Under the pieces are notes generated by a model, which was given only the letters and a program-made list of their open reading frames with translations, was not told the DNA's origin and did no database searches. From contig NZ_BBZK01000010.1 in the NCBI RefSeq assembly GCF_001748085.1, positions 1 to 64,000 of the forward strand: a DNA stretch of 64,000 nucleotides, given 5' to 3'. This document shows, piece by piece, positions 1 through 64,000 of this stretch. Made by a program: the position numbers and the translations under genes. The stretch is from Streptomyces sp. TP-A0874. GTDB lineage: Bacteria > Actinomycetota > Actinomycetes > Streptomycetales > Streptomycetaceae. The number at the start of each line of letters is the position of its first letter. Within the stretch, counting starts at the first letter, position 1.

Positions 1-164
1 AGTGCTGCGCCAGGCACGGTCCGCCCGTCGAGGAGCGGCGTCCGGTGCGGGTGATCGCAAGGCGGCCGGAAGTCCTTGTGGTGGACCTACCAGGGCTTTC
101 GGCCAACGCAGCGAACGCGCGTGCCGGGCGTCGCGACGGGGTGAACCGTGCCTGGCGCAGCACT
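1..164. mobile_element. MITE-like element with 20-bp terminal inverted repeats
   Basis: The first 20 bases (AGTGCTGCGCCAGGCACGGT, 1-20) are the exact reverse complement of 145-164, so the 164-bp unit is bounded by perfect terminal inverted repeats. It has no credible reading frame, which fits a miniature inverted-repeat transposable element or an IS end pair. The right end abuts the rare tetranucleotide CTAG (163-166), half of which belongs to the neighbouring copy. The left end lies at the window edge, so its target duplication cannot be seen. The family is not named here. Confidence 0.65.
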
Positions 165-230
165 AGCGCTGCGCCAGGCACGGTCCGCCCGTCGAGGAGC
201 GGCGTCCGGTGCGGGTGATCGCAAGGCGGC
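165..230. repeat. Truncated second copy of the 1-164 element
   Basis: Positions 165-230 repeat positions 1-66 with a single mismatch near the start (AGC for AGT), then the similarity stops abruptly. It is a left-end fragment lying head-to-tail against the complete copy, so 145-184 forms a long hairpin. I see no gene in 231-416 apart from a short minus-strand coding-like tail described under findings. Confidence 0.7.
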
Positions 231-416
231 ACCGGTGCTGTGAGCGGACGTCCCGCGGTCGCCGGCGCGCCGCGGGGGTTCCGGCGACGGCTACCGAGCG
301 TCCTCCGCACCGTGCAGGTGGGCGCGTTCCCCGTCGAGGTCGAGGATGGTGAGGATCTCCACCGGTCCCCCGTGCGCGCCGATGGCGTGCGGGCATGGTC
401 CGGTTAGCTTGGGGAC

Positions 417-1274
417 ATGGCGCACCACTTCGACCGACACCATCCGCGCGGCGAGACCCACCACGACCACGAGCACGACGAGTCAGGGCTGGCGGATCTG
501 CTGGACCTGGACGCGGAGGTGCTCGGCTCCTACCTGGACGAGGTGGTCGAGTGGGTCGCCGGGCACGCCCCCGACGCTCCGCGGACCGTCGTCGACCTCG
601 GGGCCGGAACCGGTACCGGCACACTGGCGCTCGCCCGGCGCTTCCCGGCCGCCGAGGTGGTCGCGATCGACCGGTCGCCGCTGATGCTGGACCGCCTCCG
701 GGCGGCGGCGCGCCGGCAGCGGACGGCCGATCGGGTGCGGGCGGTGCGCGCCGATCTGGACGTCGCCTGGCCGGAACTCGGGGGAGTGGACCTGGCCTGG
801 GCGGCGCTGTCGATGCACCACCTCGCCGTCCCGGAGCGGGTGCTCCGCGACATCCACGCGGCGCTGCACCAGGGCGGTCTGCTGGCCGTCGTCGAGTTGG
901 ACGGCCCGCCCCGGTTCCTGCCCGACGACATCGGGCTGGGCCGGCCCGGTCTGGAGACGCGCCTTCACGAGGCGGGGACCGAGGCGCCCTGGAACGCCCG
1001 ATCGGACTGGCGGCCGCTGCTGGAGCAGGCCGGTTTCGAGATCTCCGGGCAGCGGACCTTCACCCCGGCGGGCCGCCCGGCGCCGCCCGGCACCGGGCGT
1101 TACGCACAGGCCTACCTCAGCCGCCTCCGATCGGGGGTGGGGGACCGGCTGTCCGCCGACGACCGCGCCACCCTGGACCTCCTCCTGGCGGACGACGGTC
1201 CCGAGGCGCTGCCGCACCGGGGCGATCTGGCCCTCGGCGGCAGCCGCACCGCCTGGGCGGCCCGCCGCCCCTGA
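417..1274 (+). CDS. Class I SAM-dependent methyltransferase
   Basis: A 285-residue cytoplasmic protein with the Rossmann-type SAM-binding motif I, VVDLGAGTGTG, near residues 60-70, followed by an acidic end of strand beta-2 (VVAIDRS) that would contact the ribose hydroxyls. A further strand-and-loop segment (GVDLAWAALSMHHL) matches the post-motif region of the family. The N terminus is rich in histidine and acidic residues (HHxxxHxxDEH). That is unusual, and could be metal-binding or merely low complexity. The ATG at 417 follows a purine-rich GGGGAC. The substrate cannot be deduced. It is convergent with mqnD, 48 bp away, and stands alone downstream of the repeat element. Confidence 0.85.
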   Translation: MAHHFDRHHPRGETHHDHEHDESGLADLLDLDAEVLGSYLDEVVEWVAGHAPDAPRTVVDLGAGTGTGTLALARRFPAAEVVAIDRSPLMLDRLRAAARRQRTADRVRAVRADLDVAWPELGGVDLAWAALSMHHLAVPERVLRDIHAALHQGGLLAVVELDGPPRFLPDDIGLGRPGLETRLHEAGTEAPWNARSDWRPLLEQAGFEISGQRTFTPAGRPAPPGTGRYAQAYLSRLRSGVGDRLSADDRATLDLLLADDGPEALPHRGDLALGGSRTAWAARRP

Positions 1275-1322
1275 GCGGCTCCCCGCCGCGCCGAGCAGTC
1301 GGCGGTGGCGGGCGGGAGCGGG

Positions 1323-2174
1323 TCAGTCCAGTCGCAGCGCCCCTTCGGGCAGGGGCGGCACCAGCCCTTCGGCCGCGGCACGGGTCAGCAGCCCCCGTAC
1401 CGCCGCGTAGCCGTCCGCACCGAGATCCGCGGTGAACTCGTTCACATAGAGGCCGATGTGCTGGTCGGCGACGGCCGGGTCCATCTCCTGGGCGTGCGCC
1501 AGCACATAGCCCCGGGAGGCCTCCGGGGTCTCCCAGGCCATCCGGACGGAGGCGCGGGCGGCGGCCGCCAGCCCCCGCAGCCGCTCGGCGCCCAGCGAGC
1601 GCTTGGCGATGATCGCGCCGAGCGGGATGGGCAGCCCCGTGGTCCGCTCCCAGTGCTCGCCCATGTCGGCGAGGCAGTGCAGCCCGTACTCGCCGTAGGT
1701 GAAGCGCGCCTCGTGGATGACCAGACCCGCGTCCACCTTGCCGTCCCGGACCGCCGGCATGATCTCGTTGAAGGGCAGCACCACCACCTCTCCCACCCCC
1801 TCGGGCACCTCGGCGGCCGCCCAGAGCCGGAAGAGCAGGTAGGCCGTCGAGCGCTCGCTGGGCACCGCGATCCTGCCGCCCCGCAGGTCCGCGGCGGTAC
1901 CGGGGGAGGAGGTGAGCACCAGCGGACCGCAGCCGCGGCCCAGCGCGCCGCCGCAGGGGAGCAGGGCATACTCGTCCAGCACCCACGGCAGCACCGCGTA
2001 CGACACCTTGAGCACATCGAACTCGCCGCGTTCGGCCATCCCGTTGGTGATGTCGACGTCGGCGAAGGTGACGTCCAGCGCCGGCGCCCCGGGCACCAGC
2101 CCGTGCGCCCAGGCGTGGAAGACGAAGGTGTCGTTGGGGCAGGGCGAGTAGGCGGTCTTCAGTGCCTCGTTCAA
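1323..2174 (-). CDS. mqnD: 1,4-dihydroxy-6-naphthoate synthase (MqnD)
   Basis: A 283-residue enzyme of the futalosine route to menaquinone. It converts cyclic dehypoxanthinyl futalosine into 1,4-dihydroxy-6-naphthoate. The N-terminal signature YSPCPNDTFVFHAW (about residues 9-22) and the periplasmic-binding-protein-like fold segments (VLKVSYAVLPW, GKVDAGLVIHEARFTYGEYGL) are diagnostic of MqnD rather than MqnA. It overlaps the upstream mqnB by 4 bp (stop and start interlock), so the pair is an operon with translational coupling. Length fits the family (about 280). Streptomyces make menaquinone as their only respiratory quinone, so the gene should be essential. Confidence 0.93.
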   Translation of the reverse strand: MNEALKTAYSPCPNDTFVFHAWAHGLVPGAPALDVTFADVDITNGMAERGEFDVLKVSYAVLPWVLDEYALLPCGGALGRGCGPLVLTSSPGTAADLRGGRIAVPSERSTAYLLFRLWAAAEVPEGVGEVVVLPFNEIMPAVRDGKVDAGLVIHEARFTYGEYGLHCLADMGEHWERTTGLPIPLGAIIAKRSLGAERLRGLAAAARASVRMAWETPEASRGYVLAHAQEMDPAVADQHIGLYVNEFTADLGADGYAAVRGLLTRAAAEGLVPPLPEGALRLD

Positions 2175-2944
2175 CGGGGATCCTCCTCGATGATGGCGGG
2201 GGTCAGCAACTGGAAGGCGAGCCGGAGCGACTCCAGGGCCCGGCCGATCTGCCAGGCGTCCCGGTCCCGCGGCCCCACCGGGTTGGAGATCGTCCGGAGC
2301 TCCGAGACCGGCAGCCCGTGGGCCGCGGCGGCTTCGGCGACCCCGAACCCCTCCATCGCCTCCGCGCCCGCGCCCGGGTGACGGTCGGACAGTTCGGCGG
2401 CGCGCCGGGCGGACCCGGTGACGGTGGAGACGGTGAGCACCGGCGCCGCCAGCACCGGCTCCGGGTGCCCGGCCAGCGCCTCGCGGAACCGGCCGGTCAG
2501 CCCGGCCGGCGGGGGGTGGGCCGAGCGGCCGAACCCCAACTCGTCGACGGACAGGTAGCCCTCCGGGGTCTCGGCGCCCAGGTCCGCGGCGACGATCGGC
2601 TCGGCGAGCACCACCGAGCCGACCGGCGCGTGCGGGCGGTGGCCCGGTCCGGTGGCGAAACCCCCGCCGATGCCGGCGGAGAGCACCAGACGGTACGGGG
2701 AGCCGGCGAGCGAGGCCGCCGTCAGCGCTCCGGCCGCCCCGGCCGCGGCGGCGGACGGCCCGACCCCGGCGGCCAGCACGTCGACCAGCGGCCCGGCCGC
2801 GGCCTCGGGGCCGGCCGAGTAGCGGAGCAGGGAGCGGCCACCGGGCAGCGGCTCCGGTCGGACCGCTGGCAACCGGGAGCGGAGCCCCGCGCCGACGGCC
2901 TCGGCCTCGGCGGTCACGGCGGTGACGACCAGTACCCGCGTCAT
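2171..2944 (-). CDS. mqnB: Futalosine hydrolase (MqnB)
   Basis: A 257-residue nucleoside-phosphorylase-fold enzyme that removes hypoxanthine from futalosine in menaquinone synthesis. It opens with the strand VLVVTAVTAEAEAV typical of MTA/SAH nucleosidase relatives. It also has the glycine-rich SAGIGGGFA segment and a C-terminal AMEGFGVAEAAAAHGLPVSELR stretch, which carries the acidic base-recognition residues of this family. It is the upstream cistron of mqnB-mqnD (4-bp overlap). The lipoprotein gene upstream is only 40 bp away on the same strand and may be cotranscribed. The 257-residue length is slightly above the usual 220-240 because of Ala/Gly-rich loops. Confidence 0.88.
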   Translation of the reverse strand: MTRVLVVTAVTAEAEAVGAGLRSRLPAVRPEPLPGGRSLLRYSAGPEAAAGPLVDVLAAGVGPSAAAAGAAGALTAASLAGSPYRLVLSAGIGGGFATGPGHRPHAPVGSVVLAEPIVAADLGAETPEGYLSVDELGFGRSAHPPPAGLTGRFREALAGHPEPVLAAPVLTVSTVTGSARRAAELSDRHPGAGAEAMEGFGVAEAAAAHGLPVSELRTISNPVGPRDRDAWQIGRALESLRLAFQLLTPAIIEEDPR

Positions 2945-2984
2945 CCGGCTCCCTGCCCCACCGGTCGGCGGGCAGGGCCGCCGG

Positions 2985-3482
2985 TCAGGAGTCGGACCGC
3001 TTCAGGTCGACCCGCCAGACGCCCTTCACGGTGGTGGCGGACTCGTTGATCTCGATGATGGCCAGCCGCACCTCCTTCGGCGCGGGCGAGGGCCCCGACT
3101 CGCTCTTCTGCGCGGCGAAGATCTCGTCGTACGGGAACGTCTTGTACGTTTCCTTGCTGGTCTCGGACATCACGCCGCGGCCGTTGACCGTCAGCAGCCA
3201 GCCGGTGTTCGCCACCACCGGATCCACGCCCACCCGGATCGGCTGATCGTCGCTGACGGACAGCGTTCCCTGCCCCCTGCCCTCGAAGCACTTCTCCACC
3301 CTCGCGTCGGAGAGCCCCTTGCCCTGCCGGTAGCACTCGGCCTCGGTGGAGACCGAGTCCGTGCCGACCGTGACCGTCGCCATCGGCGACGGCTTCTGGC
3401 AGGCGGAGAGGGCGAGGCCGACGGCCACCGCGCCCAAGGCGAGGGCCGCCCGGCACGTCGTGTTCCTGCTGCTGAGTCGCAT
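2985..3482 (-). CDS. DUF2771-type lipoprotein
   Basis: A 165-residue predicted lipoprotein. From the ATG at 3482 it has a basic n-region, a hydrophobic stretch (ALALGAVAVGLAL) and a lipobox LSAC, so the cysteine would be lipidated and the rest would sit outside the membrane. The 3482 start is chosen because GGAGGAG lies about 11 bases upstream; the in-frame GTG at 3503 would place that ribosome site inside the gene. The mature part contains two cysteines (ECYRQG, EKCFEG) and ends with a VWRVDLK beta strand. It matches my recollection of the DUF2771 protein that neighbours the mqn genes in Streptomyces. Function unknown. Confidence 0.75.
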   Translation of the reverse strand: MRLSSRNTTCRAALALGAVAVGLALSACQKPSPMATVTVGTDSVSTEAECYRQGKGLSDARVEKCFEGRGQGTLSVSDDQPIRVGVDPVVANTGWLLTVNGRGVMSETSKETYKTFPYDEIFAAQKSESGPSPAPKEVRLAIIEINESATTVKGVWRVDLKRSDS

Positions 3483-3541
3483 CGGAATGTCGCTCCTCCG
3501 CACGAGGCCGGTGATGGTCGAAGGCTATCTGGCCAACGGCT

Positions 3542-4987
3542 TCAGGCCACGCGAGGGTGCGGCGTGCCGCGCCGGGCGGCTGACAGCAGTCCCCGCACCG
3601 AAGCCGCCGCGCCGAGGGCCAGCAGCGCCGCCGCCACCGACATCCCCAGCACCCCGCTGAGCGGCAGCGCGATCCCGATCGCCCCGCCGGCCACCCAGGA
3701 CATCTGCAGCAGCGTCTCGGAACGGGCGAACGCCGAGGTGCGCACCTGCTCGGGCACGTCCCGCTGGATCAGCGCGTCCAGGGACAGCTTGCCCAGCGCC
3801 TGTGAAAGACCGGCCACCCCGGCGACCCCCGCCAGCGCCGGGGCGCTGAACAGCGCGGCCGCCGAGACGGTGGCGCCGAGCGCGATGCCCAGCACCGTCG
3901 CGATGATCGCTTCCGGGCCGCGGGACTTCAGCCAGGCGCCGGTCGCCGTGCCGAGCGCGTTGCCGACCCCGGCCGCCACCCCGACCACACCCAGCGAGAC
4001 GGCGGCGCTCTGGTTCCCGATCGGGTGCTCGCGGAGCAGGAAGGCCAGGAAGAAGATGAGGAAGCCGGAGAGGCAGCGGAGCGCGGCGTTGGCCTGCAGC
4101 CCGTGCAGCACGGCCGGTCCGACGGTCCGCAGCCCGGGCTTCCGGGGCCGCGGAAGCCCGCCCCCGCGGCGGCGTACGAGGAAGCGGCGCCGTCCCGGAC
4201 CGCCGTAGCTGGCGCTCCGCCGCCCGCCACGGGCGCCGAGGCCGCCCCGCGGTTCGGGGCTCTCCTCCGAGGCCCCGGCGGCGCCGATGCCGAGCCCGAA
4301 CCTGGCCTTCGCCTCCCCCTTCGCGGAGTCCACCGTCGGCGGCAGCGAGAAGGAGAGCAGCATGCCGGCGAGGAAGACCGCGCACGCCCCGTAGAGCGGC
4401 CAGCCGGGCCCCACCGACTGCAGACCCACCCCGATCGGGGCGGCCAGACCGGTGGCGAGCAGGCCGCTGAGCGTCACCCGGGAGTTCGCTTTCACCAACG
4501 AGAACCGCGGCGGCAGCAGCCGCGGCACCACCGCGGAGCGCACCACCCCGTAGGCCTTGGAGGCGACCAGCACGCCCAACGCCGCCGGGTACAGCTCCAG
4601 ACTCCCGGTCGCGACCGCCGCCGACATGGTGAGCGCCAGCACCGCCCGGGTCAGCATCGCGCCCGCCATCGCGGCCCGCCGACCGTGCGGCACCCGGTCC
4701 AGCAGTGGCCCGACCACCGGGGCGAGCAGGGTGAACGGGGCCATGGTGACCGCGAGGTAGAGCGCCACCCTGCCCCGGGCCTCGTCGGTCGGTACGGAGA
4801 AGAAGACCGTGGAGGCGAGCGCGATGGTGATCATCATGTCGCCCGCGGAGTTCACCGCGTGCAGTTCGATCAGCTTGCCCAGACCACTCTCACCGGCGCC
4901 GTGGGCGTGCGTCGCCCGGCGGATGCCGCGCGCCGTCGCCGTGAACGGCAACTGGGCCGCCCGGCACACCCCCTTCAACGCCGACAT
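3542..4987 (-). CDS. MFS transporter
   Basis: A 481-residue multi-pass membrane protein of the major facilitator superfamily. After a basic N terminus it has successive hydrophobic segments, a loop rich in basic residues (LLDRVPHGRRAAMAG) resembling the cytoplasmic loop-2 motif, and a long charged central loop (roughly residues 220-290, Gly/Arg/Ser-rich) between the two six-helix halves. No substrate can be inferred; drug or metabolite efflux is the usual guess for this subgroup. It is transcribed toward the lipoprotein and mqn genes with 59 bp between them and may head that unit. It is divergent from the DUF3027 gene across a 439-bp gap. Confidence 0.8.
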   Translation of the reverse strand: MSALKGVCRAAQLPFTATARGIRRATHAHGAGESGLGKLIELHAVNSAGDMMITIALASTVFFSVPTDEARGRVALYLAVTMAPFTLLAPVVGPLLDRVPHGRRAAMAGAMLTRAVLALTMSAAVATGSLELYPAALGVLVASKAYGVVRSAVVPRLLPPRFSLVKANSRVTLSGLLATGLAAPIGVGLQSVGPGWPLYGACAVFLAGMLLSFSLPPTVDSAKGEAKARFGLGIGAAGASEESPEPRGGLGARGGRRSASYGGPGRRRFLVRRRGGGLPRPRKPGLRTVGPAVLHGLQANAALRCLSGFLIFFLAFLLREHPIGNQSAAVSLGVVGVAAGVGNALGTATGAWLKSRGPEAIIATVLGIALGATVSAAALFSAPALAGVAGVAGLSQALGKLSLDALIQRDVPEQVRTSAFARSETLLQMSWVAGGAIGIALPLSGVLGMSVAAALLALGAAASVRGLLSAARRGTPHPRVA

Positions 4988-5426
4988 CGAACACCTCGAG
5001 CCCCCCGGCGTGTGGAACCCGCGGTTCCCACGTCGGGGCGCTTGCCCCGGGAGGGCCAGTGCGACCAGTCGGATGTCACTCCGTCATACTGCCTCAACCT
5101 GGGTGAGAGATGGCAGTTAGCCCGGATACCGGTGATTACCGTCACCGGGGTGGCGGACGCCTCCGGTGCCCGGGCGGGTAGGGCGGGTAGGACGGGTGGA
5201 GGGATGAAGGTAGCGTTCCCCACGCGCCACCGGGGCATGTCCTCCGCGTAGCTTTCGGACGAACAGCCACCGGCCGGCGCATCTGTTCGTGATCCAGCGC
5301 AATGGTTCCCGTGCAAACGGGGCCGGACCGGTCGGGCACGGGCGTCGACGCGGTCCGCTGGTCCGCTCCGTCCGCGGCCTCCCCGGCTGGCCCAGCTGTG
5401 GACGGGGTAGGAGAGAATCGATTCTT
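4988..5426. other. Divergent intergenic region (MFS / DUF3027)
   Basis: A 439-bp gap between divergent genes, presumably holding both promoters. The clearest structure is an interrupted palindrome, CCGGTGA-N6-TCACCGG, at 5129-5148. A second imperfect dyad around 5017-5035 (GTGGAACCC/GGTTCCCAC) is nearer the MFS start. A minus-strand reading frame through here looks coding-like in places, but I see no ribosome site and do not call it. Confidence 0.4.
5129..5148. promoter_or_regulatory. Interrupted palindrome, candidate operator
   Basis: CCGGTGA TTACCG TCACCGG: seven-base perfect arms with a six-base spacer, placed between the divergent MFS and DUF3027 genes. The size and symmetry suit a dimeric repressor site. 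No regulator gene lies adjacent, so the binding protein is unknown. Confidence 0.3.
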
Positions 5427-6314
5427 GTGAGTGCTGCGACGATGCGAAGCCGTACACCTGACCGCCAGTGCGCCGAAGCGGTCGATCTCGCCCGCTCCGC
5501 GGCGGTGGAGGCCGCGGGGGAGGCGGCCGTGGGCGAACACCTGGGCGTGGTCGCCGAGGGCGACCGGGTCGTCACGCACTTCTTCGCCAGTCGGGAGCGC
5601 GCCTACCGGGGCTGGCGCTGGGCGGTCACCGTCGCCCGCGCCTCCCGCGCCAGGGTCGTCACCCTGGACGAGACGGTGCTGCTCCCCGGCGACGAGGCGC
5701 TGCTCGCCCCCGAGTGGGTGCCCTGGAGCGAGCGGCTGCGCCCGGGGGACCTGGGCCCCGGAGACCTGCTGCCCACCCGGGCGGAAGACCCCCGGTTGGA
5801 GCCCGGTTTCTCCGGAGAGGACACCCCGCCGCCGAACTCCGCCGTCTCCGAGGAGATGGAGGAGCTCGTCGAGGCCGAGGACGCCGAGGTCACCGAAGGC
5901 CCACCGGCGGCGCTCCCCACGGCCCCCACGACCGGCAGCATCGCCGCCGTAGCCGACGAACTGGGCATGGGCCGGGCCAGGGTGCTCTCCCGCTACGGGC
6001 TGCGGCTGGCCGCCGACCGCTGGGAAGCCGCCTACGGAGCCCAGACGGCCATGGCGCAGGCGGCGCCGGCACCCTGTGTGAGCTGCGGCTTCCTGGTGCC
6101 GCTGGCCGGCTCGCTGCGGCAGGCCTTCGGGGTCTGCGCCAACGAGTTCAGCCCGGCCGACGGCCGGGTGGTGTCGCTGGCCTACGGCTGCGGCGGCCAC
6201 TCGGAGGCGGCGGTCATGCCGAAGACGCCGCAGCCGGCCCCGCCGGTGATCGACGAGACCCGGGTCGACACCCTCCAGCTCCGCGCCGACCCGGCGGACA
6301 CCGCGGCCGAGTAG
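5427..6314 (+). CDS. DUF3027 domain-containing protein
   Basis: A 295-residue soluble protein of an actinobacteria-restricted family of unknown function. The GTG at 5427 is preferred because GGAGAG lies about 10 bases upstream; the open frame extends further to 5289 without a convincing site. Recognisable parts are the segment VVTHFFASRERAYRGWRWAVTV, the downstream WVPWSERLRPGDLGPGDLLP, an acidic middle (about residues 135-165), and a C-terminal CVSCGF...GVCANEF cysteine pattern that could bind a metal. It is followed, after the 6433-6598 element, by the sacsin-like ATPase on the same strand. The same pairing is recalled from other Streptomyces. Confidence 0.82.
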   Translation: MSAATMRSRTPDRQCAEAVDLARSAAVEAAGEAAVGEHLGVVAEGDRVVTHFFASRERAYRGWRWAVTVARASRARVVTLDETVLLPGDEALLAPEWVPWSERLRPGDLGPGDLLPTRAEDPRLEPGFSGEDTPPPNSAVSEEMEELVEAEDAEVTEGPPAALPTAPTTGSIAAVADELGMGRARVLSRYGLRLAADRWEAAYGAQTAMAQAAPAPCVSCGFLVPLAGSLRQAFGVCANEFSPADGRVVSLAYGCGGHSEAAVMPKTPQPAPPVIDETRVDTLQLRADPADTAAE

Positions 6315-6432
6315 CGGCGGAACGCCCCGGTCAGCCCCCCGGCCCACCTCGTCCCCCGTCCACCGCCCGTGCCCGCGGCCGCCCCGGCAGAGACCGGATG
6401 TGCCGGGGCGGCGCGGTGGGGTACGCGTCCTC

Positions 6433-6598
6433 AGAAGCTGTTGTCCCACCTCGGTTCGGATCAGGGCGAGGTGTCCGGGGCTGCCGAATCCAAGGCGGAG
6501 GAGGAAGTCGACGCGGAGCGTCGGCGACCCCGACGACAACGCCGGAGGCGGCGGTGCCGGACACCTCGGGCCCGGGCCGGGGTGGGACAACAGCTTCT
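6433..6598. mobile_element. Second MITE-like element with 18-bp inverted ends
   Basis: AGAAGCTGTTGTCCCACC (6433-6450) is the exact reverse complement of 6581-6598, giving a 166-bp unit. Inside, GAGGTGTCCGG (near 6469) pairs with CCGGACACCTC (near 6557), so the single strand could fold end to end. There is no open frame of its own. The right end is followed by AG, forming CTAG (6597-6600), and the left flank is TCAG. Size and the CTAG junction resemble the element at 1-164, although the inverted-repeat sequences differ. It sits 67 bp upstream of the next gene's start and may carry or disrupt its promoter. Confidence 0.6.
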
Positions 6599-6664
6599 AG
6601 GCGGTACGTTCGGCGCTGTAGGCACCGCAGCGGCTGGTGCGCGGGCCGGAGAAGGAGACGAGAC

Positions 6665-9600
6665 GTGAGTGGCACGGCGATGGTGCGGGCGACCACCGGC
6701 GGGGAGGACCCGTTCGGCACGGCGCGGCTGCGGCGCGGCGTGCTGGACGCCTGGGCCGCCTCCCCCGCGCGCTTCCGGGAGGACGCGAACGCCGAGGAGG
6801 AACTGGCCCTCGGCGGTTACCGGGACCGGCTCGTGGTCGAGCTGGCCCAGAACGCGGCCGACGCCGCCTCCCGGGCCGGGGTGCCCGGCCGGCTCCGGCT
6901 GACCTTCCACCCCGCCAGCCAGGAGGCCCCCGCCGTCCTGGCGGCCGTCAACACCGGCGCCCCGCTGGACGAGCCGGGGGTCGAGTCGCTCTCCACCCTG
7001 CGGGCCTCCGCCAAGCGGGACGAGGCCGGCGGCCGACGGGAGGCGGTCGTGGGACGCTTCGGCATCGGTTTCTCGGCCGTGCTCGCGGTCAGCGACGAGC
7101 CCGCCGTGGTCAGCCGCAGCGGAGGCGTCCGCTGGTCGCTGGCCGAGGCCCGGGAGTTCGCCGCGGCGGCCGCCGACGGAAGCCCGGGGCTCGCCGAGGA
7201 ACTCCGCCGCCGCGACGGCAACGTGCCGCTGCTGCGGCTCCCGCTGCCCGCCGAGGGGGCCGCCCCCGTCGGCTACGACACCGCGGTGGTCCTCCCGCTG
7301 CGCGACGGCGCGGCGGTCGACCTCGTGGACCGGCTGCTGTCCGCGATCGACGACGCCCTGCTGCTCACCCTCCCTGGGCTGTCCGAGGTGATCGTGGAGA
7401 CGCCGGACGGCGTCCGTACGCTGAGCCGCCGTCAGGACGGCCCGGACGTGGTGATCGAGGACAGCGACCACGGCGCCACCCGGTGGCGGACCGCGTCCGC
7501 CGGCGGACGGCTGGACCCGGCGCTGCTGACCGGCCGCCCCGTCGAGGAGCGGCTGCGGCCCGGATGGTCGGTCACCTGGGCCCTGCCGGTCGGCCGGGAC
7601 GGCGCCCCCGGCCGTGCCGACACCGCGCCGGTGCTGCACGCCCCCACCCCCACGGACGAGCCGCTGGGCCTGCCCGGTCTGCTGATCGCCACGTTCCCGC
7701 TGGAGCCCACCCGGCGCCACATCGAGCCCGGTCCGCTCGCGGACTACCTGACGGCCCGGGCCGCGGAGGTCTACGTCTCGCTGCTGCGCGACTGGGAGCC
7801 GGTGGGCACCGGCACCGTCGACCTCGTGCCCGGACCGCTCGGCCGGGGCGAGCTGGACGGCGAGCTGCGCGCCCAGGTGCTGCGGCTGCTGCCGTCCGTC
7901 CCGTTCCTCCCGGCGGCGGCCCCCGCCCAGGGCCCCGCTGAGGAACCCGCGGAGACCGCCGGCGAACCGCCGACCGGCGGCCTGGCCGGCTCCTGGGACG
8001 GGGAGGCCCTCACCGCCGGCTGGGAGAGCCGGCGGCGCGCGCTCAAACCCACCGAGGCGGAACTCGTCGAGGGCGCCGGCGCCGAGACCGTCGCGGTGCT
8101 CGCCGAGATCTTCCCCGGCCTGCTGCCGGCCGGTCTGGAACGCCGCCCCGAACTCCGCTCGCTCGGTGTCGCAAGGGTGCCGCTGGGGGAGGCCATCGAC
8201 CGGCTCGCCGGGGTCGAGCGGGAACCCGACTGGTGGCGGCGGCTCTACGACAGCCTCTCCGGCACCGACCCCGACCGCCTCAGCGGCCTCCCGGTGCCGC
8301 TGGCCGATGGCCGCACCACCATCGGCCCGCGGCAGGTCCTGCTGCCGCTGCCGGGCAGCGCCCCGGCCCCGGAGGACTCCCCCAACGCCACCACCCTGAC
8401 CCGTCTGGGCCTCAAGGTCGCGCACCCCGACGCCGCCCACCCGCTCCTGGAGAAGCTCGGCGCCACCCCCGCCTCGCCCCGCGCCGTGCTCACCAGCCCC
8501 CAGGTGCGGGCGGCCGTCGCCGACTCCCTCGAAGGGGAGGAGCTGTGGGACGAGACCACCACCCTGGACCCGGAGGAGCTCGCGGAAACCGTGCTCGCCC
8601 TGGCCCGGGACGCCCAACTCGAGCCGGGCGAGGAGCCCTGGCTCGCCGAACTCGCGCTACCGGACGAGGACGGCGAACTCGCCCCCGCGGGCGAACTCGT
8701 CCTGCCGGGCAGCGCCTTCCAGCGGGTGATCCGCGAGGACGAACTCGCCGCCTGCGACGCGGAGCTCGCCGAGCGGTGGGGCGAGCAGCCGCTCGCCGCC
8801 GTCGGGGTGCTCGCCGACTTCGCGCTGGTGCGCGCCACGGACGTGGTGCTCGACCCGGACGAACTGGAACCGCGCGACAGCGACTTCGCCGAGCCCGACG
8901 ACGCCGGGCTGCTGGACTCGGTGGACGTCTGGTGCGAGGACGTCCTCGACCAGCTGCCGGACACCCCCGTACCACCGGTCGCCACCGAGATCGTCGCCGT
9001 CCGGGACCTCGACCTCGTCGCCGACGACGCCTGGCCGCAGGCGCTCGCCATGCTCGCCCAGCCGCCGCTGCGGGACGCCCTCACCACCCCGGTGCGGGTG
9101 CTGCTGCCCGACGGCACGACCGAGACCGTGCGCCCGTACACCGCCTGGTGGCTGCGCGGGCACCCGGTGCTCGACGGCCGCCGCCCGGCGGGGCTGCGGG
9201 CCGCCGGCGCGGACCCGTTGCTCGCCGGACTCTACGAGGCGGCGGACACCTCCGGCCTCGGCGGGGCCGAGGAATCGGGCAACCGCTTCGACGAGCAGGT
9301 GCTGCGCGCCCTCGGCGTCCGTACCTCGGTGGCCGCGCTGCTCGCCGAGCCGGGCGGCTCCGCGGAGCTGCTGGCCCGGCTCGCCGACCCGGACCGGCCG
9401 GTCACGGCGGCCCAGCTGCACGGCCTCTACAGCGCCCTCGCCGAACTCGACCCGGAGCAGGTCACCCTGCCGGACGAACTGCGCGCCGTGCTGGACGGGG
9501 AACCGCGGGTCGTCGACGCCACGGCCGCGCTGGTGGCCGACGCCCCGGACCTGATGCCCTTCACCGCCGGCCGGCCCCTGCTGCCCGTGCGGCCCGGGGC

Positions 9601-9949
9601 CGCCGCCGACCTCGCCGAACTTCTCCAGGTGCGGCGGCTCAGTGAGGCCGTCACCGCCGAGGCGCCCGCCGGAGGCGAACCACGCGCCGTGCCCGAGTCG
9701 GTCGAAGCCCTCCTCGGCCCGGCCACCCCGACCTCCTACCTCGAACACGCGGAGCTGCTCGTCGGAGAGGTGGAGCTGGACTGGCGCCTCACCCCCGACG
9801 GGACGCTGCACGCCGCCACCCTGGAAGGGCTCGCCGCCGGGCTGGCCTGGGCGGCCGGCGAGTGGTCCCGCCGGTTCGAGGTGGCAGCCCTGCTCGAAGC
9901 CCCCGACCGGGCCGAGGAACTCGCCAGGGCCCGCTGGTTCGACAACTGA
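6665..9949 (+). CDS. Sacsin N-terminal (Hsp90-like ATPase) domain protein
   Basis: A 1094-residue cytoplasmic protein. The N-terminal 220 residues are a GHKL/Hsp90-type ATPase of the sacsin class. LVVELAQNAADAASRAG contains the Asn of the N box, followed by VLAAVNTGAPLDEPGVESL and GRFGIGFSAVLAVSD, which is the glycine-rich ATP-lid motif. The remaining about 870 residues are acidic, Leu/Glu/Pro-rich and without recognisable domains. GTG 6665 is chosen from the AAGGAG about 8 bases upstream. Eukaryotic sacsin uses this domain as a chaperone ATPase; the role of the bacterial protein is unknown. It ends 71 bp before the convergent P-type ATPase. Confidence 0.82.
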   Translation: MSGTAMVRATTGGEDPFGTARLRRGVLDAWAASPARFREDANAEEELALGGYRDRLVVELAQNAADAASRAGVPGRLRLTFHPASQEAPAVLAAVNTGAPLDEPGVESLSTLRASAKRDEAGGRREAVVGRFGIGFSAVLAVSDEPAVVSRSGGVRWSLAEAREFAAAAADGSPGLAEELRRRDGNVPLLRLPLPAEGAAPVGYDTAVVLPLRDGAAVDLVDRLLSAIDDALLLTLPGLSEVIVETPDGVRTLSRRQDGPDVVIEDSDHGATRWRTASAGGRLDPALLTGRPVEERLRPGWSVTWALPVGRDGAPGRADTAPVLHAPTPTDEPLGLPGLLIATFPLEPTRRHIEPGPLADYLTARAAEVYVSLLRDWEPVGTGTVDLVPGPLGRGELDGELRAQVLRLLPSVPFLPAAAPAQGPAEEPAETAGEPPTGGLAGSWDGEALTAGWESRRRALKPTEAELVEGAGAETVAVLAEIFPGLLPAGLERRPELRSLGVARVPLGEAIDRLAGVEREPDWWRRLYDSLSGTDPDRLSGLPVPLADGRTTIGPRQVLLPLPGSAPAPEDSPNATTLTRLGLKVAHPDAAHPLLEKLGATPASPRAVLTSPQVRAAVADSLEGEELWDETTTLDPEELAETVLALARDAQLEPGEEPWLAELALPDEDGELAPAGELVLPGSAFQRVIREDELAACDAELAERWGEQPLAAVGVLADFALVRATDVVLDPDELEPRDSDFAEPDDAGLLDSVDVWCEDVLDQLPDTPVPPVATEIVAVRDLDLVADDAWPQALAMLAQPPLRDALTTPVRVLLPDGTTETVRPYTAWWLRGHPVLDGRRPAGLRAAGADPLLAGLYEAADTSGLGGAEESGNRFDEQVLRALGVRTSVAALLAEPGGSAELLARLADPDRPVTAAQLHGLYSALAELDPEQVTLPDELRAVLDGEPRVVDATAALVADAPDLMPFTAGRPLLPVRPGAAADLAELLQVRRLSEAVTAEAPAGGEPRAVPESVEALLGPATPTSYLEHAELLVGEVELDWRLTPDGTLHAATLEGLAAGLAWAAGEWSRRFEVAALLEAPDRAEELARARWFDN

Positions 9950-10020
9950 GCCGGTCGGCGGGGCGCCGGGGCTGTGCTCACGCTCCGCCAGGGATCACGG
10001 GCCAGCCCGGGAGGGCGCTC

Positions 10021-12522
10021 TCAGGAGCTGTGGGAGCGCCCCTCCACCGGGAACTTCCTGCCCACCCAGCGCCAGGCGACCTCCAGCAGCCCCGAGGCCG
10101 CGACCGCGATGCCCACCGCCGTCCAAGGCATCACCGTGCCCACCAGCCGCAGTGCGAAGAAGTCCTGGAGCCACGGGGTGAGCAGCACGATCAGGAAGCC
10201 CAGCCCCATGGCCAGCACCAGACCGAACCGCCACCAGGTGTAGGGGCGGGCCACGATCGCCAGCACCCACATCGTGATCAGAAACAGCGTCAGGGTGGCG
10301 GCGCTGGTCTCCGCCGCCAGCGCCTCCGCACCGGTGTAGTGGTGCCGCGCCAGCAGGTAGGTGAGGAAGGTGGCGGCGCCCGCGATCAGCCCGGCCGGTA
10401 CGGCGTACCGCATCACCCGCCGCACGAAGTGCGGCTGCGCCCGCTCCTTGTTGGGCGCCAGGGCCAGGAAGAAGGCCGGCACCCCGATCGTCAGCGAGGA
10501 CAGCAGCGTCAGGTGCCGCGGCAGGAAGGGGTACGGCACCTGGGAGCAGACCACCAGCAACGCCATCAGCACCGAGTAGACGGTCTTGGTCAGGAAGAGC
10601 GTCGCGACCCGGGTGATGTTGCCGATGACCCGCCGGCCCTCGGCGACCACCGAGGGCAGCGTGGCGAAGCTGTTGTTCAACAACACGATCTGCGCCACCG
10701 CCCGGGTCGCCTCCGAACCCGAGCCCATCGAGACCCCGATGTCGGCGTCCTTCAGGGCCAGCACGTCGTTCACCCCGTCACCGGTCATCGCGACCGTGTG
10801 ACCGCCGGCCTGCAGAGCGCCCACCATGTCCCGCTTCTGCTGCGGGGTGACCCGGCCGAAGACCGCGCCCTGATCCAGCTCCCCCGCCATCCGCTCCCGG
10901 TCGGCGGGGAGGTCCCGGGCGTCCACCGGGGCCTCCGAGCCGGGCAACCCCAGTTTCGCGGCGACCGCGCCGACGGACACCGCGTTGTCCCCGGAGATCA
11001 CCTTGGCCGCGACATCCTGCTCGGCGAAGTAGCGCAGGGTGTCCCCGGCGTCCGAGCGCAGCCGCTGCTCCAGCACCACCAGCGCGGTCGGCCGGGCGCC
11101 CTGGCCCACCGCCGGATCCTCCAGCGCCCGCCCCTCCTCGACCCGGGCCAGCAGCAGCACCCGCAACCCCTCGGCGTTGCGCGCGGCGACCTCGGAGAGG
11201 GCCGGATCTCCGGCCGGCAGCAGAACGTCCGGCGCGCCCAGCAGCCAGCGGCTCTCGACACCGCCCTCGGACTCCGCCAGGCTGGCGCCGCTGTACTTGC
11301 GGGCCGAGGAGAACGGCAGCGAAGCGGTGCACCGCCAGGGCGCGGCGCCCGGCGGGAACGCCTCGATGACCGCCTGGAGGCTGGCGTTGGGACGCGGGTC
11401 GGCGGCCCCCAGCGCGCCGAGCACCCGCGCCACGTACGCCTCGTCCACCCCGGAACCGTCCAGCAGCTTCAGCTCGCTGACGTCCATGCCGCCCTCGGTG
11501 AGGGTGCCGGTCTTGTCGAGGCAGACCACGTCCACCCGCGCCAGGCCCTCGATCGCCGGCAGCTCCTGGACCAGGCACTGCTTGCGGCCCAACCGGATGA
11601 CACCGATCGCGAACGCCACCGAGGTCAGCAGCACCAGGCCCTCGGGGACCATCGGCACGATCCCGCCGACCATCCGGCGGATCGCCTCCCGCCAGTCGTG
11701 TCCCTGCACCACCAACTGGCTGATCACCAGTCCGACGGCCGCGGGCACGAGCATCCAGGTGATGTACTTCAGTATCTGGCTGATACCGCTGCGCAGCTCA
11801 GACTGGACGAGAGTGAAGCGGGACGCCTCCTCGGCGAGTTGCACGGCGTAGGCCTCCCGGCCCACCTTGGTGGCGGTGAAGGCGCCGGTGCCGGCCACCA
11901 CGAAGCTGCCGGACAGCACCTTGTCACCGGCCCGCTTGAGTACCGGGTCGGCCTCCCCGGTGAGCAGCGACTCGTCGATCTCCAACCCGTCGGCCTCGGC
12001 CACCTCACCGTCCACGACGCACTTGTCGCCGGGGCCGAGTTCGATGAGGTCTCCGAGCACGATCTCCGAAGTCGGGATCCCGGTGGTGACGCCGTCCCGC
12101 CGTACGGCCGGCTTCGCCTCGCCGATCACGGCCAGGCTGTCCAGCGTCTTCTTGGCCCGCAGCTCCTGGATGATGCCGATCGCCGTATTGGCGATGATCA
12201 CGAACCCGAAGAGACCGTCCTGGATCGGCCCCACCGAGAGGATGATCAGGAAGAGCACCAGGATGATCGCGTTGAAGCGGGTGAAGACGTTGCCGCGGAC
12301 GATGTCCGCGGTGGAACGGGAGGAACGCACCGGGACGTCGTTGACCTCGCCCCGCCGGACCCGTTCGGCGACCTCGGCGGCCGTCAGCCCCCGCGCCGCC
12401 GGCTGTGACGAGCCTTCCACCGGGGTGGGTTCGGTCACCTGGATCCCCCCGATGTCGGACCGGATGTGGATACGTCCGTCCGGTTCCGGCTCTTCGATGT
12501 CGATCTGGGCCCGCTGCGTCAT
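10021..12522 (-). CDS. Cation-transporting P-type ATPase, CtpE-like
   Basis: An 833-residue integral membrane pump. The phosphorylation motif DKTGTLT has its catalytic Asp at about residue 336. Also visible are the actuator motif (LLTGEADPV), the nucleotide-domain region, and the hinge [18 protein letters not shown] near the end of the P domain. The membrane segment carrying [10 protein letters not shown], in place of the CPx of heavy-metal pumps, is characteristic of the CtpE branch, implicated in calcium uptake in mycobacteria. Hydrophobic segments flank both sides, ending in several C-terminal helices. Calcium as substrate is by analogy only. It is transcribed alone, downstream of DUF2530 on the same strand (49-bp gap). 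Confidence 0.87.
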
Positions 12523-12571
12523 GGAGGAGACGGTACGGTGCGCCCCTCCGGCTCAGGCACCCGGCTGGCCG

Positions 12572-12913
12572 TTACCGGCCACGGTTGTCGGAGGAGGGGC
12601 CCTCGGCGGCCCTCGTCGCACCGGCCGGAGTCTCGGACGGCACCGCCGCCGCGCTCTCGGCGGCCTCCGCCGCGGCGGCCCGCCTGAGGGCGGCGTCGCG
12701 GCCCCGGACGTACCAGATGCCGATGACTCCCAGGCCCGCCCCGGCCAGGCAGGTCCACAACCACCACTGATGGCCGTGCCTGGAGTACCAGCCCCAGAAG
12801 GGGAGCTGGACGAGGAACAGGACCAGCCAGAGGACGGTGCCGCCGGTGACGACCGCCACGACGTTGCCCTCAAGGGGCTCCGGGGCCTCGTGCCTGGGGG
12901 TCCACTTCTTCAT
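12572..12913 (-). CDS. DUF2530-type small membrane protein
   Basis: A 113-residue protein with two predicted transmembrane helices (VVAVVTGGTVLWLVLFLVQL around residues 19-38 and WLWTCLAGAGLGVIGIWYV around 52-70) separated by a short Trp/His-rich loop. The C-terminal tail is Ala/Glu-rich and low in complexity. The start at 12913 gives an N terminus MKKWTPRHEAPEPLEGN typical of the family. In other Streptomyces, DUF2530 genes neighbour an NCS2 purine permease, as here (divergent, about 1 kb away). Function unknown. It may be cotranscribed with the P-type ATPase. Confidence 0.75.
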   Translation of the reverse strand: MKKWTPRHEAPEPLEGNVVAVVTGGTVLWLVLFLVQLPFWGWYSRHGHQWWLWTCLAGAGLGVIGIWYVRGRDAALRRAAAAEAAESAAAVPSETPAGATRAAEGPSSDNRGR

Positions 12914-13028
12914 GCGCCCAGCTTAGAGCGCCGTGCGGAATGGCTGGGCACCGCACGGGGCTTGGTACCGTGCGCGGTTTGCTTGGTGGGGTGTTGTTGC
13001 TGTTGCCGGGTGGGTGCGGGGTCTCGGT

Positions 13029-13720
13029 GGCTGGTGTTTCTGGGGTGGGTGGGTGGTGCGGGGGCGGGTCCTGCGTGGGTGGGGGTGCCGCGACCGTCTA
13101 TTTACGGGGCCGTGCGGGTTGGTGGGAGCCGTTTCCGTTGTAGAGCCCCGCAAATACACGGCAGCGTCTCGGCACCCCCACCCACTCCGGCCCCACCCCC
13201 TCACGTCGTCCCGCCTCCGCCCACCGGCTCCGGTTTTAGCGGCTTGCCGCCGCCACCTCTCCCGGAACGTCGACTCCTCGCGTACGCGCACCCGTCTCAC
13301 GACCTCCCGGCCGCGCGCAAACCGGTGGCGGCAGGGGCGCCGACGGACCACGGCAAGAAGCACCGTAAGCCGCCGGAACCGGAACCAGTGTCCTGATGGG
13401 GGGATGGCGGGAAGCCGCTAGGGGACCGGGGTCGGTGGGCGGCGGGGGAGGGTGGGAAGCCGCTGGGGACCGGAGCCGGTAGGCAGAGGAGAGAGGGTGG
13501 AAGCCACCAGGAGACCGGAGTCGGTGGGCCAGCGGGGAGACGGCGGGAGGGGGTGGGGCCGGAGTGGGTGGGGGTGCCGAGACGCTGCCGTGTATTTGCG
13601 GGGCGGACGGCGAGAGAGCCGGAAGACCGGCCCGCACGGCCCCGTAAATAGACGGTCGCGGCACCCCCACCCACGCAGGACCCGCCCCCGCACCACCCAC
13701 CCACCCCAGAAACACCAGCC
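13029..13720. repeat. Long perfect inverted repeat (90 bp + 58 bp arms)
   Basis: Positions 13029-13118 and 13631-13720 are exact reverse complements over 90 bp. Nested inside, 13145-13202 and 13547-13604 are exact reverse complements over 58 bp. The two arm blocks are separated on each side by 26 non-matching bases, and the 344-bp centre is 13203-13546. The arms are G-rich on the left and C-rich on the right. The region fills most of the 1019-bp gap between divergent DUF2530 and the purine permease. Open frames crossing it are by-products of the repeats and I do not call them as genes. Confidence 0.9.
13410..13545. repeat. Three degenerate tandem repeats of about 45 bp
   Basis: Inside the centre of the long inverted repeat, three copies of a GGAAGCC...GACCGG(G/A)G(T/C)CGGT unit begin near 13410, 13454 and 13499. 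They differ at several positions and have a period of 44-45 bp. They lie upstream of the purine permease and may be expanding or decaying repeats. No coding function is evident. Confidence 0.6.
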
Positions 13721-13932
13721 CACCAAAACCAGCCCCGCCACCACCCACCACACCACCCACCCCCATGTCTACGCGCGGAGATGGTGATCTAGCTGCTTAT
13801 GCGTTCATACTGAACCGGTTCCGGATCTGACTGGATTCTTTCGTAGGATCATCTATTCCGGATCCGGTTGTTCATGTTCAAGGCCAAGCCCGGCCCCTCG
13901 CCGTTCCAGGCCCCGTACCACTGAGGTCGTCC

Positions 13933-15399
13933 ATGCCCCCCTCGGCCAATTCGCCGGTCGACGCTGTTCAGCCACCCGACGCCACACCCAAGAACGCTCT
14001 CGACCGGTTTTTCCAGATCTCTCGACGGGGCTCGAACGTCCCGCGTGAGATCCGAGGTGGCTTGGCCACCTTCTTTGCGATGGCCTACATCCTGGTGCTG
14101 AACCCGATCATCCTCGGGGCCGGCACGGACAAGTTCGGCCATCAGTTGGACAGCGGCCAGCTGGTCACCGGCACCGCGCTGATGGCGGGGCTGACCACGG
14201 TCCTCATGGGCCTGATCGGCAACGTGCCCATCGCGCTCGCCGCCGGGCTCGGTATCAACGCCGTCGTGGCGCTCCAGCTCGCCCCCCAGATGAGTTGGCC
14301 GGACGCGATGGGGATGGTGGTCCTCGCCGGCCTGGTGCTGATGATCCTGGTGGCCTCCGGCCTCCGGCAGCGGGTGCTCGACGCGATCCCGAACAGCCTG
14401 CGGCGGGCGATCGCGATCGGCATCGGCCTGTTCATCGCGCTCATCGGACTGGTGGACTCCGGCTTCGTCACCCGGAACCCGGACGCCGCGCACACCTCAG
14501 TCCCCCTGGGGCTTGGCACGGCGGGCCGCCTGGAGGGCTGGCCGGTGCTGGTCTTCGTGATCGGGCTGGCGCTGACCTTCGTCCTGCTGCTGCGGAAGGC
14601 CCGGGGAGCGATCCTGATCAGCATCGTCACCACCACGGTGTTGGCGATCGTGATCAACAGCGTGGCGAACGTCCCCGACAAGAGCTGGGGACTGACCGTC
14701 CCCGGTGTGCCGCGTCGGATCGTGGACACTCCGGACTTCGGGCTGCTCGGCCAGGTGAGCCTCTACGGGGGCTTCCGGGAGGTCGGGCTGATCACCGGGG
14801 TGCTCTTCGTCTTCACCGTGCTGCTCTCCGGCTTCTTCGACGCGATGGGCACCATCATCGGTGTCGGTGAGGAGGCGGGGCTCACCGATCGGCAGGGGCA
14901 GCTGCCGGGGATGGGCCGGATCCTCATGGTGGACGGGGTGGGGGTCGCCGGAGGCGGCCTGGGCTCGGTTTCGGCCAACACCTGTTTCGTGGAGTCCACG
15001 GCCGGTGTCGGGGAGGGGGCGCGGACCGGACTGGCGAACCTCGTGACCGGCGGCCTCTTCCTGCTGGCGCTGGTGTTCACCCCGTTGGCCCTGGTCGTGC
15101 CCTCGCAGGCGGCGACGCCCGCGCTGGTCGCCGTCGGCTTCCTGATCATGGCGAGCAATGTGAAGGAGATCGACTGGAGCGACTTCACGATCGCGGCCCC
15201 GGCGTTTCTGACGATGATCGCGATGCCGTTCACCTACAGCATCACCAACGGCATCGGTCTGGGGGTGCTGTCGTTCATCCTCTTCCGGAGTGCCACCGGC
15301 CGCTTCCGGTCCATCCCCTGGCTGCTGAACGTCGTGGGTGTCTGCTTCCTGGTCTACTTCCTGCTGCATCCCATCGAGCAGATCCTGGGCATCGGCTGA
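13933..15399 (+). CDS. NCS2-family purine (adenine/guanine/hypoxanthine) permease
   Basis: A 488-residue transporter of the AzgA-like branch of the NCS2 family, expected to take up purine bases by proton symport. The N-terminal GGLATFFAMAYILVLNP and the mid-protein GFFDAMGTIIGVGEEAGL followed by GLGSVSANTCFVESTAGVGEGARTGL are the conserved signature loops around the substrate site. About 12-14 hydrophobic segments follow. ATG 13933 is preceded by GAGGTCG. The upstream 210 bp contain short dyads (GAACCGGTTC near 13812, CCGGATCCGG near 13858) that could be operator sites. I see no purine riboswitch. The downstream neighbour is convergent. Confidence 0.9.
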   Translation: MPPSANSPVDAVQPPDATPKNALDRFFQISRRGSNVPREIRGGLATFFAMAYILVLNPIILGAGTDKFGHQLDSGQLVTGTALMAGLTTVLMGLIGNVPIALAAGLGINAVVALQLAPQMSWPDAMGMVVLAGLVLMILVASGLRQRVLDAIPNSLRRAIAIGIGLFIALIGLVDSGFVTRNPDAAHTSVPLGLGTAGRLEGWPVLVFVIGLALTFVLLLRKARGAILISIVTTTVLAIVINSVANVPDKSWGLTVPGVPRRIVDTPDFGLLGQVSLYGGFREVGLITGVLFVFTVLLSGFFDAMGTIIGVGEEAGLTDRQGQLPGMGRILMVDGVGVAGGGLGSVSANTCFVESTAGVGEGARTGLANLVTGGLFLLALVFTPLALVVPSQAATPALVAVGFLIMASNVKEIDWSDFTIAAPAFLTMIAMPFTYSITNGIGLGVLSFILFRSATGRFRSIPWLLNVVGVCFLVYFLLHPIEQILGIG

Positions 15400-15432
15400 T
15401 CGTTCAGGACGAGGGCAGCCGGCGCCCGGCGG

Positions 15433-15615
15433 TCAGGAGACGCCGTAGAAGCGCCTGGTCTCGTCCACCGAGCTGTTGAAGCGTTCGTCGAAGTCGTCGC
15501 GGATGAGCGTCCGGGTCACGTAGTCCTGGACGCTCATTCCGCGTTTGGCCGCATGCTTCCGGACCCGTTCGAGAAGCTCGCGATCGAGTCGCAGGCTGAG
15601 CACTTCCGATCCCAT
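15433..15615 (-). CDS. Ribbon-helix-helix DNA-binding protein
   Basis: A 60-residue protein beginning MGSEVLSLRLDRELLERVRKH. The N-terminal strand VLSLRLD followed by two helices (ELLERVRKHAAKR, MSVQDYVTRTLIR) is the ribbon-helix-helix fold of CopG/Arc-type regulators. The C-terminal tail (FNSSVDETRRFYGV) resembles the tail of VapB-like antitoxins. The ATG at 15615 fits homologues I recall. The frame extends to 15672 but without a better ribosome site. No toxin gene lies next to it, so it is either a stand-alone regulator or an orphan. It is divergent from the MarR gene. Confidence 0.72.
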   Translation of the reverse strand: MGSEVLSLRLDRELLERVRKHAAKRGMSVQDYVTRTLIRDDFDERFNSSVDETRRFYGVS

Positions 15616-15724
15616 GGCAGTACGTTCGCCGTCCACGGCCCCGATGTGTGTCACTTCGCGGAGTCGCCTCACCCGTATGGGTGAGTAGAGCCGCGAGCAC
15701 GTGTGCCGCGGTTGGTATTTAGAT

Positions 15725-15742
15725 AGAGTAATGAGTTACTCT
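15725..15742. promoter_or_regulatory. Palindrome overlapping the marR promoter
   Basis: AGAGTAATGAGTTACTCT: seven-base arms AGAGTAA/TTACTCT around TGAG, ending 7 bases before the MarR start codon and overlapping a possible -10 hexamer TAGAGT (15724-15729). The AT-rich character stands out from its surroundings. Position and symmetry suggest a MarR autoregulatory operator. Confidence 0.5.
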
Positions 15743-15749
15743 AACGAAC

Positions 15750-16211
15750 ATGCCGGTACGCCCCCGCGATCTGCCCGCGGATGACCAATCCGCAGCCGAT
15801 ACGGCTGCGGTGAACGCTCTCCGCTCTGCGGTGATGCGCCTCTCCCGACGTCTCAAGCACCAACGGGTCGACGAGTCGCTCAGCCCCACCGAGATGTCCG
15901 TGCTCGGCACCCTGGCCCGTTGCGGCTCCGCCACCCCCGGCGAACTCGCCCGCAAGGAGCATGTGCAGCCGCCCTCGATGACGCGGATCGTCGCCCTGCT
16001 CGAAGCGAAGCAACTGGTGCGGCTCGAACCGCACCCCGAGGACCGGCGGCAGAAGGTGGTCACCCAGACCGAGCGAGCCGAAAGCATGCTCGAAGAGAGC
16101 CGCCGACGGCGGAACGCCTGGCTCGCCGAGTTGGCCCAGGGGCTCGACGATGAGGAGTGGGCGGCGCTGCGAGCAGCCGCTCCGGTGTTGGAGAAGCTCG
16201 CACATCTGTGA
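15750..16211 (+). CDS. MarR-family transcriptional regulator
   Basis: A 153-residue winged-helix regulator. The core LSPTEMSVLGTLARCGSATPGELARKEHVQPPSMTRIVALLEAKQLVRLEPHPEDRRQKVV contains the helix-turn-helix and the DxR wing typical of MarR. It is followed 70 bp downstream by an MFS efflux-type gene on the same strand, the classic arrangement of a repressor controlling an exporter in response to its substrate. The ATG at 15750 has no clear ribosome site. A very short leader is likely, because the promoter-like TAGAGT lies only about 20 bases upstream. The palindrome just before the start suggests autoregulation. Confidence 0.87.
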   Translation: MPVRPRDLPADDQSAADTAAVNALRSAVMRLSRRLKHQRVDESLSPTEMSVLGTLARCGSATPGELARKEHVQPPSMTRIVALLEAKQLVRLEPHPEDRRQKVVTQTERAESMLEESRRRRNAWLAELAQGLDDEEWAALRAAAPVLEKLAHL

Positions 16212-16281
16212 CGACCGAAGAGGGACGCCGAAGCGGGGCGACACGACGACCGACTCCCTCATGGCTAGGAGGCGAACGCAC

Positions 16282-17760
16282 TTGAGTACGGGACCCGGAG
16301 CAGACTCCGCACCCGCACCAGAACCCGAACACATACCCGCCGCCGACACCGGCGGCGATCGGAGCGGTGACCCTCGGCCGCCCGACGAGACCGGCGGCTC
16401 CGGCAGCCGCACCGGCGCCCCCCGCCCGGCGGACGCCCGGGACGCCGCCCCGACCCTTCCGCGGGTCGAGAAGGAGCGGAAGGGCACCTTCAGCTCACTG
16501 CGGATCCGCAACTACCGGCTCTTCGCCACCGGCCAGGTGGTCTCCAACACCGGTACCTGGATGCAGCGGATCGCTCAGGACTGGCTGGTCCTGAGCCTCA
16601 CCGGCTCCTCCACGGCGGTCGGTATCACCACCGCCCTCCAGTTCCTCCCGATGCTCTTCCTCGGGCTGTACGGCGGTGTGATCGCCGACCGCTTCCCCAA
16701 GCGGAAGCTGCTGCTGATGACGCAGTCCGCGATGGGCCTCACCGGCCTGGCGCTCGCCGTCCTCACCCTCAGCGGGCACGTACAGGTGTGGCACGTCTAC
16801 CTGATGGCCTTCCTGCTCGGTCTGGTCACCGTCGTCGACAACCCGGCGCGGCAGGCCTTCGTCGTCGAGATGGTCGGCCCGGAGGACCTGCGGAACGCCG
16901 TCAGCCTGAACTCGGCCAACTTCCAGTCGGCAAGACTGGTCGGCCCGGCCGTGGCCGGCGTCCTGATCACGGCCTTCGGGAGTGGCTGGGCGTTCCTGCT
17001 CAACGGACTCTCCTTCGTCGCGCCCGTCGCCAGTCTCCTGCTGATGCGCCGCAGCGAGCTCCACGAGGTCAAGCCGACACCGCGCGGCAAGGGCCAGCTC
17101 CGCGAGGGCCTGCGCTACGTCGCGGAGAGTCCTCAGCTGATCTGGCCGATCATCCTGGTCGGCTTCATCGGTACCTTCGGCTTCAACTTCCCGATCTGGC
17201 TGACCGCCTTCGTGGACGACGTCTTCCAGGGCGACGCCGGCATGTACGGGCTGCTCAACACCCTCATGGCCACCGGCTCGCTGGCGGGGGCGCTGCTCGC
17301 CGCCCGGCGCGGCACCTCCCGGATGCGGCTGCTCGCCGGGGCGGCGCTGCTGTTCGGCGTGCTGGAGATCACGGCGGCGCTGGCTCCGACCTTCTGGCTC
17401 TTCGCGATGCTGCTGGTGCCGATCGGCATGTTCGGCCTGACCATCAACGTCACCGCGAACTCCAGCGTCCAGCTGGCCACCGATCCGGCGATGCGCGGCC
17501 GGGTGATGAGCCTGTTCATGATGGTCTTCATGGGCGGCACCCCGCTGGGCGCCCCACTGGTCGGCTGGGTGACCGACGCGTTCGGGGCCCGGATCGGCTT
17601 CATGGCCGGCGGGGTGGTCTCCGCGGCGGCCGCGGTCTTCGTCGGGCTGATGCTCGCCCGGGTCGGCGGGCTCAAGCTCCAGGTCGACCTGCGGCCCGGA
17701 CGCCGCCACGTGCGGTTCGTGCCGCGGGCGCGGGAGAAGCAGCTGGCGCCGGCCGCCTGA
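16282..17760 (+). CDS. MFS transporter (EntS-type), probable exporter
   Basis: A 492-residue multi-pass membrane protein. After an unusually long Pro/Ala/Gly-rich hydrophilic N terminus (about 70 residues), the transporter core begins at FSSLRIRNYRLFATGQVVSN and has the cytoplasmic loop YGGVIADRFPKRKLLL between helices 2 and 3. The TTG at 16282 is chosen as start because a perfect AGGAGG (16267-16272) lies nine bases upstream. The in-frame ATG at 16261 lies upstream of that site. Relatives export siderophores and drugs. Placement directly after marR implies MarR control. A strong hairpin follows the stop. Confidence 0.83.
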   Translation: MSTGPGADSAPAPEPEHIPAADTGGDRSGDPRPPDETGGSGSRTGAPRPADARDAAPTLPRVEKERKGTFSSLRIRNYRLFATGQVVSNTGTWMQRIAQDWLVLSLTGSSTAVGITTALQFLPMLFLGLYGGVIADRFPKRKLLLMTQSAMGLTGLALAVLTLSGHVQVWHVYLMAFLLGLVTVVDNPARQAFVVEMVGPEDLRNAVSLNSANFQSARLVGPAVAGVLITAFGSGWAFLLNGLSFVAPVASLLLMRRSELHEVKPTPRGKGQLREGLRYVAESPQLIWPIILVGFIGTFGFNFPIWLTAFVDDVFQGDAGMYGLLNTLMATGSLAGALLAARRGTSRMRLLAGAALLFGVLEITAALAPTFWLFAMLLVPIGMFGLTINVTANSSVQLATDPAMRGRVMSLFMMVFMGGTPLGAPLVGWVTDAFGARIGFMAGGVVSAAAAVFVGLMLARVGGLKLQVDLRPGRRHVRFVPRAREKQLAPAA

Positions 17761-17771
17761 CGCGGCGGGCG

Positions 17772-17798
17772 GTCCCGCGGCCCCACGGGCCGCGGGAC
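17772..17798 (+). terminator. Terminator hairpin after the MFS gene
   Basis: GTCCCGCGGCCC (17772-17783) pairs perfectly with GGGCCGCGGGAC (17787-17798) around a three-base loop, 11 bp after the MFS stop. There is no U-tract, as is usual for Streptomyces terminators. Confidence 0.65.
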
Positions 17799-17839
17799 GA
17801 CGCCTCCCGCTCCGGTGCGGGGTGCGCGACACTACGGCT

Positions 17840-18409
17840 ATGAGACTCTTCGCTGCGGTGCTGCCCCCGGAGGGCGTGATGGCCGAGGTCGCCACCGCCG
17901 TGCGGCGGCTGCGCCGGCTGCCGCGGGCGGAGGAACTGCGCTGGATCCAGCCCGGCACATGGCACTTCACCCTCGCCTTCTACGGCGAGGTCGAGGACGG
18001 TCTCCTTCCCGAGCTGCGGGAACGGCTGGGGCGGGCGGCCCGTCGGCATCGGCCGTACGAGATGCGGCTCTGCGGCGCGGGCCGGTTCACACACCGGGCG
18101 CTGTGGATCGGTGCGGAGGGGGACCGGCGGGCGATGGCCCGGCTGGCGGACACCGCGAGCGCGGCAGGACGTCGGGCGGGGCTGCCGATGGGCGGCCATC
18201 GCGCCTACACCCCGCATCTGACCATCGCGCGCAGCCGGGACCGGACGCGGACCGATCTACGACCGTTCGTCGACGCCCTGGCCGGGTTCTCCGGAGCCCC
18301 ATGGCTCGCCGGAGAGCTGACGTTGGTCCGCAGCCTGCTGCCGGTGAGCGGCGTGGAGGGGGAGCAGCCGCAGTACGAGACGCTGCAGAGCTGGCCGCTC
18401 AACGCCTGA
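17840..18409 (+). CDS. thpR: RNA 2',3'-cyclic 3'-phosphodiesterase (ThpR)
   Basis: A 189-residue member of the 2H phosphoesterase superfamily (formerly called 2'-5' RNA ligase). Both catalytic H-x-T motifs are present: HFT at residues 42-44 and HLT at 126-128. It opens a 2',3'-cyclic phosphate to a 2'-phosphate in RNA or tRNA fragments. The N-terminal MRLFAAVLPP strand matches the family, so the ATG at 17840 is preferred over the one six codons upstream. It is a stand-alone gene, isolated by the hairpin upstream. Its physiological substrate in Streptomyces is not established. Confidence 0.88.
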   Translation: MRLFAAVLPPEGVMAEVATAVRRLRRLPRAEELRWIQPGTWHFTLAFYGEVEDGLLPELRERLGRAARRHRPYEMRLCGAGRFTHRALWIGAEGDRRAMARLADTASAAGRRAGLPMGGHRAYTPHLTIARSRDRTRTDLRPFVDALAGFSGAPWLAGELTLVRSLLPVSGVEGEQPQYETLQSWPLNA

Positions 18410-18479
18410 CCGAACCGGCCGGGAGCGGCGTCGGCCGCCCTCGGCGCGGGGCTTCCGGCGGGGGGTCTAGTCTCGAAGC

Positions 18480-18566
18480 GTGGACCCGAAGACTCGTACC
18501 TGGATCGTCAGCGGCGCCCTGGTGCTGACGCTGATCGTCGTGGCCGTGGCCTCCGCGCTCGGCTGA
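18480..18566 (+). CDS. Tiny single-helix membrane peptide (28 aa)
   Basis: GTG at 18480 opens a 28-residue frame, MDPKTRTWIVSGALVLTLIV... ending ASALG. It has a short charged N terminus followed by a single hydrophobic helix of about 19 residues, ending at a TGA. The composition is that of a single-pass membrane peptide rather than random high-GC sequence, and all codons end in G or C apart from two. No good ribosome site is visible; a run of G lies about 15 bases upstream. It lies alone between thpR and the aldo/keto reductase. Function unknown. Confidence 0.5.
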   Translation: MDPKTRTWIVSGALVLTLIVVAVASALG

Positions 18567-18643
18567 CCCCGGTCGGCTGTTCCGCCTGCCCGCAGGCGGG
18601 GGGTACTTGCCTTGCCGGACGTGAGGGCGTTGGCTGGCGTGCC

Positions 18644-19633
18644 ATGAGGTACACGCAGCTCGGACGGACCGGACTCAAAGTCAGCCGACTCGTCCTCGGG
18701 ACGATGAACTTCGGTCCCGAGGCCGACGAAACCACCAGCCACACGATCATGGATGCCGCGCTCGACGCGGGCGTCAACTTCTTCGACACGGCCAATGTCT
18801 ACGGGTGGGGCGAGAACAAGGGCCGCACCGAGCAGATCATCGGAAACTGGTTCGCCAAGGACGGCTCCCGCAGGGACAAGGTGGTCCTCGCCACCAAGGT
18901 CTACGGGAACATGGGCGCCGACGGCGAGCCCTGGCCCAACCACGACCGGCTGTCGGCACTGAACATCCGGCGCGCCGTCGACGCCTCCCTGCGGCGTCTC
19001 CAGACCGACCACATCGACCTGTACCAGTTCCACCACATCGACCGGAACACTCCCTTCGAGGAGATCTGGCAGGCGATGGACGTCCTGGTGCGACAGGGCA
19101 AGATCCTCTACGCCGGCTCCTCCAACTTCTCCGGCTGGCACATCGCCAGGGCCAACGAGACCGCCCAGCGGCTGGGCTCCTACGGACTGGTGAGCGAACA
19201 GTGCCTGTACAACCTGGCCGAGCGTCGCGCCGAAATGGAGGTCATCCCCGCGGCGGAGGGCTACGGCATGGGGGTCATCCCCTGGTCGCCGCTGCACGGC
19301 GGGCTGCTCGGCGGGGTCCTGAAGAAGGAGAACGAAGGCAAGCGCCGCGCCTCCGGCCGCTCGGCGACGGCACTCGCCAACAGTGCCATCCGTGCGCAGG
19401 TGCAGGCGTACGAGGACCTGCTCGGCAAGCACGGCCTGGAGCCGGGCGAGGTCGGCCTGGCCTGGCTGCTGACCCGCCCCGGGGTGACCGGCCCGATCGT
19501 CGGTCCGCGCACCATGGCCCAGCTGGAGAGCGGGCTGCGTGCGCTGGAGCTGGACCTCGACCAGGAGCTGCTCACCGCGCTGGACGAGATCTTCCCCGGC
19601 CCCGGCCCGTCGCCCGAGGCATTCGCCTGGTGA
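18644..19633 (+). CDS. Aldo/keto reductase
   Basis: A 329-residue NADPH-dependent TIM-barrel oxidoreductase. The catalytic tetrad is visible: Asp48 and Tyr53 in FFDTANVYG, Lys85 in ATKVYG, and a His in LYQFHHID (about 130-131). The Rossmann-independent cofactor region near the C terminus (TGPIVGPRTMAQLESGLRAL) matches AKRs of the potassium-channel beta-subunit/YghZ-like branch. The physiological substrate is unknown; such enzymes reduce aldehydes and ketones. It is monocistronic as far as can be seen. Confidence 0.88.
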   Translation: MRYTQLGRTGLKVSRLVLGTMNFGPEADETTSHTIMDAALDAGVNFFDTANVYGWGENKGRTEQIIGNWFAKDGSRRDKVVLATKVYGNMGADGEPWPNHDRLSALNIRRAVDASLRRLQTDHIDLYQFHHIDRNTPFEEIWQAMDVLVRQGKILYAGSSNFSGWHIARANETAQRLGSYGLVSEQCLYNLAERRAEMEVIPAAEGYGMGVIPWSPLHGGLLGGVLKKENEGKRRASGRSATALANSAIRAQVQAYEDLLGKHGLEPGEVGLAWLLTRPGVTGPIVGPRTMAQLESGLRALELDLDQELLTALDEIFPGPGPSPEAFAW

Positions 19634-19718
19634 ACCGGGCCCGCCCCGCGCCCGCCCCCGCACCGCCACCCACCGGCGGCAACCCCGGCACCCCCGCCCA
19701 ACTGCATACTCTTCTGTC

Positions 19719-20738
19719 ATGCGTTCGCTTCTGTGTGCCCTCGGCGCGGTGGTGATGGCCCTCCTGCCCGCGACGGCCCAAGCCGCCCCCGCGGCGCCTT
19801 CGCCGGCCGGAGACCCACCGGCTTCGTTCACCATCGAGGACCCCCGGATCACCGAGTCCAGCGGCCTCGCCGCCAGCCGGAGGCACCCAGGTATCTACTG
19901 GACACACAACGACAGCGACGACGGCCCGTACGTCTACGCGGTGGACAGCGCCTCCGGCCGCACCGTGGCGACGGTCACGCTCAGCGGGATCGAGCCGCGC
20001 GATGTGGAGGCGATCTCCATCGGCCCGGACAACCGGATCTACGTCGGGGACATCGGTGACAACCTCAACGGCAGCTGGCCGGAGGTGTGGATCTACGAGT
20101 TCCCCGAGCCGGAGGAACTGGCGGACACCACGCTCACCCCCACCCGCTACACCGTCCGCTATCAGGACGGCCCACGCGACGCCGAGTCGCTCGTCGTGGA
20201 CCCGAAGACGGGCAGGGCCTACGTCATCAGCAAGCACGAGGACGGCGGCGGCCTGTACGAGGGCCCGAAGGAGCTGTCCGCCTCCAAGGTCAACACCTTC
20301 CGGCGGATCTCCGAGGTGGACCTGTGGGCGACCGACGCGGCGCTGTCCCCCGACGGCAGCCGGCTGGTGGTGCGCGGCTACTTCCAGGCGGCGATGTACC
20401 GCTGGCGGGACGGTCGGCCGGAGTGGCTGGGCGCGCCGGGCCTGCCGATGCAGCGCCAGGGCGAGTCGGTGACGTTCACTCCGGACGGCCGGGCGCTGAT
20501 GTACGGCACGGAAGGCGAGCGGTCCACCGTGACCAGGATCGACCTGAGCGGTGAGCTGCTGCCGGACTCCGCACGGGGGCGGCAGGGCGGCAACGGCGCC
20601 GAGCGCGGGCCGGCCGGTGACGCGGCGGGCAGCGAGTCGGAGGGCCGGGAGAACCGCAATCTGGTGCTCGCCGCGCTCACCTTCGGCATGGCGACCGCCG
20701 TGGTGATGGGGTTGCGCCGGCTCGTCCGCCGTCGCTGA
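19719..20738 (+). CDS. Secreted, membrane-anchored beta-propeller-like protein
   Basis: A 339-residue exported protein. The N terminus MRSLLCALGAVVMALLPATAQAAP is a Sec signal peptide with an AQA cleavage site. The mature part carries repeated beta-strand units (SGLAASRRHPGIYWTHNDSDDGPYVYAVD, GDIGDNLNGSWPEVWIYEF, DAALSPDGSRLVVRGYF) resembling WD40/SMP-30-type propellers. The C terminus has one hydrophobic helix followed by a basic end (RRLVRRR), which suggests a membrane anchor in a stop-transfer orientation. ATG 19719 is chosen for the signal peptide; the open frame extends upstream without one. No ligand or enzyme activity can be assigned. Confidence 0.72.
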   Translation: MRSLLCALGAVVMALLPATAQAAPAAPSPAGDPPASFTIEDPRITESSGLAASRRHPGIYWTHNDSDDGPYVYAVDSASGRTVATVTLSGIEPRDVEAISIGPDNRIYVGDIGDNLNGSWPEVWIYEFPEPEELADTTLTPTRYTVRYQDGPRDAESLVVDPKTGRAYVISKHEDGGGLYEGPKELSASKVNTFRRISEVDLWATDAALSPDGSRLVVRGYFQAAMYRWRDGRPEWLGAPGLPMQRQGESVTFTPDGRALMYGTEGERSTVTRIDLSGELLPDSARGRQGGNGAERGPAGDAAGSESEGRENRNLVLAALTFGMATAVVMGLRRLVRRR

Positions 20739-20811
20739 CCCCGTGGGGACCGCTCCGCTGGCGGGAACGCTCCCCGGGGCCGCGGCCTTCCGGGGCCGCT
20801 GCGCTCCGTGA

Positions 20812-21060
20812 TCAGCCCAGTTCGTAGTCGAACGTGTAGGCGACGGGCGTCTCGCCGTGCCGGGCGGTGAAGCGGCCGGTGCCGCGCAGTCCGGTCAGCT
20901 CTCCGGTGCCGGAACCGGCCACGACCTCGAAGGCGCAGTGCACGGTGGATTCCTCGTCGAACGAGCCGCGCTCCTCCACGGCGAAGGCGCCCTCACGACC
21001 GTCGAGGCGGCCGGTGAACATCTCCATGCCGGATGGGCCGGCGCAGCGGGCCCTGCGCAT
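20812..21060 (-). pseudogene. DUF3224 protein, 5' half missing
   Basis: The frame reads GRLDGREGAFAVEERGSF...VVAGSGTGELTGLRGTGRFTARHGETPVAYTFDYEL, which is the C-terminal half (about 70 residues) of DUF3224 proteins, normally about 130 residues long. The N-terminal half is absent and the sequence runs directly into a fragment of another gene on the opposite strand near 21030-21045. A start at ATG 21027 would give a 71-residue product, but it would lack half the fold. This looks like a deletion remnant. Confidence 0.6.
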
Positions 21061-21256
21061 TTCCGACCGGTTCCACCTGGACGCGCCTGGCTGGTTCCGG
21101 CGCGCCGATCCGGTGGAGCATCTGGGTGTGCTCGCGCGGGCGGTGTGGGAGGAGCGGGTGGTGCTCGCCCACTACCGGCGCTGGGCCGGTGAGGCGCGGC
21201 GGGAACTGCGTCCCCTGGGCATCGTCCTGAAGGGCGGTGTCTGGTATCTCGTGGCG
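21044..21256 (+). pseudogene. WYL-domain transcriptional regulator, internal fragment
   Basis: The reading frame ALRISDRFHLDAPGWFRRAD...RELRPLGIVLKGGVWYLVA matches the middle of YafY-type HTH/WYL regulators, which are about 320 residues. The N-terminal helix-turn-helix and the C-terminal half are missing. The fragment ends at the serC terminator hairpin. Its 5' end meets the truncated DUF3224 gene, consistent with one deletion that removed the shared divergent promoter and both 5' halves. Confidence 0.6.
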
Positions 21257-21258
21257 CT

Positions 21259-21296
21259 CCTCCAGACCGCCCCGCCGCGGCGAGGCGGTCTGGAGG
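21259..21296 (-). terminator. Terminator hairpin after serC
   Basis: CCTCCAGACCGCC (21259-21271) pairs perfectly with GGCGGTCTGGAGG (21284-21296), 38 bp beyond the serC stop on the minus strand. Confidence 0.65.
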
Positions 21297-21333
21297 ACCC
21301 GCCGTGCCGCTTCGCCGCGGCGGGGCGGTAGTC

Positions 21334-25458
<4,125 letters not shown>

Positions 25459-25476
25459 TCGGACCGGCGCGGAACC

Positions 25477-25507
25477 GAGCCGGCGGGCGAGCGGTGCTCG
25501 CCGGCTC
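25477..25507. terminator. Convergent terminator hairpin
   Basis: GAGCCGGCG (25477-25485) pairs with CGCCGGCTC (25499-25507), lying between the convergent oxidoreductase and MerR genes. Confidence 0.5.
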
Positions 25508-25521
25508 CCGCCGCGCCCGGC

Positions 25522-25860
25522 TCAGTCGGTGGTCGGCGGGTGCGGTTCGCCCGCGGCCCGGCGGTACTGGGCGTTGATGCGCTGGGCTTCCTCGAGCTGG
25601 TCCTCGAGGATGATGATGCGGCAGGCGGCCTCGATGGGGGTGCCCTGGTCGACGAGTTCCCGGGCGCGGGCCGCGATGCGCAACTGGTACCGGGAGTAGC
25701 GCCGGTGGCCCCCCTCGGAACGGAGCGGGGTGATCAGCCGTGCCTCGCCGATGGCGCGGAGGAAGCCGGGGGTGGTGCCGAGCATCTCGGCTGCCCGTCC
25801 CATGGTGTATGCGGGATAGTCGTCGTCCTCGAGACGGCCGATCGGATCGTCCGCTGTCAT
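25522..25860 (-). CDS. MerR-type helix-turn-helix regulator
   Basis: A 112-residue DNA-binding protein. YTMGRAAEMLGTTPGFLRAIGEARLITPLRSEGGHRRYSRYQL is the MerR winged-helix core, including the (G)GHRRYS wing. It is followed by a helical segment with RARELVDQGTPIEAACRIIILEDQLEEAQRIN, a coiled-coil dimerisation helix. There is no effector domain or cysteine set, so it is not a metal sensor. The start at 25860 has GAGAGGT upstream. It lies downstream of the cold-shock group on the same strand but is separated from it by a strong hairpin. Its targets are unknown. Confidence 0.83.
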   Translation of the reverse strand: MTADDPIGRLEDDDYPAYTMGRAAEMLGTTPGFLRAIGEARLITPLRSEGGHRRYSRYQLRIAARARELVDQGTPIEAACRIIILEDQLEEAQRINAQYRRAAGEPHPPTTD

Positions 25861-26076
25861 CGCACCTCTCTGGAGCGCTTGGAGGCCCTGGCGTCGAACG
25901 CCACCAGGGCCCCGAAGGAACTGCACGTCTGCCGACCTTAACGCCGGGTCGGCCCGCCGCGTCGGCCCGGCCGCCCGATACCGGGGCGAGGTTCGGGCCC
26001 CGGGAGGGTGCGACGGGGCGACCCCAGCTGCTCCGGCCACCGGGCCGCCGCCGCGGCGGCGGGCTGGGGACATGCG

Positions 26077-26108
26077 GAGGGCCCGACCGGCGTGCCGGTC
26101 GGGCCCTC
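26077..26108 (-). terminator. Strong terminator hairpin
   Basis: GAGGGCCCGACCGG (26077-26090) and CCGGTCGGGCCCTC (26095-26108) form a perfect 14-bp stem with a CGTG loop, 37 bp after the stop of the SCO5918-like gene. Confidence 0.75.
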
Positions 26109-26144
26109 GCTGTTGTTCGGATACGGCTCCCGCCTGCTCGGCGG

Positions 26145-26453
26145 TCAGACCGCCGCGGGGCCTCCGAGCAGATCGGACGCCTGCTGGACCGGGCTGGCGG
26201 AGGGCATGGGCGCCTCCTGCGGGGTCGGTCGGCAGACGAAACCGAGAAGGGTCATGGCCCGGACGACTTCGCCGGCGCTGAAATCACGGCGGTCCTGGCG
26301 GGTGATGACGGCCCCCACCTGCTTGGCGGGGTACTGGCGGCGACCGATGGTCACGGACTCCCCGGTGATCGGTTCCGGTTTGACGCCCTTCATTTTTTCC
26401 AGCACCTCGCTCTTCGTCAGCTCGAACGGGAAGCGGGCGATGACACAGCGCAT
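26145..26453 (-). CDS. SCO5918-family small protein
   Basis: A 102-residue protein beginning MRCVIARFPFELTKSEVLEKM. From recall it matches the SCO5918 family, which in Streptomyces neighbours a DEAD-box RNA helicase, as it does here. The core ESVTIGRRQYPAKQVGAVITRQDRRDFSAGEVVRAM looks like a compact alpha/beta fold, and the C-terminal 25 residues are low-complexity. The link with a cold-shock helicase suggests a role in RNA metabolism or cold response, but no activity is known. It is separated from the helicase stop by 193 bp without a clear terminator, so cotranscription is possible. Confidence 0.75.
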   Translation of the reverse strand: MRCVIARFPFELTKSEVLEKMKGVKPEPITGESVTIGRRQYPAKQVGAVITRQDRRDFSAGEVVRAMTLLGFVCRPTPQEAPMPSASPVQQASDLLGGPAAV

Positions 26454-26646
26454 GGAGGCCTCACAGGGTGAAGGAGGAACGGGACGAGAACGCGGTCTTC
26501 AAGGAGACGGTCGGGACGCCGGTGCGGCTCGGCGCGACAGCCTGGCGGGGCTGTCGAACCGGTGTCAGAAGTGCCTCCAGTGCGGTTGAGCGGGACGGGC
26601 GCCAGCTTGCGGGAGGTGATTCCCGCCGGGGACTGCGGGGCAGCCC

Positions 26647-28113
26647 TCAGGCGGCGGAGGCCACGGCGGACCGGCGCTGGGTGGCACGGCGCGTCGCCTG
26701 CGAGGGACGGTTGCGCCGGGAACGGGGGGCGGAGTCGCGCTTGGGGCGTTCGGCCGTCGCCGCCGTGATGACGACCGGGCTGCCGGGAGGGGTTTGCGCG
26801 CCGGTGATGCGGCTCAGCTCGGCATCCCCCGAGCGCACCTCGGTGATCCGCGGGCGGATGCCCGCCTGTGACAGGAGGCGCGCCATGCCGCCCCGCTGTT
26901 CCGGGGTGACGAGGGTGACGACGCGGCCGGACTCGCCGGCGCGGGCGGTGCGGCCGCCGCGGTGCAGGTAGTCCTTGTGGTCGGTCGGCGGGTCGACGTT
27001 GACGACGAGGTCGAGATTGTCCACGTGGATGCCGCGGGCGGCGACGTTGGTGGCGACCAGCACGGTCACGTGCCCGGTCTTGAAGTGCGCCAGTGTGCGG
27101 GTGCGCTGCGGCTGCGTCTTGCCGCCGTGCAGTGCCGCTGCCCGTACGCCGCTGCCCAGCAGGTCCCGGGTGAGCCGGTCGACGGCGTGTTTGGTGTCCA
27201 GGAACATGATCACGCGACCGTCCCGCGCCGCGATCTCCGTCGTGGCGGCGTACTTGTCGGCGCCGCGGACGTGCAGCACGTGGTGCTCCATCGTGGTGAC
27301 CGCACTGGCCGAGGGGTCCACCGAGTGCACGACCGGGTCGGTGAGATAGCGGCGGACGAGCCGGTCGACGTTGCGGTCCAGGGTCGCTGAGAAGAGCATC
27401 CGCTGCCCTCCCGGACGCACCTGGTCGAGCAGCGCGGTGACCTGCGGCATGAAACCCATGTCCGTCATCTGGTCGGCTTCGTCCAGCACGGTGATGCCCA
27501 CCTGGTCGAGCCGGCAGTCCCCGCGCTCGACGAGGTCCTTGAGCCGGCCCGGCGTCGCGACGACGACCTCCGCGCCGCCCCTCAGGGCGCCTGCCTGCCT
27601 GCCGATCGACATACCGCCCACGACCGTGGCCAGCCGCAGCCTCAGCGACCGGGCGTAGGGGGTGAGCGCGTCGGTCACCTGCTGCGCCAACTCGCGGGTG
27701 GGTACCAGGACGAGTGCGAGCGGCTGGCGGGGCTCGGCCCGGCTGCCGGCGGTCCGGGCCAGCAGCGCCAGCCCGAAGGCGAGCGTCTTGCCGGAGCCGG
27801 TGCGGCCGCGGCCCAGGGCGTCACGGCCGGCGAGGGTGTTGGGCAGGGTCGCCCCCTGGATGGGGAACGGTACGGTCACGCCCTCGGCCTTGAGCGCGGC
27901 GAGGAGCTGCTCGGGCATGTCGAGCTCGGCGAAGGTCTCGACGGCGGGCAGTGCGGGAGTGGTCGTTCTGGGGAGGGCGAACTCGCCCGCCGCAGCGGGC
28001 CGGCGGCCGGCCGAGCGGCTCGTCCTGCCGGAGGAGCGGTGGCCGCCCTGTCCGGAGCCGGCGCTGCGGCCACGGGTGCGGGAGAAGCGGTCGTTCGTGC
28101 GTGTGCGGTTCAT
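26647..28113 (-). CDS. DEAD-box ATP-dependent RNA helicase
   Basis: A 488-residue cytoplasmic RNA helicase. In order it has an Arg/Gly/Ser-rich N-terminal tail (about 45 residues), the Q motif (VPFPIQGATLP), motif I GRGRTGSGKT, motif Ia PTRELA, TPGR, motif II DEAD (VLDEADQM), motif III SAT, then the second RecA domain with ARGIH and HRGGRTARAG (motifs V and VI). The C-terminal tail is basic and rich in Arg/Thr. Such enzymes unwind RNA duplexes in ribosome assembly or decay, especially in the cold. The ATG at 28113 has GAGGAAGG upstream, with a TTGACA hexamer near 28143. It lies 316 bp downstream of a cold-shock gene and its terminator. Confidence 0.9.
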   Translation of the reverse strand: MNRTRTNDRFSRTRGRSAGSGQGGHRSSGRTSRSAGRRPAAAGEFALPRTTTPALPAVETFAELDMPEQLLAALKAEGVTVPFPIQGATLPNTLAGRDALGRGRTGSGKTLAFGLALLARTAGSRAEPRQPLALVLVPTRELAQQVTDALTPYARSLRLRLATVVGGMSIGRQAGALRGGAEVVVATPGRLKDLVERGDCRLDQVGITVLDEADQMTDMGFMPQVTALLDQVRPGGQRMLFSATLDRNVDRLVRRYLTDPVVHSVDPSASAVTTMEHHVLHVRGADKYAATTEIAARDGRVIMFLDTKHAVDRLTRDLLGSGVRAAALHGGKTQPQRTRTLAHFKTGHVTVLVATNVAARGIHVDNLDLVVNVDPPTDHKDYLHRGGRTARAGESGRVVTLVTPEQRGGMARLLSQAGIRPRITEVRSGDAELSRITGAQTPPGSPVVITAATAERPKRDSAPRSRRNRPSQATRRATQRRSAVASAA

Positions 28114-28374
28114 GCGGAACCTTCCTCGATGCGGCGCATGTCAAGGAATTCCCGCAGCGGTTGAGCAGCACGGAGAATTGCAAGAAACGGGCCGAATGGA
28201 ATGCGGAAGTGATTCTGTTCGACGGCGGACCCGTACGGGCGCAGGGCCGGAAAACGGGGGCCGGAGCGGACTTGGAGCCCGGATGCCGACTGCGGTACAG
28301 CAGCGCGAAGTGGCGTCCTGGCGCCGACCGCTGGAATCCTTCCGCGGGGGAGAACTGTGCGGGAAACATGTGCG

Positions 28375-28410
28375 GCTGGGGCCCGCACCCCGGAGGATGC
28401 GGGCCCCAGC
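28375..28410 (-). terminator. Terminator hairpin after the cold-shock gene
   Basis: GCTGGGGCCCGCA (28375-28387) pairs perfectly with TGCGGGCCCCAGC (28398-28410), just beyond the cold-shock gene stop. The rest of 28114-28374 is probably the promoter and leader of the helicase gene; it is noticeably less GC-rich near 28170-28200. Confidence 0.75.
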
Positions 28411-28429
28411 TGCGTCATACGCTTCAGCG

Positions 28430-28633
28430 TCAGGCGGGAACGATGTTCTCGGCCGTCGGGCCCTTCTGGCCCTGTGCTATGTCGAAGCTGACCTTCTGGC
28501 CCTCGAGCAGCTCACGGAAGCCCTGGGCGACGATGTTCGAGTAGTGGGCGAACACGTCCGCGCCGCCGCCGTCCTGCTCGATGAAGCCGAAGCCCTTTTC
28601 GGCGTTGAACCACTTGACGGTACCGGTGGCCAT
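28430..28633 (-). CDS. Cold-shock protein (CspA family)
   Basis: A 67-residue single-stranded nucleic-acid-binding protein. [20 protein letters not shown] carries the RNP-1 motif (KGFGFI) and DVFAHYSNI carries RNP-2. The ending [13 protein letters not shown] is the usual one for Streptomyces CspA-type proteins. It melts RNA structure and acts as an RNA chaperone at low temperature or in general growth. ATG 28633 has AAAGGAG seven bases upstream. A TAGTTT hexamer on the minus strand (28714-28719) could be a -10, implying a leader of about 70 nt, as is common for csp mRNAs. Confidence 0.94.
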
Positions 28634-29013
28634 GGCATGTCTCCTTTGGGGCAGTACATCGGTTTCCGCACCGTGCGGGAACCGTGTCGCCGAGATGATC
28701 ACCCACCGGAAACAAACTAGCCGGAATCACATGAGGCGGCCCGAGGTGAAACCACCGCCGGGGCACTCGAAGTCTGGGAACCACAACTGCAACTGATATC
28801 GACACTAACATGTGGCGGCGGTCCGTATGGCTCGGGGGAAACACTCCTCCCGCTTGCCCTGGGAATTCTTACGGCGCCGCGCGCCGAATTCTCTTCCGGC
28901 GGGCGTAGATATTCCGCGCCACTGGGTGGGGTCGTCCCATGCGGCCGTCGCCGGTCCCCACCGACCGGCACCACTGATCCCCAGGCGGCCGTCCCGACCG
29001 GCGGGGTGATCCG
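28634..29013. other. Upstream region of the cold-shock gene
   Basis: 380 bp without a gene, covering the csp leader and promoter and the region downstream of the NTF2-like gene. It includes an AT-richer stretch at about 28780-28810. No strong dyad or open frame is apparent. Confidence 0.4.
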
Positions 29014-29379
29014 TCAGCCGGTGGGCGGTACGAACTCCGGCTGGTCGAGCACGCGCAGCCAGCTTCCGTCCGGCTGCCGGCGGACCACCTGCGCCCGGGC
29101 GCCGCTGCCGTCCTTCGGCGGGGTGGCGGTGAGGGCGATGTCGCCGCTGACCAGGGTCGGCAGCGGCGGTTCCGGCTCGAACCGGGGGCGGTTGGCCAGC
29201 ACCTTCTCCCAGAGCGCCCGGATGGCCTCGCGGCCCACCGTCTGCTGGCCCGGCGGGTAGGCCATCACCGCGTTCTCCTCGTAGAGGGCGGCGACCCCGG
29301 CCGCGTCCCCGGCGTTGGAGCGTTCGACGAACAAGCGGGTGATGTCCTCGGGGCGCATGGCCTTCTCGCAGTCCGCCAC
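29014..29379 (-). CDS. NTF2/SnoaL-like protein (SgcJ/EcaC type)
   Basis: A 121-residue protein with the cone-shaped NTF2-like fold of DUF4440 and SgcJ/EcaC relatives. ITRLFVERSNAGDAAGVAALYEENAVMAYPPG is the first helix-strand signature and WLRVLDQPEF the last strand. Members act as isomerases, hydratases or unknown small-molecule binders. The GTG at 29379 is preferred because GAAGGG lies eight bases upstream; an ATG at 29358 is possible. It is divergent from the lysR gene (135 bp), so it is the likely target of that regulator. Confidence 0.78.
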   Translation of the reverse strand: MADCEKAMRPEDITRLFVERSNAGDAAGVAALYEENAVMAYPPGQQTVGREAIRALWEKVLANRPRFEPEPPLPTLVSGDIALTATPPKDGSGARAQVVRRQPDGSWLRVLDQPEFVPPTG

Positions 29380-29514
29380 TGTTGGGTCCCTTCATCGCGA
29401 TCTGGATGCCTCTCGCGCGCTTCCGGAGCGGTCCCCCGTCGCGCGCTTCCAGAGTGGTCCCTGGAAAACGATGAGTCCAACAGATGGATCTTCTGGACAC
29501 TAGAATTATCGGTC

Positions 29515-30405
29515 ATGGAGCTGCGCCAGTTGGAGTACTTCGTCACCGTCGCGGAAGAGCGGAACTTCACCAGGGCGGCCGAACGCGTGCACATCAGCCA
29601 GTCCGGGGTCAGTGCCCAGATACGCCAGCTGGAACGGGAACTCGGGGCCGAACTCTTCGACCGGTCCGCGCGCACGGTCACCCTCACGGAGGCGGGAAGG
29701 GCCGCGCTGGAACACGCCCGGGCAGCCCTCGCCGCCGCCGGCGCGGTCAGCGAGGCGGTCGGCGAGGTGACCGGTCTGATCCGGGGGCGGCTCACGGTCG
29801 GGATGGTCGTCGGCTGCACCATCCCACCGCTCTTCGACGCCATCGCCGCCTTCCACCGAGCCCATCCCGGGGTGGAGGTCTCGCTGCTGGAGGGCGACTC
29901 CGACCACCTCGTCGAGCTGGTGCGCGCCGGCGGTGTCGACCTGGCCCTGGTGGGGGCGGCGGCGGATCCCCTGGAGGGGCTGGGCGAGCTGACCATCGTC
30001 AGCGAGCGCCTGGTCGCCGCGGTGCCGGCCGAACACCCGCTGGCCGGGGAGTCGCGCGTCGCCTTGCGGGATCTGCTGCGCCATCCCCTCGTGGCCATGC
30101 CGCGCGGCACCGGCCTCCGCACGGTGTTCGAGCAGGCGTGCGCGGCGCAGGGCCTCCGACCGGTGGTCGCGCTGGAGGCGAGCGCAGCCGACGCCATCGC
30201 CGGCCTCGCCGGCCGCGGGCTCGGCGTCGCCGTCCTCAGCCACTCGATGGCCGCCGGTTACCGCGACCGCCTCCGGGCGGTCGACATCGACGGCGCCGAG
30301 GCGCCCGCCCGGCTCGCCCTGGTCTGGCGGTCCGCCCACCGCCCGGCGGTCCGGGAGTGGCTCAGGTACGGCCGACAGGCGTTCAGCAGCCCCGGCGAAG
30401 GGTGA
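29515..30405 (+). CDS. LysR-family transcriptional regulator
   Basis: A 296-residue regulator. The N-terminal helix-turn-helix is textbook (LRQLEYFVTVAEERNFTRAAERVHISQSGVSAQIRQLERELGAELFDR). The C-terminal effector domain starts at GRLTVGMVVGCTIPPLFDAIAAFH. There is no ribosome site before ATG 29515, but TAGAAT (29501-29506) is a good -10 hexamer at the distance expected for a leaderless transcript. Two copies of a CGCGCGCTTCC(G/A)GAG(C/T)GGTCCC repeat lie at about 29414-29460 in the divergent promoter region and may be operator half-sites. It probably controls the adjacent NTF2-like gene and itself. Confidence 0.87.
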   Translation: MELRQLEYFVTVAEERNFTRAAERVHISQSGVSAQIRQLERELGAELFDRSARTVTLTEAGRAALEHARAALAAAGAVSEAVGEVTGLIRGRLTVGMVVGCTIPPLFDAIAAFHRAHPGVEVSLLEGDSDHLVELVRAGGVDLALVGAAADPLEGLGELTIVSERLVAAVPAEHPLAGESRVALRDLLRHPLVAMPRGTGLRTVFEQACAAQGLRPVVALEASAADAIAGLAGRGLGVAVLSHSMAAGYRDRLRAVDIDGAEAPARLALVWRSAHRPAVREWLRYGRQAFSSPGEG

Positions 30406-30591
30406 GGCGCTGCCCGGACCGTTCGTGGCGGAGGTGCGGTGATCCTTCCGAGAAGCCGTCCGGTCGGCGCTGCGGCGTATCCGGCGCGACCCGGTTCCAC
30501 ACCCCGAGCTCTGAGGTCACCTGTCAAGTGGGCCGCGGCCACGGTACTTTGAGCAACTCACTGTGCGTCGCCATCGACGGGGAGTAGTGGA

Positions 30592-31590
30592 ATGGGCCAT
30601 GGGTCACACGGAGAGCAGATCGAGGTCTTACGAGCCGGTGAGGAGCACATCGCGCAGATCGTCGAGCTCGCCAGCTCGCGGAGTCTGAGCCAGGCGGACG
30701 CCGAGAGCAGCGTGCCGGTCGAGGGCGGCTTCCTGGTCTCCGGGTACACCGAGGACGACTACCTCGCCCGGCTGACGACGGCCGAACACTTCTACGTGGC
30801 GGTGAAGGGCACGGAGGTGCTCGCCTTCCTGCTCGCCTACAGCTCCGACCAGGTCGAGCACGACGAGTGGCTGAACCGGAGGATCAAGAGCACGCTGGGC
30901 AGCTTCCTCGTGATCAAGCAGATCTGCGTGGCTCGAGAGGCGGCGCGTCGCGGCATCGCGTCGATGCTCTACTACCACGTGCTCGAGCGGTGGGAGGAGA
31001 CGCCGGTGATCGCGGCGGTCGTCGACCAGCCGCCCAACGAGACCTCGGGACGCTTCCACCGAAAGCTGGGATTCCAGGAGCTGACGCGGCTCACACCCCC
31101 GGACGGCATGCCGCGTGTGGTCTGGGTGTGGCGCAAGCCGCGCGAGGCGATGCTGCGCGCCCAGTACGCGACCTCGGTCGACCTCTACAAACACGAGGAC
31201 AACACCAACTGGCAGAAGCTGAACAACTTCTTCTACATCACCGCGGGCCTAGCAGCGGCCACCGCGTTCTCGCTGGGCAAGGAGGGGGCGGGGGGCAGCT
31301 TGGGGAAAGGCTTGGCCATCGTCATCGCGATCATCGGGTTCGGCACCTCCCTGGCCTTCTCCCAGATGCTGCGTTTCGGGCGGCAGTACCTGCTCGCCCG
31401 CAAGTCGGCGGTGATCGAACTCGAGGAGTACATGGCCTGGCACGGCGGCCATCGCATCGTGACATGGCACGCCTCGGAAGGGACCGACGCCTATCTGAAG
31501 GTCTCGCCGACCGGCTTGATCATGGTGCTGCTGCCGATCCTCGTCGGGCTCTGCTGGCTGGCCGTCATCGGTGTGCTGATCGCCAACTGA
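30592..31590 (+). CDS. GNAT acetyltransferase fused to a three-helix membrane domain
   Basis: A 332-residue two-part protein. Residues about 10-185 form a GNAT N-acetyltransferase domain. VIKQICVAREAARRGIASMLYYHVLERW has the beta-4 strand and the acetyl-CoA-binding loop, and SGRFHRKLGFQELTRL the C-terminal strand. After a linker (YKHEDNTNWQKLNNFFY), residues about 215-332 contain three hydrophobic helices: one at 215-230, one near AIVIAIIGFGTSLAFSQML, and one at the C terminus. An amphipathic stretch (FGRQYLLARKSAVIELEEYMAWHGG) lies between the second and third. GGGGAG precedes ATG 30592. It stands alone. The fusion is unusual and its substrate unknown. Confidence 0.72.
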   Translation: MGHGSHGEQIEVLRAGEEHIAQIVELASSRSLSQADAESSVPVEGGFLVSGYTEDDYLARLTTAEHFYVAVKGTEVLAFLLAYSSDQVEHDEWLNRRIKSTLGSFLVIKQICVAREAARRGIASMLYYHVLERWEETPVIAAVVDQPPNETSGRFHRKLGFQELTRLTPPDGMPRVVWVWRKPREAMLRAQYATSVDLYKHEDNTNWQKLNNFFYITAGLAAATAFSLGKEGAGGSLGKGLAIVIAIIGFGTSLAFSQMLRFGRQYLLARKSAVIELEEYMAWHGGHRIVTWHASEGTDAYLKVSPTGLIMVLLPILVGLCWLAVIGVLIAN

Positions 31591-31656
31591 GGCGGCCGGG
31601 AGGCAATGCGGGGGGCCGCTTCCGGGAGCCGGGCGGGCGGGCCTTAACGTGCGAGG

Positions 31657-32664
31657 GTGAAGGATCTGGACAGCGGCGACTCGCCGACCGCAGCGGCTTC
31701 GGGCGCCTCGGCCCCCTCGGGCCTCGCACCGGCCGACCACCCGGGGAAGGAAGGCCCTGCGGCCCCCACCCCCGGGTCGACGAGTCTGCGCGGCCGGCTG
31801 GGCGCCGCCGTCCTGGTGTTCGGCGGGGGAGTGTCGCTCCAGTTCGGCTCGGCCCTGGCGGCGCTGCTGTTCCCCCGGGCGGGGCCGCTCGGCGTGGTGA
31901 CGCTCCGCCTCGCGGTGGCGGCGATCGTGCTGCTCGCCGTGTGCCGCCCCCGGCTGCGCGGCCACTCGCGCGACGACTGGCTGACGGTTACCGGCTTCGG
32001 CGTGGCGCTGGCCGGGATGAACTCGCTGTTCTACCTCTCCATCGAGCGGATTCCGCTGGGGGCGGCGGTGACGCTGGAGGTGCTGGGACCGCTGACGCTC
32101 TCCGTGGTCGCTTCGCGGCGGGCGGCGAACGTGCTGTGGGCGGTGCTCGCCTTCGGCGGCGTGTTCCTGCTCGGCCGGAGCGGCTTCGGCCACCTGGACT
32201 GGCTGGGGGTCGGTTTCGCGCTCACCGCGGGCGGGCTGTGGGTCGTCTACATCCTGGCCAGCGCCCGCACCGGGCAGCGCTTCCCCGGGGCGGACGGGCT
32301 GGCCCTGGCGATGTCGATCGCCGCCGTGCTCACCCTGCCGCTCGGAGTGGCCACCACCGGGGCCGCGCTGCTGGACCCGGTGACCCTGGGCCTCGGGGCG
32401 AGTGTGGCGCTGCTGTCCTCGGTCCTGCCCTACACCCTCGAACTGCTCGCCCTGCGCAAGCTGCCGGCGGGGACGTTCGCGGTCATGATGAGTCTGGAGC
32501 CGGCCATCGCGGCGACGGCCGGGGTACTGGTGCTGGGCCAGTGGCTGTCGGTCGGCGAGATGACGGCGATCCTGCTGGTCGTCGTCGCGAGCATGGGGGC
32601 AGTCCTCACCCCGAGCCGGCGGCCCGCCCGGACGGATCGGCTTCCGCTGCCCCCGGCCCCCTGA
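31657..32664 (+). CDS. EamA/RhtA-type drug/metabolite transporter
   Basis: A 335-residue membrane protein with a hydrophilic N terminus (about 45 residues) followed by ten hydrophobic segments in two EamA repeats. Recognisable segments are LPYTLELLALRKLPAGTFAVMMSLEPAIAATAGVLVLG, the C-terminal signature, and LYFLSIERIPLG-like text in the first repeat (FYLSIERIPLGAAVTLEVLGPL). RhtA relatives export threonine or homoserine, but substrate here is inference only. The GTG at 31657 lies exactly seven bases past the -10-like TAACGT (31645-31650), so the mRNA is probably leaderless. It is convergent with the NDH-2-like gene. Confidence 0.84.
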   Translation: MKDLDSGDSPTAAASGASAPSGLAPADHPGKEGPAAPTPGSTSLRGRLGAAVLVFGGGVSLQFGSALAALLFPRAGPLGVVTLRLAVAAIVLLAVCRPRLRGHSRDDWLTVTGFGVALAGMNSLFYLSIERIPLGAAVTLEVLGPLTLSVVASRRAANVLWAVLAFGGVFLLGRSGFGHLDWLGVGFALTAGGLWVVYILASARTGQRFPGADGLALAMSIAAVLTLPLGVATTGAALLDPVTLGLGASVALLSSVLPYTLELLALRKLPAGTFAVMMSLEPAIAATAGVLVLGQWLSVGEMTAILLVVVASMGAVLTPSRRPARTDRLPLPPAP

Positions 32665-32677
32665 GGGCGCCCGGGGG

Positions 32678-33814
32678 CTACCGCCGGCTGGGGATCAGCG
32701 GCCCGGGGTGGCGGGCGGCCAGGATGGTGCTGCGTACGACGGCCTCCTTGAAGGCGGCGGCGGGGTAGCCGGTGAACACCGAGCCGCGCGGGGAGTCGTC
32801 GCGCCGGGTGAGCTGGACGATGCCGTTGCGGCGGCCGAGGCTGATGTTGGTGAAGGCGTAGCCGATCCTGACCGGGGACGGTTTCCGGCCCTCCAGCCGT
32901 GCCGCGATCACATCGGCCACCTGCCGCCCCATGGGCAGTGCGGCCTGGCAGGACATACGGGCGACGGAGCCGCCGACGGCCTGCCCCGCGGCGGCGTCCC
33001 CCACCGCGTACACCTCAGGGTGGGAGAGGGAGCGCAGGGTCGCGTCCACCGTCATCCGGCCGAGGCCGTCGGTGGCCAGTCCCGCCTGCTCCGCGAGCGC
33101 GGCTGCGCGGAAGCCGGTGGTCCAGACGGTGGCGTCGGCGGCGAAGGCGGTACCGCCTTCGGTGCGGACCGCGTCCGGGTGGACTTCGGCGACCCGGGTG
33201 TGCTGGTGCACGGTGATGCGCAACCGGTCCAGGGCGCTCCGCAGGTGCTGCCGTGCTCGTGGTGCGAGACCCGCGCCGACCTCGGATCCGGCGAGGAGCC
33301 GGACGTTGAGCGAGGGATAGGCCTCGGCCAGTTCGGTGGCGGCCTCCAGCCCGGTCAGACCGCCGCCCACGACGGCGACGGAGCCACCGGAGGGGATCGC
33401 GGCGAGGCGGTCCCGGAGCCGTAGCGCCTGGCCGGACTCGGCGACCGGGCAGGCGTGTTCGACGGCCCCGGGCACCTTGTCGACGGCGCTACGGCTGCCC
33501 AGGGCGTAGACCAGGGTGTCGTAACCGACCGCGTGCGGCGGGCGGTCGATGCGGACGGCGCGCAGTGAGGGTTCGAGGGCGGTGATGCGGGCGACGACGA
33601 GCCGGATGCGGGTGCCGGCGATCAGTTCGGCAAGCGGCAGTTCGCGGAGCCGGTGCCCGGCGGCGAGTTGGTGCAGCCGGACCCGCTCCACGAACCGGTC
33701 GTCGGCGTTGAGCAGGGTCACGGTCGCGTCGGTGTGGCGCAGCCGCCGGTCGAGGCGTTTGGCCGCGAGGAGGCCTGCGTAGCCCGCTCCCGCGACGACG
33801 ACGTGATGGCTCAT
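32678..33814 (-). CDS. NAD(P)H:quinone oxidoreductase-like flavoprotein (NDH-2 type)
   Basis: A 378-residue FAD-dependent pyridine-nucleotide oxidoreductase. The N-terminal HHVVVAGAGYAGLLAAKRL is the FAD dinucleotide-binding GxGxxG. VAVVGGGLTGLEAATELAE is the NAD(P)H-binding one, and VYAVGDAAA is the second FAD contact. The C-terminal part (GYPAAAFKEAVVRSTI) suggests a membrane-apposed quinone reductase without a transmembrane helix. ATG 33814 gives the canonical N terminus. It could reduce menaquinone with NADH; alternatives include carotenoid or thiol reductases of the same fold. It stands next to citrate synthase on the same strand, with no clear shared role. Confidence 0.82.
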   Translation of the reverse strand: MSHHVVVAGAGYAGLLAAKRLDRRLRHTDATVTLLNADDRFVERVRLHQLAAGHRLRELPLAELIAGTRIRLVVARITALEPSLRAVRIDRPPHAVGYDTLVYALGSRSAVDKVPGAVEHACPVAESGQALRLRDRLAAIPSGGSVAVVGGGLTGLEAATELAEAYPSLNVRLLAGSEVGAGLAPRARQHLRSALDRLRITVHQHTRVAEVHPDAVRTEGGTAFAADATVWTTGFRAAALAEQAGLATDGLGRMTVDATLRSLSHPEVYAVGDAAAGQAVGGSVARMSCQAALPMGRQVADVIAARLEGRKPSPVRIGYAFTNISLGRRNGIVQLTRRDDSPRGSVFTGYPAAAFKEAVVRSTILAARHPGPLIPSRR

Positions 33815-33977
33815 GACGTGACTCACTCCGGCTCTGTCGACTGCCTGTTGCTCTTCCCGCCGTCCATGCTCGAACGGCTTTGTCGGCATATGTGGGAGGT
33901 GGCACTGTCAGAGCGTGTCGCACCGAGTGCGGTCGGTGAGTGTGCGGGAGCGGTCTCCGGGAGGCCCGAGGTGCAGG

Positions 33978-35078
33978 TCAGCGCGGTACCGTCTCGTGTC
34001 CGGCGATCTCCCGCGGATCCCGGGAGGCCGGTCCCACATAGCGGGCGGAGGGCCGGACCAGGCGGCCGGTGCGCTTCTGCTCCAGGATGTGCGCCGACCA
34101 GCCGGCCGTCCGGGCACAGGTGAACATCGAGGTGAACATGTGCGCCGGCACCTCGGCGAAGTCCAGCACGATGGCGGCCCAGAACTCGACGTTGGTGGCC
34201 AGTACCCGGTCCGGGCGCCGGTTGTGCAACTCCTCCAGGGCGGCCCGCTCCAGCGCCTCGGCTACCTCGAAGCGGGGGGCGGCCAGTTCCCTGGCGGTCC
34301 GCCGCAGCACCCGGGCGCGCGGGTCCTCCGCGCGGTAGACGCGGTGGCCGAAGCCCATCAGCCGCTCGCCGCGGTCCAGCGCACGTCTGACGTAGGCGGT
34401 GGCGTCGCCGGTCCGCTCGATCTCCTCGATCATGCCGAGGACCCGGGACGGCGCGCCGCCGTGCAGCGGCCCGGACATGGCGCCCACGGCGCCCGAGAGC
34501 GCCGCCGCCACGTCCGCGCCGGTTGAGGCGATGACCCGGGCGGCGAAGGTGGAGGCGTTCATGCCGTGTTCGGCGGCCGAGGTCCAGTAGGCGTCGACGG
34601 CCCGCACATGACGCGGGTCGGGCTCGCCGCGCCAGCGCCGCATGAAGCGTTCGACGACGGTCTCGGCCTTGTCGATCTCCTTCTGCGGCACCATGGGCAG
34701 GCCCTGGCCCCGGGCGGACTGGGCCACGAAGGACAGCGCCAGCACGGCGGCGCGGGCCAGGTCGTCGCGGGCCTGCCGCTCGTCGATGTCCAGGAGGGGC
34801 TTCAGGCCCCAGACGGGGGCGAGCATCGCCAGGGCGGACTGCACGTCGACGCGGACGTCCCCGGAGTGCACCGGGACGGGGAAGGGTTCGGCCGGCGGCA
34901 GGCCGGGCTGGAAGGCCCCGTCGACCAGCAGCCCCCAGACGTTGCCGAAGGACACCCGGCCGACCAGGTCCTCGATGTCGACACCTCGGTAGCGGAGGGC
35001 GCCGCCTTCCTTGTCCGGCTCGGCGATCTCCGTTTCGAAAGCGACGACTCCTTCGAGCCCGGGGACGAAGTCGGACAT
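33978..35078 (-). CDS. citA: Citrate synthase 2
   Basis: A 366-residue citrate synthase of the shorter actinobacterial type, condensing oxaloacetate with acetyl-CoA. Catalytic elements are present: His in SAAEHGMNASTF, His in MGFGHRVYR, and Asp in AIVLDFAEVPAHMF. The N terminus FVPGLEGVVAFETEIAEPD and RYRGVDIEDLV match the family. Streptomyces usually have a second, longer citrate synthase elsewhere, so this may be an auxiliary isozyme. It is divergent from pdxH with a 250-bp gap, the same arrangement as recalled for SCO4388 and SCO4387. The symbol is by similarity. Confidence 0.9.
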   Translation of the reverse strand: MSDFVPGLEGVVAFETEIAEPDKEGGALRYRGVDIEDLVGRVSFGNVWGLLVDGAFQPGLPPAEPFPVPVHSGDVRVDVQSALAMLAPVWGLKPLLDIDERQARDDLARAAVLALSFVAQSARGQGLPMVPQKEIDKAETVVERFMRRWRGEPDPRHVRAVDAYWTSAAEHGMNASTFAARVIASTGADVAAALSGAVGAMSGPLHGGAPSRVLGMIEEIERTGDATAYVRRALDRGERLMGFGHRVYRAEDPRARVLRRTARELAAPRFEVAEALERAALEELHNRRPDRVLATNVEFWAAIVLDFAEVPAHMFTSMFTCARTAGWSAHILEQKRTGRLVRPSARYVGPASRDPREIAGHETVPR

Positions 35079-35328
35079 CGGGCGGCTCCTCAGTCTGGTC
35101 GAGGCGGGCGTGGTTCCGGGTCCGGCCGGCGTCCGGACCGCCCGCGGCGTGGCCGGTCACCCCGGTGATGCCCCGCTCGGCGGGTGTTCACCCGGCGGCT
35201 GGTCCGGAGCGGTCCGGTGGGCGGGGGCGGGGGCCGGTTCGGTCGGCCGAGGGGCGGAGCGTGAGATGGGGCACAGTCGGCGTCCGCTTGGACAGGGATT
35301 AAGCCCCCTTCCGAGGGGGTGAACTCGG

Positions 35329-36048
35329 GTGGTGCGTTCCCTCCTTCGGGGGATGCTGCAAGATGAGCCCGTGGCACACGTTGACCCTGAACAGCCGATC
35401 CCTCACGAGTTCGACCCGGCCGCGATGCGTGGGCAGTACCGAACGGCGGGCCTGTCGGAGGAAGGGCTGGCTCCCGGCCCGATGGAGCAGTTCGGCCGCT
35501 GGTTCGAGCAGGCCGCGCGAGCCGGGCTCTACGAGCCGAACGCCATGGTGGTCTCCACCGTGGGGGCCGCCGGCCGCCCCAGCTCCCGCACCGTGCTGCT
35601 CAAGCAGTACGACGAGCGGGGCTTCGTCTTCTACACCAACTACCGCTCGCGCAAGGGGCGGGAGATCGCCGAGAACCCGAAGGTCTCGCTCCTCTTCCCC
35701 TGGCACCCGGTGGCCCGCCAGGTGCTGGTGGACGGCGAGGCCCGGCGGGTCGGCCGGGACGAGACGGTGGCGTACTTCCGCACCCGCCCGCACGGCTCCC
35801 AGCTGGGCGCCTGGGCGAGCGAGCAGTCCTCACCGATAGCCTCCCGCCGGGAACTGGACCGGGCCTACGAGGAGCTGGCGGTCCGTTACCCGCCCGGCGA
35901 GCAGGTGCCGGCGCCGCCCGACTGGGGCGGTTTCCGGGTGGTGCCGGAGCGGGTCGAGTTCTGGCAGGGCCGGGAGAACCGGCTCCACGACCGGCTGCGG
36001 TACGTCAGCACCGGGACCGGGTGGCGGGTGGAGCGCCTCTTCCCCTGA
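35329..36048 (+). CDS. pdxH: Pyridoxamine/pyridoxine 5'-phosphate oxidase (PdxH)
   Basis: A 239-residue (from GTG 35329) FMN enzyme that oxidises PNP/PMP to pyridoxal 5'-phosphate. [35 protein letters not shown] carries the FMN- and substrate-binding residues, and the C-terminal [14 protein letters not shown] is the family signature. GAGGGGG nine bases before the GTG at 35329 supports that start. ATG 35353 or GTG 35371 would give a length closer to the usual 215-230 and cannot be excluded. It supplies the cofactor for SerC and other PLP enzymes. It is monocistronic. Confidence 0.9.
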
Positions 36049-36207
36049 GCCGGGGCGCCGGACGGCGGCGGGTCGGCGGTCACCGGGCGGAGCCGGATGA
36101 CGACTCGGCGGCGCCGACTTTCCCGGAACCTGATGTGTGCTGCGTCACGTTCCAGTTGAATGGTCGGGCGAGCGGAGATCCAAACGACCCACCCCAGGGG
36201 GTGCCAG

Positions 36208-37773
36208 GTGACCGCCTCTCTGCCTTCGGGCCCGGACCAGGGCCGCTCAGCGTGCCGGTGCGCCGCCCCGGCGGACGCCGCCGCCTCCGGCCTCCCGGGG
36301 CGGCCCGACCCGACGCGGGCCGCCACCGGGGCCGGTGGCGACTGCCCGCCGGACCACCGCGGCGACCGGGACCTGCTCACCGCGCTCGTCGACGGTATGG
36401 ACGCCGGGCTCTGCGCCTTCGACGCGCAGGGTGTGATCACCCACTGGAACCGCGAGGCCGAGCGCCTACTGGGCTGGTCCGCGGCGGAGGCGGTGGGGCG
36501 GCAGGGCTTCGGCGGCTGGGCGCTGCGGCCCGCCGACGCCGGCGAGGTCGCGGAGCGGCTACTGGGCGCGATGTCCCGGAACGGGCGGCAGGTGGACGAG
36601 TTCGCCCTGCTGGCCCGGGGCGGCGGCCGGGTGCTGATAAGGGCGCAGACCGGCTGTGTGCGCGACGCGGGCGGGCGGCCCGCCGGCGTCTACTGCGCGT
36701 TCACCGAGGTGCAGGCCCAGATCGAGCTGGAGCGGTCGATCGCGCTCAGCGAGGCGCTCTTCGAGGACGCCTCCTGGGGCGTGGTGCTCGTCGACGCCGA
36801 TCTGCGGCCGGCGCTCGTCAACGGTGAGGGGCTGCGGTCGTTCGGCCAGGATCGGGAGTCGCTGCTCGGCCGCCCGCTGGGCGAACTCCTCACCGAGGGG
36901 GCGCAGGAGTTGGAGGGCGCCTTCCAGCAGGCGCTGGTTGAGGAGGAACCGCCGGGGCCCGCCGAGTTCTGGGTGACGCTGCGCGGGCCCGCCGAGCCCC
37001 TTACCGGGGAGGCCGGGGCGGAACCGAGGGGAAACGGTTCGGCGGTCGGCCGCCGCCGGTGCTGGCGGAGCGGGTTCGTACGGTTGTCCTCGCCGTTGGC
37101 CCAGGAGCCGGTGCCGCTCGGCGTCGGCTGGTTCTTCCAGGACGTCACCGAGGCCCGGCGGCGCGAACGGGAGGCGGCGGTCCTGCGCTTCCGCAGCAGT
37201 CAACTGCACCGCGCGGGGCTGGCCGCCGCGGAGTGCGAGGACCCGGCCGAGGCGGCCACCGTCCATCTGGACTTCGCGCTGGCCGGTTTCGCCGACCGCG
37301 CTCTGCTGGACCTCCTCGCCGCGGCGGAGGACGGTGCGGACCGGCTGGTGCGGGTGGCGGCGACGCCGGTGGAGCGGAGCGGGAGGTGTTCACCGGCGCT
37401 CCGCGGAGGCGCGCCGGTGGGTTATCCGGAGGGACATCCCGCCCTGCAGGCGGTGGAGCGGACCGGGGCGGTGCGGACCTCATGGCCCGGCACCACCGGG
37501 GCTCGGGCTCCGGCGGGCACGGTTCCCGGGTCGGCCGCCCGCTGGGCCTCGCTCCGGTACTGGCCGGAGGGCTCGGTGCACGCGCTGTGCACGGTGCTGC
37601 GCAGCCGCGGTCGGACGCTGGGCGTGCTGACCTTCCTGCGCGGCGACAGCCGCCGGGCCTTCGACCGGTCGGACGCGCTGTACGCGGAGGACGTGGCGGT
37701 GCGGGCGGCCGTGGCCCTGGACCTGGCGCGGAGCCTCCCCGGTGGGACGGCGGGTCGCCGGGGCCGGCCCTGA
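36208..37773 (+). CDS. PAS-PAS-GAF sensory protein without output domain
   Basis: A 521-residue signalling protein. After a low-complexity N terminus (about 45 residues) comes a PAS domain (LLTALVDGMDAGLCAFDAQGVITHWNREAERLLGWS). A second PAS-like domain follows (SEALFEDASWGVVLVDADLRPALVNGEGLRSFG), with its core interrupted by a Gly/Arg-rich insert. A GAF-like C-terminal domain begins near residue 335 (RAGLAAAECEDPAEAATVHLDFAL) and ends at LYAEDVAVRAAVALDLARSL. In Streptomyces this arrangement usually precedes a SpoIIE-type PP2C phosphatase. Here the protein stops after GAF, so the output partner must be separate. GTG 36208 has a GGGGG upstream; ATG 36160 is an alternative. Confidence 0.75.
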   Translation: MTASLPSGPDQGRSACRCAAPADAAASGLPGRPDPTRAATGAGGDCPPDHRGDRDLLTALVDGMDAGLCAFDAQGVITHWNREAERLLGWSAAEAVGRQGFGGWALRPADAGEVAERLLGAMSRNGRQVDEFALLARGGGRVLIRAQTGCVRDAGGRPAGVYCAFTEVQAQIELERSIALSEALFEDASWGVVLVDADLRPALVNGEGLRSFGQDRESLLGRPLGELLTEGAQELEGAFQQALVEEEPPGPAEFWVTLRGPAEPLTGEAGAEPRGNGSAVGRRRCWRSGFVRLSSPLAQEPVPLGVGWFFQDVTEARRREREAAVLRFRSSQLHRAGLAAAECEDPAEAATVHLDFALAGFADRALLDLLAAAEDGADRLVRVAATPVERSGRCSPALRGGAPVGYPEGHPALQAVERTGAVRTSWPGTTGARAPAGTVPGSAARWASLRYWPEGSVHALCTVLRSRGRTLGVLTFLRGDSRRAFDRSDALYAEDVAVRAAVALDLARSLPGGTAGRRGRP

Positions 37774-37860
37774 GAGCGGCGCGCCCGTGGGCCGGTCCTT
37801 CCGGCCGTACGGGCGGATCGGGGCGGCGGCGCGGCCGACCGGTGTCGGTGCGGCGCGCCG

Positions 37861-38634
37861 TCAGCTCAGGTAGAAGATCCGCTCGGTGTGCTCGGCCATC
37901 AGCCGCTCGTTCCAGGCGTGGCCGCCGTCGACGTTGCCGGAGCGCAGCAGCGGCGGGGTGATGCCGCGGTCGAGGAGCCGGCCCGCGGCGGAGGCCGTGA
38001 TCGCCTGCATGACGGCGCTGGTCACCACGGTGGAGGCGGGGCCGAACGGCGCGTCGACGCCCGGCGCGGTCAGCTCCGCGTCCCCCACCGCGATCTTGTT
38101 GTCGACGACGGTGTCGCAGTGGTCGGCGAGGAAGGTGTCGGAGGGATGGCGGGACTCGGTCTCCCGGGCGTACCGGACCGAGGTCACCGCGATGGTCCGC
38201 AGTCCGAGGGCGCGGGCGTGCTGGGCCATCTCCACCGGCAGCGCGTTGCGACCGGAGAGCGAGATGATCACCAGCAGGTCGCCGGCCCGTGCCGGGCTGT
38301 TCTCCAGCGCCGCGGCGGCCAGCCCGGACACCCGTTCCAGCGCGCTCCCCAGGGTGGCGGGCCGGACGTCGACCCCGACCAGGCCGGGCACGGCCAGCAG
38401 GTTCATCAGGGCCAGGCCGCCGGCCCGGTAGACCACGTCCTGGGCCGGGAGGGCGGAGTGGCCGGCGCCGAAGGCGAAGAGCCGGCCGCCGTCCGCGACC
38501 GTCTCGGCGATCAGCTCGCCGGCGGCCTCGATGCTCTCGGCCTCCTCGTCGCGGACCCGCCGCAGCAGTTCCACGGCCGAGTCCAGGAAGTGGCCGGCGA
38601 GGTGGTGCTCGCTGGGCGGTATGTGGCTCGGCAT
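37861..38634 (-). CDS. SIS (sugar isomerase) domain protein
   Basis: A 257-residue phosphosugar-binding protein. RLFAFGAGHSALPAQDVVYRAGG and GDLLVIISLSGRNALPVEMAQHARALGLRTIAVTS are the two sugar-phosphate-binding segments of the SIS fold. The C-terminal NVDGGHAWNERLMAEHTERIFYL matches a Streptomyces family annotated as SIS domain or UPF0309. There is no HTH, so it is not an RpiR regulator. It may be a ketose-aldose isomerase of amino-sugar metabolism. ATG 38634 follows GGAAGG at six bases. It is divergent from dmdR1 across 159 bp. Confidence 0.84.
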   Translation of the reverse strand: MPSHIPPSEHHLAGHFLDSAVELLRRVRDEEAESIEAAGELIAETVADGGRLFAFGAGHSALPAQDVVYRAGGLALMNLLAVPGLVGVDVRPATLGSALERVSGLAAAALENSPARAGDLLVIISLSGRNALPVEMAQHARALGLRTIAVTSVRYARETESRHPSDTFLADHCDTVVDNKIAVGDAELTAPGVDAPFGPASTVVTSAVMQAITASAAGRLLDRGITPPLLRSGNVDGGHAWNERLMAEHTERIFYLS

Positions 38635-38793
38635 CGCTGGCCTTCCGTGCGGAAACCGGGTGTGGTGGCGATCACGTTGGGGCTCCGGGCGGTCGGCTGT
38701 CAACACCGCTTACCGCCGAGCGGGCCCGGTTGTCCGAGGGATGGGCCAGAATTGAGGACAGGGCCGTCGCGACAGAATCTTCAAGGGGCAAAG

Positions 38794-39483
38794 ATGTCCG
38801 GACTTATCGATACCACGGAGATGTACCTCCGCACCATCCTCGAGCTGGAAGAGGAAGGTGTGGTGCCCATGCGTGCCCGGATCGCCGAGCGGCTCGACCA
38901 GAGCGGTCCCACGGTCAGCCAGACGGTGGCCCGGATGGAGCGGGACGGGCTGGTCACCATCGCCGGGGACCGGCACCTCGAGCTCACCGAGGAGGGCCGC
39001 CGGCTGGCGACCCGGGTGATGCGCAAGCACCGGCTCGCCGAGTGCCTGCTGGTGGACGTGATCGGGCTGGAGTGGGAGCAGGTGCACGCGGAGGCCTGCC
39101 GCTGGGAACACGTGATGAGTGAGGCGGTGGAGCGCCGCGTACTGGAGCTGCTGAAGCACCCGACCGAGTCGCCGTACGGCAACCCGATCCCGGGCCTGGC
39201 CGAGCTGGGGGAGGAGGGCGAGGCCGGCTCGTTCCTGGAGGGCATGGTGAACCTGCTGGAGCTGGACGCCGGCGCCGAGGGCAAGAGCGCGGTGGTCCGC
39301 CGGATCGGTGAGCCCATCCAGACCGACGCCCAGTTGATGCACACGCTGCGCAGGGCCGGGGTGCGTCCGGGATCCGTGGTCAGTGTGACGGAGGCGGCCG
39401 GCGGGGTCATGGTGGGCAGTGGTGGCGAGGCCGCGGAGCTGCCCGCGGATGTCGCAGCACACGTGTTCGTGGCCAAGGGCTGA
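38794..39483 (+). CDS. dmdR1: Iron-dependent DtxR-family repressor (DmdR1)
   Basis: A 229-residue repressor. MSGLIDTTEMYLRTILELEEEGVVPMRARIAERLDQSGPTVSQTVARMERDGL is the DtxR helix-turn-helix domain. MRKHRLAECLLVDVIGLEWEQVHAEACRWEHVMSE contains the metal-binding and dimerisation residues (His, Glu, Cys). The C terminus is an SH3-like domain after a linker. It closely matches DmdR1 of S. coelicolor, which represses siderophore synthesis and other iron-uptake genes when Fe2+ is bound, through TTAGG-type iron boxes. The ATG at 38794 is preceded by AAGGGGC. A long open frame on the opposite strand corresponds in position to the reported adm gene (see findings). Confidence 0.93.
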   Translation: MSGLIDTTEMYLRTILELEEEGVVPMRARIAERLDQSGPTVSQTVARMERDGLVTIAGDRHLELTEEGRRLATRVMRKHRLAECLLVDVIGLEWEQVHAEACRWEHVMSEAVERRVLELLKHPTESPYGNPIPGLAELGEEGEAGSFLEGMVNLLELDAGAEGKSAVVRRIGEPIQTDAQLMHTLRRAGVRPGSVVSVTEAAGGVMVGSGGEAAELPADVAAHVFVAKG

Positions 39484-39602
39484 CCAACAGGCACCCGTCA
39501 GCCCGCTCTTTTCTGTACGGTTCTGCCTTCCGCCGCTCCACACTCGGGCCGAGCAGCGACTTTTGTCCGCGGTCAGTCGAGCCTGGGGCGCGCGGAAGCG
39601 CT

Positions 39603-39627
39603 TATTCGAATAGATATTCGATAGTGT
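39603..39627 (+). promoter_or_regulatory. AT-rich promoter/operator candidate
   Basis: TATTCGAATA (a perfect 10-base palindrome) is followed by GATATTCGATAGTGT. The ATTCGA word recurs 12 bases on, and TAGTGT (39622-39627) fits a -10 hexamer. This AT-rich island lies about 80 bp before the alpha/beta-hydrolase-fold gene. No regulator is identified. Confidence 0.35.
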
Positions 39628-39702
39628 GGGCTGTGGTCCAACTCGGCCTCGTCCGCGAGGTTTCCGCAGCCGACATCACGGAGCAGCCGGAAGGATTGGG
39701 GG

Positions 39703-40584
39703 GTGCCAAGACCTATGGCTCGGCGCATCGATGTGACCGGATCCGGGGGAGTGCGGCTCGCCGCCTGGGAGTTCGCCGATCCGCCCAAGGGGGAGGCGGG
39801 AGAGTCGGCGACGGACTCCACGGCGGTGCTGTTACTGCACGGGCTGATGGGGCGGGCCTCGCACTGGGCGGACACCGCGCGCTGGATCGCGGGGCGGCGG
39901 CGCGCTGTCGCGCTCGACCAGCGTGGCCACGGCCACAGCGAGAAGCCCGTGGCGGGCGGGTACGGCCAGCAGGAGTACGTGGCCGACGCGGCCGCCGCCG
40001 TCGAGCAGTTGGGCCTCGGCCCGGTCGCCGTGGTGGGCCACGCCATGGGTGCGCTCACGGCCTGGCAGCTCGCGGCGGAGCGGCCGGACCTGGTGCGGGC
40101 CGTGGTCATCAGCGACATGCGGGCCTGTGCGCTCGGTGAGCGTTCACAGCGTGAATGGGAGGAGTGGTACGACTCCTGGCCGGTCCCCTTCGCGACCCTG
40201 GCCGACGTCCGCAAGTGGTTCGGCGAGGACGACCCGCGGTTGGAGCGTCCGCGCGCGAGCCGTGGCGAGTTCTACGCGGAGGTCATGACGGAGAGCGCCG
40301 ACGGCTGGCGTCCGGTCTTCTCCCGCGGCCACATGGTCGAGTCCCGCGAGGCGTGGGTCCACGACGCGCACTGGGACGAACTCGCCCGGGTGCGCTGCCC
40401 CGCGCTCGTGGTGCGGGGGGTCGACAGCGATCTCGGTCGGGCGGAGGCGCAGGAGATGGTCCGGGTGCTGCCCCGGGGCCGCTACGCGGAGGTGCCCGAC
40501 GCCGGGCACCTCGTCCACTACGACCAGCCGGAGACCTGGCGGTCGGCCGTGGAGGAGTTCCTCGCCTCGGCGCTGCCGGCCTGA
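39703..40584 (+). CDS. Alpha/beta-hydrolase-fold protein lacking the usual nucleophile Ser
   Basis: A 293-residue protein of the alpha/beta-hydrolase fold. The oxyanion segment LLLHGLMGRASHW, the strand VALDQRGHGHSEKP, and the His segment YAEVPDAGHLVHYDQPE are all typical. At the nucleophile elbow the sequence is VVGHAMGALTAW, so the usual GxSxG reads GHAMG with Ala in place of Ser. The acid (Asp in VVRGVDSDL) and His are retained. It may be a non-hydrolytic binding protein or an enzyme of altered chemistry. The GTG at 39703 is supported by GGAAGG eight bases upstream. Confidence 0.8.
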   Translation: MPRPMARRIDVTGSGGVRLAAWEFADPPKGEAGESATDSTAVLLLHGLMGRASHWADTARWIAGRRRAVALDQRGHGHSEKPVAGGYGQQEYVADAAAAVEQLGLGPVAVVGHAMGALTAWQLAAERPDLVRAVVISDMRACALGERSQREWEEWYDSWPVPFATLADVRKWFGEDDPRLERPRASRGEFYAEVMTESADGWRPVFSRGHMVESREAWVHDAHWDELARVRCPALVVRGVDSDLGRAEAQEMVRVLPRGRYAEVPDAGHLVHYDQPETWRSAVEEFLASALPA

Positions 40585-40868
40585 GGTCGCCCGAGGGTTG
40601 GGCCGACGCCGCAGCCGGTCCCCTCCGGAGCCGTTCCGGAGGGGCCGGTGCCCGGAATATCCGGCAGCGGCGGTTGCATGATGCGGCAGAGCACGGCCGG
40701 CGATCACAGAAGAGGCACACGCGACCACTGTTGATCGTTGTTGAATGCGATGACAGCGTGGTGCGTCGTCGATGACCGCACCGCGGGGACATCCAGTGCC
40801 GCCACGGGCAGCCCTCCCAGGAACGGCACTGGCCGCCGACCGCCAACGTTCCGATCGGACCATTCCGT

Positions 40869-43028
40869 ATGCCGCCGTCGTTCCTGGCCGCCAACCCCTT
40901 CGACCAGACCGTCCAGTGGATCCTGACCGTGGTGGCCGTGATCGTCACCGTCGGGGTCCTCTTCGCCGGGGTCTCCGTCGGCGCACGCCGGCTCCTCGGC
41001 ATCCGGCTCGGCGCACTGCGGACCCTCGTCGCGTGTGCCACCGGCATGACGGCCTTCCAGCTGTTCAACCTCGCGATACCCGACTACGACAGCCGGCTGG
41101 CGCTGTCCACCGTCGCGCTGATCCTCTGCCTGCTCTCGGCGATGGCCGTGCTGGTCCTGGCCGAGGTGGTGATCCCCTCCGGGAGTTACCTGCGCCCGGT
41201 GCAGTGGGCCCGCGCCGCTCACCGCCGTGTGACCCGCGCCCGCCGCTACTCCCGGATCAGCCGCATCTTCATGCGGCACGGCCTGGGCAGGTACATCCGC
41301 GGCCGGGTCCGGCTGGAGCGCGCCGCGACCGCCGGCGAGGCGGGGCGGCAGGCCGCCCGCTCGCTGCGGCTGGCGCTCGAGGAGTGCGGCGGCACCTTCA
41401 TCAAGCTCGGCCAGGTGCTCTCCACCCGCCGCGACCTGCTGCCCCCGCACGTCATCGAGGAGCTCAGCAGGCTCCAGAGCGATGTGCCGACCGCCCCCTG
41501 GAAGGAGGTGGAGACCGTCCTCCTGGAGGAGTTGGGCGCACCGGTTGAGGAGGTCTTCGCGGAGTTCGACCCCGAACCGCTGGCCGCCGCCTCCATAGCC
41601 CAGGTCCACCGCGCTGTGCTCCGCGACGGCAGCACCGTCGTGGTGAAGGTCCAGCGGCCGGGCATCCGCGAGTCGGTCGAACGCGATCTGGACATCGTCC
41701 TCGCCATCGCGCAGAGCCTGCACATCCGGGCCCGTTCCATGCAGGCCTTCGGGGTCCGGGACCTGGCCGACGGCTTCGCCGTCGCCGTCCGCGAGGAGCT
41801 CGACTTCCGCATCGAGGCACGGAACGCGGACGCGGTAGCCGCCGCCAGCGGCGGGCACGCCGCCGACGCCGCGGTCCGGGTCCCCCGCGTCCACCACGAA
41901 CTCTCCTCCGCCCGGGTGTTGGTGCAGGAGTGGCTGGACGGGGTGACCCTCGACCGGGCCGACGAGGTCGCCGAGGCCCGCGGCCTCGACCGGGACGCAC
42001 TGGCCCGCACCGTGCTCGGCGCCATGCTCCGGCAGATCATGAGCGACGGCGTCTTCCACGCCGACCCGCACCCCGGCAACATGCTGCTGCTCGCCGGGGA
42101 GGCCAGGATCGGCCTGCTCGACTTCGGCTCGGTGGGCCGCATCGACCCGACCGTCCGGGCGGCCATCCAACACCTGCTGCTCTCCGTCGACCGGGGCGAC
42201 CCGGCCGGCATGTGCGACGCCCTCCTCGAACTCCTCGGCCCCCGCGCGGAGGGCGGCGACGCGCCCCCGGTCGACGTCCTCAACCTCGAACGGGAGTTGG
42301 GCCGGTTCATGGCCCGCCACCTGGGGCCGGCAGCCCAGCCGGACGTCGAGATGTTCACCGCGCTCTTCCGGCTGCTCACCCGCTTCGGCCTGACCGTCCC
42401 CCCGGAGGTCGCGGCGGTCTTCCGCTCCCTGGCGACCCTGGAGGGCACGCTCAGCCGACTCGCGCCGGGCTTCAACCTCGTGGACGAGGCCCGGCTGGTC
42501 GCCACGGAGCTGGTGACCAGCCGGCTGGTCGGCGGTCCGGCCGGCCGGTTCGCCTCCCGCGTCGGCCAGACCTACGCGAAGTGGACCGGTGGCGAGGACC
42601 CCGCCGAGGCCGGGCCCGGCGGATCGGCGGCCCTCGGCGCCGCCCGGGGCGGCGACGGCAGCACGGCGCTGGCCCGGACCGTCGCGCAGGAACTCCTCCC
42701 GCTGGTCCCGATGCTGCGCCGGCTGCCGCGTCGGGCCGACCGCATCACGGCCTCGGTGGAGCAGGGCCGGCTCTCCGCCCGGGTGCGGTTGCTGGCCGAC
42801 GAGAGCGACCGGCGGTTCGTCGCCGGTCTGGTCCACCAGCTGCTGGTGGCGCTCCTGGCCCTGGGCACCGGCCTGATGGGGGTGCTGATGCTGGTCTTCG
42901 GCACCGGCCGCGGCCCGCGGGTCACCTCCCAGCTGGAGCTCTTCCCGCTGCTCGGGTACAACCTGCTGGCCGTCGGGGCGGTGCTGACCCTCCGGGTCCT
43001 CTTCGCCGCCATGGCGCGCCGACCATGA
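40869..43028 (+). CDS. UbiB/AarF-type (ABC1) atypical kinase, membrane-bound
   Basis: A 719-residue protein. Two to three hydrophobic helices at the N terminus (residues about 15-110) and two at the C terminus flank an ABC1/ADCK kinase-like domain. Hallmarks are GGTFIKLGQVLSTR (KxGQ, about residue 179), PLAAASIAQVHRA (Ala-rich nucleotide loop), VVVKVQRPG (Lys), VFHADPHPGN (about 396) and LLDFGSVG (about 417). In quinone-making organisms UbiB supports quinone biosynthesis; here that would be menaquinone, by inference. It is convergent with the ABC exporter operon, with 192 bp between. Confidence 0.88.
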   Translation: MPPSFLAANPFDQTVQWILTVVAVIVTVGVLFAGVSVGARRLLGIRLGALRTLVACATGMTAFQLFNLAIPDYDSRLALSTVALILCLLSAMAVLVLAEVVIPSGSYLRPVQWARAAHRRVTRARRYSRISRIFMRHGLGRYIRGRVRLERAATAGEAGRQAARSLRLALEECGGTFIKLGQVLSTRRDLLPPHVIEELSRLQSDVPTAPWKEVETVLLEELGAPVEEVFAEFDPEPLAAASIAQVHRAVLRDGSTVVVKVQRPGIRESVERDLDIVLAIAQSLHIRARSMQAFGVRDLADGFAVAVREELDFRIEARNADAVAAASGGHAADAAVRVPRVHHELSSARVLVQEWLDGVTLDRADEVAEARGLDRDALARTVLGAMLRQIMSDGVFHADPHPGNMLLLAGEARIGLLDFGSVGRIDPTVRAAIQHLLLSVDRGDPAGMCDALLELLGPRAEGGDAPPVDVLNLERELGRFMARHLGPAAQPDVEMFTALFRLLTRFGLTVPPEVAAVFRSLATLEGTLSRLAPGFNLVDEARLVATELVTSRLVGGPAGRFASRVGQTYAKWTGGEDPAEAGPGGSAALGAARGGDGSTALARTVAQELLPLVPMLRRLPRRADRITASVEQGRLSARVRLLADESDRRFVAGLVHQLLVALLALGTGLMGVLMLVFGTGRGPRVTSQLELFPLLGYNLLAVGAVLTLRVLFAAMARRP

Positions 43029-43220
43029 GAGCCCTCCCGCGGTCTCCGGCAGCTCTCCGAGGACAGCCGCGGCGCCTTGCCCGCGGACCGGGGTACGAAC
43101 CGGTGCGCGGGCGCGCCGTCGCCTTCTGAGGCACCGCTTCCGCCGCCGCCCGCTGACCTCTACGGCCGACCCGGCGGGGCGCCACCGGAGCGGCCTGAGG
43201 ACTGCCGCCCCGCCCGGTGT

Positions 43221-44870
43221 TCAGCCCTTGCTGACCGCGGTCAGGATCTCCGGGAGCCTGGCCGCGGTGCGCGGAGCGGCGACACGGAGCCCGATCAGCC
43301 AGACGACCACGCCGTAGACGGCGCCGACCGGCAGCAGCAGCCACGTCAGGTCCTCCGAGCCGGACTGGTGCAGCCAGATGGTCAGGGCGATCAGCGGGGC
43401 ACAGAGCACCGCGCCACCCAGCATGCCCCCGAGGATGCTGAGCCAGGCCAGCCCCCCTTGCCCGGGAGCCACGTTCTTGTAGCCGCTGTCCTGCGGGATC
43501 GAGTACGGGAAGAGCGCCGACGCCAGCGCTCCGGTGGCCACCAGCGCGCCCAGCAGGCCCAGGGACAGCCCCATCGTCTCGGGGAAGACCGCCCAGCGGT
43601 CCAGCAGGGCCACCGAGCCGAGCACCACCACCGCGGTGTAGGGCAGCGCCACCAGGATCAGCGCGAGGGACCGGCCGCGCAGCTCCAGATAGGCGTCCCG
43701 GGGGGAGGAGATCGTCTGGGCCACCATCCAGAAGGCCGAGGAGTCCTGCCCGAACTGGTTGTACATCTGGAGGCCGAGCAGTCCCGCCGCGCCGCAGGCC
43801 ATGTACACGTTGGGGTTGCCCTGTACGTAGGAGATCACCGGCAGCAGCAGCCCGATGGTCAGCGAGGTCGCCCAGGACGCCCTCGACTTGGGGTCGCGCC
43901 AGGCGTAGCGCAGGGTACGCAGCATGACCGTGCCGACCCGGCCGGCCGGCAGCAGTCCGGCCGGTCCCGCCTTCGCCGCGGTCCGCTCCGGAGCGGCCTG
44001 CAGGGTGGAGCCGTCCGGCGTGGTCATCAGCTTGGTCAGGCTCCGCTCCCACCACCAGAGCAGGAGCAGCAGCGCCACCAGCGACAGGGCGAGTTGGCCG
44101 GCGGCCAGCGGATAGGCGCCCTCGCCCGCCGAGCGTACGGCGTCGATCGCCGAGGCCGGGGGCACCCAGCGCAGCACGTCCGCAAGCGGCCGCAGCACGG
44201 CCAGGCCGTCGGGAGAGGAGAGCTGCCGGATGCCGAGGTTGACGAACTGCACGCCGACGGCGATGAACAGCCCGCTGAGCAGCGCCAGATCCCGCCCGCG
44301 GCGGCTGGTCAGCAGTCGGATGTTGCCGGCGGCCACCGCGCGGGCCAGCGCCAGGCACACCAGGAGCACCAGCGGTACGGCGAGCACCGAGACCCCCGCC
44401 GCGGCCGGGGTCCGGGCCACCGCCACCGCCGAGCCGATCGCCAGGGTCAGGGTGAACAGCGGGCCGATCCCGATCAGCGAGGCCACCAGCAGCGAACGGA
44501 CCAGCGGGCGGGGCCGCAGGGGCAGCATCGCCAACCGGGTCGGGTCCAGCGTCTCGTCGCCGCCGGTGAAGAACAGCGGTAGCGCCGCCCAGCCCAGCGC
44601 CACCACCCCGGTGACCGAGACGACCAGCGCGGGAGCGTCCTGGTGGCCGCGGAGCGCGATCAGACCGATCAGCTGGCCGATGGCGTACAGGGTGGTCAGC
44701 ACGACGGAGGTGATGAACACCGCCTTGCGGCCGCTGGACTGGTGCAGTCCGTTCCGGAGCAGCGCCCACTTCATCCGTACGAAGACCGCCGTGCTGGTCG
44801 GGGTTCCGGCGGAGACCGGCGTCGCGGGGGAGGAGGCGGACCAGGAGGTGGCCGTCGGTGCCGTGCTCAC
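43221..44870 (-). CDS. ABC transporter permease
   Basis: A 549-residue membrane protein with about 12 hydrophobic segments in blocks (for example LVVSVTGVVALGWAALPLFF, LALSLVALLLLLWWW, WLSILGGMLGGAVLCAPLIAL), no ATPase motif, and a charged loop near residue 290-310. It is the membrane partner of the ATPase encoded immediately upstream. Its GTG start at 44870 overlaps the ATPase stop by 4 bp, so the two are translationally coupled. The N-terminal 25 residues are Ser/Thr/Ala-rich and hydrophilic. With one ATPase and one large permease, and no binding protein, it should be an exporter. Substrate unknown. Confidence 0.83.
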   Translation of the reverse strand: MSTAPTATSWSASSPATPVSAGTPTSTAVFVRMKWALLRNGLHQSSGRKAVFITSVVLTTLYAIGQLIGLIALRGHQDAPALVVSVTGVVALGWAALPLFFTGGDETLDPTRLAMLPLRPRPLVRSLLVASLIGIGPLFTLTLAIGSAVAVARTPAAAGVSVLAVPLVLLVCLALARAVAAGNIRLLTSRRGRDLALLSGLFIAVGVQFVNLGIRQLSSPDGLAVLRPLADVLRWVPPASAIDAVRSAGEGAYPLAAGQLALSLVALLLLLWWWERSLTKLMTTPDGSTLQAAPERTAAKAGPAGLLPAGRVGTVMLRTLRYAWRDPKSRASWATSLTIGLLLPVISYVQGNPNVYMACGAAGLLGLQMYNQFGQDSSAFWMVAQTISSPRDAYLELRGRSLALILVALPYTAVVVLGSVALLDRWAVFPETMGLSLGLLGALVATGALASALFPYSIPQDSGYKNVAPGQGGLAWLSILGGMLGGAVLCAPLIALTIWLHQSGSEDLTWLLLPVGAVYGVVVWLIGLRVAAPRTAARLPEILTAVSKG

Positions 44871-45700
44871 GCGGTGCCCCCGCCCAGCCAGTCGAGGTCC
44901 TGCCGCGCGCCGTGGGCGTTGGCGCCCACCAGTTCCAGGAACGCCTCCTGGAGGGACGGAGCGGCGCCGCGCACCTCGTCCAGCGGGCCCTGGGCCCGGA
45001 TCCGCCCGGTGGCCAGCACGGCGACCCAGTCGCACAGGCTCTCCACCAGCTCCATCACATGGCTGGAGAAGACGACCGTGGCGCCGGAGGCGGTGTAGCG
45101 CTCCAGCACCCCGCGGATCGTCTGGGCCGAGACCGGGTCCACGCCCTCGAACGGCTCGTCGAGGAAGAGCACCCTGGGGTTGTGCAGCAGGGCCGCCGCC
45201 AACCCGATCTTCTTCCGCATGCCCGTCGAGTAGTCGACCACCAGCTTGTGCTGCGAACCGGCCAGGTCGAGCACGTCCAGCAGTTGGGCGGCGCGCTTGT
45301 CGACCTCGGCGCCGGGCAGTCCGCGCAGCCGGCCGGTGTAGGCGAGGAGTTCGACTCCGGAGAGCCGCTCGAAGAGCCGCAGGCCCTCCGGCAGCACCCC
45401 GATCCGGGCCTTCACCGCGACCGGGTCGGCCCAGACGTCGTGGCCGTCGATCTCCACCCGCCCGGCGTCAGGACGGAGCAGCCCGGTCACCATGGAGAGG
45501 GTGGTGGTCTTGCCGGCTCCGTTCGGGCCGACCAGTCCGACGAACCTGCCGGCCGGCAGCTCCAGGTCGATCCCCGCCACCGCGACCTGCTCGCCGAACC
45601 GCTTCCAGAGCCCTTCGATCCGGACCGCGGGCGGCGCTCCTCCGCCCTCCGAGGGGGCGTCGCCGGTGAGTCCGTTGGTGTTCGCTTCCCCCGCTGTCAC
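44867..45700 (-). CDS. ABC transporter ATP-binding protein
   Basis: A 277-residue ATPase of the ABC-2 export class. Walker A GLVGPNGAGKTTT lies at about residues 55-66, the signature YSTGMRKKIGLAAALLHNP near 150-168, Walker B VLFLDEPFEGVDP near 172-184, and the H-loop SSHVMELVE near 205. The first about 25 residues are low-complexity. GTG 45700 is chosen as the start of the family-like part; the frame runs on to 46027 without homology. It heads a two-gene operon with the permease (4-bp GTGA overlap). Confidence 0.87.
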   Translation of the reverse strand: MTAGEANTNGLTGDAPSEGGGAPPAVRIEGLWKRFGEQVAVAGIDLELPAGRFVGLVGPNGAGKTTTLSMVTGLLRPDAGRVEIDGHDVWADPVAVKARIGVLPEGLRLFERLSGVELLAYTGRLRGLPGAEVDKRAAQLLDVLDLAGSQHKLVVDYSTGMRKKIGLAAALLHNPRVLFLDEPFEGVDPVSAQTIRGVLERYTASGATVVFSSHVMELVESLCDWVAVLATGRIRAQGPLDEVRGAAPSLQEAFLELVGANAHGARQDLDWLGGGTA

Positions 45701-46044
45701 CGGAGTAGCCCCCTGTCGGTCGTGTCCGCGTCGCTTCCAGGATAGGCGGCCCCGGTGGCGTGTCCCCGGGCACCGACGGGGCCTCCCGGAATGCCGACAC
45801 GCCGGGTGACGGACGGCATACGGGGCGCATGGGAGCACCGGTAGGGGCGCGCGGTGGTGGGGCTCCGGAGAGTGGGTAGTTCCCTGTGGCCCGCAGCGGC
45901 TCGGCACCCCGGCCGCGACCAGGGCCGGTGCGGCCGGTCGGAGCCAGGAAGGCCGCAAACCGTCTGCGAAAACCCCAAATCGTAGGAATTCCCGGTGGTC
46001 TGCCGGGGCAGGGAGCACCCGTGGCAACTCAGGAGGAAGCGCCG
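45701..46044. other. Divergent promoter region (ABC exporter / NsdA-like)
   Basis: 344 bp between the divergent ABC ATPase and NsdA-like genes. Its AT-richest part is 45968-45996 (AAAACCCCAAATCGTAGGAA), about 50 bp before the NsdA-like start, and is the likely promoter. I see no strong dyad and no credible small gene. Confidence 0.35.
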
Positions 46045-47430
46045 ATGGCTGCCAGGCCCCCCGCGCAGCGCCAGCCCAACGAACGACTCCAGGCGCTCAT
46101 TCAGGAAGCGGCCTGTTCCAACGCGGGCCTGGCCCGCCGGGTCAATCTCTGCGGTGCCGAGCACGGTCTCGACCTGCGGTACGACAAGACCTCGGTCGCC
46201 CGCTGGCTCCGCGGACAGCAGCCGCGCGGCCGGGCCCCGCTGCTGATCGCCGAGGCGCTCGGTCGCAAGCTGGGCCGCCCCGTCACGCTCGACGAGATCG
46301 GGATGGCGGGCGGCCGGAACCTCGCCTCCGGCGTCGGGCTGCGCTTCTCGCCCACGGTGGCCGGCGCCGTGGAGCACGCCTGTGAACTGTGGCGCAGCGA
46401 CGTCGGCCGGCGGGACTTCCTCTCCGGTTCGACCGTGGCCGCCTCGGCGCTGGTCGAGCCGAGCCGGGACTGGCTCATCACGGGCGCCGATCCCCGGGTC
46501 GAACGGGACGGCGGCCAGCGGGTCGGCCGCAGTGACGTCGAGGCGGTCCGGGCGATGACGAAGGCGCTGGTGGAGATGGACCACCGGTTCGGCGGCGGGC
46601 ATCTCCGGCCGCTCGTCGCGCACTACCTCAACAGCGTCGTCTCCGAACTCCTGGCCGGTACCTACCGGGAGGAGGTCGGCAGGGAGCTCTTCGCGGCCGT
46701 GGCACGGCTGACCGAACTGGCCGGCTACATGGCGGTCGACACCGGCCAGCCGGGGCTGGCGCAGCGCTACTACATCCAGGCGCTGCGGCTGGCGCAGGCC
46801 GCCGGGGACCGCGGGTACGGCGGATACGTGCTCGCCGCGGGCATGAGCCACCTGGCCGTCTCGCTGGGCAATCCGCGGGAGGTCGCACAGTTGGCGCGGG
46901 CCGCGCAGCAGGGCGCGGGCGGCCGTGTCACGCCCAGGGTGGAGGCGATGTTCCTCGCCGCGGAGGCCCGCGGCCACGCGCTGATGGGTGACGACAGCGC
47001 CTTCCAGACGGCGGCCGGAGGAGCCGTCACCGCGCTGGAGCGAGCCGGTGACGGCTCAAACGGCGAGGACCCCGAATGGATCCGCCACTTCGATGAGGCC
47101 TATCTCGCCGACGAACTCGCCCACGGCCACCGCGACCTGGGGCAGGCCGAGCCCGCCCGGCGGCAGGCGGAGCAGGCGCTCGCCGCACACCCGGAGCAGC
47201 GGGTCCGGCGCCGGGCGATCGGGCTGGCGCTGCTGGCCTCGGCCCAGGTGGAGCAGCGGGAGGTCGAGGAGGCCTGCCACACCGGGACGCAGGCCGTCGA
47301 ACTGCTCGCGACCGTACGCTCGCAGCGCGGCCGGGAGTACCTGACCGATCTGGGGCAGCGGCTCGCCCCGTTCACCCGGGAACCGGTGGTGCGGGAGTTC
47401 CGCTCCCGACTGGAGCCCCGGGCGGCCTGA
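46045..47430 (+). CDS. NsdA-like transcriptional/developmental regulator with TPRs
   Basis: A 461-residue protein of the NsdA/NsdB type. The N-terminal 80 residues (NERLQALIQEAACSNAGLARRVNLCGAEHGLDLRYDKTSVARWLRGQQPRG) form a helix-turn-helix-like module. The rest is alpha-helical with tetratricopeptide-like repeats (QRYYIQALRLAQAAGDRGYGGYVLAAGMSHLA, RRQAEQALAAHPEQR). NsdA of S. coelicolor represses sporulation and antibiotic production. This locus differs from the nsdA locus I remember, so it may be a paralogue. AGGAGG (46031-46036) eight bases upstream selects ATG 46045 over the GTG at 46021. There is no operon partner. Confidence 0.8.
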   Translation: MAARPPAQRQPNERLQALIQEAACSNAGLARRVNLCGAEHGLDLRYDKTSVARWLRGQQPRGRAPLLIAEALGRKLGRPVTLDEIGMAGGRNLASGVGLRFSPTVAGAVEHACELWRSDVGRRDFLSGSTVAASALVEPSRDWLITGADPRVERDGGQRVGRSDVEAVRAMTKALVEMDHRFGGGHLRPLVAHYLNSVVSELLAGTYREEVGRELFAAVARLTELAGYMAVDTGQPGLAQRYYIQALRLAQAAGDRGYGGYVLAAGMSHLAVSLGNPREVAQLARAAQQGAGGRVTPRVEAMFLAAEARGHALMGDDSAFQTAAGGAVTALERAGDGSNGEDPEWIRHFDEAYLADELAHGHRDLGQAEPARRQAEQALAAHPEQRVRRRAIGLALLASAQVEQREVEEACHTGTQAVELLATVRSQRGREYLTDLGQRLAPFTREPVVREFRSRLEPRAA

Positions 47431-47782
47431 GGGATGGTGCCCGGGCCCTGGAGGACGGAAGCCCGGTGCACGAAGCCCGGCTGGACGGATACGGGTGCCG
47501 GTGCGCCGGTTGGTGGGCCGGCCCGCCGAACTCCCGCGCGCCTGCCGGGCGGAGGCGGTCAGCGGCGAGCCGCGGGCCCGCGCCGGCCGCCGCGGCGGCC
47601 GGGGAACGTGAGGCAGAGCCGAGGGGCGCGCCGCCGGGAGCCGAGGGCCATGGCACCACCGCACGGCGAACCGGTAGCGTGAGCCGACGATTGTCGTATG
47701 AGCTCCTCGCAGGATGGGCGCCGTCCGCCGCGCGGCCACGCTGGGAAGGGCTCCAAGCCCCGTACAGTCCATAGGAGTCCCG
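47431..47782. other. Intergenic region upstream of the proline-rich membrane protein
   Basis: 352 bp without a supported gene. A -10-like TACAGT (47763-47768) lies 15 bases before the next start codon, which would give a very short leader. Confidence 0.3.
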
Positions 47783-49276
47783 GTGACGCACAGCGGTCAG
47801 GGGAACGAGCCGCAACCTCCTGCGGCCCGGCCCGCCTACGAGGGCGTGGTCCTGCCCTCGAACGGCGAGCCATGGGTGCCCTCGCAGCAGGCCTCGCCCG
47901 CCACCGGGCAGCCCTGGGGCCAGCCCTGGGGGCCGGAGGCGTCCGTCCAGCACGGCGCCGGCCAGCCCGTCGAGGGCGCCCCCGTCCGGGGCGAGCTGCC
48001 CCCGGCCCACCCAGGGCAGCAGCAGCCCACCCCCCCGCCGCCGCAGGCCCTGCCCCCCGGCCACCTCAACGAGCAGACGCAGCAGTTGCGCGCCCCGGTG
48101 CCGCCCCGGCAGCACCAGGAGCCACCCCCCGCGGAGCAGCCCGCCAACGCTGCCGCGGACTTCGAGGCCACCCAGTACCTGCCGCCGGTCGCGCCGGGCG
48201 GGCCGCCGCCGGAGAACCCGGCCGAGTCGACCCAGATCCTCGGCCGCCAGGGGCCGCCGCGCACCGGCGCCCCCGGTCCGGCGGACCGGGCGCCGGACGA
48301 CACCACCCAGCTGCTGCGGTCACCGGTGCCGCCGCAGCAGCCGCGCGCCCACTACGGCGCCCAGCCCACCGGACCGGCGCCGTCCAGCGGCCAGCCCTCC
48401 TCGCCCCCGCCTCCGGGCCGCGCCCCGTACGGGATCCGACCGGGCGTCCCGGGGGAGCGCCAGCCGCCCGCGGAGTTCGACGGGCTGTTCCGCGCCGAGA
48501 CGCACGGCGACTCCGAGGCCACCGCGCTCATCCCGCCGATCACGGACGGCATGGGGCACCAGCAGCAGCCGCCGCAGCAGCACTCCTTCCGGCAGCCCCC
48601 GCCACCCTCTCGCGGACCGATGAACCCGGGCCAGCCGGAGGACGGCGGCGGCCGGCGCCGCGGCCTCTCCCGCGGGGCGCTCATCGGCCTGGTGGTGGCG
48701 GGCTGCGCGGTGGCGGGGCTCGCCGCGGGCGCCGCGCTCAGCGGCGGTGACGACGACGAGCCGGAGGGCAAGGAGGAGGTCGTGGCCGAGGAGACGGACG
48801 GTGGCCAGCCCCAGGCCGACCCGGCCGAGGAGCAGGCCAAGGAGCTCGACAAGTTGCTGGCCGACAGCAGCGACAGCCGGGGCGCGGTGATCCGGTCGGT
48901 GGAGGCCATCAAGGGATGCAAGAACCTCGACTCCGCCGCCGAGGACCTGCGGGCCGCCGCCGAGCAGCGCAACGGGCTGGTGACCAGGTTGGACGAGCTC
49001 TCACTCGACCAGCTGCCCCAGCACGAGGACCTCGCCGAGGCACTGACCAGCGCCTGGCAGGCCTCGGCCTCGGCCGACAACCACTACGCGGCCTGGGCGG
49101 ACCAGGTGGCCGGCGAGGGCGGCTGCCCCAAGGGCAAGGCGAAGCACACCGGCGAGACCGCCGCCGGGAACAAGGCCAGCGGTGAGGCCACCGAGGCCAA
49201 GCAGCGGGCCGCCAAGATATGGAACGGCATCGCCGAGAAGTACGACCTCACCAAGCGGCAGGTGACCCAGCTCTGA
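47783..49276 (+). CDS. Proline-rich single-pass membrane protein
   Basis: A 497-residue protein with a long Pro/Gln/Gly-rich cytoplasmic part (about residues 1-295) that includes three similar motifs: ATQYLPPV, STQILGRQ, and DTTQLLRSP with a later EATALIPPI. These resemble phosphothreonine/FHA-type docking motifs around Thr-Gln. One transmembrane helix (ALIGLVVAGCAVAGLAAGAAL, about 298-318) is followed by an extracytoplasmic helical domain of about 170 residues with two cysteines (GCKNLDSAAEDL, GGCPKGK). GTG 47783 has AGGAG five bases upstream. The layout recalls proteins linked to Ser/Thr kinases in Streptomyces. Function unknown. Confidence 0.7.
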   Translation: MTHSGQGNEPQPPAARPAYEGVVLPSNGEPWVPSQQASPATGQPWGQPWGPEASVQHGAGQPVEGAPVRGELPPAHPGQQQPTPPPPQALPPGHLNEQTQQLRAPVPPRQHQEPPPAEQPANAAADFEATQYLPPVAPGGPPPENPAESTQILGRQGPPRTGAPGPADRAPDDTTQLLRSPVPPQQPRAHYGAQPTGPAPSSGQPSSPPPPGRAPYGIRPGVPGERQPPAEFDGLFRAETHGDSEATALIPPITDGMGHQQQPPQQHSFRQPPPPSRGPMNPGQPEDGGGRRRGLSRGALIGLVVAGCAVAGLAAGAALSGGDDDEPEGKEEVVAEETDGGQPQADPAEEQAKELDKLLADSSDSRGAVIRSVEAIKGCKNLDSAAEDLRAAAEQRNGLVTRLDELSLDQLPQHEDLAEALTSAWQASASADNHYAAWADQVAGEGGCPKGKAKHTGETAAGNKASGEATEAKQRAAKIWNGIAEKYDLTKRQVTQL

Positions 49277-49300
49277 GAGCCCCGAGCAAAACGGGGCTCT
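49276..49300 (+). terminator. Terminator hairpin
   Basis: AGAGCCCCG (49276-49284) pairs with CGGGGCTCT (49292-49300) around the loop AGCAAAA, immediately at the stop codon of the proline-rich protein gene. Confidence 0.7.
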
Positions 49301-49395
49301 GCGAGTGGCCGGGGCGGGCCGGAACCACCGGCGCCGGCCGGGTGTTCCAGGGGGCGGGCCGGCCCGCCCGGGGCGAGAACGTACGATCGGTGGCC

Positions 49396-49890
49396 GTGCA
49401 AGCTTCAGTGAGGTCTTCCCGTCCCGGCCACCGCTCCACCACCATGGGGTACATGCCGATAACCGACATGCCGTGGTGGCGCTGGCGGAGCAACGTCCGC
49501 TCCGGCCTGCACATGCTCTCCGATCCGGTCTTCCAGCAGGAGTGCTGGCTCGCGGGGGTGAGCGGGTACGGGGACGTGACCGACGCCGTCTACCGACTGG
49601 TCGAGGACACCTGGCTGGACAACTGGTCCGCCGACAAGTACCTGGGCACGATCTTCCGGGACTCGCAGGAGACCTCCCTGGTGGACGTCGCCGTCCTCCG
49701 GGTGCTGAGGATCATGCACCAGGTGGGGCCCGACGCCCCGGTCTCCGCCTACCTGGCGCACCACGCCTGGCCGGAGGCGGTACGGGCGGCGCGCGAGGCC
49801 CATGTGCGCCTGGCCGGCAACGACGGCGAGGACCCGGACCAGCCGCCCCGCTCACTGGAGCAACTGGCCCTCCTCACCCAGGCGGTCTGA
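49396..49890 (+). CDS. SCO4402-family protein
   Basis: A 164-residue soluble protein (148 if ATG 49444 is used). From recall it belongs to the SCO4402 family, with the conserved segments DMPWWRWRSNVRSGLHMLSDPVFQQECWL, YGDVTDAVYRLVEDTWLDNW and VAVLRVLRIMHQVGPDAPVSAYL. It is mostly helical with many Trp residues and no catalytic motif. The GTG at 49396 is chosen because TACGAT (49382-49387) is a good -10 at leaderless distance, and the ATG at 49444 has no ribosome site. It is followed by purU, as SCO4402/SCO4403 are in S. coelicolor. Function unknown. Confidence 0.72.
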   Translation: MQASVRSSRPGHRSTTMGYMPITDMPWWRWRSNVRSGLHMLSDPVFQQECWLAGVSGYGDVTDAVYRLVEDTWLDNWSADKYLGTIFRDSQETSLVDVAVLRVLRIMHQVGPDAPVSAYLAHHAWPEAVRAAREAHVRLAGNDGEDPDQPPRSLEQLALLTQAV

Positions 49891-49989
49891 CCCCGCGGGC
49901 GGCTGCCTGGCGGTCCGCGCCACGCCGTCCCCCGAGCGGCGGGACGCCCGCCGACGGCGCGCGGGGGAGATATGGGACCCTATGGCCTC

Positions 49990-50880
49990 ATGAACCTCTC
50001 GCAGCCCGCCGCTCCCGGGGAGTACGTCCTCACCCTCTCCTGCCCGGACAGACAGGGCATCGTGCACGCCGTGTCCAGCTACCTCTTCATGACCGGCTGC
50101 AACATCGAGGACAGCCAGCAGTTCGGCGACCGGGACACCGGCCTGTTCTTCATGCGGGTGCACTTCGCCGGCGGCGGGCAGGCGTCGGGAAGCGGTGCGC
50201 AGAGCCTGGAGAAGCTGCGGGCCGGGTTCGAAGCGGTGGGCGACGCCTTCCGGATGGACTGGCAGATCCACCCCGCCGAGGAGCGGATGCGGATCCTCCT
50301 GATGGTCAGCAAGTTCGGGCACTGCCTGAACGACCTGCTCTTCCGCTCGCGGACCGGCGCCCTCCCCGTCGACATCGTGGCTGTCGTCTCCAACCACGAG
50401 GACTTCGCCGAACTGGTCGGCTCCTACGACATCCCCTTCCACCATCTGCCGGTCACCCGGGAGAACAAGCCGGAGGCCGAGGCCCGGCTGCTGGAGATCG
50501 TCCGGACCGAGCAGGTGGAACTGGTCGTGCTCGCCCGCTACATGCAGGTGCTCTCGGACGACCTCTGCAAGCAGCTGTCCGGCCGCATCATCAACATCCA
50601 CCACTCCTTCCTGCCGAGTTTCAAGGGCGCGAAGCCCTACCACCAGGCGCACGAACGGGGCGTGAAGCTGATCGGGGCCACCGCCCACTACGTCACCGCC
50701 GACCTCGACGAGGGCCCGATCATCGAGCAGGAGGTCGAGCGGGTGGGCCACGGCCTCACCCCGGCCCAGCTGGTGGCGGTCGGCCGGGACGTGGAGTGCC
50801 AGGCGCTGTCCCGAGCGGTGAAGTGGCACAGTGAGCGCCGGGTGCTGCTCAACGGCCGGCGGACGGTCGTCTTCGCCTGA
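49990..50880 (+). CDS. purU: Formyltetrahydrofolate deformylase (PurU)
   Basis: A 296-residue enzyme hydrolysing 10-formyl-THF to formate and THF, balancing one-carbon pools and supplying formate for PurT-type purine synthesis. An N-terminal ACT domain (YVLTLSCPDRQGIVHAVSSYLF) precedes the formyltransferase fold. IINIHHSFLPSFKGAKPYHQA and GATAHYVTADLDEGPIIEQ carry the catalytic Asn-His and Asp. The ATG at 49990 is preferred over 49972 because the ACT strand then starts at the usual distance. It is followed by a dyad shared with the convergent anti-sigma gene. Confidence 0.93.
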   Translation: MNLSQPAAPGEYVLTLSCPDRQGIVHAVSSYLFMTGCNIEDSQQFGDRDTGLFFMRVHFAGGGQASGSGAQSLEKLRAGFEAVGDAFRMDWQIHPAEERMRILLMVSKFGHCLNDLLFRSRTGALPVDIVAVVSNHEDFAELVGSYDIPFHHLPVTRENKPEAEARLLEIVRTEQVELVVLARYMQVLSDDLCKQLSGRIINIHHSFLPSFKGAKPYHQAHERGVKLIGATAHYVTADLDEGPIIEQEVERVGHGLTPAQLVAVGRDVECQALSRAVKWHSERRVLLNGRRTVVFA

Positions 50881-50919
50881 GCCGGCGGTCTCCGAGCAGC
50901 TCGTCTCCGAGCCGCCGGC
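50881..50919. terminator. Dyad between convergent purU and anti-sigma genes
   Basis: GCCGGCGG (50881-50888) pairs with CCGCCGGC (50912-50919) around a 23-base loop, immediately after the purU stop. It may serve both strands. Confidence 0.45.
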
Positions 50920-50950
50920 TTCCCGAGCGCCCAGGCCGCCTCCGGTCCGC

Positions 50951-52150
50951 TCAGACGCAGGAGAGCGAGGCGGTCGCCGAGAGCACGTCCCGGATCGCCT
51001 CCCGGTCACCGTGCTGGCCCGCGGCGGCCTCCTCCGGGGAGACGTGCCCCGAGGCCAGCCGGCAGAACTCCATCTCGTCGAGCGCCACATGGGCCACGGC
51101 CGCCTCCCGGGAGGCCACCGCGGCCGGCGAGTCCAGCGGGATGAACCAGTCGCCGCCCCCGCTGCCCTCCACCTCCAGATGGAGCGTCCGCCCCGGCGCC
51201 CCCGCCGCGACCAGGGTGCGCACCGGACCGGCGAGTCCGGCCCGGCGCCGGGAGGCCAACACCTCCGGGAGCATCCGCGCACCCAGGTCGATCATGTCGT
51301 TCAGATGGTGGGGGAGCGGCGGGCTGTACGGGTAGTCGATGGCCTCGGCGATGTCCCCGGCGTGCACCCAGCACTCGAAGGCGCGGTCCAGGAAGGAGTC
51401 GCAGAGCGGTAGTGCGAGCCCGCTGGCGTGGGCCACCTCGACCTCGGCCACGGCGGGGCCGGCCCGGGAGGCGGTGCGCAGCACCGCGCGGGCCTGGGCG
51501 CGCCAGGGCTCGCGGAGCGCCGCGGGGGCCTCGTCGTCCTGCCGCCCACGGCCGTCCTCCGTCCGGCCGCTGCCGCGCCGCGCCGCCGACCCGGTCCCCG
51601 CCTGCTCCGGGATCCCCAGCGCCGCCGCGACCAGGCCGTCGGCCGCCGTCAGATGGCTGATCACTCCGGCGACGGTGGCCTCCCGCTCCATCTGCCGCTC
51701 GTCCTGGAACCACTTCAGCCGGACCGGAGCCCGCCACTCGTCCTCACCCATGTCCCGCAGCAGCGCGTCCAACCGGGCGCTCTCGGCGTCGTACGGCGCC
51801 GCCCAGCTCGGCAGCGGTATCCGGGCGGGGCGGCGGCCCAGGCAGCCCTCGATCACCCGGGAGCGCAGCAGCGGGTCCAGGTCGAGGCTGTCCTCGGAGT
51901 GCAGCAGCCCCACAGCGGTGCGCAGCCGCAAGGCCTCATCCGCGCAGGGCGCGCAGTCGGTGAGGTGCTCCTCCACGGCGGCGGTCTCCTCGGGTGAGCA
52001 GGCGGCCAGCGCCCATGCGCCGAGCAGCGACTTCAGCACCCGGTGCTCGTCGGCGTGGCAGACGCCGGCGGGGGCGTGGTTCCTCGGACCCCGGGACGGG
52101 TTCGAACGGTCCTCGGGGACGGGGAGGCCGAATCCGCTGTCCTCGCTCAC
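50951..52150 (-). CDS. Zinc-finger anti-sigma factor with MDMPI-like domain
   Basis: A 399-residue protein. Near the N terminus EEHLTDCAPCADE provides a ZAS motif, His62-x3-Cys66-x2-Cys69, typical of redox- or zinc-dependent anti-sigma factors. The C-terminal about 280 residues resemble the mycothiol-dependent maleylpyruvate isomerase (MDMPI/DinB) fold (LDALLRDMGEDEWRAPV, ATVAGVISHLTAADGLVAAAL). The GTG start at 52150 overlaps the sigma-factor stop by 4 bp, so the pair is cotranscribed and coupled. It probably binds and inhibits the upstream sigma factor. There is no transmembrane helix, so it should be a soluble anti-sigma factor. Confidence 0.82.
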   Translation of the reverse strand: MSEDSGFGLPVPEDRSNPSRGPRNHAPAGVCHADEHRVLKSLLGAWALAACSPEETAAVEEHLTDCAPCADEALRLRTAVGLLHSEDSLDLDPLLRSRVIEGCLGRRPARIPLPSWAAPYDAESARLDALLRDMGEDEWRAPVRLKWFQDERQMEREATVAGVISHLTAADGLVAAALGIPEQAGTGSAARRGSGRTEDGRGRQDDEAPAALREPWRAQARAVLRTASRAGPAVAEVEVAHASGLALPLCDSFLDRAFECWVHAGDIAEAIDYPYSPPLPHHLNDMIDLGARMLPEVLASRRRAGLAGPVRTLVAAGAPGRTLHLEVEGSGGGDWFIPLDSPAAVASREAAVAHVALDEMEFCRLASGHVSPEEAAAGQHGDREAIRDVLSATASLSCV

Positions 52151-52725
52151 GACCGTCTTCCGATGCCGGGGGCCAGCGCCCGGTGCGGTGGGTGGCTCGC
52201 GGTCGACAGCAGTTGGAGGCCGAGCCGGAGCCGGCGGCGGGCCTCGTCCTCGGTCACCCCGAGATCGGCCGCGGTCTGCCGGTAGTCGCGGCGCTGGAAG
52301 TAGGCCAGCTCCAACGCCGCGCGGAGGGGCGCGGGCATGGAGGTGACGATGTAGTCGGCGCGGGCGGCGGTGGAGGCCTCCCGCACCTTCCGTTCGACGG
52401 TGTCCGGGGTCACCTGGCGGTCGGTGTGCATGAGTGCGGCCTGGTCCTGCCGCAGCCGGTGTACGGAGTACCGGTGGGTGAGCGCGGCCACCCAGGAGCG
52501 CAGGGTCCCGTCCTTGGGGGCGTAGGCGTCCGGGTTCTCCCAGATGGCGCAGAAGACCTCGCGGGTGACCTGGTCGGCGGCGTCCTCCTCGCCGAGCACC
52601 CGGTGTGCCAGGTGGTGGACGAGGGATGCGAAGCGGTCGTACAGCTCACCGAGCGCCGCCGCCTCCCCCTGAGACAGCCGCTGCTGCATCCTCCGGTCCC
52701 ACAGCGGTGGTAGCTCGTTCGCCAT
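52147..52725 (-). CDS. ECF RNA polymerase sigma factor
   Basis: A 192-residue group 4 sigma factor. Region 2 is LGELYDRFASLVHHLAHRVLGEEDAADQVTREVFCAIWENPDAY and region 4 is MPAPLRAALELAYFQRRDYRQTAADLGVTEDEARRRLRLGLQLL. ATG 52725 follows GGGGG at suitable distance. The gene is followed directly by its putative anti-sigma factor, and a STAS antagonist gene is divergent on the other side. Its promoter probably lies in 52726-53053, where TATAGAT (near 52885) is the most AT-rich point. The signal sensed is unknown. Confidence 0.88.
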   Translation of the reverse strand: MANELPPLWDRRMQQRLSQGEAAALGELYDRFASLVHHLAHRVLGEEDAADQVTREVFCAIWENPDAYAPKDGTLRSWVAALTHRYSVHRLRQDQAALMHTDRQVTPDTVERKVREASTAARADYIVTSMPAPLRAALELAYFQRRDYRQTAADLGVTEDEARRRLRLGLQLLSTASHPPHRALAPGIGRRS

Positions 52726-53053
52726 GCGGCCCCCAATGATTCGGTACTGCCCGTGTCGGTCGTCCCGTGCGGTGCTGTCCGTGATCGGTCGTCGCTTGTC
52801 GGCCCTGCTTCTGTTCGAATGTAGTGGGCGGGCGTGAAGGCGCACGCCCCTTTGGCGATGTGCGCCCCCGGAGAGTGGTCGGATGGTATAGATCCCGTCA
52901 CGGTTGACCGGGGCTTTTCGGGACGCGGGGCGCGCCGTGTGCGTAGGGTCGTGGGGGTAGCGGGACGATGACCGGTGTTTCGGGGGTGCGGGGTCGGGCA
53001 GCCGAAGTAGGACGGACCCGTTCCGGTCCGGGTACTGAAGGGACTTCGAGCGC
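52726..53053. other. Divergent promoter region (ECF sigma / STAS)
   Basis: 328 bp. It holds a TATAGAT motif near 52885, readable on either strand as a weak -10. GGGTAC at 53030-53035 lies before the STAS gene and matches the -10 of sigma-B-type promoters in Streptomyces, although no clear GTTT -35 partner is visible. Confidence 0.35.
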
Positions 53054-53428
53054 GTGACGTTGAAGGTGTTGGAGGGAGAGCGGGACAACTGGGCCGTTCT
53101 GCAGGTCTCCGGTGAGATGGACCTGGTGACCTCGCCGACGGTGCGGCAGCGGGTGCACGAGGCGGTGGCGGAGGGGCGCCGCAGCCTGGTGTTGGACCTG
53201 TCCGGGGTCCGGTTCTGCGACTCCAGCGGCGTCGGCGTCCTCATCGCGGCTCGGCGGCTGATGCGTTCCTGCCAGGGGGAACTCCGCCTGATACTCCCTG
53301 CCCGCGGGGCCGAGGAGGGCTCGCACGTCAACCGCGTCCTGACGGCCCTCGGAGTCCGCCGGCTGTTCGAGGTCTACCCGGACGTGGCGACGGCCGTGGA
53401 CCGCTCGGCGAGCCCGCTGTCGGCGTAG
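53054..53428 (+). CDS. STAS-domain anti-sigma factor antagonist
   Basis: A 124-residue anti-anti-sigma factor of the SpoIIAA/BldG/RsbV type. The phosphorylation site lies in VLDLSGVRFCDSSGVGVLIAA, with Ser57/Ser58 after Asp56. When unphosphorylated such proteins sequester an HATPase-type anti-sigma kinase. An HATPase gene of the right kind lies 1.5 kb downstream (54900) and may be the partner, though they are not in one operon. The GTG at 53054 has a distant GAAGGG. The order ECF, anti-sigma, STAS matches SCO4408-4410 from memory. Confidence 0.87.
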   Translation: MTLKVLEGERDNWAVLQVSGEMDLVTSPTVRQRVHEAVAEGRRSLVLDLSGVRFCDSSGVGVLIAARRLMRSCQGELRLILPARGAEEGSHVNRVLTALGVRRLFEVYPDVATAVDRSASPLSA

Positions 53429-53591
53429 CGCCGGGGCCGGCAGGGGACCGGGGGCAGGAGGTCGGCAGGGAGCGGGTCCGCGGGTCGGCGCTCCCGCCCG
53501 GATGCTCCGAGCGGTGCGTGGAGGCGGATTTCGCTCGGAGCGAGCAGTCGGCAGAACTATGCGCTGAATGTCCGGAAAGTCGCTTTAAGTT

Positions 53592-53610
53592 GGGGTGTGT
53601 GTCACACCCC
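53592..53610. promoter_or_regulatory. Perfect palindrome GGGGTGTG-TGT-CACACCCC
   Basis: Eight-base perfect arms around a three-base centre in the 375-bp gap between the STAS and EF-hand genes, 182 bp after the STAS stop and 194 bp before the next start. It may be an operator or a short terminator. Nothing else stands out in 53429-53803. Confidence 0.4.
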
Positions 53611-53803
53611 GGAGCGCACCGCCCCCGTGGGTGCGCGGCCGCCGTTCACCAGGAAGGTCTTCTTCCTCGCAGTCGGTCTCCCCCCACTGAAAAGCATGCC
53701 TACACTCAGGGCGTACGCACCCGGTCGGTTCTGGGACGAACGGAACAGTCCGGTATGTACGCACCACTGAGAGACTCGCTTCCGACATGACACAGAGGCA
53801 GCC

Positions 53804-54328
53804 GTGGACAGCTCCGAGTACGAGCGCAAGATAGCTTCCCGTTTCGCCAGCTTCGACCAGGACGGCAACGGCTACATCTCCCGGGACGACTTCAACGCGG
53901 CGGCGGTGGCCGTGCTCAGGGAGTTCGGCGTCGCCGACCGCTCCCTCAAGGGGCAGGACCTCTACGAGGGCGCCGAGGCCTTCTGGCAGGGCATGGCCGG
54001 GATGGCGGACCACGACGGCGACCAGCGGATCACCCGCGAGGAGTTCGTGGGCGGGGCTCTCGAGCGGCTCAGGGAGAGCCCGCAGAGCTTCCGTGCGATC
54101 GCGGAGCCGTTCCTGAGCGCGGTGATCGCCATCGCCGACGCCGACGGGGACCGTGAGCTCAGCCCCGCCGAGGCGGAGCGCGTACTGCGGGCGCTGGGTG
54201 TCGCCCCGGAGCTGTGCGGCCAGGTCGCCGCGGCGCTGGACGCCGATGGTGACGGCCGGATCTCCGAGGAGGAGGTCCTGTCCGCCTTCGCCGCCTACTA
54301 CACCGCCCCCACCGTGCCGGCCGTCTGA
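53804..54328 (+). CDS. EF-hand calcium-binding protein (calerythrin-like)
   Basis: A 174-residue cytoplasmic protein with EF-hand loops. Loop 1 is FDQDGNGYISRDDF (Asp18, Asp20, Asn22, with Asp29 at position 12), then DHDGDQRITREEF, DADGDRELSPAEAE and LDADGDGRISEEEV, each between predicted helices. That gives four loops in all. This matches calerythrin-type sarcoplasmic calcium-binding proteins of actinomycetes, thought to buffer or sense Ca2+. The GTG at 53804 follows GAGGC. It is monocistronic, ending in a strong hairpin. Confidence 0.88.
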   Translation: MDSSEYERKIASRFASFDQDGNGYISRDDFNAAAVAVLREFGVADRSLKGQDLYEGAEAFWQGMAGMADHDGDQRITREEFVGGALERLRESPQSFRAIAEPFLSAVIAIADADGDRELSPAEAERVLRALGVAPELCGQVAAALDADGDGRISEEEVLSAFAAYYTAPTVPAV

Positions 54329-54411
54329 CCGGCCGACCGCCGCACGGGTGCCGCCTGGATCTCCGCGGCGCCCCGCTCCTGATCCACGCGGAGCCCGAAC
54401 CACACGGACTG

Positions 54412-54459
54412 ACGCCCCGCGGCCTCACCGGCGACCGCATCGGTGAGGCCGCGGGGCGT
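54412..54459. terminator. Very strong hairpin terminator
   Basis: ACGCCCCGCGGCCTCACCG (54412-54430) and CGGTGAGGCCGCGGGGCGT (54441-54459) are a perfect 19-bp stem with a 10-base loop, followed by TT. It lies 84 bp after the EF-hand gene. The remainder of 54329-54899 (571 bp) has no supported gene except the mini-ORF at its end; the part near 54750-54850 is relatively AT-rich and probably the promoter of the HATPase gene. Confidence 0.8.
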
Positions 54460-54869
54460 TCTGCCGCGCCCGCCCGGGACGGTTCGGAGCCGGCCGCCCC
54501 GTCTTGCTTGTTCACCGCAGACCATCACGGAGAGTCGCCGAACAGGCCGCTCTGCCGCGCCCGTCCTGTCACTGGGCGGAGTCGTGGGCGGGTTCGGGTA
54601 CGCTCGCCGGGGTGCGACTGGGCAGCGGTGCGATACCGCCCCGAGTAGCCCGAAGGGTGAGCCGGGGCGCGCAAGAGTGCGCCGTTTGCGCCGGGTGTGC
54701 GCCGGAAAAGCCCTCGCGTTCGACTCCCGCCCGAGGGCGTCGCACAGTATGCAGCACGCGTACTCCTTTGCGTCGGAATATGCCCGAAGCGCTTGTTGCG
54801 GTGACTGTACGTCAACCATGCTGTGCTGCAACGAGGTCACATTCCGTGATCAACTGGAGGCGCGAGGCG

Positions 54870-54896
54870 ATGTGTCCGCCGGTTCGGATGGTGTGA
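54870..54896 (+). CDS. Eight-codon upstream ORF (MCPPVRMV)
   Basis: ATG at 54870 is preceded at nine bases by a perfect GGAGG (54856-54860) and runs eight codons to TGA (54894-54896), ending three bases before the GTG of the HATPase gene. That gene has no good ribosome site of its own, so ribosomes may reach it by reinitiation. This is a prediction from sequence only. Confidence 0.35.
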   Translation: MCPPVRMV

Positions 54897-54899
54897 GCG

Positions 54900-55379
54900 G
54901 TGCAGGTGCATCAGGTTCAACTCGAAGTGCGGCCCGACCCCGCGGAGGTGGGACGAGCCCGCCGGTGGGCCCGTACCCAGCTCGCCTCTTCGGGTATAGC
55001 GGCCGACGAGCCGACGGCAGAGGTGCTCATTCTGCTGATCTCAGAGCTCGTCACGAACGCCGTGGTGCATACCGGGCGTCCGGCCGTCCTGCGCATGCGG
55101 CTGGTGCTCGGGCCGGGCCCGGAGGTGCCCGGTGCCGGAACGGTCCGGGTGGAGGTCCGTGACCGGAGCGAGGTGACGCCGCAGCAGCGCCACGCGGCGG
55201 GGGAGGAGACCGGGGGGCGGGGGCTGGAACTCGTCGACGTGCTGGCCGACCGCTGGGGCTGGGACATGGAGGAGACCGGCAAGAGCGTGTGGTGCGAGGT
55301 GGACCGGGGCACCCCGGTGCCGATGCCGCTCCAGGGCGACGCCCGCGAGTCCCCGTACCCGCTCCCCAACCGGGCCTGA
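54900..55379 (+). CDS. HATPase-domain regulator (anti-sigma-like kinase)
   Basis: A 159-residue protein of the GHKL ATPase superfamily, the type abundant in Streptomyces as RsbW/SpoIIAB-like proteins. The N box is LLISELVTNAVVHTG and the G box GGRGLELVDVLADRWG. The N terminus PDPAEVGRARRWARTQLA is the usual leading helix. Such proteins bind sigma factors or phosphorylate STAS antagonists; the STAS protein at 53054 is a candidate partner. The start is uncertain. GTG 54900 is used and follows the eight-codon ORF. Confidence 0.83.
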   Translation: MQVHQVQLEVRPDPAEVGRARRWARTQLASSGIAADEPTAEVLILLISELVTNAVVHTGRPAVLRMRLVLGPGPEVPGAGTVRVEVRDRSEVTPQQRHAAGEETGGRGLELVDVLADRWGWDMEETGKSVWCEVDRGTPVPMPLQGDARESPYPLPNRA

Positions 55380-55404
55380 GCCTCCCGTTGGCGCCGGACC
55401 CGGC

Positions 55405-56544
55405 TCAACGGGACGCCAGATCCACCGCCTTGGCGATCCGGCGGGCGTCGAGAGCCAGTTCCCGGAGCATGCCGCTGATGGGGTTGGTGTAGCCGGTGAA
55501 GTACAAGCCGGGGGCGTTCTCCGCCGAGCGGGGGCCGTGGTGGCGCGGCCGCCCCCGGCCGTCCAGCAGGTCGAGATGGCCGACCAGCCCCTCCAGCCCG
55601 CGGCGGTAGCCCGTCGCCGCTATCACGGTGTCGGGGGAGACGTCCGAGCCGTCGGAGAGGAGGACCCGGTCGTCCTTGAAGGCCTGCGGGGCCGGCACCG
55701 GTTCGACCTTCCGCTTCCGGACCGCGTCGACGAGCCCCACGTCCTGCACCGGGATGGCCCCCTCCAGCACCCGGGAGTAGAGGCCGGTCTCCGGGCGCGG
55801 GAGGCCGTAGGGCGCGAGGTCCGGCACCGACCAGCGGGCCATTCGCGCCGCGGCCCGGTCCACCAGCCGGCGCGGCAGCCGGCGGACCAGCACACCGGTC
55901 CACTGGGCCGGCCAACCGGCGGTGCTGCGGCGGACGATGTGCGGGGGAGTGCGTACCGCCAGCCGTACCCGCGCCGCACCGTGCTCCGCGAGGTCCACCG
56001 CGATGTCCGCGCCGGTGTTGCCGCTGCCGACGACCAGGACGTCCCGCCCCCGGTACGGCTCGGCGTTGCGGTACTCGCCGGCGTGCAGCACTTCGCCGCT
56101 GAAGGTATCCAGCCCCGGCCAGTCCGGTACGTGGGGCGTGTGGTTGTAGCCGGTGGCCACGACCACCGCCGACGCCGCCAGTTCGCGCCCGCCGGTGGCG
56201 CGGAGCAGCCATCCGTCGGCGGTTCGGTCGACCCGGTGCACCTCCACCCCGGTGACGATCTCCAGCCGATGGTGTTCGACGTACTGCTCCAGGTACCGGA
56301 CCAGGTCGTCCCGGCTCAGCCAGCGGCCGAAGGAGCGCGGGATCGGGTGGCCGGGCAGGGCGGAGAGGCGGCGGGTGGTGTGCAGCACCAGCCGGTCGTA
56401 GTGTCCGCGCCAAGAGGCCGCTACCGCCCTGGACTTCTCGAGTACCACGGCGTGGATACCGCGCTCTCCCAGGGCGGCTGCGACGGCGAGTCCGCCGGGA
56501 CCGCCGCCTATGACGTAAACGGGTGAGTGGGGGGTCTCGGGCAT
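55405..56544 (-). CDS. FAD-dependent monooxygenase (FMO/BVMO-like)
   Basis: A 379-residue flavoprotein. VYVIGGGPGGLAVAAALGERG is the FAD-binding GxGxxG and VLVVGSGNTGADIAVDLAEHG the NADPH-binding one. VVVATGYNHTPHVPDWPG and IAATGYRRGLEGL are the ATGY motifs of flavin monooxygenases. The Baeyer-Villiger fingerprint (FxGxxxHxxxW) is present only loosely (TFSGEVLHAGEY), so N- or S-oxygenation is as likely. It is one codon set away from the TetR gene cluster but not coupled to it (331 bp between). It is convergent with the HATPase gene across 25 bp. It may be involved in secondary metabolism or detoxification. Confidence 0.84.
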   Translation of the reverse strand: MPETPHSPVYVIGGGPGGLAVAAALGERGIHAVVLEKSRAVAASWRGHYDRLVLHTTRRLSALPGHPIPRSFGRWLSRDDLVRYLEQYVEHHRLEIVTGVEVHRVDRTADGWLLRATGGRELAASAVVVATGYNHTPHVPDWPGLDTFSGEVLHAGEYRNAEPYRGRDVLVVGSGNTGADIAVDLAEHGAARVRLAVRTPPHIVRRSTAGWPAQWTGVLVRRLPRRLVDRAAARMARWSVPDLAPYGLPRPETGLYSRVLEGAIPVQDVGLVDAVRKRKVEPVPAPQAFKDDRVLLSDGSDVSPDTVIAATGYRRGLEGLVGHLDLLDGRGRPRHHGPRSAENAPGLYFTGYTNPISGMLRELALDARRIAKAVDLASR

Positions 56545-56875
56545 GCGTCGAGGGTATCCATGGAATTGACATGTAACGGCTCATTCGCCGTCTGGGTCCG
56601 TATCGGATGGATTACGGCCGGGCTGGAACACCTCGGTACGCCGCCCTGAGGCGGTTTCAAGTCGGCGCAGGGGGTAACGCCGGTGCCGGAGGGACGGCTT
56701 GCCCCGGCGGATCGTCGGGCGGTGCCGGCTGTTGTCCTCGTCCGCGGGTGACAGGAGTTCGCGGGAGGTGGGCCGGTGCGGCCGCCGTGTGGGCCAGGAG
56801 GCCGAGGTGGGTGGTCTGTCGCGGTGGACACGGGCCGGCCGGGGGCCGGGACCGGTGCCGCGGGCTCGGGTCGCG
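56545..56875. other. Gap between TetR and monooxygenase genes
   Basis: 331 bp with no supported gene. The part just before the monooxygenase start (56560-56600) is AT-richer and probably its promoter. Confidence 0.3.
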
Positions 56876-57523
56876 TTACTTCGGCGGACGCTTGCCGGTC
56901 ACGCCCAGGTGGACCAGGAGCGCGAGGTTGGGCCGCAGGTCGGCCTGCTTGACCCCCAGGCTCTGAAAGCCCTTCTGGTGCGCGGCGACCGCGGCCAGCA
57001 TGGTGACCAGGGAGCCGGCCACCGCCGCCGGTCCGACCTGCGCGTCCACCCGGCCCCGGGACTGGAGGTCCTTGATGGAGTCGGCGAGCGGGCTCGCGAC
57101 GGCGTTGAGGAGCTTCATCCGGATCTTGCTGAACCGTTTGTCGCCCTCGGCCGCCCCGAGGTCGATCACCCGCAGGATCGCGTCGTTCCGGCGCCAGAAG
57201 GAGAGGAAGCCGTCGACCAGGTCCTCCGCAGCCTGCCGACCCGCCTTGCCGCTCCAGGAGCGGTCGGCGACGAGTTCGGACAGGCCGGCGGTGTCCTTGG
57301 CGACCGTCTCGGCGATCTCCAGGACGGCGCCCTCGACGTCCGGGAAGTACTGGTAGAAGGTGGCGGGTGAGGTCCCCGCCTTACGGGCGACATCGATGAC
57401 CTTGACGTCGCGGTAGGGGGAGCTGCTGAGCATCTCACTGAGGCAGTCGAGGAGCTTCTGGCGCGTCGCCTGTCCACGGCGACCGGCCACCCGCCCGTCG
57501 ACGGTGCGAACTTGTCCTGTCAT
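56876..57523 (-). CDS. TetR-family transcriptional regulator
   Basis: A 215-residue repressor. The N-terminal RRGQATRQKLLDCLSEMLSSSPYRDVKVIDVARKAGTSPATFYQYFPDVEGAVLEIAE is the TetR helix-turn-helix. The C-terminal ligand domain includes DLVDGFLSFWRRNDAILRVIDLGAAEGDKRF. This regulator sits next to afsK in S. coelicolor as well (SCO4421, from memory). The divergent 396-bp gap to afsK contains an interrupted palindrome (57621-57638) that could be its operator. The ligand is unknown. Confidence 0.88.
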   Translation of the reverse strand: MTGQVRTVDGRVAGRRGQATRQKLLDCLSEMLSSSPYRDVKVIDVARKAGTSPATFYQYFPDVEGAVLEIAETVAKDTAGLSELVADRSWSGKAGRQAAEDLVDGFLSFWRRNDAILRVIDLGAAEGDKRFSKIRMKLLNAVASPLADSIKDLQSRGRVDAQVGPAAVAGSLVTMLAAVAAHQKGFQSLGVKQADLRPNLALLVHLGVTGKRPPK

Positions 57524-57620
57524 GCAGTCAGCTTACCGGCGGGGGGTTGACGCGCGATTTGGCAGCGGGCAAACGGGGATCGATCCCGAAAAGCCGGGTG
57601 GAGACTCCTGCCGGTTCTTG

Positions 57621-57638
57621 GTTGATCATTTTATCAAC
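57621..57638. promoter_or_regulatory. Interrupted palindrome, candidate TetR operator
   Basis: GTTGAT-N6-ATCAAC in an AT-rich pocket of the TetR-afsK intergenic region, about 100 bp upstream of the TetR start and 280 bp upstream of afsK. The symmetry and location suit TetR autoregulation. Confidence 0.4.
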
Positions 57639-57919
57639 GGCCTGGGGGCAGCCGGGCCGCGGAGGGCCCCAGCGCTCTCCCGGTCCGGCCGCGGCGCCCC
57701 CGGCCGACCGGTGCCGAGCGGGCGTCCGCCGTGCTCCGGCGAGCCCGCCGGAGGCTGGGTTACGGTACGCCCGGATCGAGATGTGACACCCCGAATTGGC
57801 CCCGGGTTCGCAACCTCCGCCTCCGCCAGGAACAATCATGTTGCGTCCCGGGGTGGTTCGCGGTGGGACGCTGCACGGGGCTCATACCTTCGAGTCCCGC
57901 ACGGGGAGGTGGCAGGCAA

Positions 57920-60544
57920 GTGGTGGAGCAGCTGACGCAGCACGACCCGAGACGGATCGGGCCCTTCGAGGTCCTCGGCCGACTCGGGGCCGGCGGCATG
58001 GGGCTGGTCTATCTGGCCCGCTCGGCGTCCGGCCGGCGGGTTGCGATCAAGACGGTGCGCACGGAGCTCGCCGAGGACGAGCTGTTCCGGGTCCGCTTCA
58101 CCCGGGAGGTGGAGGCCGCCCGAGCCGTCAGCGGCTTCTACACCGCCGCCGTGGTCGACGCCGACCCCCGGGCCGCGGTGCCCTGGCTGGCCACCGCATA
58201 CGTACCGGCGCCCTCCCTGGAGGAGATCGTCAACGAGTGCGGCCCGATGCCCACCCAGGCCGTCCGCTGGTTGGCCGCCGGGGTCGCCGAAGCCCTCCAG
58301 TCCATCCACGGAGCGGGGCTGGTCCACCGTGACCTGAAGCCGTCCAACGTCCTGGTGGTCGAGGACGGACCGCGAGTGATCGACTTCGGGATCGCCTCCG
58401 GCGTCTCCAACACCCGGCTGACCATGACCAACGTCGCCGTGGGAACCCCCGCGTACATGTCTCCTGAGCAGGCCCGGGACTCCAGCAGCGTCACCGGCGC
58501 CAGCGACATCTTCTCGCTCGGCTCGATGCTGGTGTTCGCCGCGACCGGCCACCCCCCGTTCCACGGCGCCAACCCCGTCGAGACGGTGTTCATGCTGCTC
58601 CGGGAGGAGCCCGACCTCGACGGGCTCCCGGACGACCTGCGGCCGCTCATCGACTCCTGTATGCAGATGGCCACCGAGCAGCGGCCCACCCCCGCCGACC
58701 TCCAGTCGCAGCTCGCGCCGCACCTCTTCTCCTCCGGCGGCGACGACAGCGGCACCGCCTCGGCGTGGTTGCCGGCCGGCGCCGTGGCCCTGATCGAGCG
58801 GCGGCGCGGCGGGCGGAACCGGATCGCGCCGCGCCCCGTCGGCGGGGCGGTGCCCGCCCAGCCGTCCGGCGGCGAGCGGTCGGCGCCCCCGCCCGCCGCG
58901 GCGGGCGGCCCGCCGCACCCCGGGTTCGCCCCGGGCGGCGGTGCGGACTACCGCCCCCGCGAGCCCGAGGTGGTGCACGGTGGGGCGGGCCCTGAGGCCG
59001 GCGGAGGCTTCGGTGTGGACGCGGCGATCGGGCCCGGCCCGGCCGCGATGGGCCGTGGAGCGGGGGTGCACAGCGGGGACCCGCGCGCGGAGGCCGCCAG
59101 CATGGCCTGGGACGGCGCCCCGCGGGGCGGACGCCATGCGGCGCCGGCCCCGCAGCACCAGACCCCCGAGGGGTCGGAGAACTCCGTGCGGCTGCCCGGT
59201 TCACAGGTGCCGATAGGCCCGGGGCCGCGTCCCGCCGACCCCCAGGGCCGGCCGCACTCCGCCGTGGCGACCGGTTGGGTGCGCCCGCCCGGCGGCGCCC
59301 CCGCGGGGCCGCTCGGCGGCGTCGGCCCACCCGGCCCACCCGGCCCTCCCGGGGCGTCCGCCTCGGGCGACGGCCAGACACCCGGTGGGGACCAGCCCGG
59401 TGCGGAGACCGGTCCGGCCCGCTGGCGCCCCTGGCGTTTCCGGATGTCCAACGACGTCTGGGGCACCCCCGCGATCGCCGGCGACCTGGTCTACGTCACC
59501 TCCTTCGAGGTGCACGGCCTGGAGGTGGCGACCGGCCGACGGCGCTTCAAGACCAGGGACGTCGCCTGGGCGATGGCCGTGGCCGACGGGCGGATACACG
59601 GCTCCGACGGGCCGACGCTCTACGCGCTGGACGCGCTGGACAGCCAGGAGCTGTGGCGGCTCAACCTGGACGGCTGGGTGTACTCCCTCAAGGTCGACCG
59701 GGGCACGGTCGTCACCGGCACCCGGGGCGGCGGCGTCCAGGCGTGGGAAGCGGCCACCGGCGAGCAGCTGTGGGAACTGTCCGGCGCACAGAGCGACTTC
59801 GAGACCGCCGACTGCGGCCCCCAGATCCACGACGGCACCGTCTACGTCTGGTCCGACGCCCGGCTCCGCGCGCTGGAGGCCCGGACGGGCACCGAGCGCT
59901 GGTCCTACCCCGTCGGCGACACAGCCTCCTGCGGCGGTGTCCCGCTCCGGCTGCTGACCGCACCGGACGGGGTCGTCTACGTGGCGGCCGGCACCAGGGT
60001 GCTGGCCATCGACATCGCACGCGGGGACGTGCACTGGCGATTCGAGGCGCCGGCCGCCTTCCTCAGCCCGCCGGCTTTCCAGCCCGGACCGGCGGTGACC
60101 GGCGGTGGCGTCTACCTCACCGACTACCTGGGCACCGTCTACGCGCTGGACGCGGCGAACGGTCGGGACCGGTGGCGGATCGCCACCGAGCCGCGCCAGT
60201 CGGTCGAACCCGTGCTCGTCGCCGACGGAGCCGTCCATCTCGGCAGCGGCAAGGCCCTGTACACCCTGGACGCCGTCACCGGTACGCCCAAGTGGCGCTT
60301 CGCCGCCGGGGGCGAGGTGGTCGGTGCGCCGGTGGTCGCGGACGGCCGGGTGCACTTCGGATCCGCGGACCACTGCCTCTACACCCTGGACGCCGACGGC
60401 GGCCAACTGCGCTGGAAACTGGCGACCGGTGGGGAGATCACCGGTACCCCGGTGGTCTCCAACGGCGTGGTGTACGCCTGCAGCAAGGACCGGTGCGTCT
60501 ACGCGCTCGACGCGCTGAAGGGCACCGGACTGGCACGGCGGTAG
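57920..60544 (+). CDS. afsK: AfsK, eukaryotic-type Ser/Thr kinase with propeller sensor
   Basis: An 874-residue kinase. The kinase domain covers about residues 14-275: G-loop [10 protein letters not shown], Lys44 in VAIK, HRD at 136-138 in [13 protein letters not shown] at 155 in VIDFGIA, then [11 protein letters not shown]. Residues about 280-505 are a Pro/Gly/Ala-rich linker. From about 511 a PQQ-type beta-propeller follows with repeated YALDA...W blades ([60 protein letters not shown]). This is AfsK, which autophosphorylates and phosphorylates AfsR to switch on afsS and antibiotic production. It has no obvious transmembrane helix. It is longer than the about 800 residues I recall for S. 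coelicolor AfsK, mainly in the linker. GTG 57920 has GGAGG 11 bases upstream. Confidence 0.9.
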
Positions 60545-60561
60545 GCCCCGGCCGACCGTGT

Positions 60562-61257
60562 TCAGGGCTCCCGCCCACCGCCGCCCTCGCCGGGGTCGCG
60601 CCAGGGCGGACCGCCCGAGGTCGGTGGCCGACCGGGCCCCCCGATGCCGTCCCCGCCGGGCTCCTCGGGGCTGGGCCTCCTGGGCGGTTCGCCGTACACC
60701 TCCGGGATGTCGTCGCCGTAGCGTTCGGTGGACGCGCCGTGCGCCGGGCCCGAGTAGTGAGTGTCGCCGTACGGCTCCGGGGGGTAGGGGGCGCCCTCGT
60801 GGCCGCGTCTGCCGCCTCGGCGGTGGCGCGAGCGCCGGAGCGAGCGTCCGCTCATGGAGAGCGCGGCCAGCAGGAGCAGCAGACCGCCGCCAGTGGCCAG
60901 GGCCGCGCCGCTGCCGAGCCCCGGACCGCCGGCGGTCAGATCACCGGAGGCCTGGGCCTGGCGGACCATCCAGAGGATGGTGAACACGAGCACCAGCACC
61001 CCCGCGAGCGCCACCAGCAGCCGGGAGCGGAGGAGCACCCCGACCACCGTGAGCAAGGCCGCGACGCACATCGGAAGGAGCAGCGAGGTCAGCTCGGAGG
61101 CCCCGTGCGTGGTGATGCCCTGGAAGACGTCCTGCAGCCGGATGTCGGTCCCGGTCCGGCCGTTGTACCAGGGGCGGAAGGCACTCCATACGGACGCCAG
61201 CGCTCCGATCAGGGCGAGTACTGAGCCGAACATGTTTCGGAGCACGCCGGTCACCAC
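60562..61257 (-). CDS. Four-helix membrane protein of the afs locus (SCO4424 position)
   Basis: A 231-residue protein with four predicted transmembrane helices in the first about 135 residues: FGSVLALIGALASVWSAF, LTSLLLPMCVAALLTVVGVLL, LLVALAGVLVLVFTILWMV and AALATGGGLLLLLAALSM. The cytoplasmic C-terminal tail of about 95 residues is Pro/Gly/Tyr-rich (HYSGPAHGASTERYGDD). It is convergent with afsK across 17 bp and occupies the position of SCO4424 between afsK and afsS. A membrane partner in AfsK signalling is possible but unproven. The start is uncertain: GTG 61257 is used, while ATG 61233 would begin at MFGSVLALIG. Confidence 0.7.
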   Translation of the reverse strand: MVTGVLRNMFGSVLALIGALASVWSAFRPWYNGRTGTDIRLQDVFQGITTHGASELTSLLLPMCVAALLTVVGVLLRSRLLVALAGVLVLVFTILWMVRQAQASGDLTAGGPGLGSGAALATGGGLLLLLAALSMSGRSLRRSRHRRGGRRGHEGAPYPPEPYGDTHYSGPAHGASTERYGDDIPEVYGEPPRRPSPEEPGGDGIGGPGRPPTSGGPPWRDPGEGGGGREP

Positions 61258-61347
61258 CTCGTCGTATCCGGATCGTCCCCCAACCGAGGCTACGCGCGGC
61301 TCAGCCGGCCCGCCACGCGAGGCGAGCCGGCTGAGAGGCCGCGCCGG

Positions 61348-61572
61348 CTACCGCAGATCGGCCGGAGCGGTCCCCGCCGGGGGTGTCGCCGTCCTCCCGT
61401 CGACCGGCACGTGGTTGTCCAGCGGTATGTAGCCCCCGCTGCTCGCCCGGCTCTCCACAAGAGCGTGACCCGATCTGCCCGCCTGCTCCGCGGCCCCGGC
61501 CGGGAGCGCGGCGGCCCCCGAAATCCCGATCGCGAGGGCCGTGGTGACGAGAGCGGTCCTACAGCGCGCCAT
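61348..61572 (-). CDS. Small secreted protein with AfsS-like DNHVP motif
   Basis: A 74-residue protein with a classic Sec signal peptide (MARCRTALVTTALAIGISGA... ALPAGA-AEQ, cleavage near residue 27). The mature part is about 47 residues. It contains GGYIPLDNHVPVDG (about residues 46-59), sharing Y-x-x-L-D-N-H-x-P with the repeats of the neighbouring AfsS (YTTLDNHAP). ATG 61572 is preceded by GGAGGAG. It lies downstream of afsS on the same strand, beyond two hairpins, so it is probably a separate transcript. I know of no described function. It may be an exported AfsS paralogue or a peptide signal. Confidence 0.65.
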   Translation of the reverse strand: MARCRTALVTTALAIGISGAAALPAGAAEQAGRSGHALVESRASSGGYIPLDNHVPVDGRTATPPAGTAPADLR

Positions 61573-61662
61573 GCTGTCTCCTCCGTGCGTTGTCCTTGCC
61601 CGATTTCCGTGCTTCAAGGCCGTAGTTCAGCCTTGCGGCGTTCCTACGCTCTTACGGCAAAC

Positions 61663-61688
61663 AGGCCAAGCGAAGGAACGCTTGGCCT
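61663..61688. terminator. Hairpin between afsS and the DNHVP gene
   Basis: AGGCCAAGCG (61663-61672) pairs perfectly with CGCTTGGCCT (61679-61688) around AAGGAA, in the 232-bp gap between afsS and the secreted-peptide gene. It may be a second terminator for afsS or a structured leader of the peptide gene. Confidence 0.5.
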
Positions 61689-61731
61689 GAAGACACCGAA
61701 GTGTGGCGCGTTACCGGCGGGCGGACGACGT

Positions 61732-61770
61732 GCGGTCGCGGTGGCTCCCCCTCCGAGCCACCGCGACCGC
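61732..61770 (-). terminator. afsS terminator hairpin
   Basis: GCGGTCGCGGTGGCTC (61732-61747) pairs perfectly with GAGCCACCGCGACCGC (61755-61770), a 16-bp stem with a seven-base loop, 35 bp beyond the afsS stop on the minus strand. Confidence 0.75.
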
Positions 61771-61804
61771 CCCCCACCCCCCAGGCTGAGTCGGCCGCTC
61801 AGAG

Positions 61805-62086
61805 CTACCTGGAGCCCTCGCTCGGCGCGTGGTTGTCGAGCGTGGTGTAGCCCTCGTCCCCGTCGGCGGTGGCGGCGCCCTTGCCGGGGCTGGGGGCGTG
61901 GTTGTCCATCGGGCTGATGGGCGCGTGGTTGTCGAGCGTGGTGTAGCCCTCGTCCCCGTCGGCGGTGGCGGCGCCCTTGCCCGGGCTCGGGGCGTGGTTG
62001 TCCCGCGTGCCGATCGGCGCGTGGTTGTCGTCCAGGACCTCGACGTCTTCCTGGGCGACGCCGCTCGAGGTCTCAGCAGTGCTCAT
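61805..62086 (-). CDS. afsS: AfsS, small activator of secondary metabolism (expanded)
   Basis: A 93-residue acidic, unstructured-looking protein made of repeated (L/M/R)DNHAP motifs, five in total. It consists of two 32-residue units, each with two DNHAP motifs and the stretch GKGAATADGDEGYTTL, plus a terminal DNHAPSEGSR. AfsS of S. coelicolor is about 63 residues with TLDNHMP-type repeats and stimulates actinorhodin and undecylprodigiosin production by an unknown mechanism. ATG 62086 has AAGGAG eight bases upstream. The gene lies downstream of afsR on the same strand, with the AfsR-type box about 180 bp upstream. Confidence 0.87.
   Translation of the reverse strand: MSTAETSSGVAQEDVEVLDDNHAPIGTRDNHAPSPGKGAATADGDEGYTTLDNHAPISPMDNHAPSPGKGAATADGDEGYTTLDNHAPSEGSR
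61827..62018. repeat. 96-bp in-frame tandem duplication inside afsS
   Basis: The sequence starting GCGTGGTTGTCGAGCGTGG at 61827 recurs at 61923, with a partial third start at 62019. The period is 96 bp (32 codons). The copies are nearly identical apart from the last about 20 bases, which indicates recent duplication and keeps the reading frame. Confidence 0.85.
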
Positions 62087-62264
62087 TGCTTCAACTCCTT
62101 GGGGAAAGCAGGGTGTCCGTTCTCGGCGGCCCCGCCCGGCGACTCCCCCGAGTGCCGCCGGGCGAGAGCCCTCAGAGCCGCTCACCCTGATTGGACATCC
62201 GCCGCACCGATCCGCCAAATCCCCCCCTCGGGCGGCGGATCACTGCCCATGAGACTGCCGGGGC

Positions 62265-62286
62265 GCGATAAACGTTCGATGAACGT
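62265..62286 (-). promoter_or_regulatory. AfsR/PhoP-type box upstream of afsS
   Basis: Read on the minus strand, two contiguous 11-bp direct repeats ACGTTCATCGA and ACGTTTATCGC occur at 62286-62276 and 62275-62265, about 180 bp upstream of the afsS start and 97 bp after the afsR stop. Eleven-base direct repeats with GTTCATC-like cores are what PhoP and AfsR bind at the S. coelicolor afsS promoter, where the two compete. No other gene lies in 62087-62382. Confidence 0.65.
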
Positions 62287-62382
62287 CAGCCGGTGCTGAC
62301 GGCGGAGGGGGCGCCCGACCGGGAGACGAAGGCGCCGGCCGGCCATCCCCGAACGGCGCTGCGACGGGCGGAGACGCGTCCG

Positions 62383-64000
62383 TCAGGCGGCGATGGCGGG
62401 CGACAGCAGGAGAGTCCTTACCTCCTCAGCCTCACTCGAACCCAGCCGCTCGAAGATCGCCAGGGCCTCCTGCCAGCAGGCGCGAGCCCGGTCGGCCTGG
62501 CCCATCCGCTTCAGCGCCCGGCCCAGCACGGTCAGTACCGTGCCGCGCCGCCACTCGCCACCGATACCGCGGAGCGCGAGTACCTCCTCGGCGTGCGCGG
62601 CGGCCTCCGCAGGGTGGTGCGCGGCGAGGTGCACCTCGGCCAGCCGCAGGTGGGTCATGCCCTCCCAGAGCCGTTGCCGCCCCTCCCGGAAGAGGGCGAG
62701 GGCCTCCCCGAGCCGGGTCAGCGCGTCATCGGGCCGGCCGGCGCTGTTGAGCGCGAGTCCGTGCGCGTAGAGCCCGTTGGCGAGCCGCAGCGGGTTGTCC
62801 ATCTCCTGGTAGATGGCGAGCGCCTGCTCGGTGAGGCCGACCGCCTGGCTGGAGCGGCCGAGGTTGATGTGCACCCGCGCGAGGTTGCAGAGCACGCTCG
62901 CCTCGCCGTTGCGGTTGCCCAGGGCGCGCCAGGCGGTCAGAGCGTGGCCGTAGTGCGCCTCGGCGTCCTCGTTGCGGTTCTCTATGAAGGCGATGATGCC
63001 CCGGTCGTTCGGGGGCCAGGAGGAGGCGACCGGGTCCTCCGTGGCCAACCCCAGCAGCATCGCCGAGCGCGCCTCCTGGTCGGCCTGCTCGTAACGGCCG
63101 GCCATCATGTGGCTGAGGGTCAGGGCGACCCGGGCCCGACCCTCCGCGTGCGCGTCCTCGGCCGCCTGTGCCACCTCCTGCAGGGCGGAGGCGGCCAGCT
63201 CGTACTGGCGGGAGTTGGCGCCGGACTCCGCCAGGTCCTTGGCCGCCATCAGCAGGTCGACCGAGCGCCGCAGCTCGCCCCGGCCGGCGCACTGCCGGGC
63301 ACAGGCCAGCAGGCACTCGGACTCGGCGTAGAGCCACTCCAGCGCGGCCGGCTGGTCGGGGAAGGACAGCCCCGGGTGGCGGGTCGGCTCCAGGTGGTCC
63401 ACCAGCCGGTCGCCCGGCCGCTCCAGCGCGTACACCTCGGTGGCCGTCGCCAGGTAGAAGTCGAGCATCCGGGAGAGGGCGGCGTCCCGCTCGGCCAGCG
63501 ACTGCTCGTCCCGCTCGGCACAGGCGCGGGCGTAGAGCCGGACGAGGTCGTGGAAGCGGTACCGCCCGGGGGGCCGCGGACTCCAGCAGGGAGATGTCGA
63601 CGAGCGACTCCAGGACCTCCTCCGTCTCGTGCGGGTCGAGGTCCAGCAGGGCGGCCGCCGTGGCGAGCGAGATGTCGGGGCCGTCCGCCAGCCCCAGCAG
63701 CCGGAAGGCGCGCGCCTGGTGCGGCTCCAACTGCCCGTACCCCAACTCGAAGGTGGCCTCGACGGCGAGGTCGCCGACCTGGAGCTCGTCGAGCCGGCGC
63801 CGTTCGTCCGCGAGCTTCTCGGCCAGCACCGAGACCGTCCAGGTACGGCGGGAGGCCAGCCGGGAGGCGGCGATCCGGATCGCCAGCGGCAGGAACCCGC
63901 AGGCCGCCACGACGTCCAGGGAGGCGTCCCGTTCGGCGGCCACCCGCTCGGCGCCGACTATCTTCGTGAAGAGCTGGAGCGCCTCCCCGGGGCTCATCAC
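62383..64000 (-). pseudogene. afsR: afsR (SARP-NB-ARC-TPR regulator), 3' part, frameshifted
   Basis: The minus strand encodes the C-terminal half of AfsR. It has NB-ARC sequence (CGFLPLAIRIAASRL, FRLLGLADGPDISLATAAALL, LESLVDISLLES) followed by the winged-helix and TPR region (RYRFHDLVRLYARAC, then MLDFYLATATEVYALERPGDR, and repeats such as EASVLCNLARVHINLGRSSQAV). The 5' SARP DNA-binding part is beyond the window. The frame breaks at a run of six G (plus strand 63568-63573). Upstream of it the frame ends in nonsense Arg/Pro-rich text, and downstream the AfsR frame resumes one base off. Removing one base restores AAPGRYRFHDLVRLYARA. It is either a true +1 frameshift or a sequencing error. Confidence 0.8.

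Follow-up and report, generated by a model that had tools for sequence, protein, structure and literature searches.

A predicted secreted protein family sharing the AfsS motif in Streptomyces, and covariation of that motif with the TPR domain of AfsR

The window analyzed here is a stretch of 64,000 nucleotides from Streptomyces sp. TP-A0874 (contig NZ_BBZK01000010.1, positions 1 to 64,000 of the forward strand). At its end, the minus strand carries, in order, the C-terminal part of afsR, afsS, a small gene designated sec, and a membrane-protein gene, all of which are faced by afsK on the plus strand. The features are as follows:

57731-60544, plus strand: afsK
60562-61257, minus strand: membrane-protein gene between sec and afsK
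61348..61572 (stop included), minus strand: sec, encoding Sec, a small, predicted secreted protein of 74 aa; open reading frame with the same place and strand in other species
61405..61419, minus strand: DNHVP motif of Sec (residues 52-56, within IPLDNHVP), from the sequence and a genome-wide pattern
61489..61572, minus strand: predicted signal peptide of Sec, residues 1-28, ending in LPAGAA before EQAG; cleavage site placed by eye with a crude hydrophobicity/AxA rule
61663..61688, minus strand: perfect 10-bp hairpin with a 6-base loop, terminator-like, between afsS and sec
61736..61766, minus strand: perfect 12-bp hairpin immediately 3' of afsS
61805..62086, minus strand: afsS (93 aa, five DNHAP copies), encoding the proposed ligand of the AfsR TPR domain
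62267..62286, minus strand: afs box ACGTTCATCGAACGTTTATC upstream of afsS, matching the published repeats
62383..63468, minus strand: TPR-containing C-terminal part of AfsR (the 361-aa fragment that was modeled and analyzed for covariation)
63004..63006, minus strand: codon for D155 of the AfsR fragment (column 124), which covaries with residue x of the DxH motif
63238..63240, minus strand: codon for K77 of the AfsR fragment (column 46), which also covaries with x

AfsR is a member of the STAND family with a SARP DNA-binding part and a C-terminal TPR sensor, and it activates afsS through the afs box (PMC10936776). It "remains elusive" whether the AfsR sensor is bound by an inducer (PMC10936776). 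The mode of action of AfsS is given as "as yet unknown" (PMC2267785, PMC10972967), and the protein is described as having no obvious DNA-binding site (PMC2267785). The afs box of the window matches the CGTT(T/C)ATCGNN repeats quoted in PMC10972967, and a box of this kind (at least 14 of 20 bases) was found in all 137 loci with an AfsS call. Two of the five DNHAP copies of the window AfsS lie within YTTLDNHAP. The protein scores below the curated cut-off of 60 bits for NCBIfam model NF053616 (RegAfsSStmc; E=1.5e-9, 38.3 bits) and is otherwise AfsS-like in its position behind afsR, its repeats, and its afs box. Stems of at least 7 bp occur in the afsS-sec gap of 10/51 loci, compared with 5/51 after shuffling.

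The afsR reading frame is broken in the window, with overlapping open frames at 62729-65320 and 62386-63957 (minus strand) that each hold part of the protein; the open stretch is 524 aa long, whereas most relatives have about 1,000. Pfam TPR_12 matches the window's AfsR frame (E=4.6e-22). The break, recorded for the window (62386-63957 and 62729-64000, minus strand) and for L423, lies near a C/G run. It could represent an assembly error or indel, or else gene decay; if real, the circuit discussed below may be dead in Streptomyces sp. TP-A0874. The membrane protein shows only a weak Pfam similarity (Trp_oprn_chp, 19.2 bits, below the cut-off), and its gene is distant from afsR in some species, for example by about 16 kb in genome G129.

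An initial annotation of this DNA had described a 74-residue gene with a signal peptide, a ribosome site, and an AfsS-type motif, located 0.3 kb from afsS, and this description was confirmed. The open reading frame begins with ATG and encodes MARCRTALVTTALAIGISGAAALPAGAA-EQAG...GGYIPLDNHVPVDG..., is preceded by a good ribosome site (GGCAAGGACAACGCACGGAGGAGACAGC-ATG), and has a coding-like GC content of 0.72/0.68/0.85 by codon position. A gap of 232 nt separates the afsS stop from the sec start, so that 0.3 kb was a fair estimate. The DNA pattern CTBGACAACCACNNSCC occurs only three times in the whole 5.1-Mb genome, in each case within the afs locus.

Plain searches gave little for Sec. Pfam and NCBIfam returned nothing useful, NF053616 gave no match up to E=1, and the best similarity match outside its own genome among 101 genomes had an E-value of 0.0027. 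A pattern scan of the whole genome collection yielded 589 matches and no relative. Such searches missed the family because only a signal peptide and the motif are common to its members. The family came to light when the DNA behind the afsR genes of other Streptomyces was read. At 22 of 90 loci of this kind, the window included, afsS is followed on the same strand by a short protein with a signal peptide; fewer than 500 bases were available behind afsR at three of the 90. These first loci were the AfsR matches closest to that of the window, and for this reason the S. coelicolor clade was under-sampled in the earlier comparisons.

A profile built from 21 members matched 56 of 392 genomes at E<=1e-9, of which 21 had supplied the profile and 35 had not. 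The strong matches adjoin afsR in 54 of the 56 genomes. At E<=0.001, some match is present in 307 of the 392 genomes, but the weak ones, which appear to be ordinary signal peptides, were not counted. Among further named loci, sec is present in 19/59, with carriers including S. globisporus, S. netropsis, S. hiroshimensis, S. hygroscopicus, S. lydicus, and S. griseocarneus. The initial annotation had looked to conservation at this position in several species for support, and the relatives behind afsS supply it. Since an AfsS-type motif occurs on a predicted export signal in many species, it is not an unselected leftover of repeat sequence. It is close to certain that a conserved family of predicted secreted proteins with the AfsS motif exists behind afsS.

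A typical member reads MTRTKKxLxxxAxAxA...ALA up to the predicted cleavage site and DNHxP...PLDNHIP thereafter. The signal peptide is conserved in the family, and the motif often directly follows the cleavage site. Under a strict test that requires this arrangement after an AxA site, 16/87, 2/40, and 20/74 loci of three sets were positive on the afsS strand, compared with 0, 0, and 1 on the opposite strand. The last His lies two residues before the protein end in 23 of 59 secreted proteins, although not in Sec of the window. The latter has one motif copy, well within the mature part, would fail the strict test, and is a divergent family member. Its profile E-value of 2.6e-15 is circular, as Sec was among the profile members, and its assignment to the family is instead based on position, strand, signal peptide, and PLDNHVP. 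Most species examined have no secreted gene, and it is therefore dispensable for the working of AfsR.

The repeats of AfsS vary widely among species and include DNHAP, DNHASG, DDHATG, DGHATG, EGHTPAPP, DRHQS, DHHQPI, NAHVT, NLHVT, and ENHAP. The motif of the secreted protein varies with them, as seen in the AfsS/secreted pairs DRHQS/DRHQT, DHHQPI/DHHAPI, NAHVT/NGHVT, NLHVT/NVHVT, ENHAP/ENHTP, and DDHAT/DDHST. Across 51 pairs, the two proteins agreed on average at 2.73 of 4 motif positions, versus 1.48+-0.11 in shuffled pairs, with none of 20,000 shuffles as high; at position x, agreement was found in 29/51 pairs versus 7.7+-2.4. In this set, duplicates were merged and three loci were left out by hand (L177, L136, and L139), where the AfsS call was the secreted open reading frame itself or the secreted call fell outside the family. 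Eight more were absent for want of an automatic AfsS call (L101, L110, L179, L182, L184, L186, L190, and L195), and some of these fit only in part, such as DNHMP versus ENHLP in L110 and DSTRP versus DSHTP in L179.

Since shuffles ignore kinship, the secreted motif was also compared with the AfsS of relatives. At an AfsR identity of 0.6-0.7, the species' own AfsS fit better in 44 species and worse in five. The corresponding counts were 13 versus 2 at 0.70-0.75, 5 versus 1 at 0.75-0.80, and 5 versus 1 at 0.80-0.85, and above 0.85 all comparisons were ties. Codon identity at shared residues was 0.794 within a locus versus 0.801 between loci; as it is no higher within loci, DNA copying (gene conversion) is not the cause of the motif match, and the claim of the initial annotation that the motif had been duplicated from AfsS was not borne out. 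In the window, AfsS (DNHAP), Sec (DNHVP), and AfsR (Asp) all agree. Where the AfsS and secreted residues differ, AfsR follows AfsS in 13/18 pairs, the secreted protein in 3/18, and neither in 2/18; four of the 51 pairs were dropped from this comparison for short AfsR sequences.

Columns of the AfsR TPR domain were also set against the commonest AfsS motif at 114 loci, and the most conspicuous of them was column 124, which corresponds to D155 of the window fragment and aligns with residue 788 of a 993-aa AfsR taken as that of S. coelicolor. With the rule fixed on these loci, the residue was called correctly in 34 of 39 cases in a first held-out set, versus 8.6+-2.5 when shuffled and 11 if Asp was always guessed (40 loci were fetched, and L254 had no AfsS call). 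In a second held-out set of named loci, from which L272, L325, and L328 were missing for the same reason, 55/56 calls were correct, versus 23.6+-2.5 when shuffled and 35 for Asp throughout. This set included five new cases of E with Gln and one of V with Ile.

Across 244 loci with motifs that contain the His, residue x and column 124 pair as follows: N with Asp (98/102), S with Glu (24/28), G with Glu (9/9), D with Asn, Ile, or Thr (18/18), E with Gln (6/6), His with Asp (7/7), M with Ala (7/7), L with Ala (9/10), V with Ile (3/3), T with His, Met, Ile, or Leu (11/11), and A with Leu or Gln (5/5). Judged from the sequences, this pairing is complementary in charge and size. In a comparison of 122 disjoint sister pairs, 12 of the 15 that differ in x also differ in column 124, versus 4 of the 107 that share x. 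On the tree, x changed 33 times, and column 124 changed along with it in 14 of these cases (p 2e-10) and column 46 in 15 (p 2e-12); motif position +1 goes with columns 168, 130, and 131, and +2 with columns 279 and 240. No matching change was seen for 19 of the changes in x and 16 of those in column 124, several of them within one class, such as S to G with Glu, L to M with Ala, and N to H with Asp.

By mutual information, only column 124 (z 12.1) and column 189 (z 13.2, with motif position 0) exceeded the 95% level of ordinary columns (9.7), and no column did so for motif positions -2, +1, and +2. Columns 131 and 276 predicted little or no better than a guess of the commonest residue in the held-out sets, as was the case for columns 46 and 130 in the second set. 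Column 154, a candidate partner of motif position -2, performed well at first and was then rejected: it gave 29/39 in the first held-out set, where shuffles gave 23.9+-1.8 with a maximum of 29, and in the second held-out set a constant guess of N gave the same 53/56.

The predicted model of the window AfsR TPR fragment is helical and confident (pLDDT 94.1, pTM 0.88). The TPR register was set by hand from conserved alanines, and the geometry of the putative pocket rests on it. By this register, column 124 falls at position 6 of a TPR repeat, columns 130 and 131 at positions 12 and 13, columns 240 and 279 at position 2, and columns 87 and 90 at positions 9 and 12 of the preceding repeat. These helix-A positions usually line the concave groove of TPR proteins. 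The top partner columns, taken as a union, hold 9 of 23 groove positions, versus 30/205 expected from the background (p 0.0019). In a fold search, the TPR domain of eukaryotic LGN (Z 27.5) ranked above the RRNPP receptors among the matches (8rsv, Z 23.8; 4gyo, 23.4; 5dbk, 22.8; 4i9c, 22.5; 4gpk, 22.3). Because TPR folds are generic and LGN outranks these receptors, the fold does not decide the matter. The AfsR-type protein of locus L345 has NB-ARC and TPR domains.

The N-Asp rule fails in the S. coelicolor clade, where x=N is found alongside Asn in 3 loci that have the motif His and 12 that do not. In this clade, the His is often replaced (DNAMP, DNGMP, DNPMP, DTNMP), and in the S. coelicolor-like loci L149, L254, L194, L211, and L349-L374 it is lost or moved (DHNMP, DTNMP, DNGMP, DNPMP, NNAMP). 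One locus, with an AfsR identical over 200 aa to PDB entries 8k60/8jke, has DNHMP with Asn; it is attributed to S. coelicolor from the length of 993 residues and from PMC10936776. A search of the 1,482 bases following afsR at this locus revealed no sec-type gene, which fits the initial annotation, by which the gene is not known between SCO4424 and afsS in S. coelicolor. Where a secreted protein is present in the S. coelicolor-like clade, its motif and that of AfsS are still alike (DNGMP with DNPMP or DNSMP; DNPMP with DNSMP). At 24 loci from Streptomycetaceae genera other than Streptomyces, column 124 is never acidic: 22 have Leu, one has Val, and one has Met. Sixteen of these loci with a readable repeat open reading frame have motifs such as N-W-H, N-I-Y, N-F-H, and N-Q-Y. 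Such loci fit a greasy pocket for a greasy residue, although they are largely one clade and represent few independent events.

Coevolution of this kind makes it highly probable that the AfsS motif binds the TPR domain of AfsR. The reading favored here, with a probability of roughly 0.55, is that AfsS would be the ligand of the AfsR sensor and the secreted protein an exported, species-matched copy of it, probably a pheromone-like propeptide. That the secreted form reaches AfsR as a signal has somewhat less than an even chance. A full scheme of species-coded peptide signaling around AfsR, with the motif displayed inside the cell by AfsS and outside by the secreted propeptide and the code held mainly in one groove residue, is tentative. 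The initial annotation had proposed a peptide signal read by the propeller of AfsK; the notion of a signal is supported in spirit, whereas the reader is more likely the TPR domain of AfsR itself, given that it coevolves with the motif. Among the findings here, where covariation was examined for AfsR, nothing points to the AfsK propeller.

Under the favored reading, AfsR bound at the afs box would switch on afsS, and AfsS would fold back on AfsR, with several of its motifs occupying the TPR groove at once as a multivalent feedback ligand. Such occupancy would release or stabilize the STAND switch of AfsR. A ligand that lifts AfsR inhibition is plausible, since the NOD and TPR parts of AfsR inhibit its activity in vitro (PMC10936776). 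Outside the cell, the exported protein would offer the same motif as a species-specific message about neighbors of the same kind, and a putative motif peptide might re-enter the cell by analogy with RRNPP systems. Extra afsS can act without afsR, which counts against this reading. According to a review (PMC6988585), AfsS binds upstream of the act and red regulators, which is an alternative to its acting on AfsR. In the literature covered by the search, outside of which many journals lie, no published report of the secreted family or of AfsS-AfsR binding was found.

Another use of the signal peptide can be envisioned. The cytoplasmic pre-protein could bind AfsR and be removed by export, such that a slow or jammed Sec pathway would inform AfsR through its accumulation. 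This scheme requires neither an importer nor a returning peptide, and it is consistent with a motif that matches a cytoplasmic reader, with the conserved signal peptide, and with the frequent placement of the motif right after the cleavage site. It nevertheless leaves the repeats at both ends of the mature part superfluous (including those 23/59 proteins that end two residues after the last His), no precedent for it was found in the secreted family in this analysis, and it is considered unlikely. The secreted protein might also, as the initial annotation suggested, be an extracellular decoy, or the ligand of a different receptor, such as the AfsK propeller or a surface protein. The tendency of AfsR to follow AfsS and not Sec in discordant pairs (13/18) favors this idea, as does the existence of secreted relatives away from afsR, one of them beside an nSTAND1-WD40 protein. 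On the other side, the motif of Sec fits the AfsS of the same species more closely than it fits the AfsS of relatives. Such a role is considered improbable.

A third explanation is extracellular binding of Cu or Ni by a mature N-terminus of the form NH2-X-X-His (ATCUN geometry). A His is possible at mature position 3 after an AxA site in 51 of 59 secreted proteins, although this count is inflated by the several AxA sites allowed, and position 5 scores 47. The S. coelicolor-like clade, in which mature starts such as DNPMP and DNSMP have no His and are AfsS-like all the same, led to this being dropped as a general explanation. Sec of the window has no His at position 3, and the covariation with AfsS and AfsR would be left unexplained; metal binding is considered very improbable. 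Finally, the neighboring positions and repetitive nature of afsS and sec could suggest shared descent or gene conversion, with sec a recent copy of the afsS repeats and the match without function, but this is largely refuted and scarcely credible given that codon identity at shared residues shows no sign of it, the spacers between motifs differ, and the match takes in AfsR residues that are complementary rather than similar.

With respect to known systems, Sec resembles AfsS (NF053616) in its DxHxP-type motif, which matches species by species, and in its gene being directly behind afsS. Unlike AfsS, it carries a signal peptide and does not match NF053616, and its motif copies are less numerous and less regular. 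Nor is its gene preceded by an afs box: a matrix built from afsS sites detected one before sec in 0/51 loci and before afsS in 51/51. The afsR locus resembles RRNPP systems (Rap-Phr, PlcR-PapR, NprR-NprX) in that a cytoplasmic TPR regulator is accompanied by a gene for a small secreted protein a short distance downstream, and the secreted family shares with them a strong species specificity. RRNPP signals are the C-terminal 5-10 residues of the propeptide, which an oligopeptide permease imports and which bind in the TPR groove; in the secreted family, a motif at the extreme C-terminus is seen in part of the members (23/59), and for AfsR it is the covariation that would suggest groove binding. 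A secreted propeptide gene adjoins the receptor gene in only part of the species, however, and is often missing. AfsR itself is a SARP-STAND protein as opposed to an HTH-TPR or Rap-type receptor, and a second, cytoplasmic ligand (AfsS) is proposed for it. The AfsR-secreted pair may work like an RRNPP pair, by analogy, but is not filed as one on account of its SARP-STAND receptor.

MalT and GutR are, like AfsR with its TPR sensor, STAND regulators, and their inducers are small sugars (PMC10936776) as opposed to the peptide motif proposed for AfsR. NosP is a SARP said to answer to peptidyl ligands and offers a precedent for AfsR, although its ligand derives from an antibiotic precursor peptide and not from a dedicated secreted or AfsS-type protein (as cited in PMC10972967). 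If the full scheme of species-coded peptide signaling is correct, AfsR would provide actinobacteria with their first RRNPP-like system on a SARP-STAND receptor, and the action of AfsS would be explained. Both AfsS action and AfsR sensing become directly testable, by means of short synthetic peptides and paired mutants, through a code that links the two proteins at the level of residues. Were the secreted form a signal, a cheap, species-specific peptide could switch antibiotic production, with its motif readable straight from the genome.

A few loci depart from the usual arrangement. In L206 (G372:C59), a secreted relative containing ALANNHGTV lies away from afsR at about 3519-3647 (minus strand), back to back with the gene for the nSTAND1-WD40 protein, another STAND-type switch, at 3781-6741 (plus strand); this genome has additional profile matches. 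Secreted relatives away from afsR also occur in L198 (G081:C468; ..AENHSSVAPLDNHQTVVPPERHQ..) and L185 (G097:C408; ..ADQHVSVTPQDSRITGTPQENHATVTPLDAHVTG..), with ordinary-looking neighbors. In L196 (G051), two secreted motif proteins are encoded in tandem behind afsS, one of 67 aa (DDHGG/DDHSG) and the other of 96 aa with five copies of DDHST.
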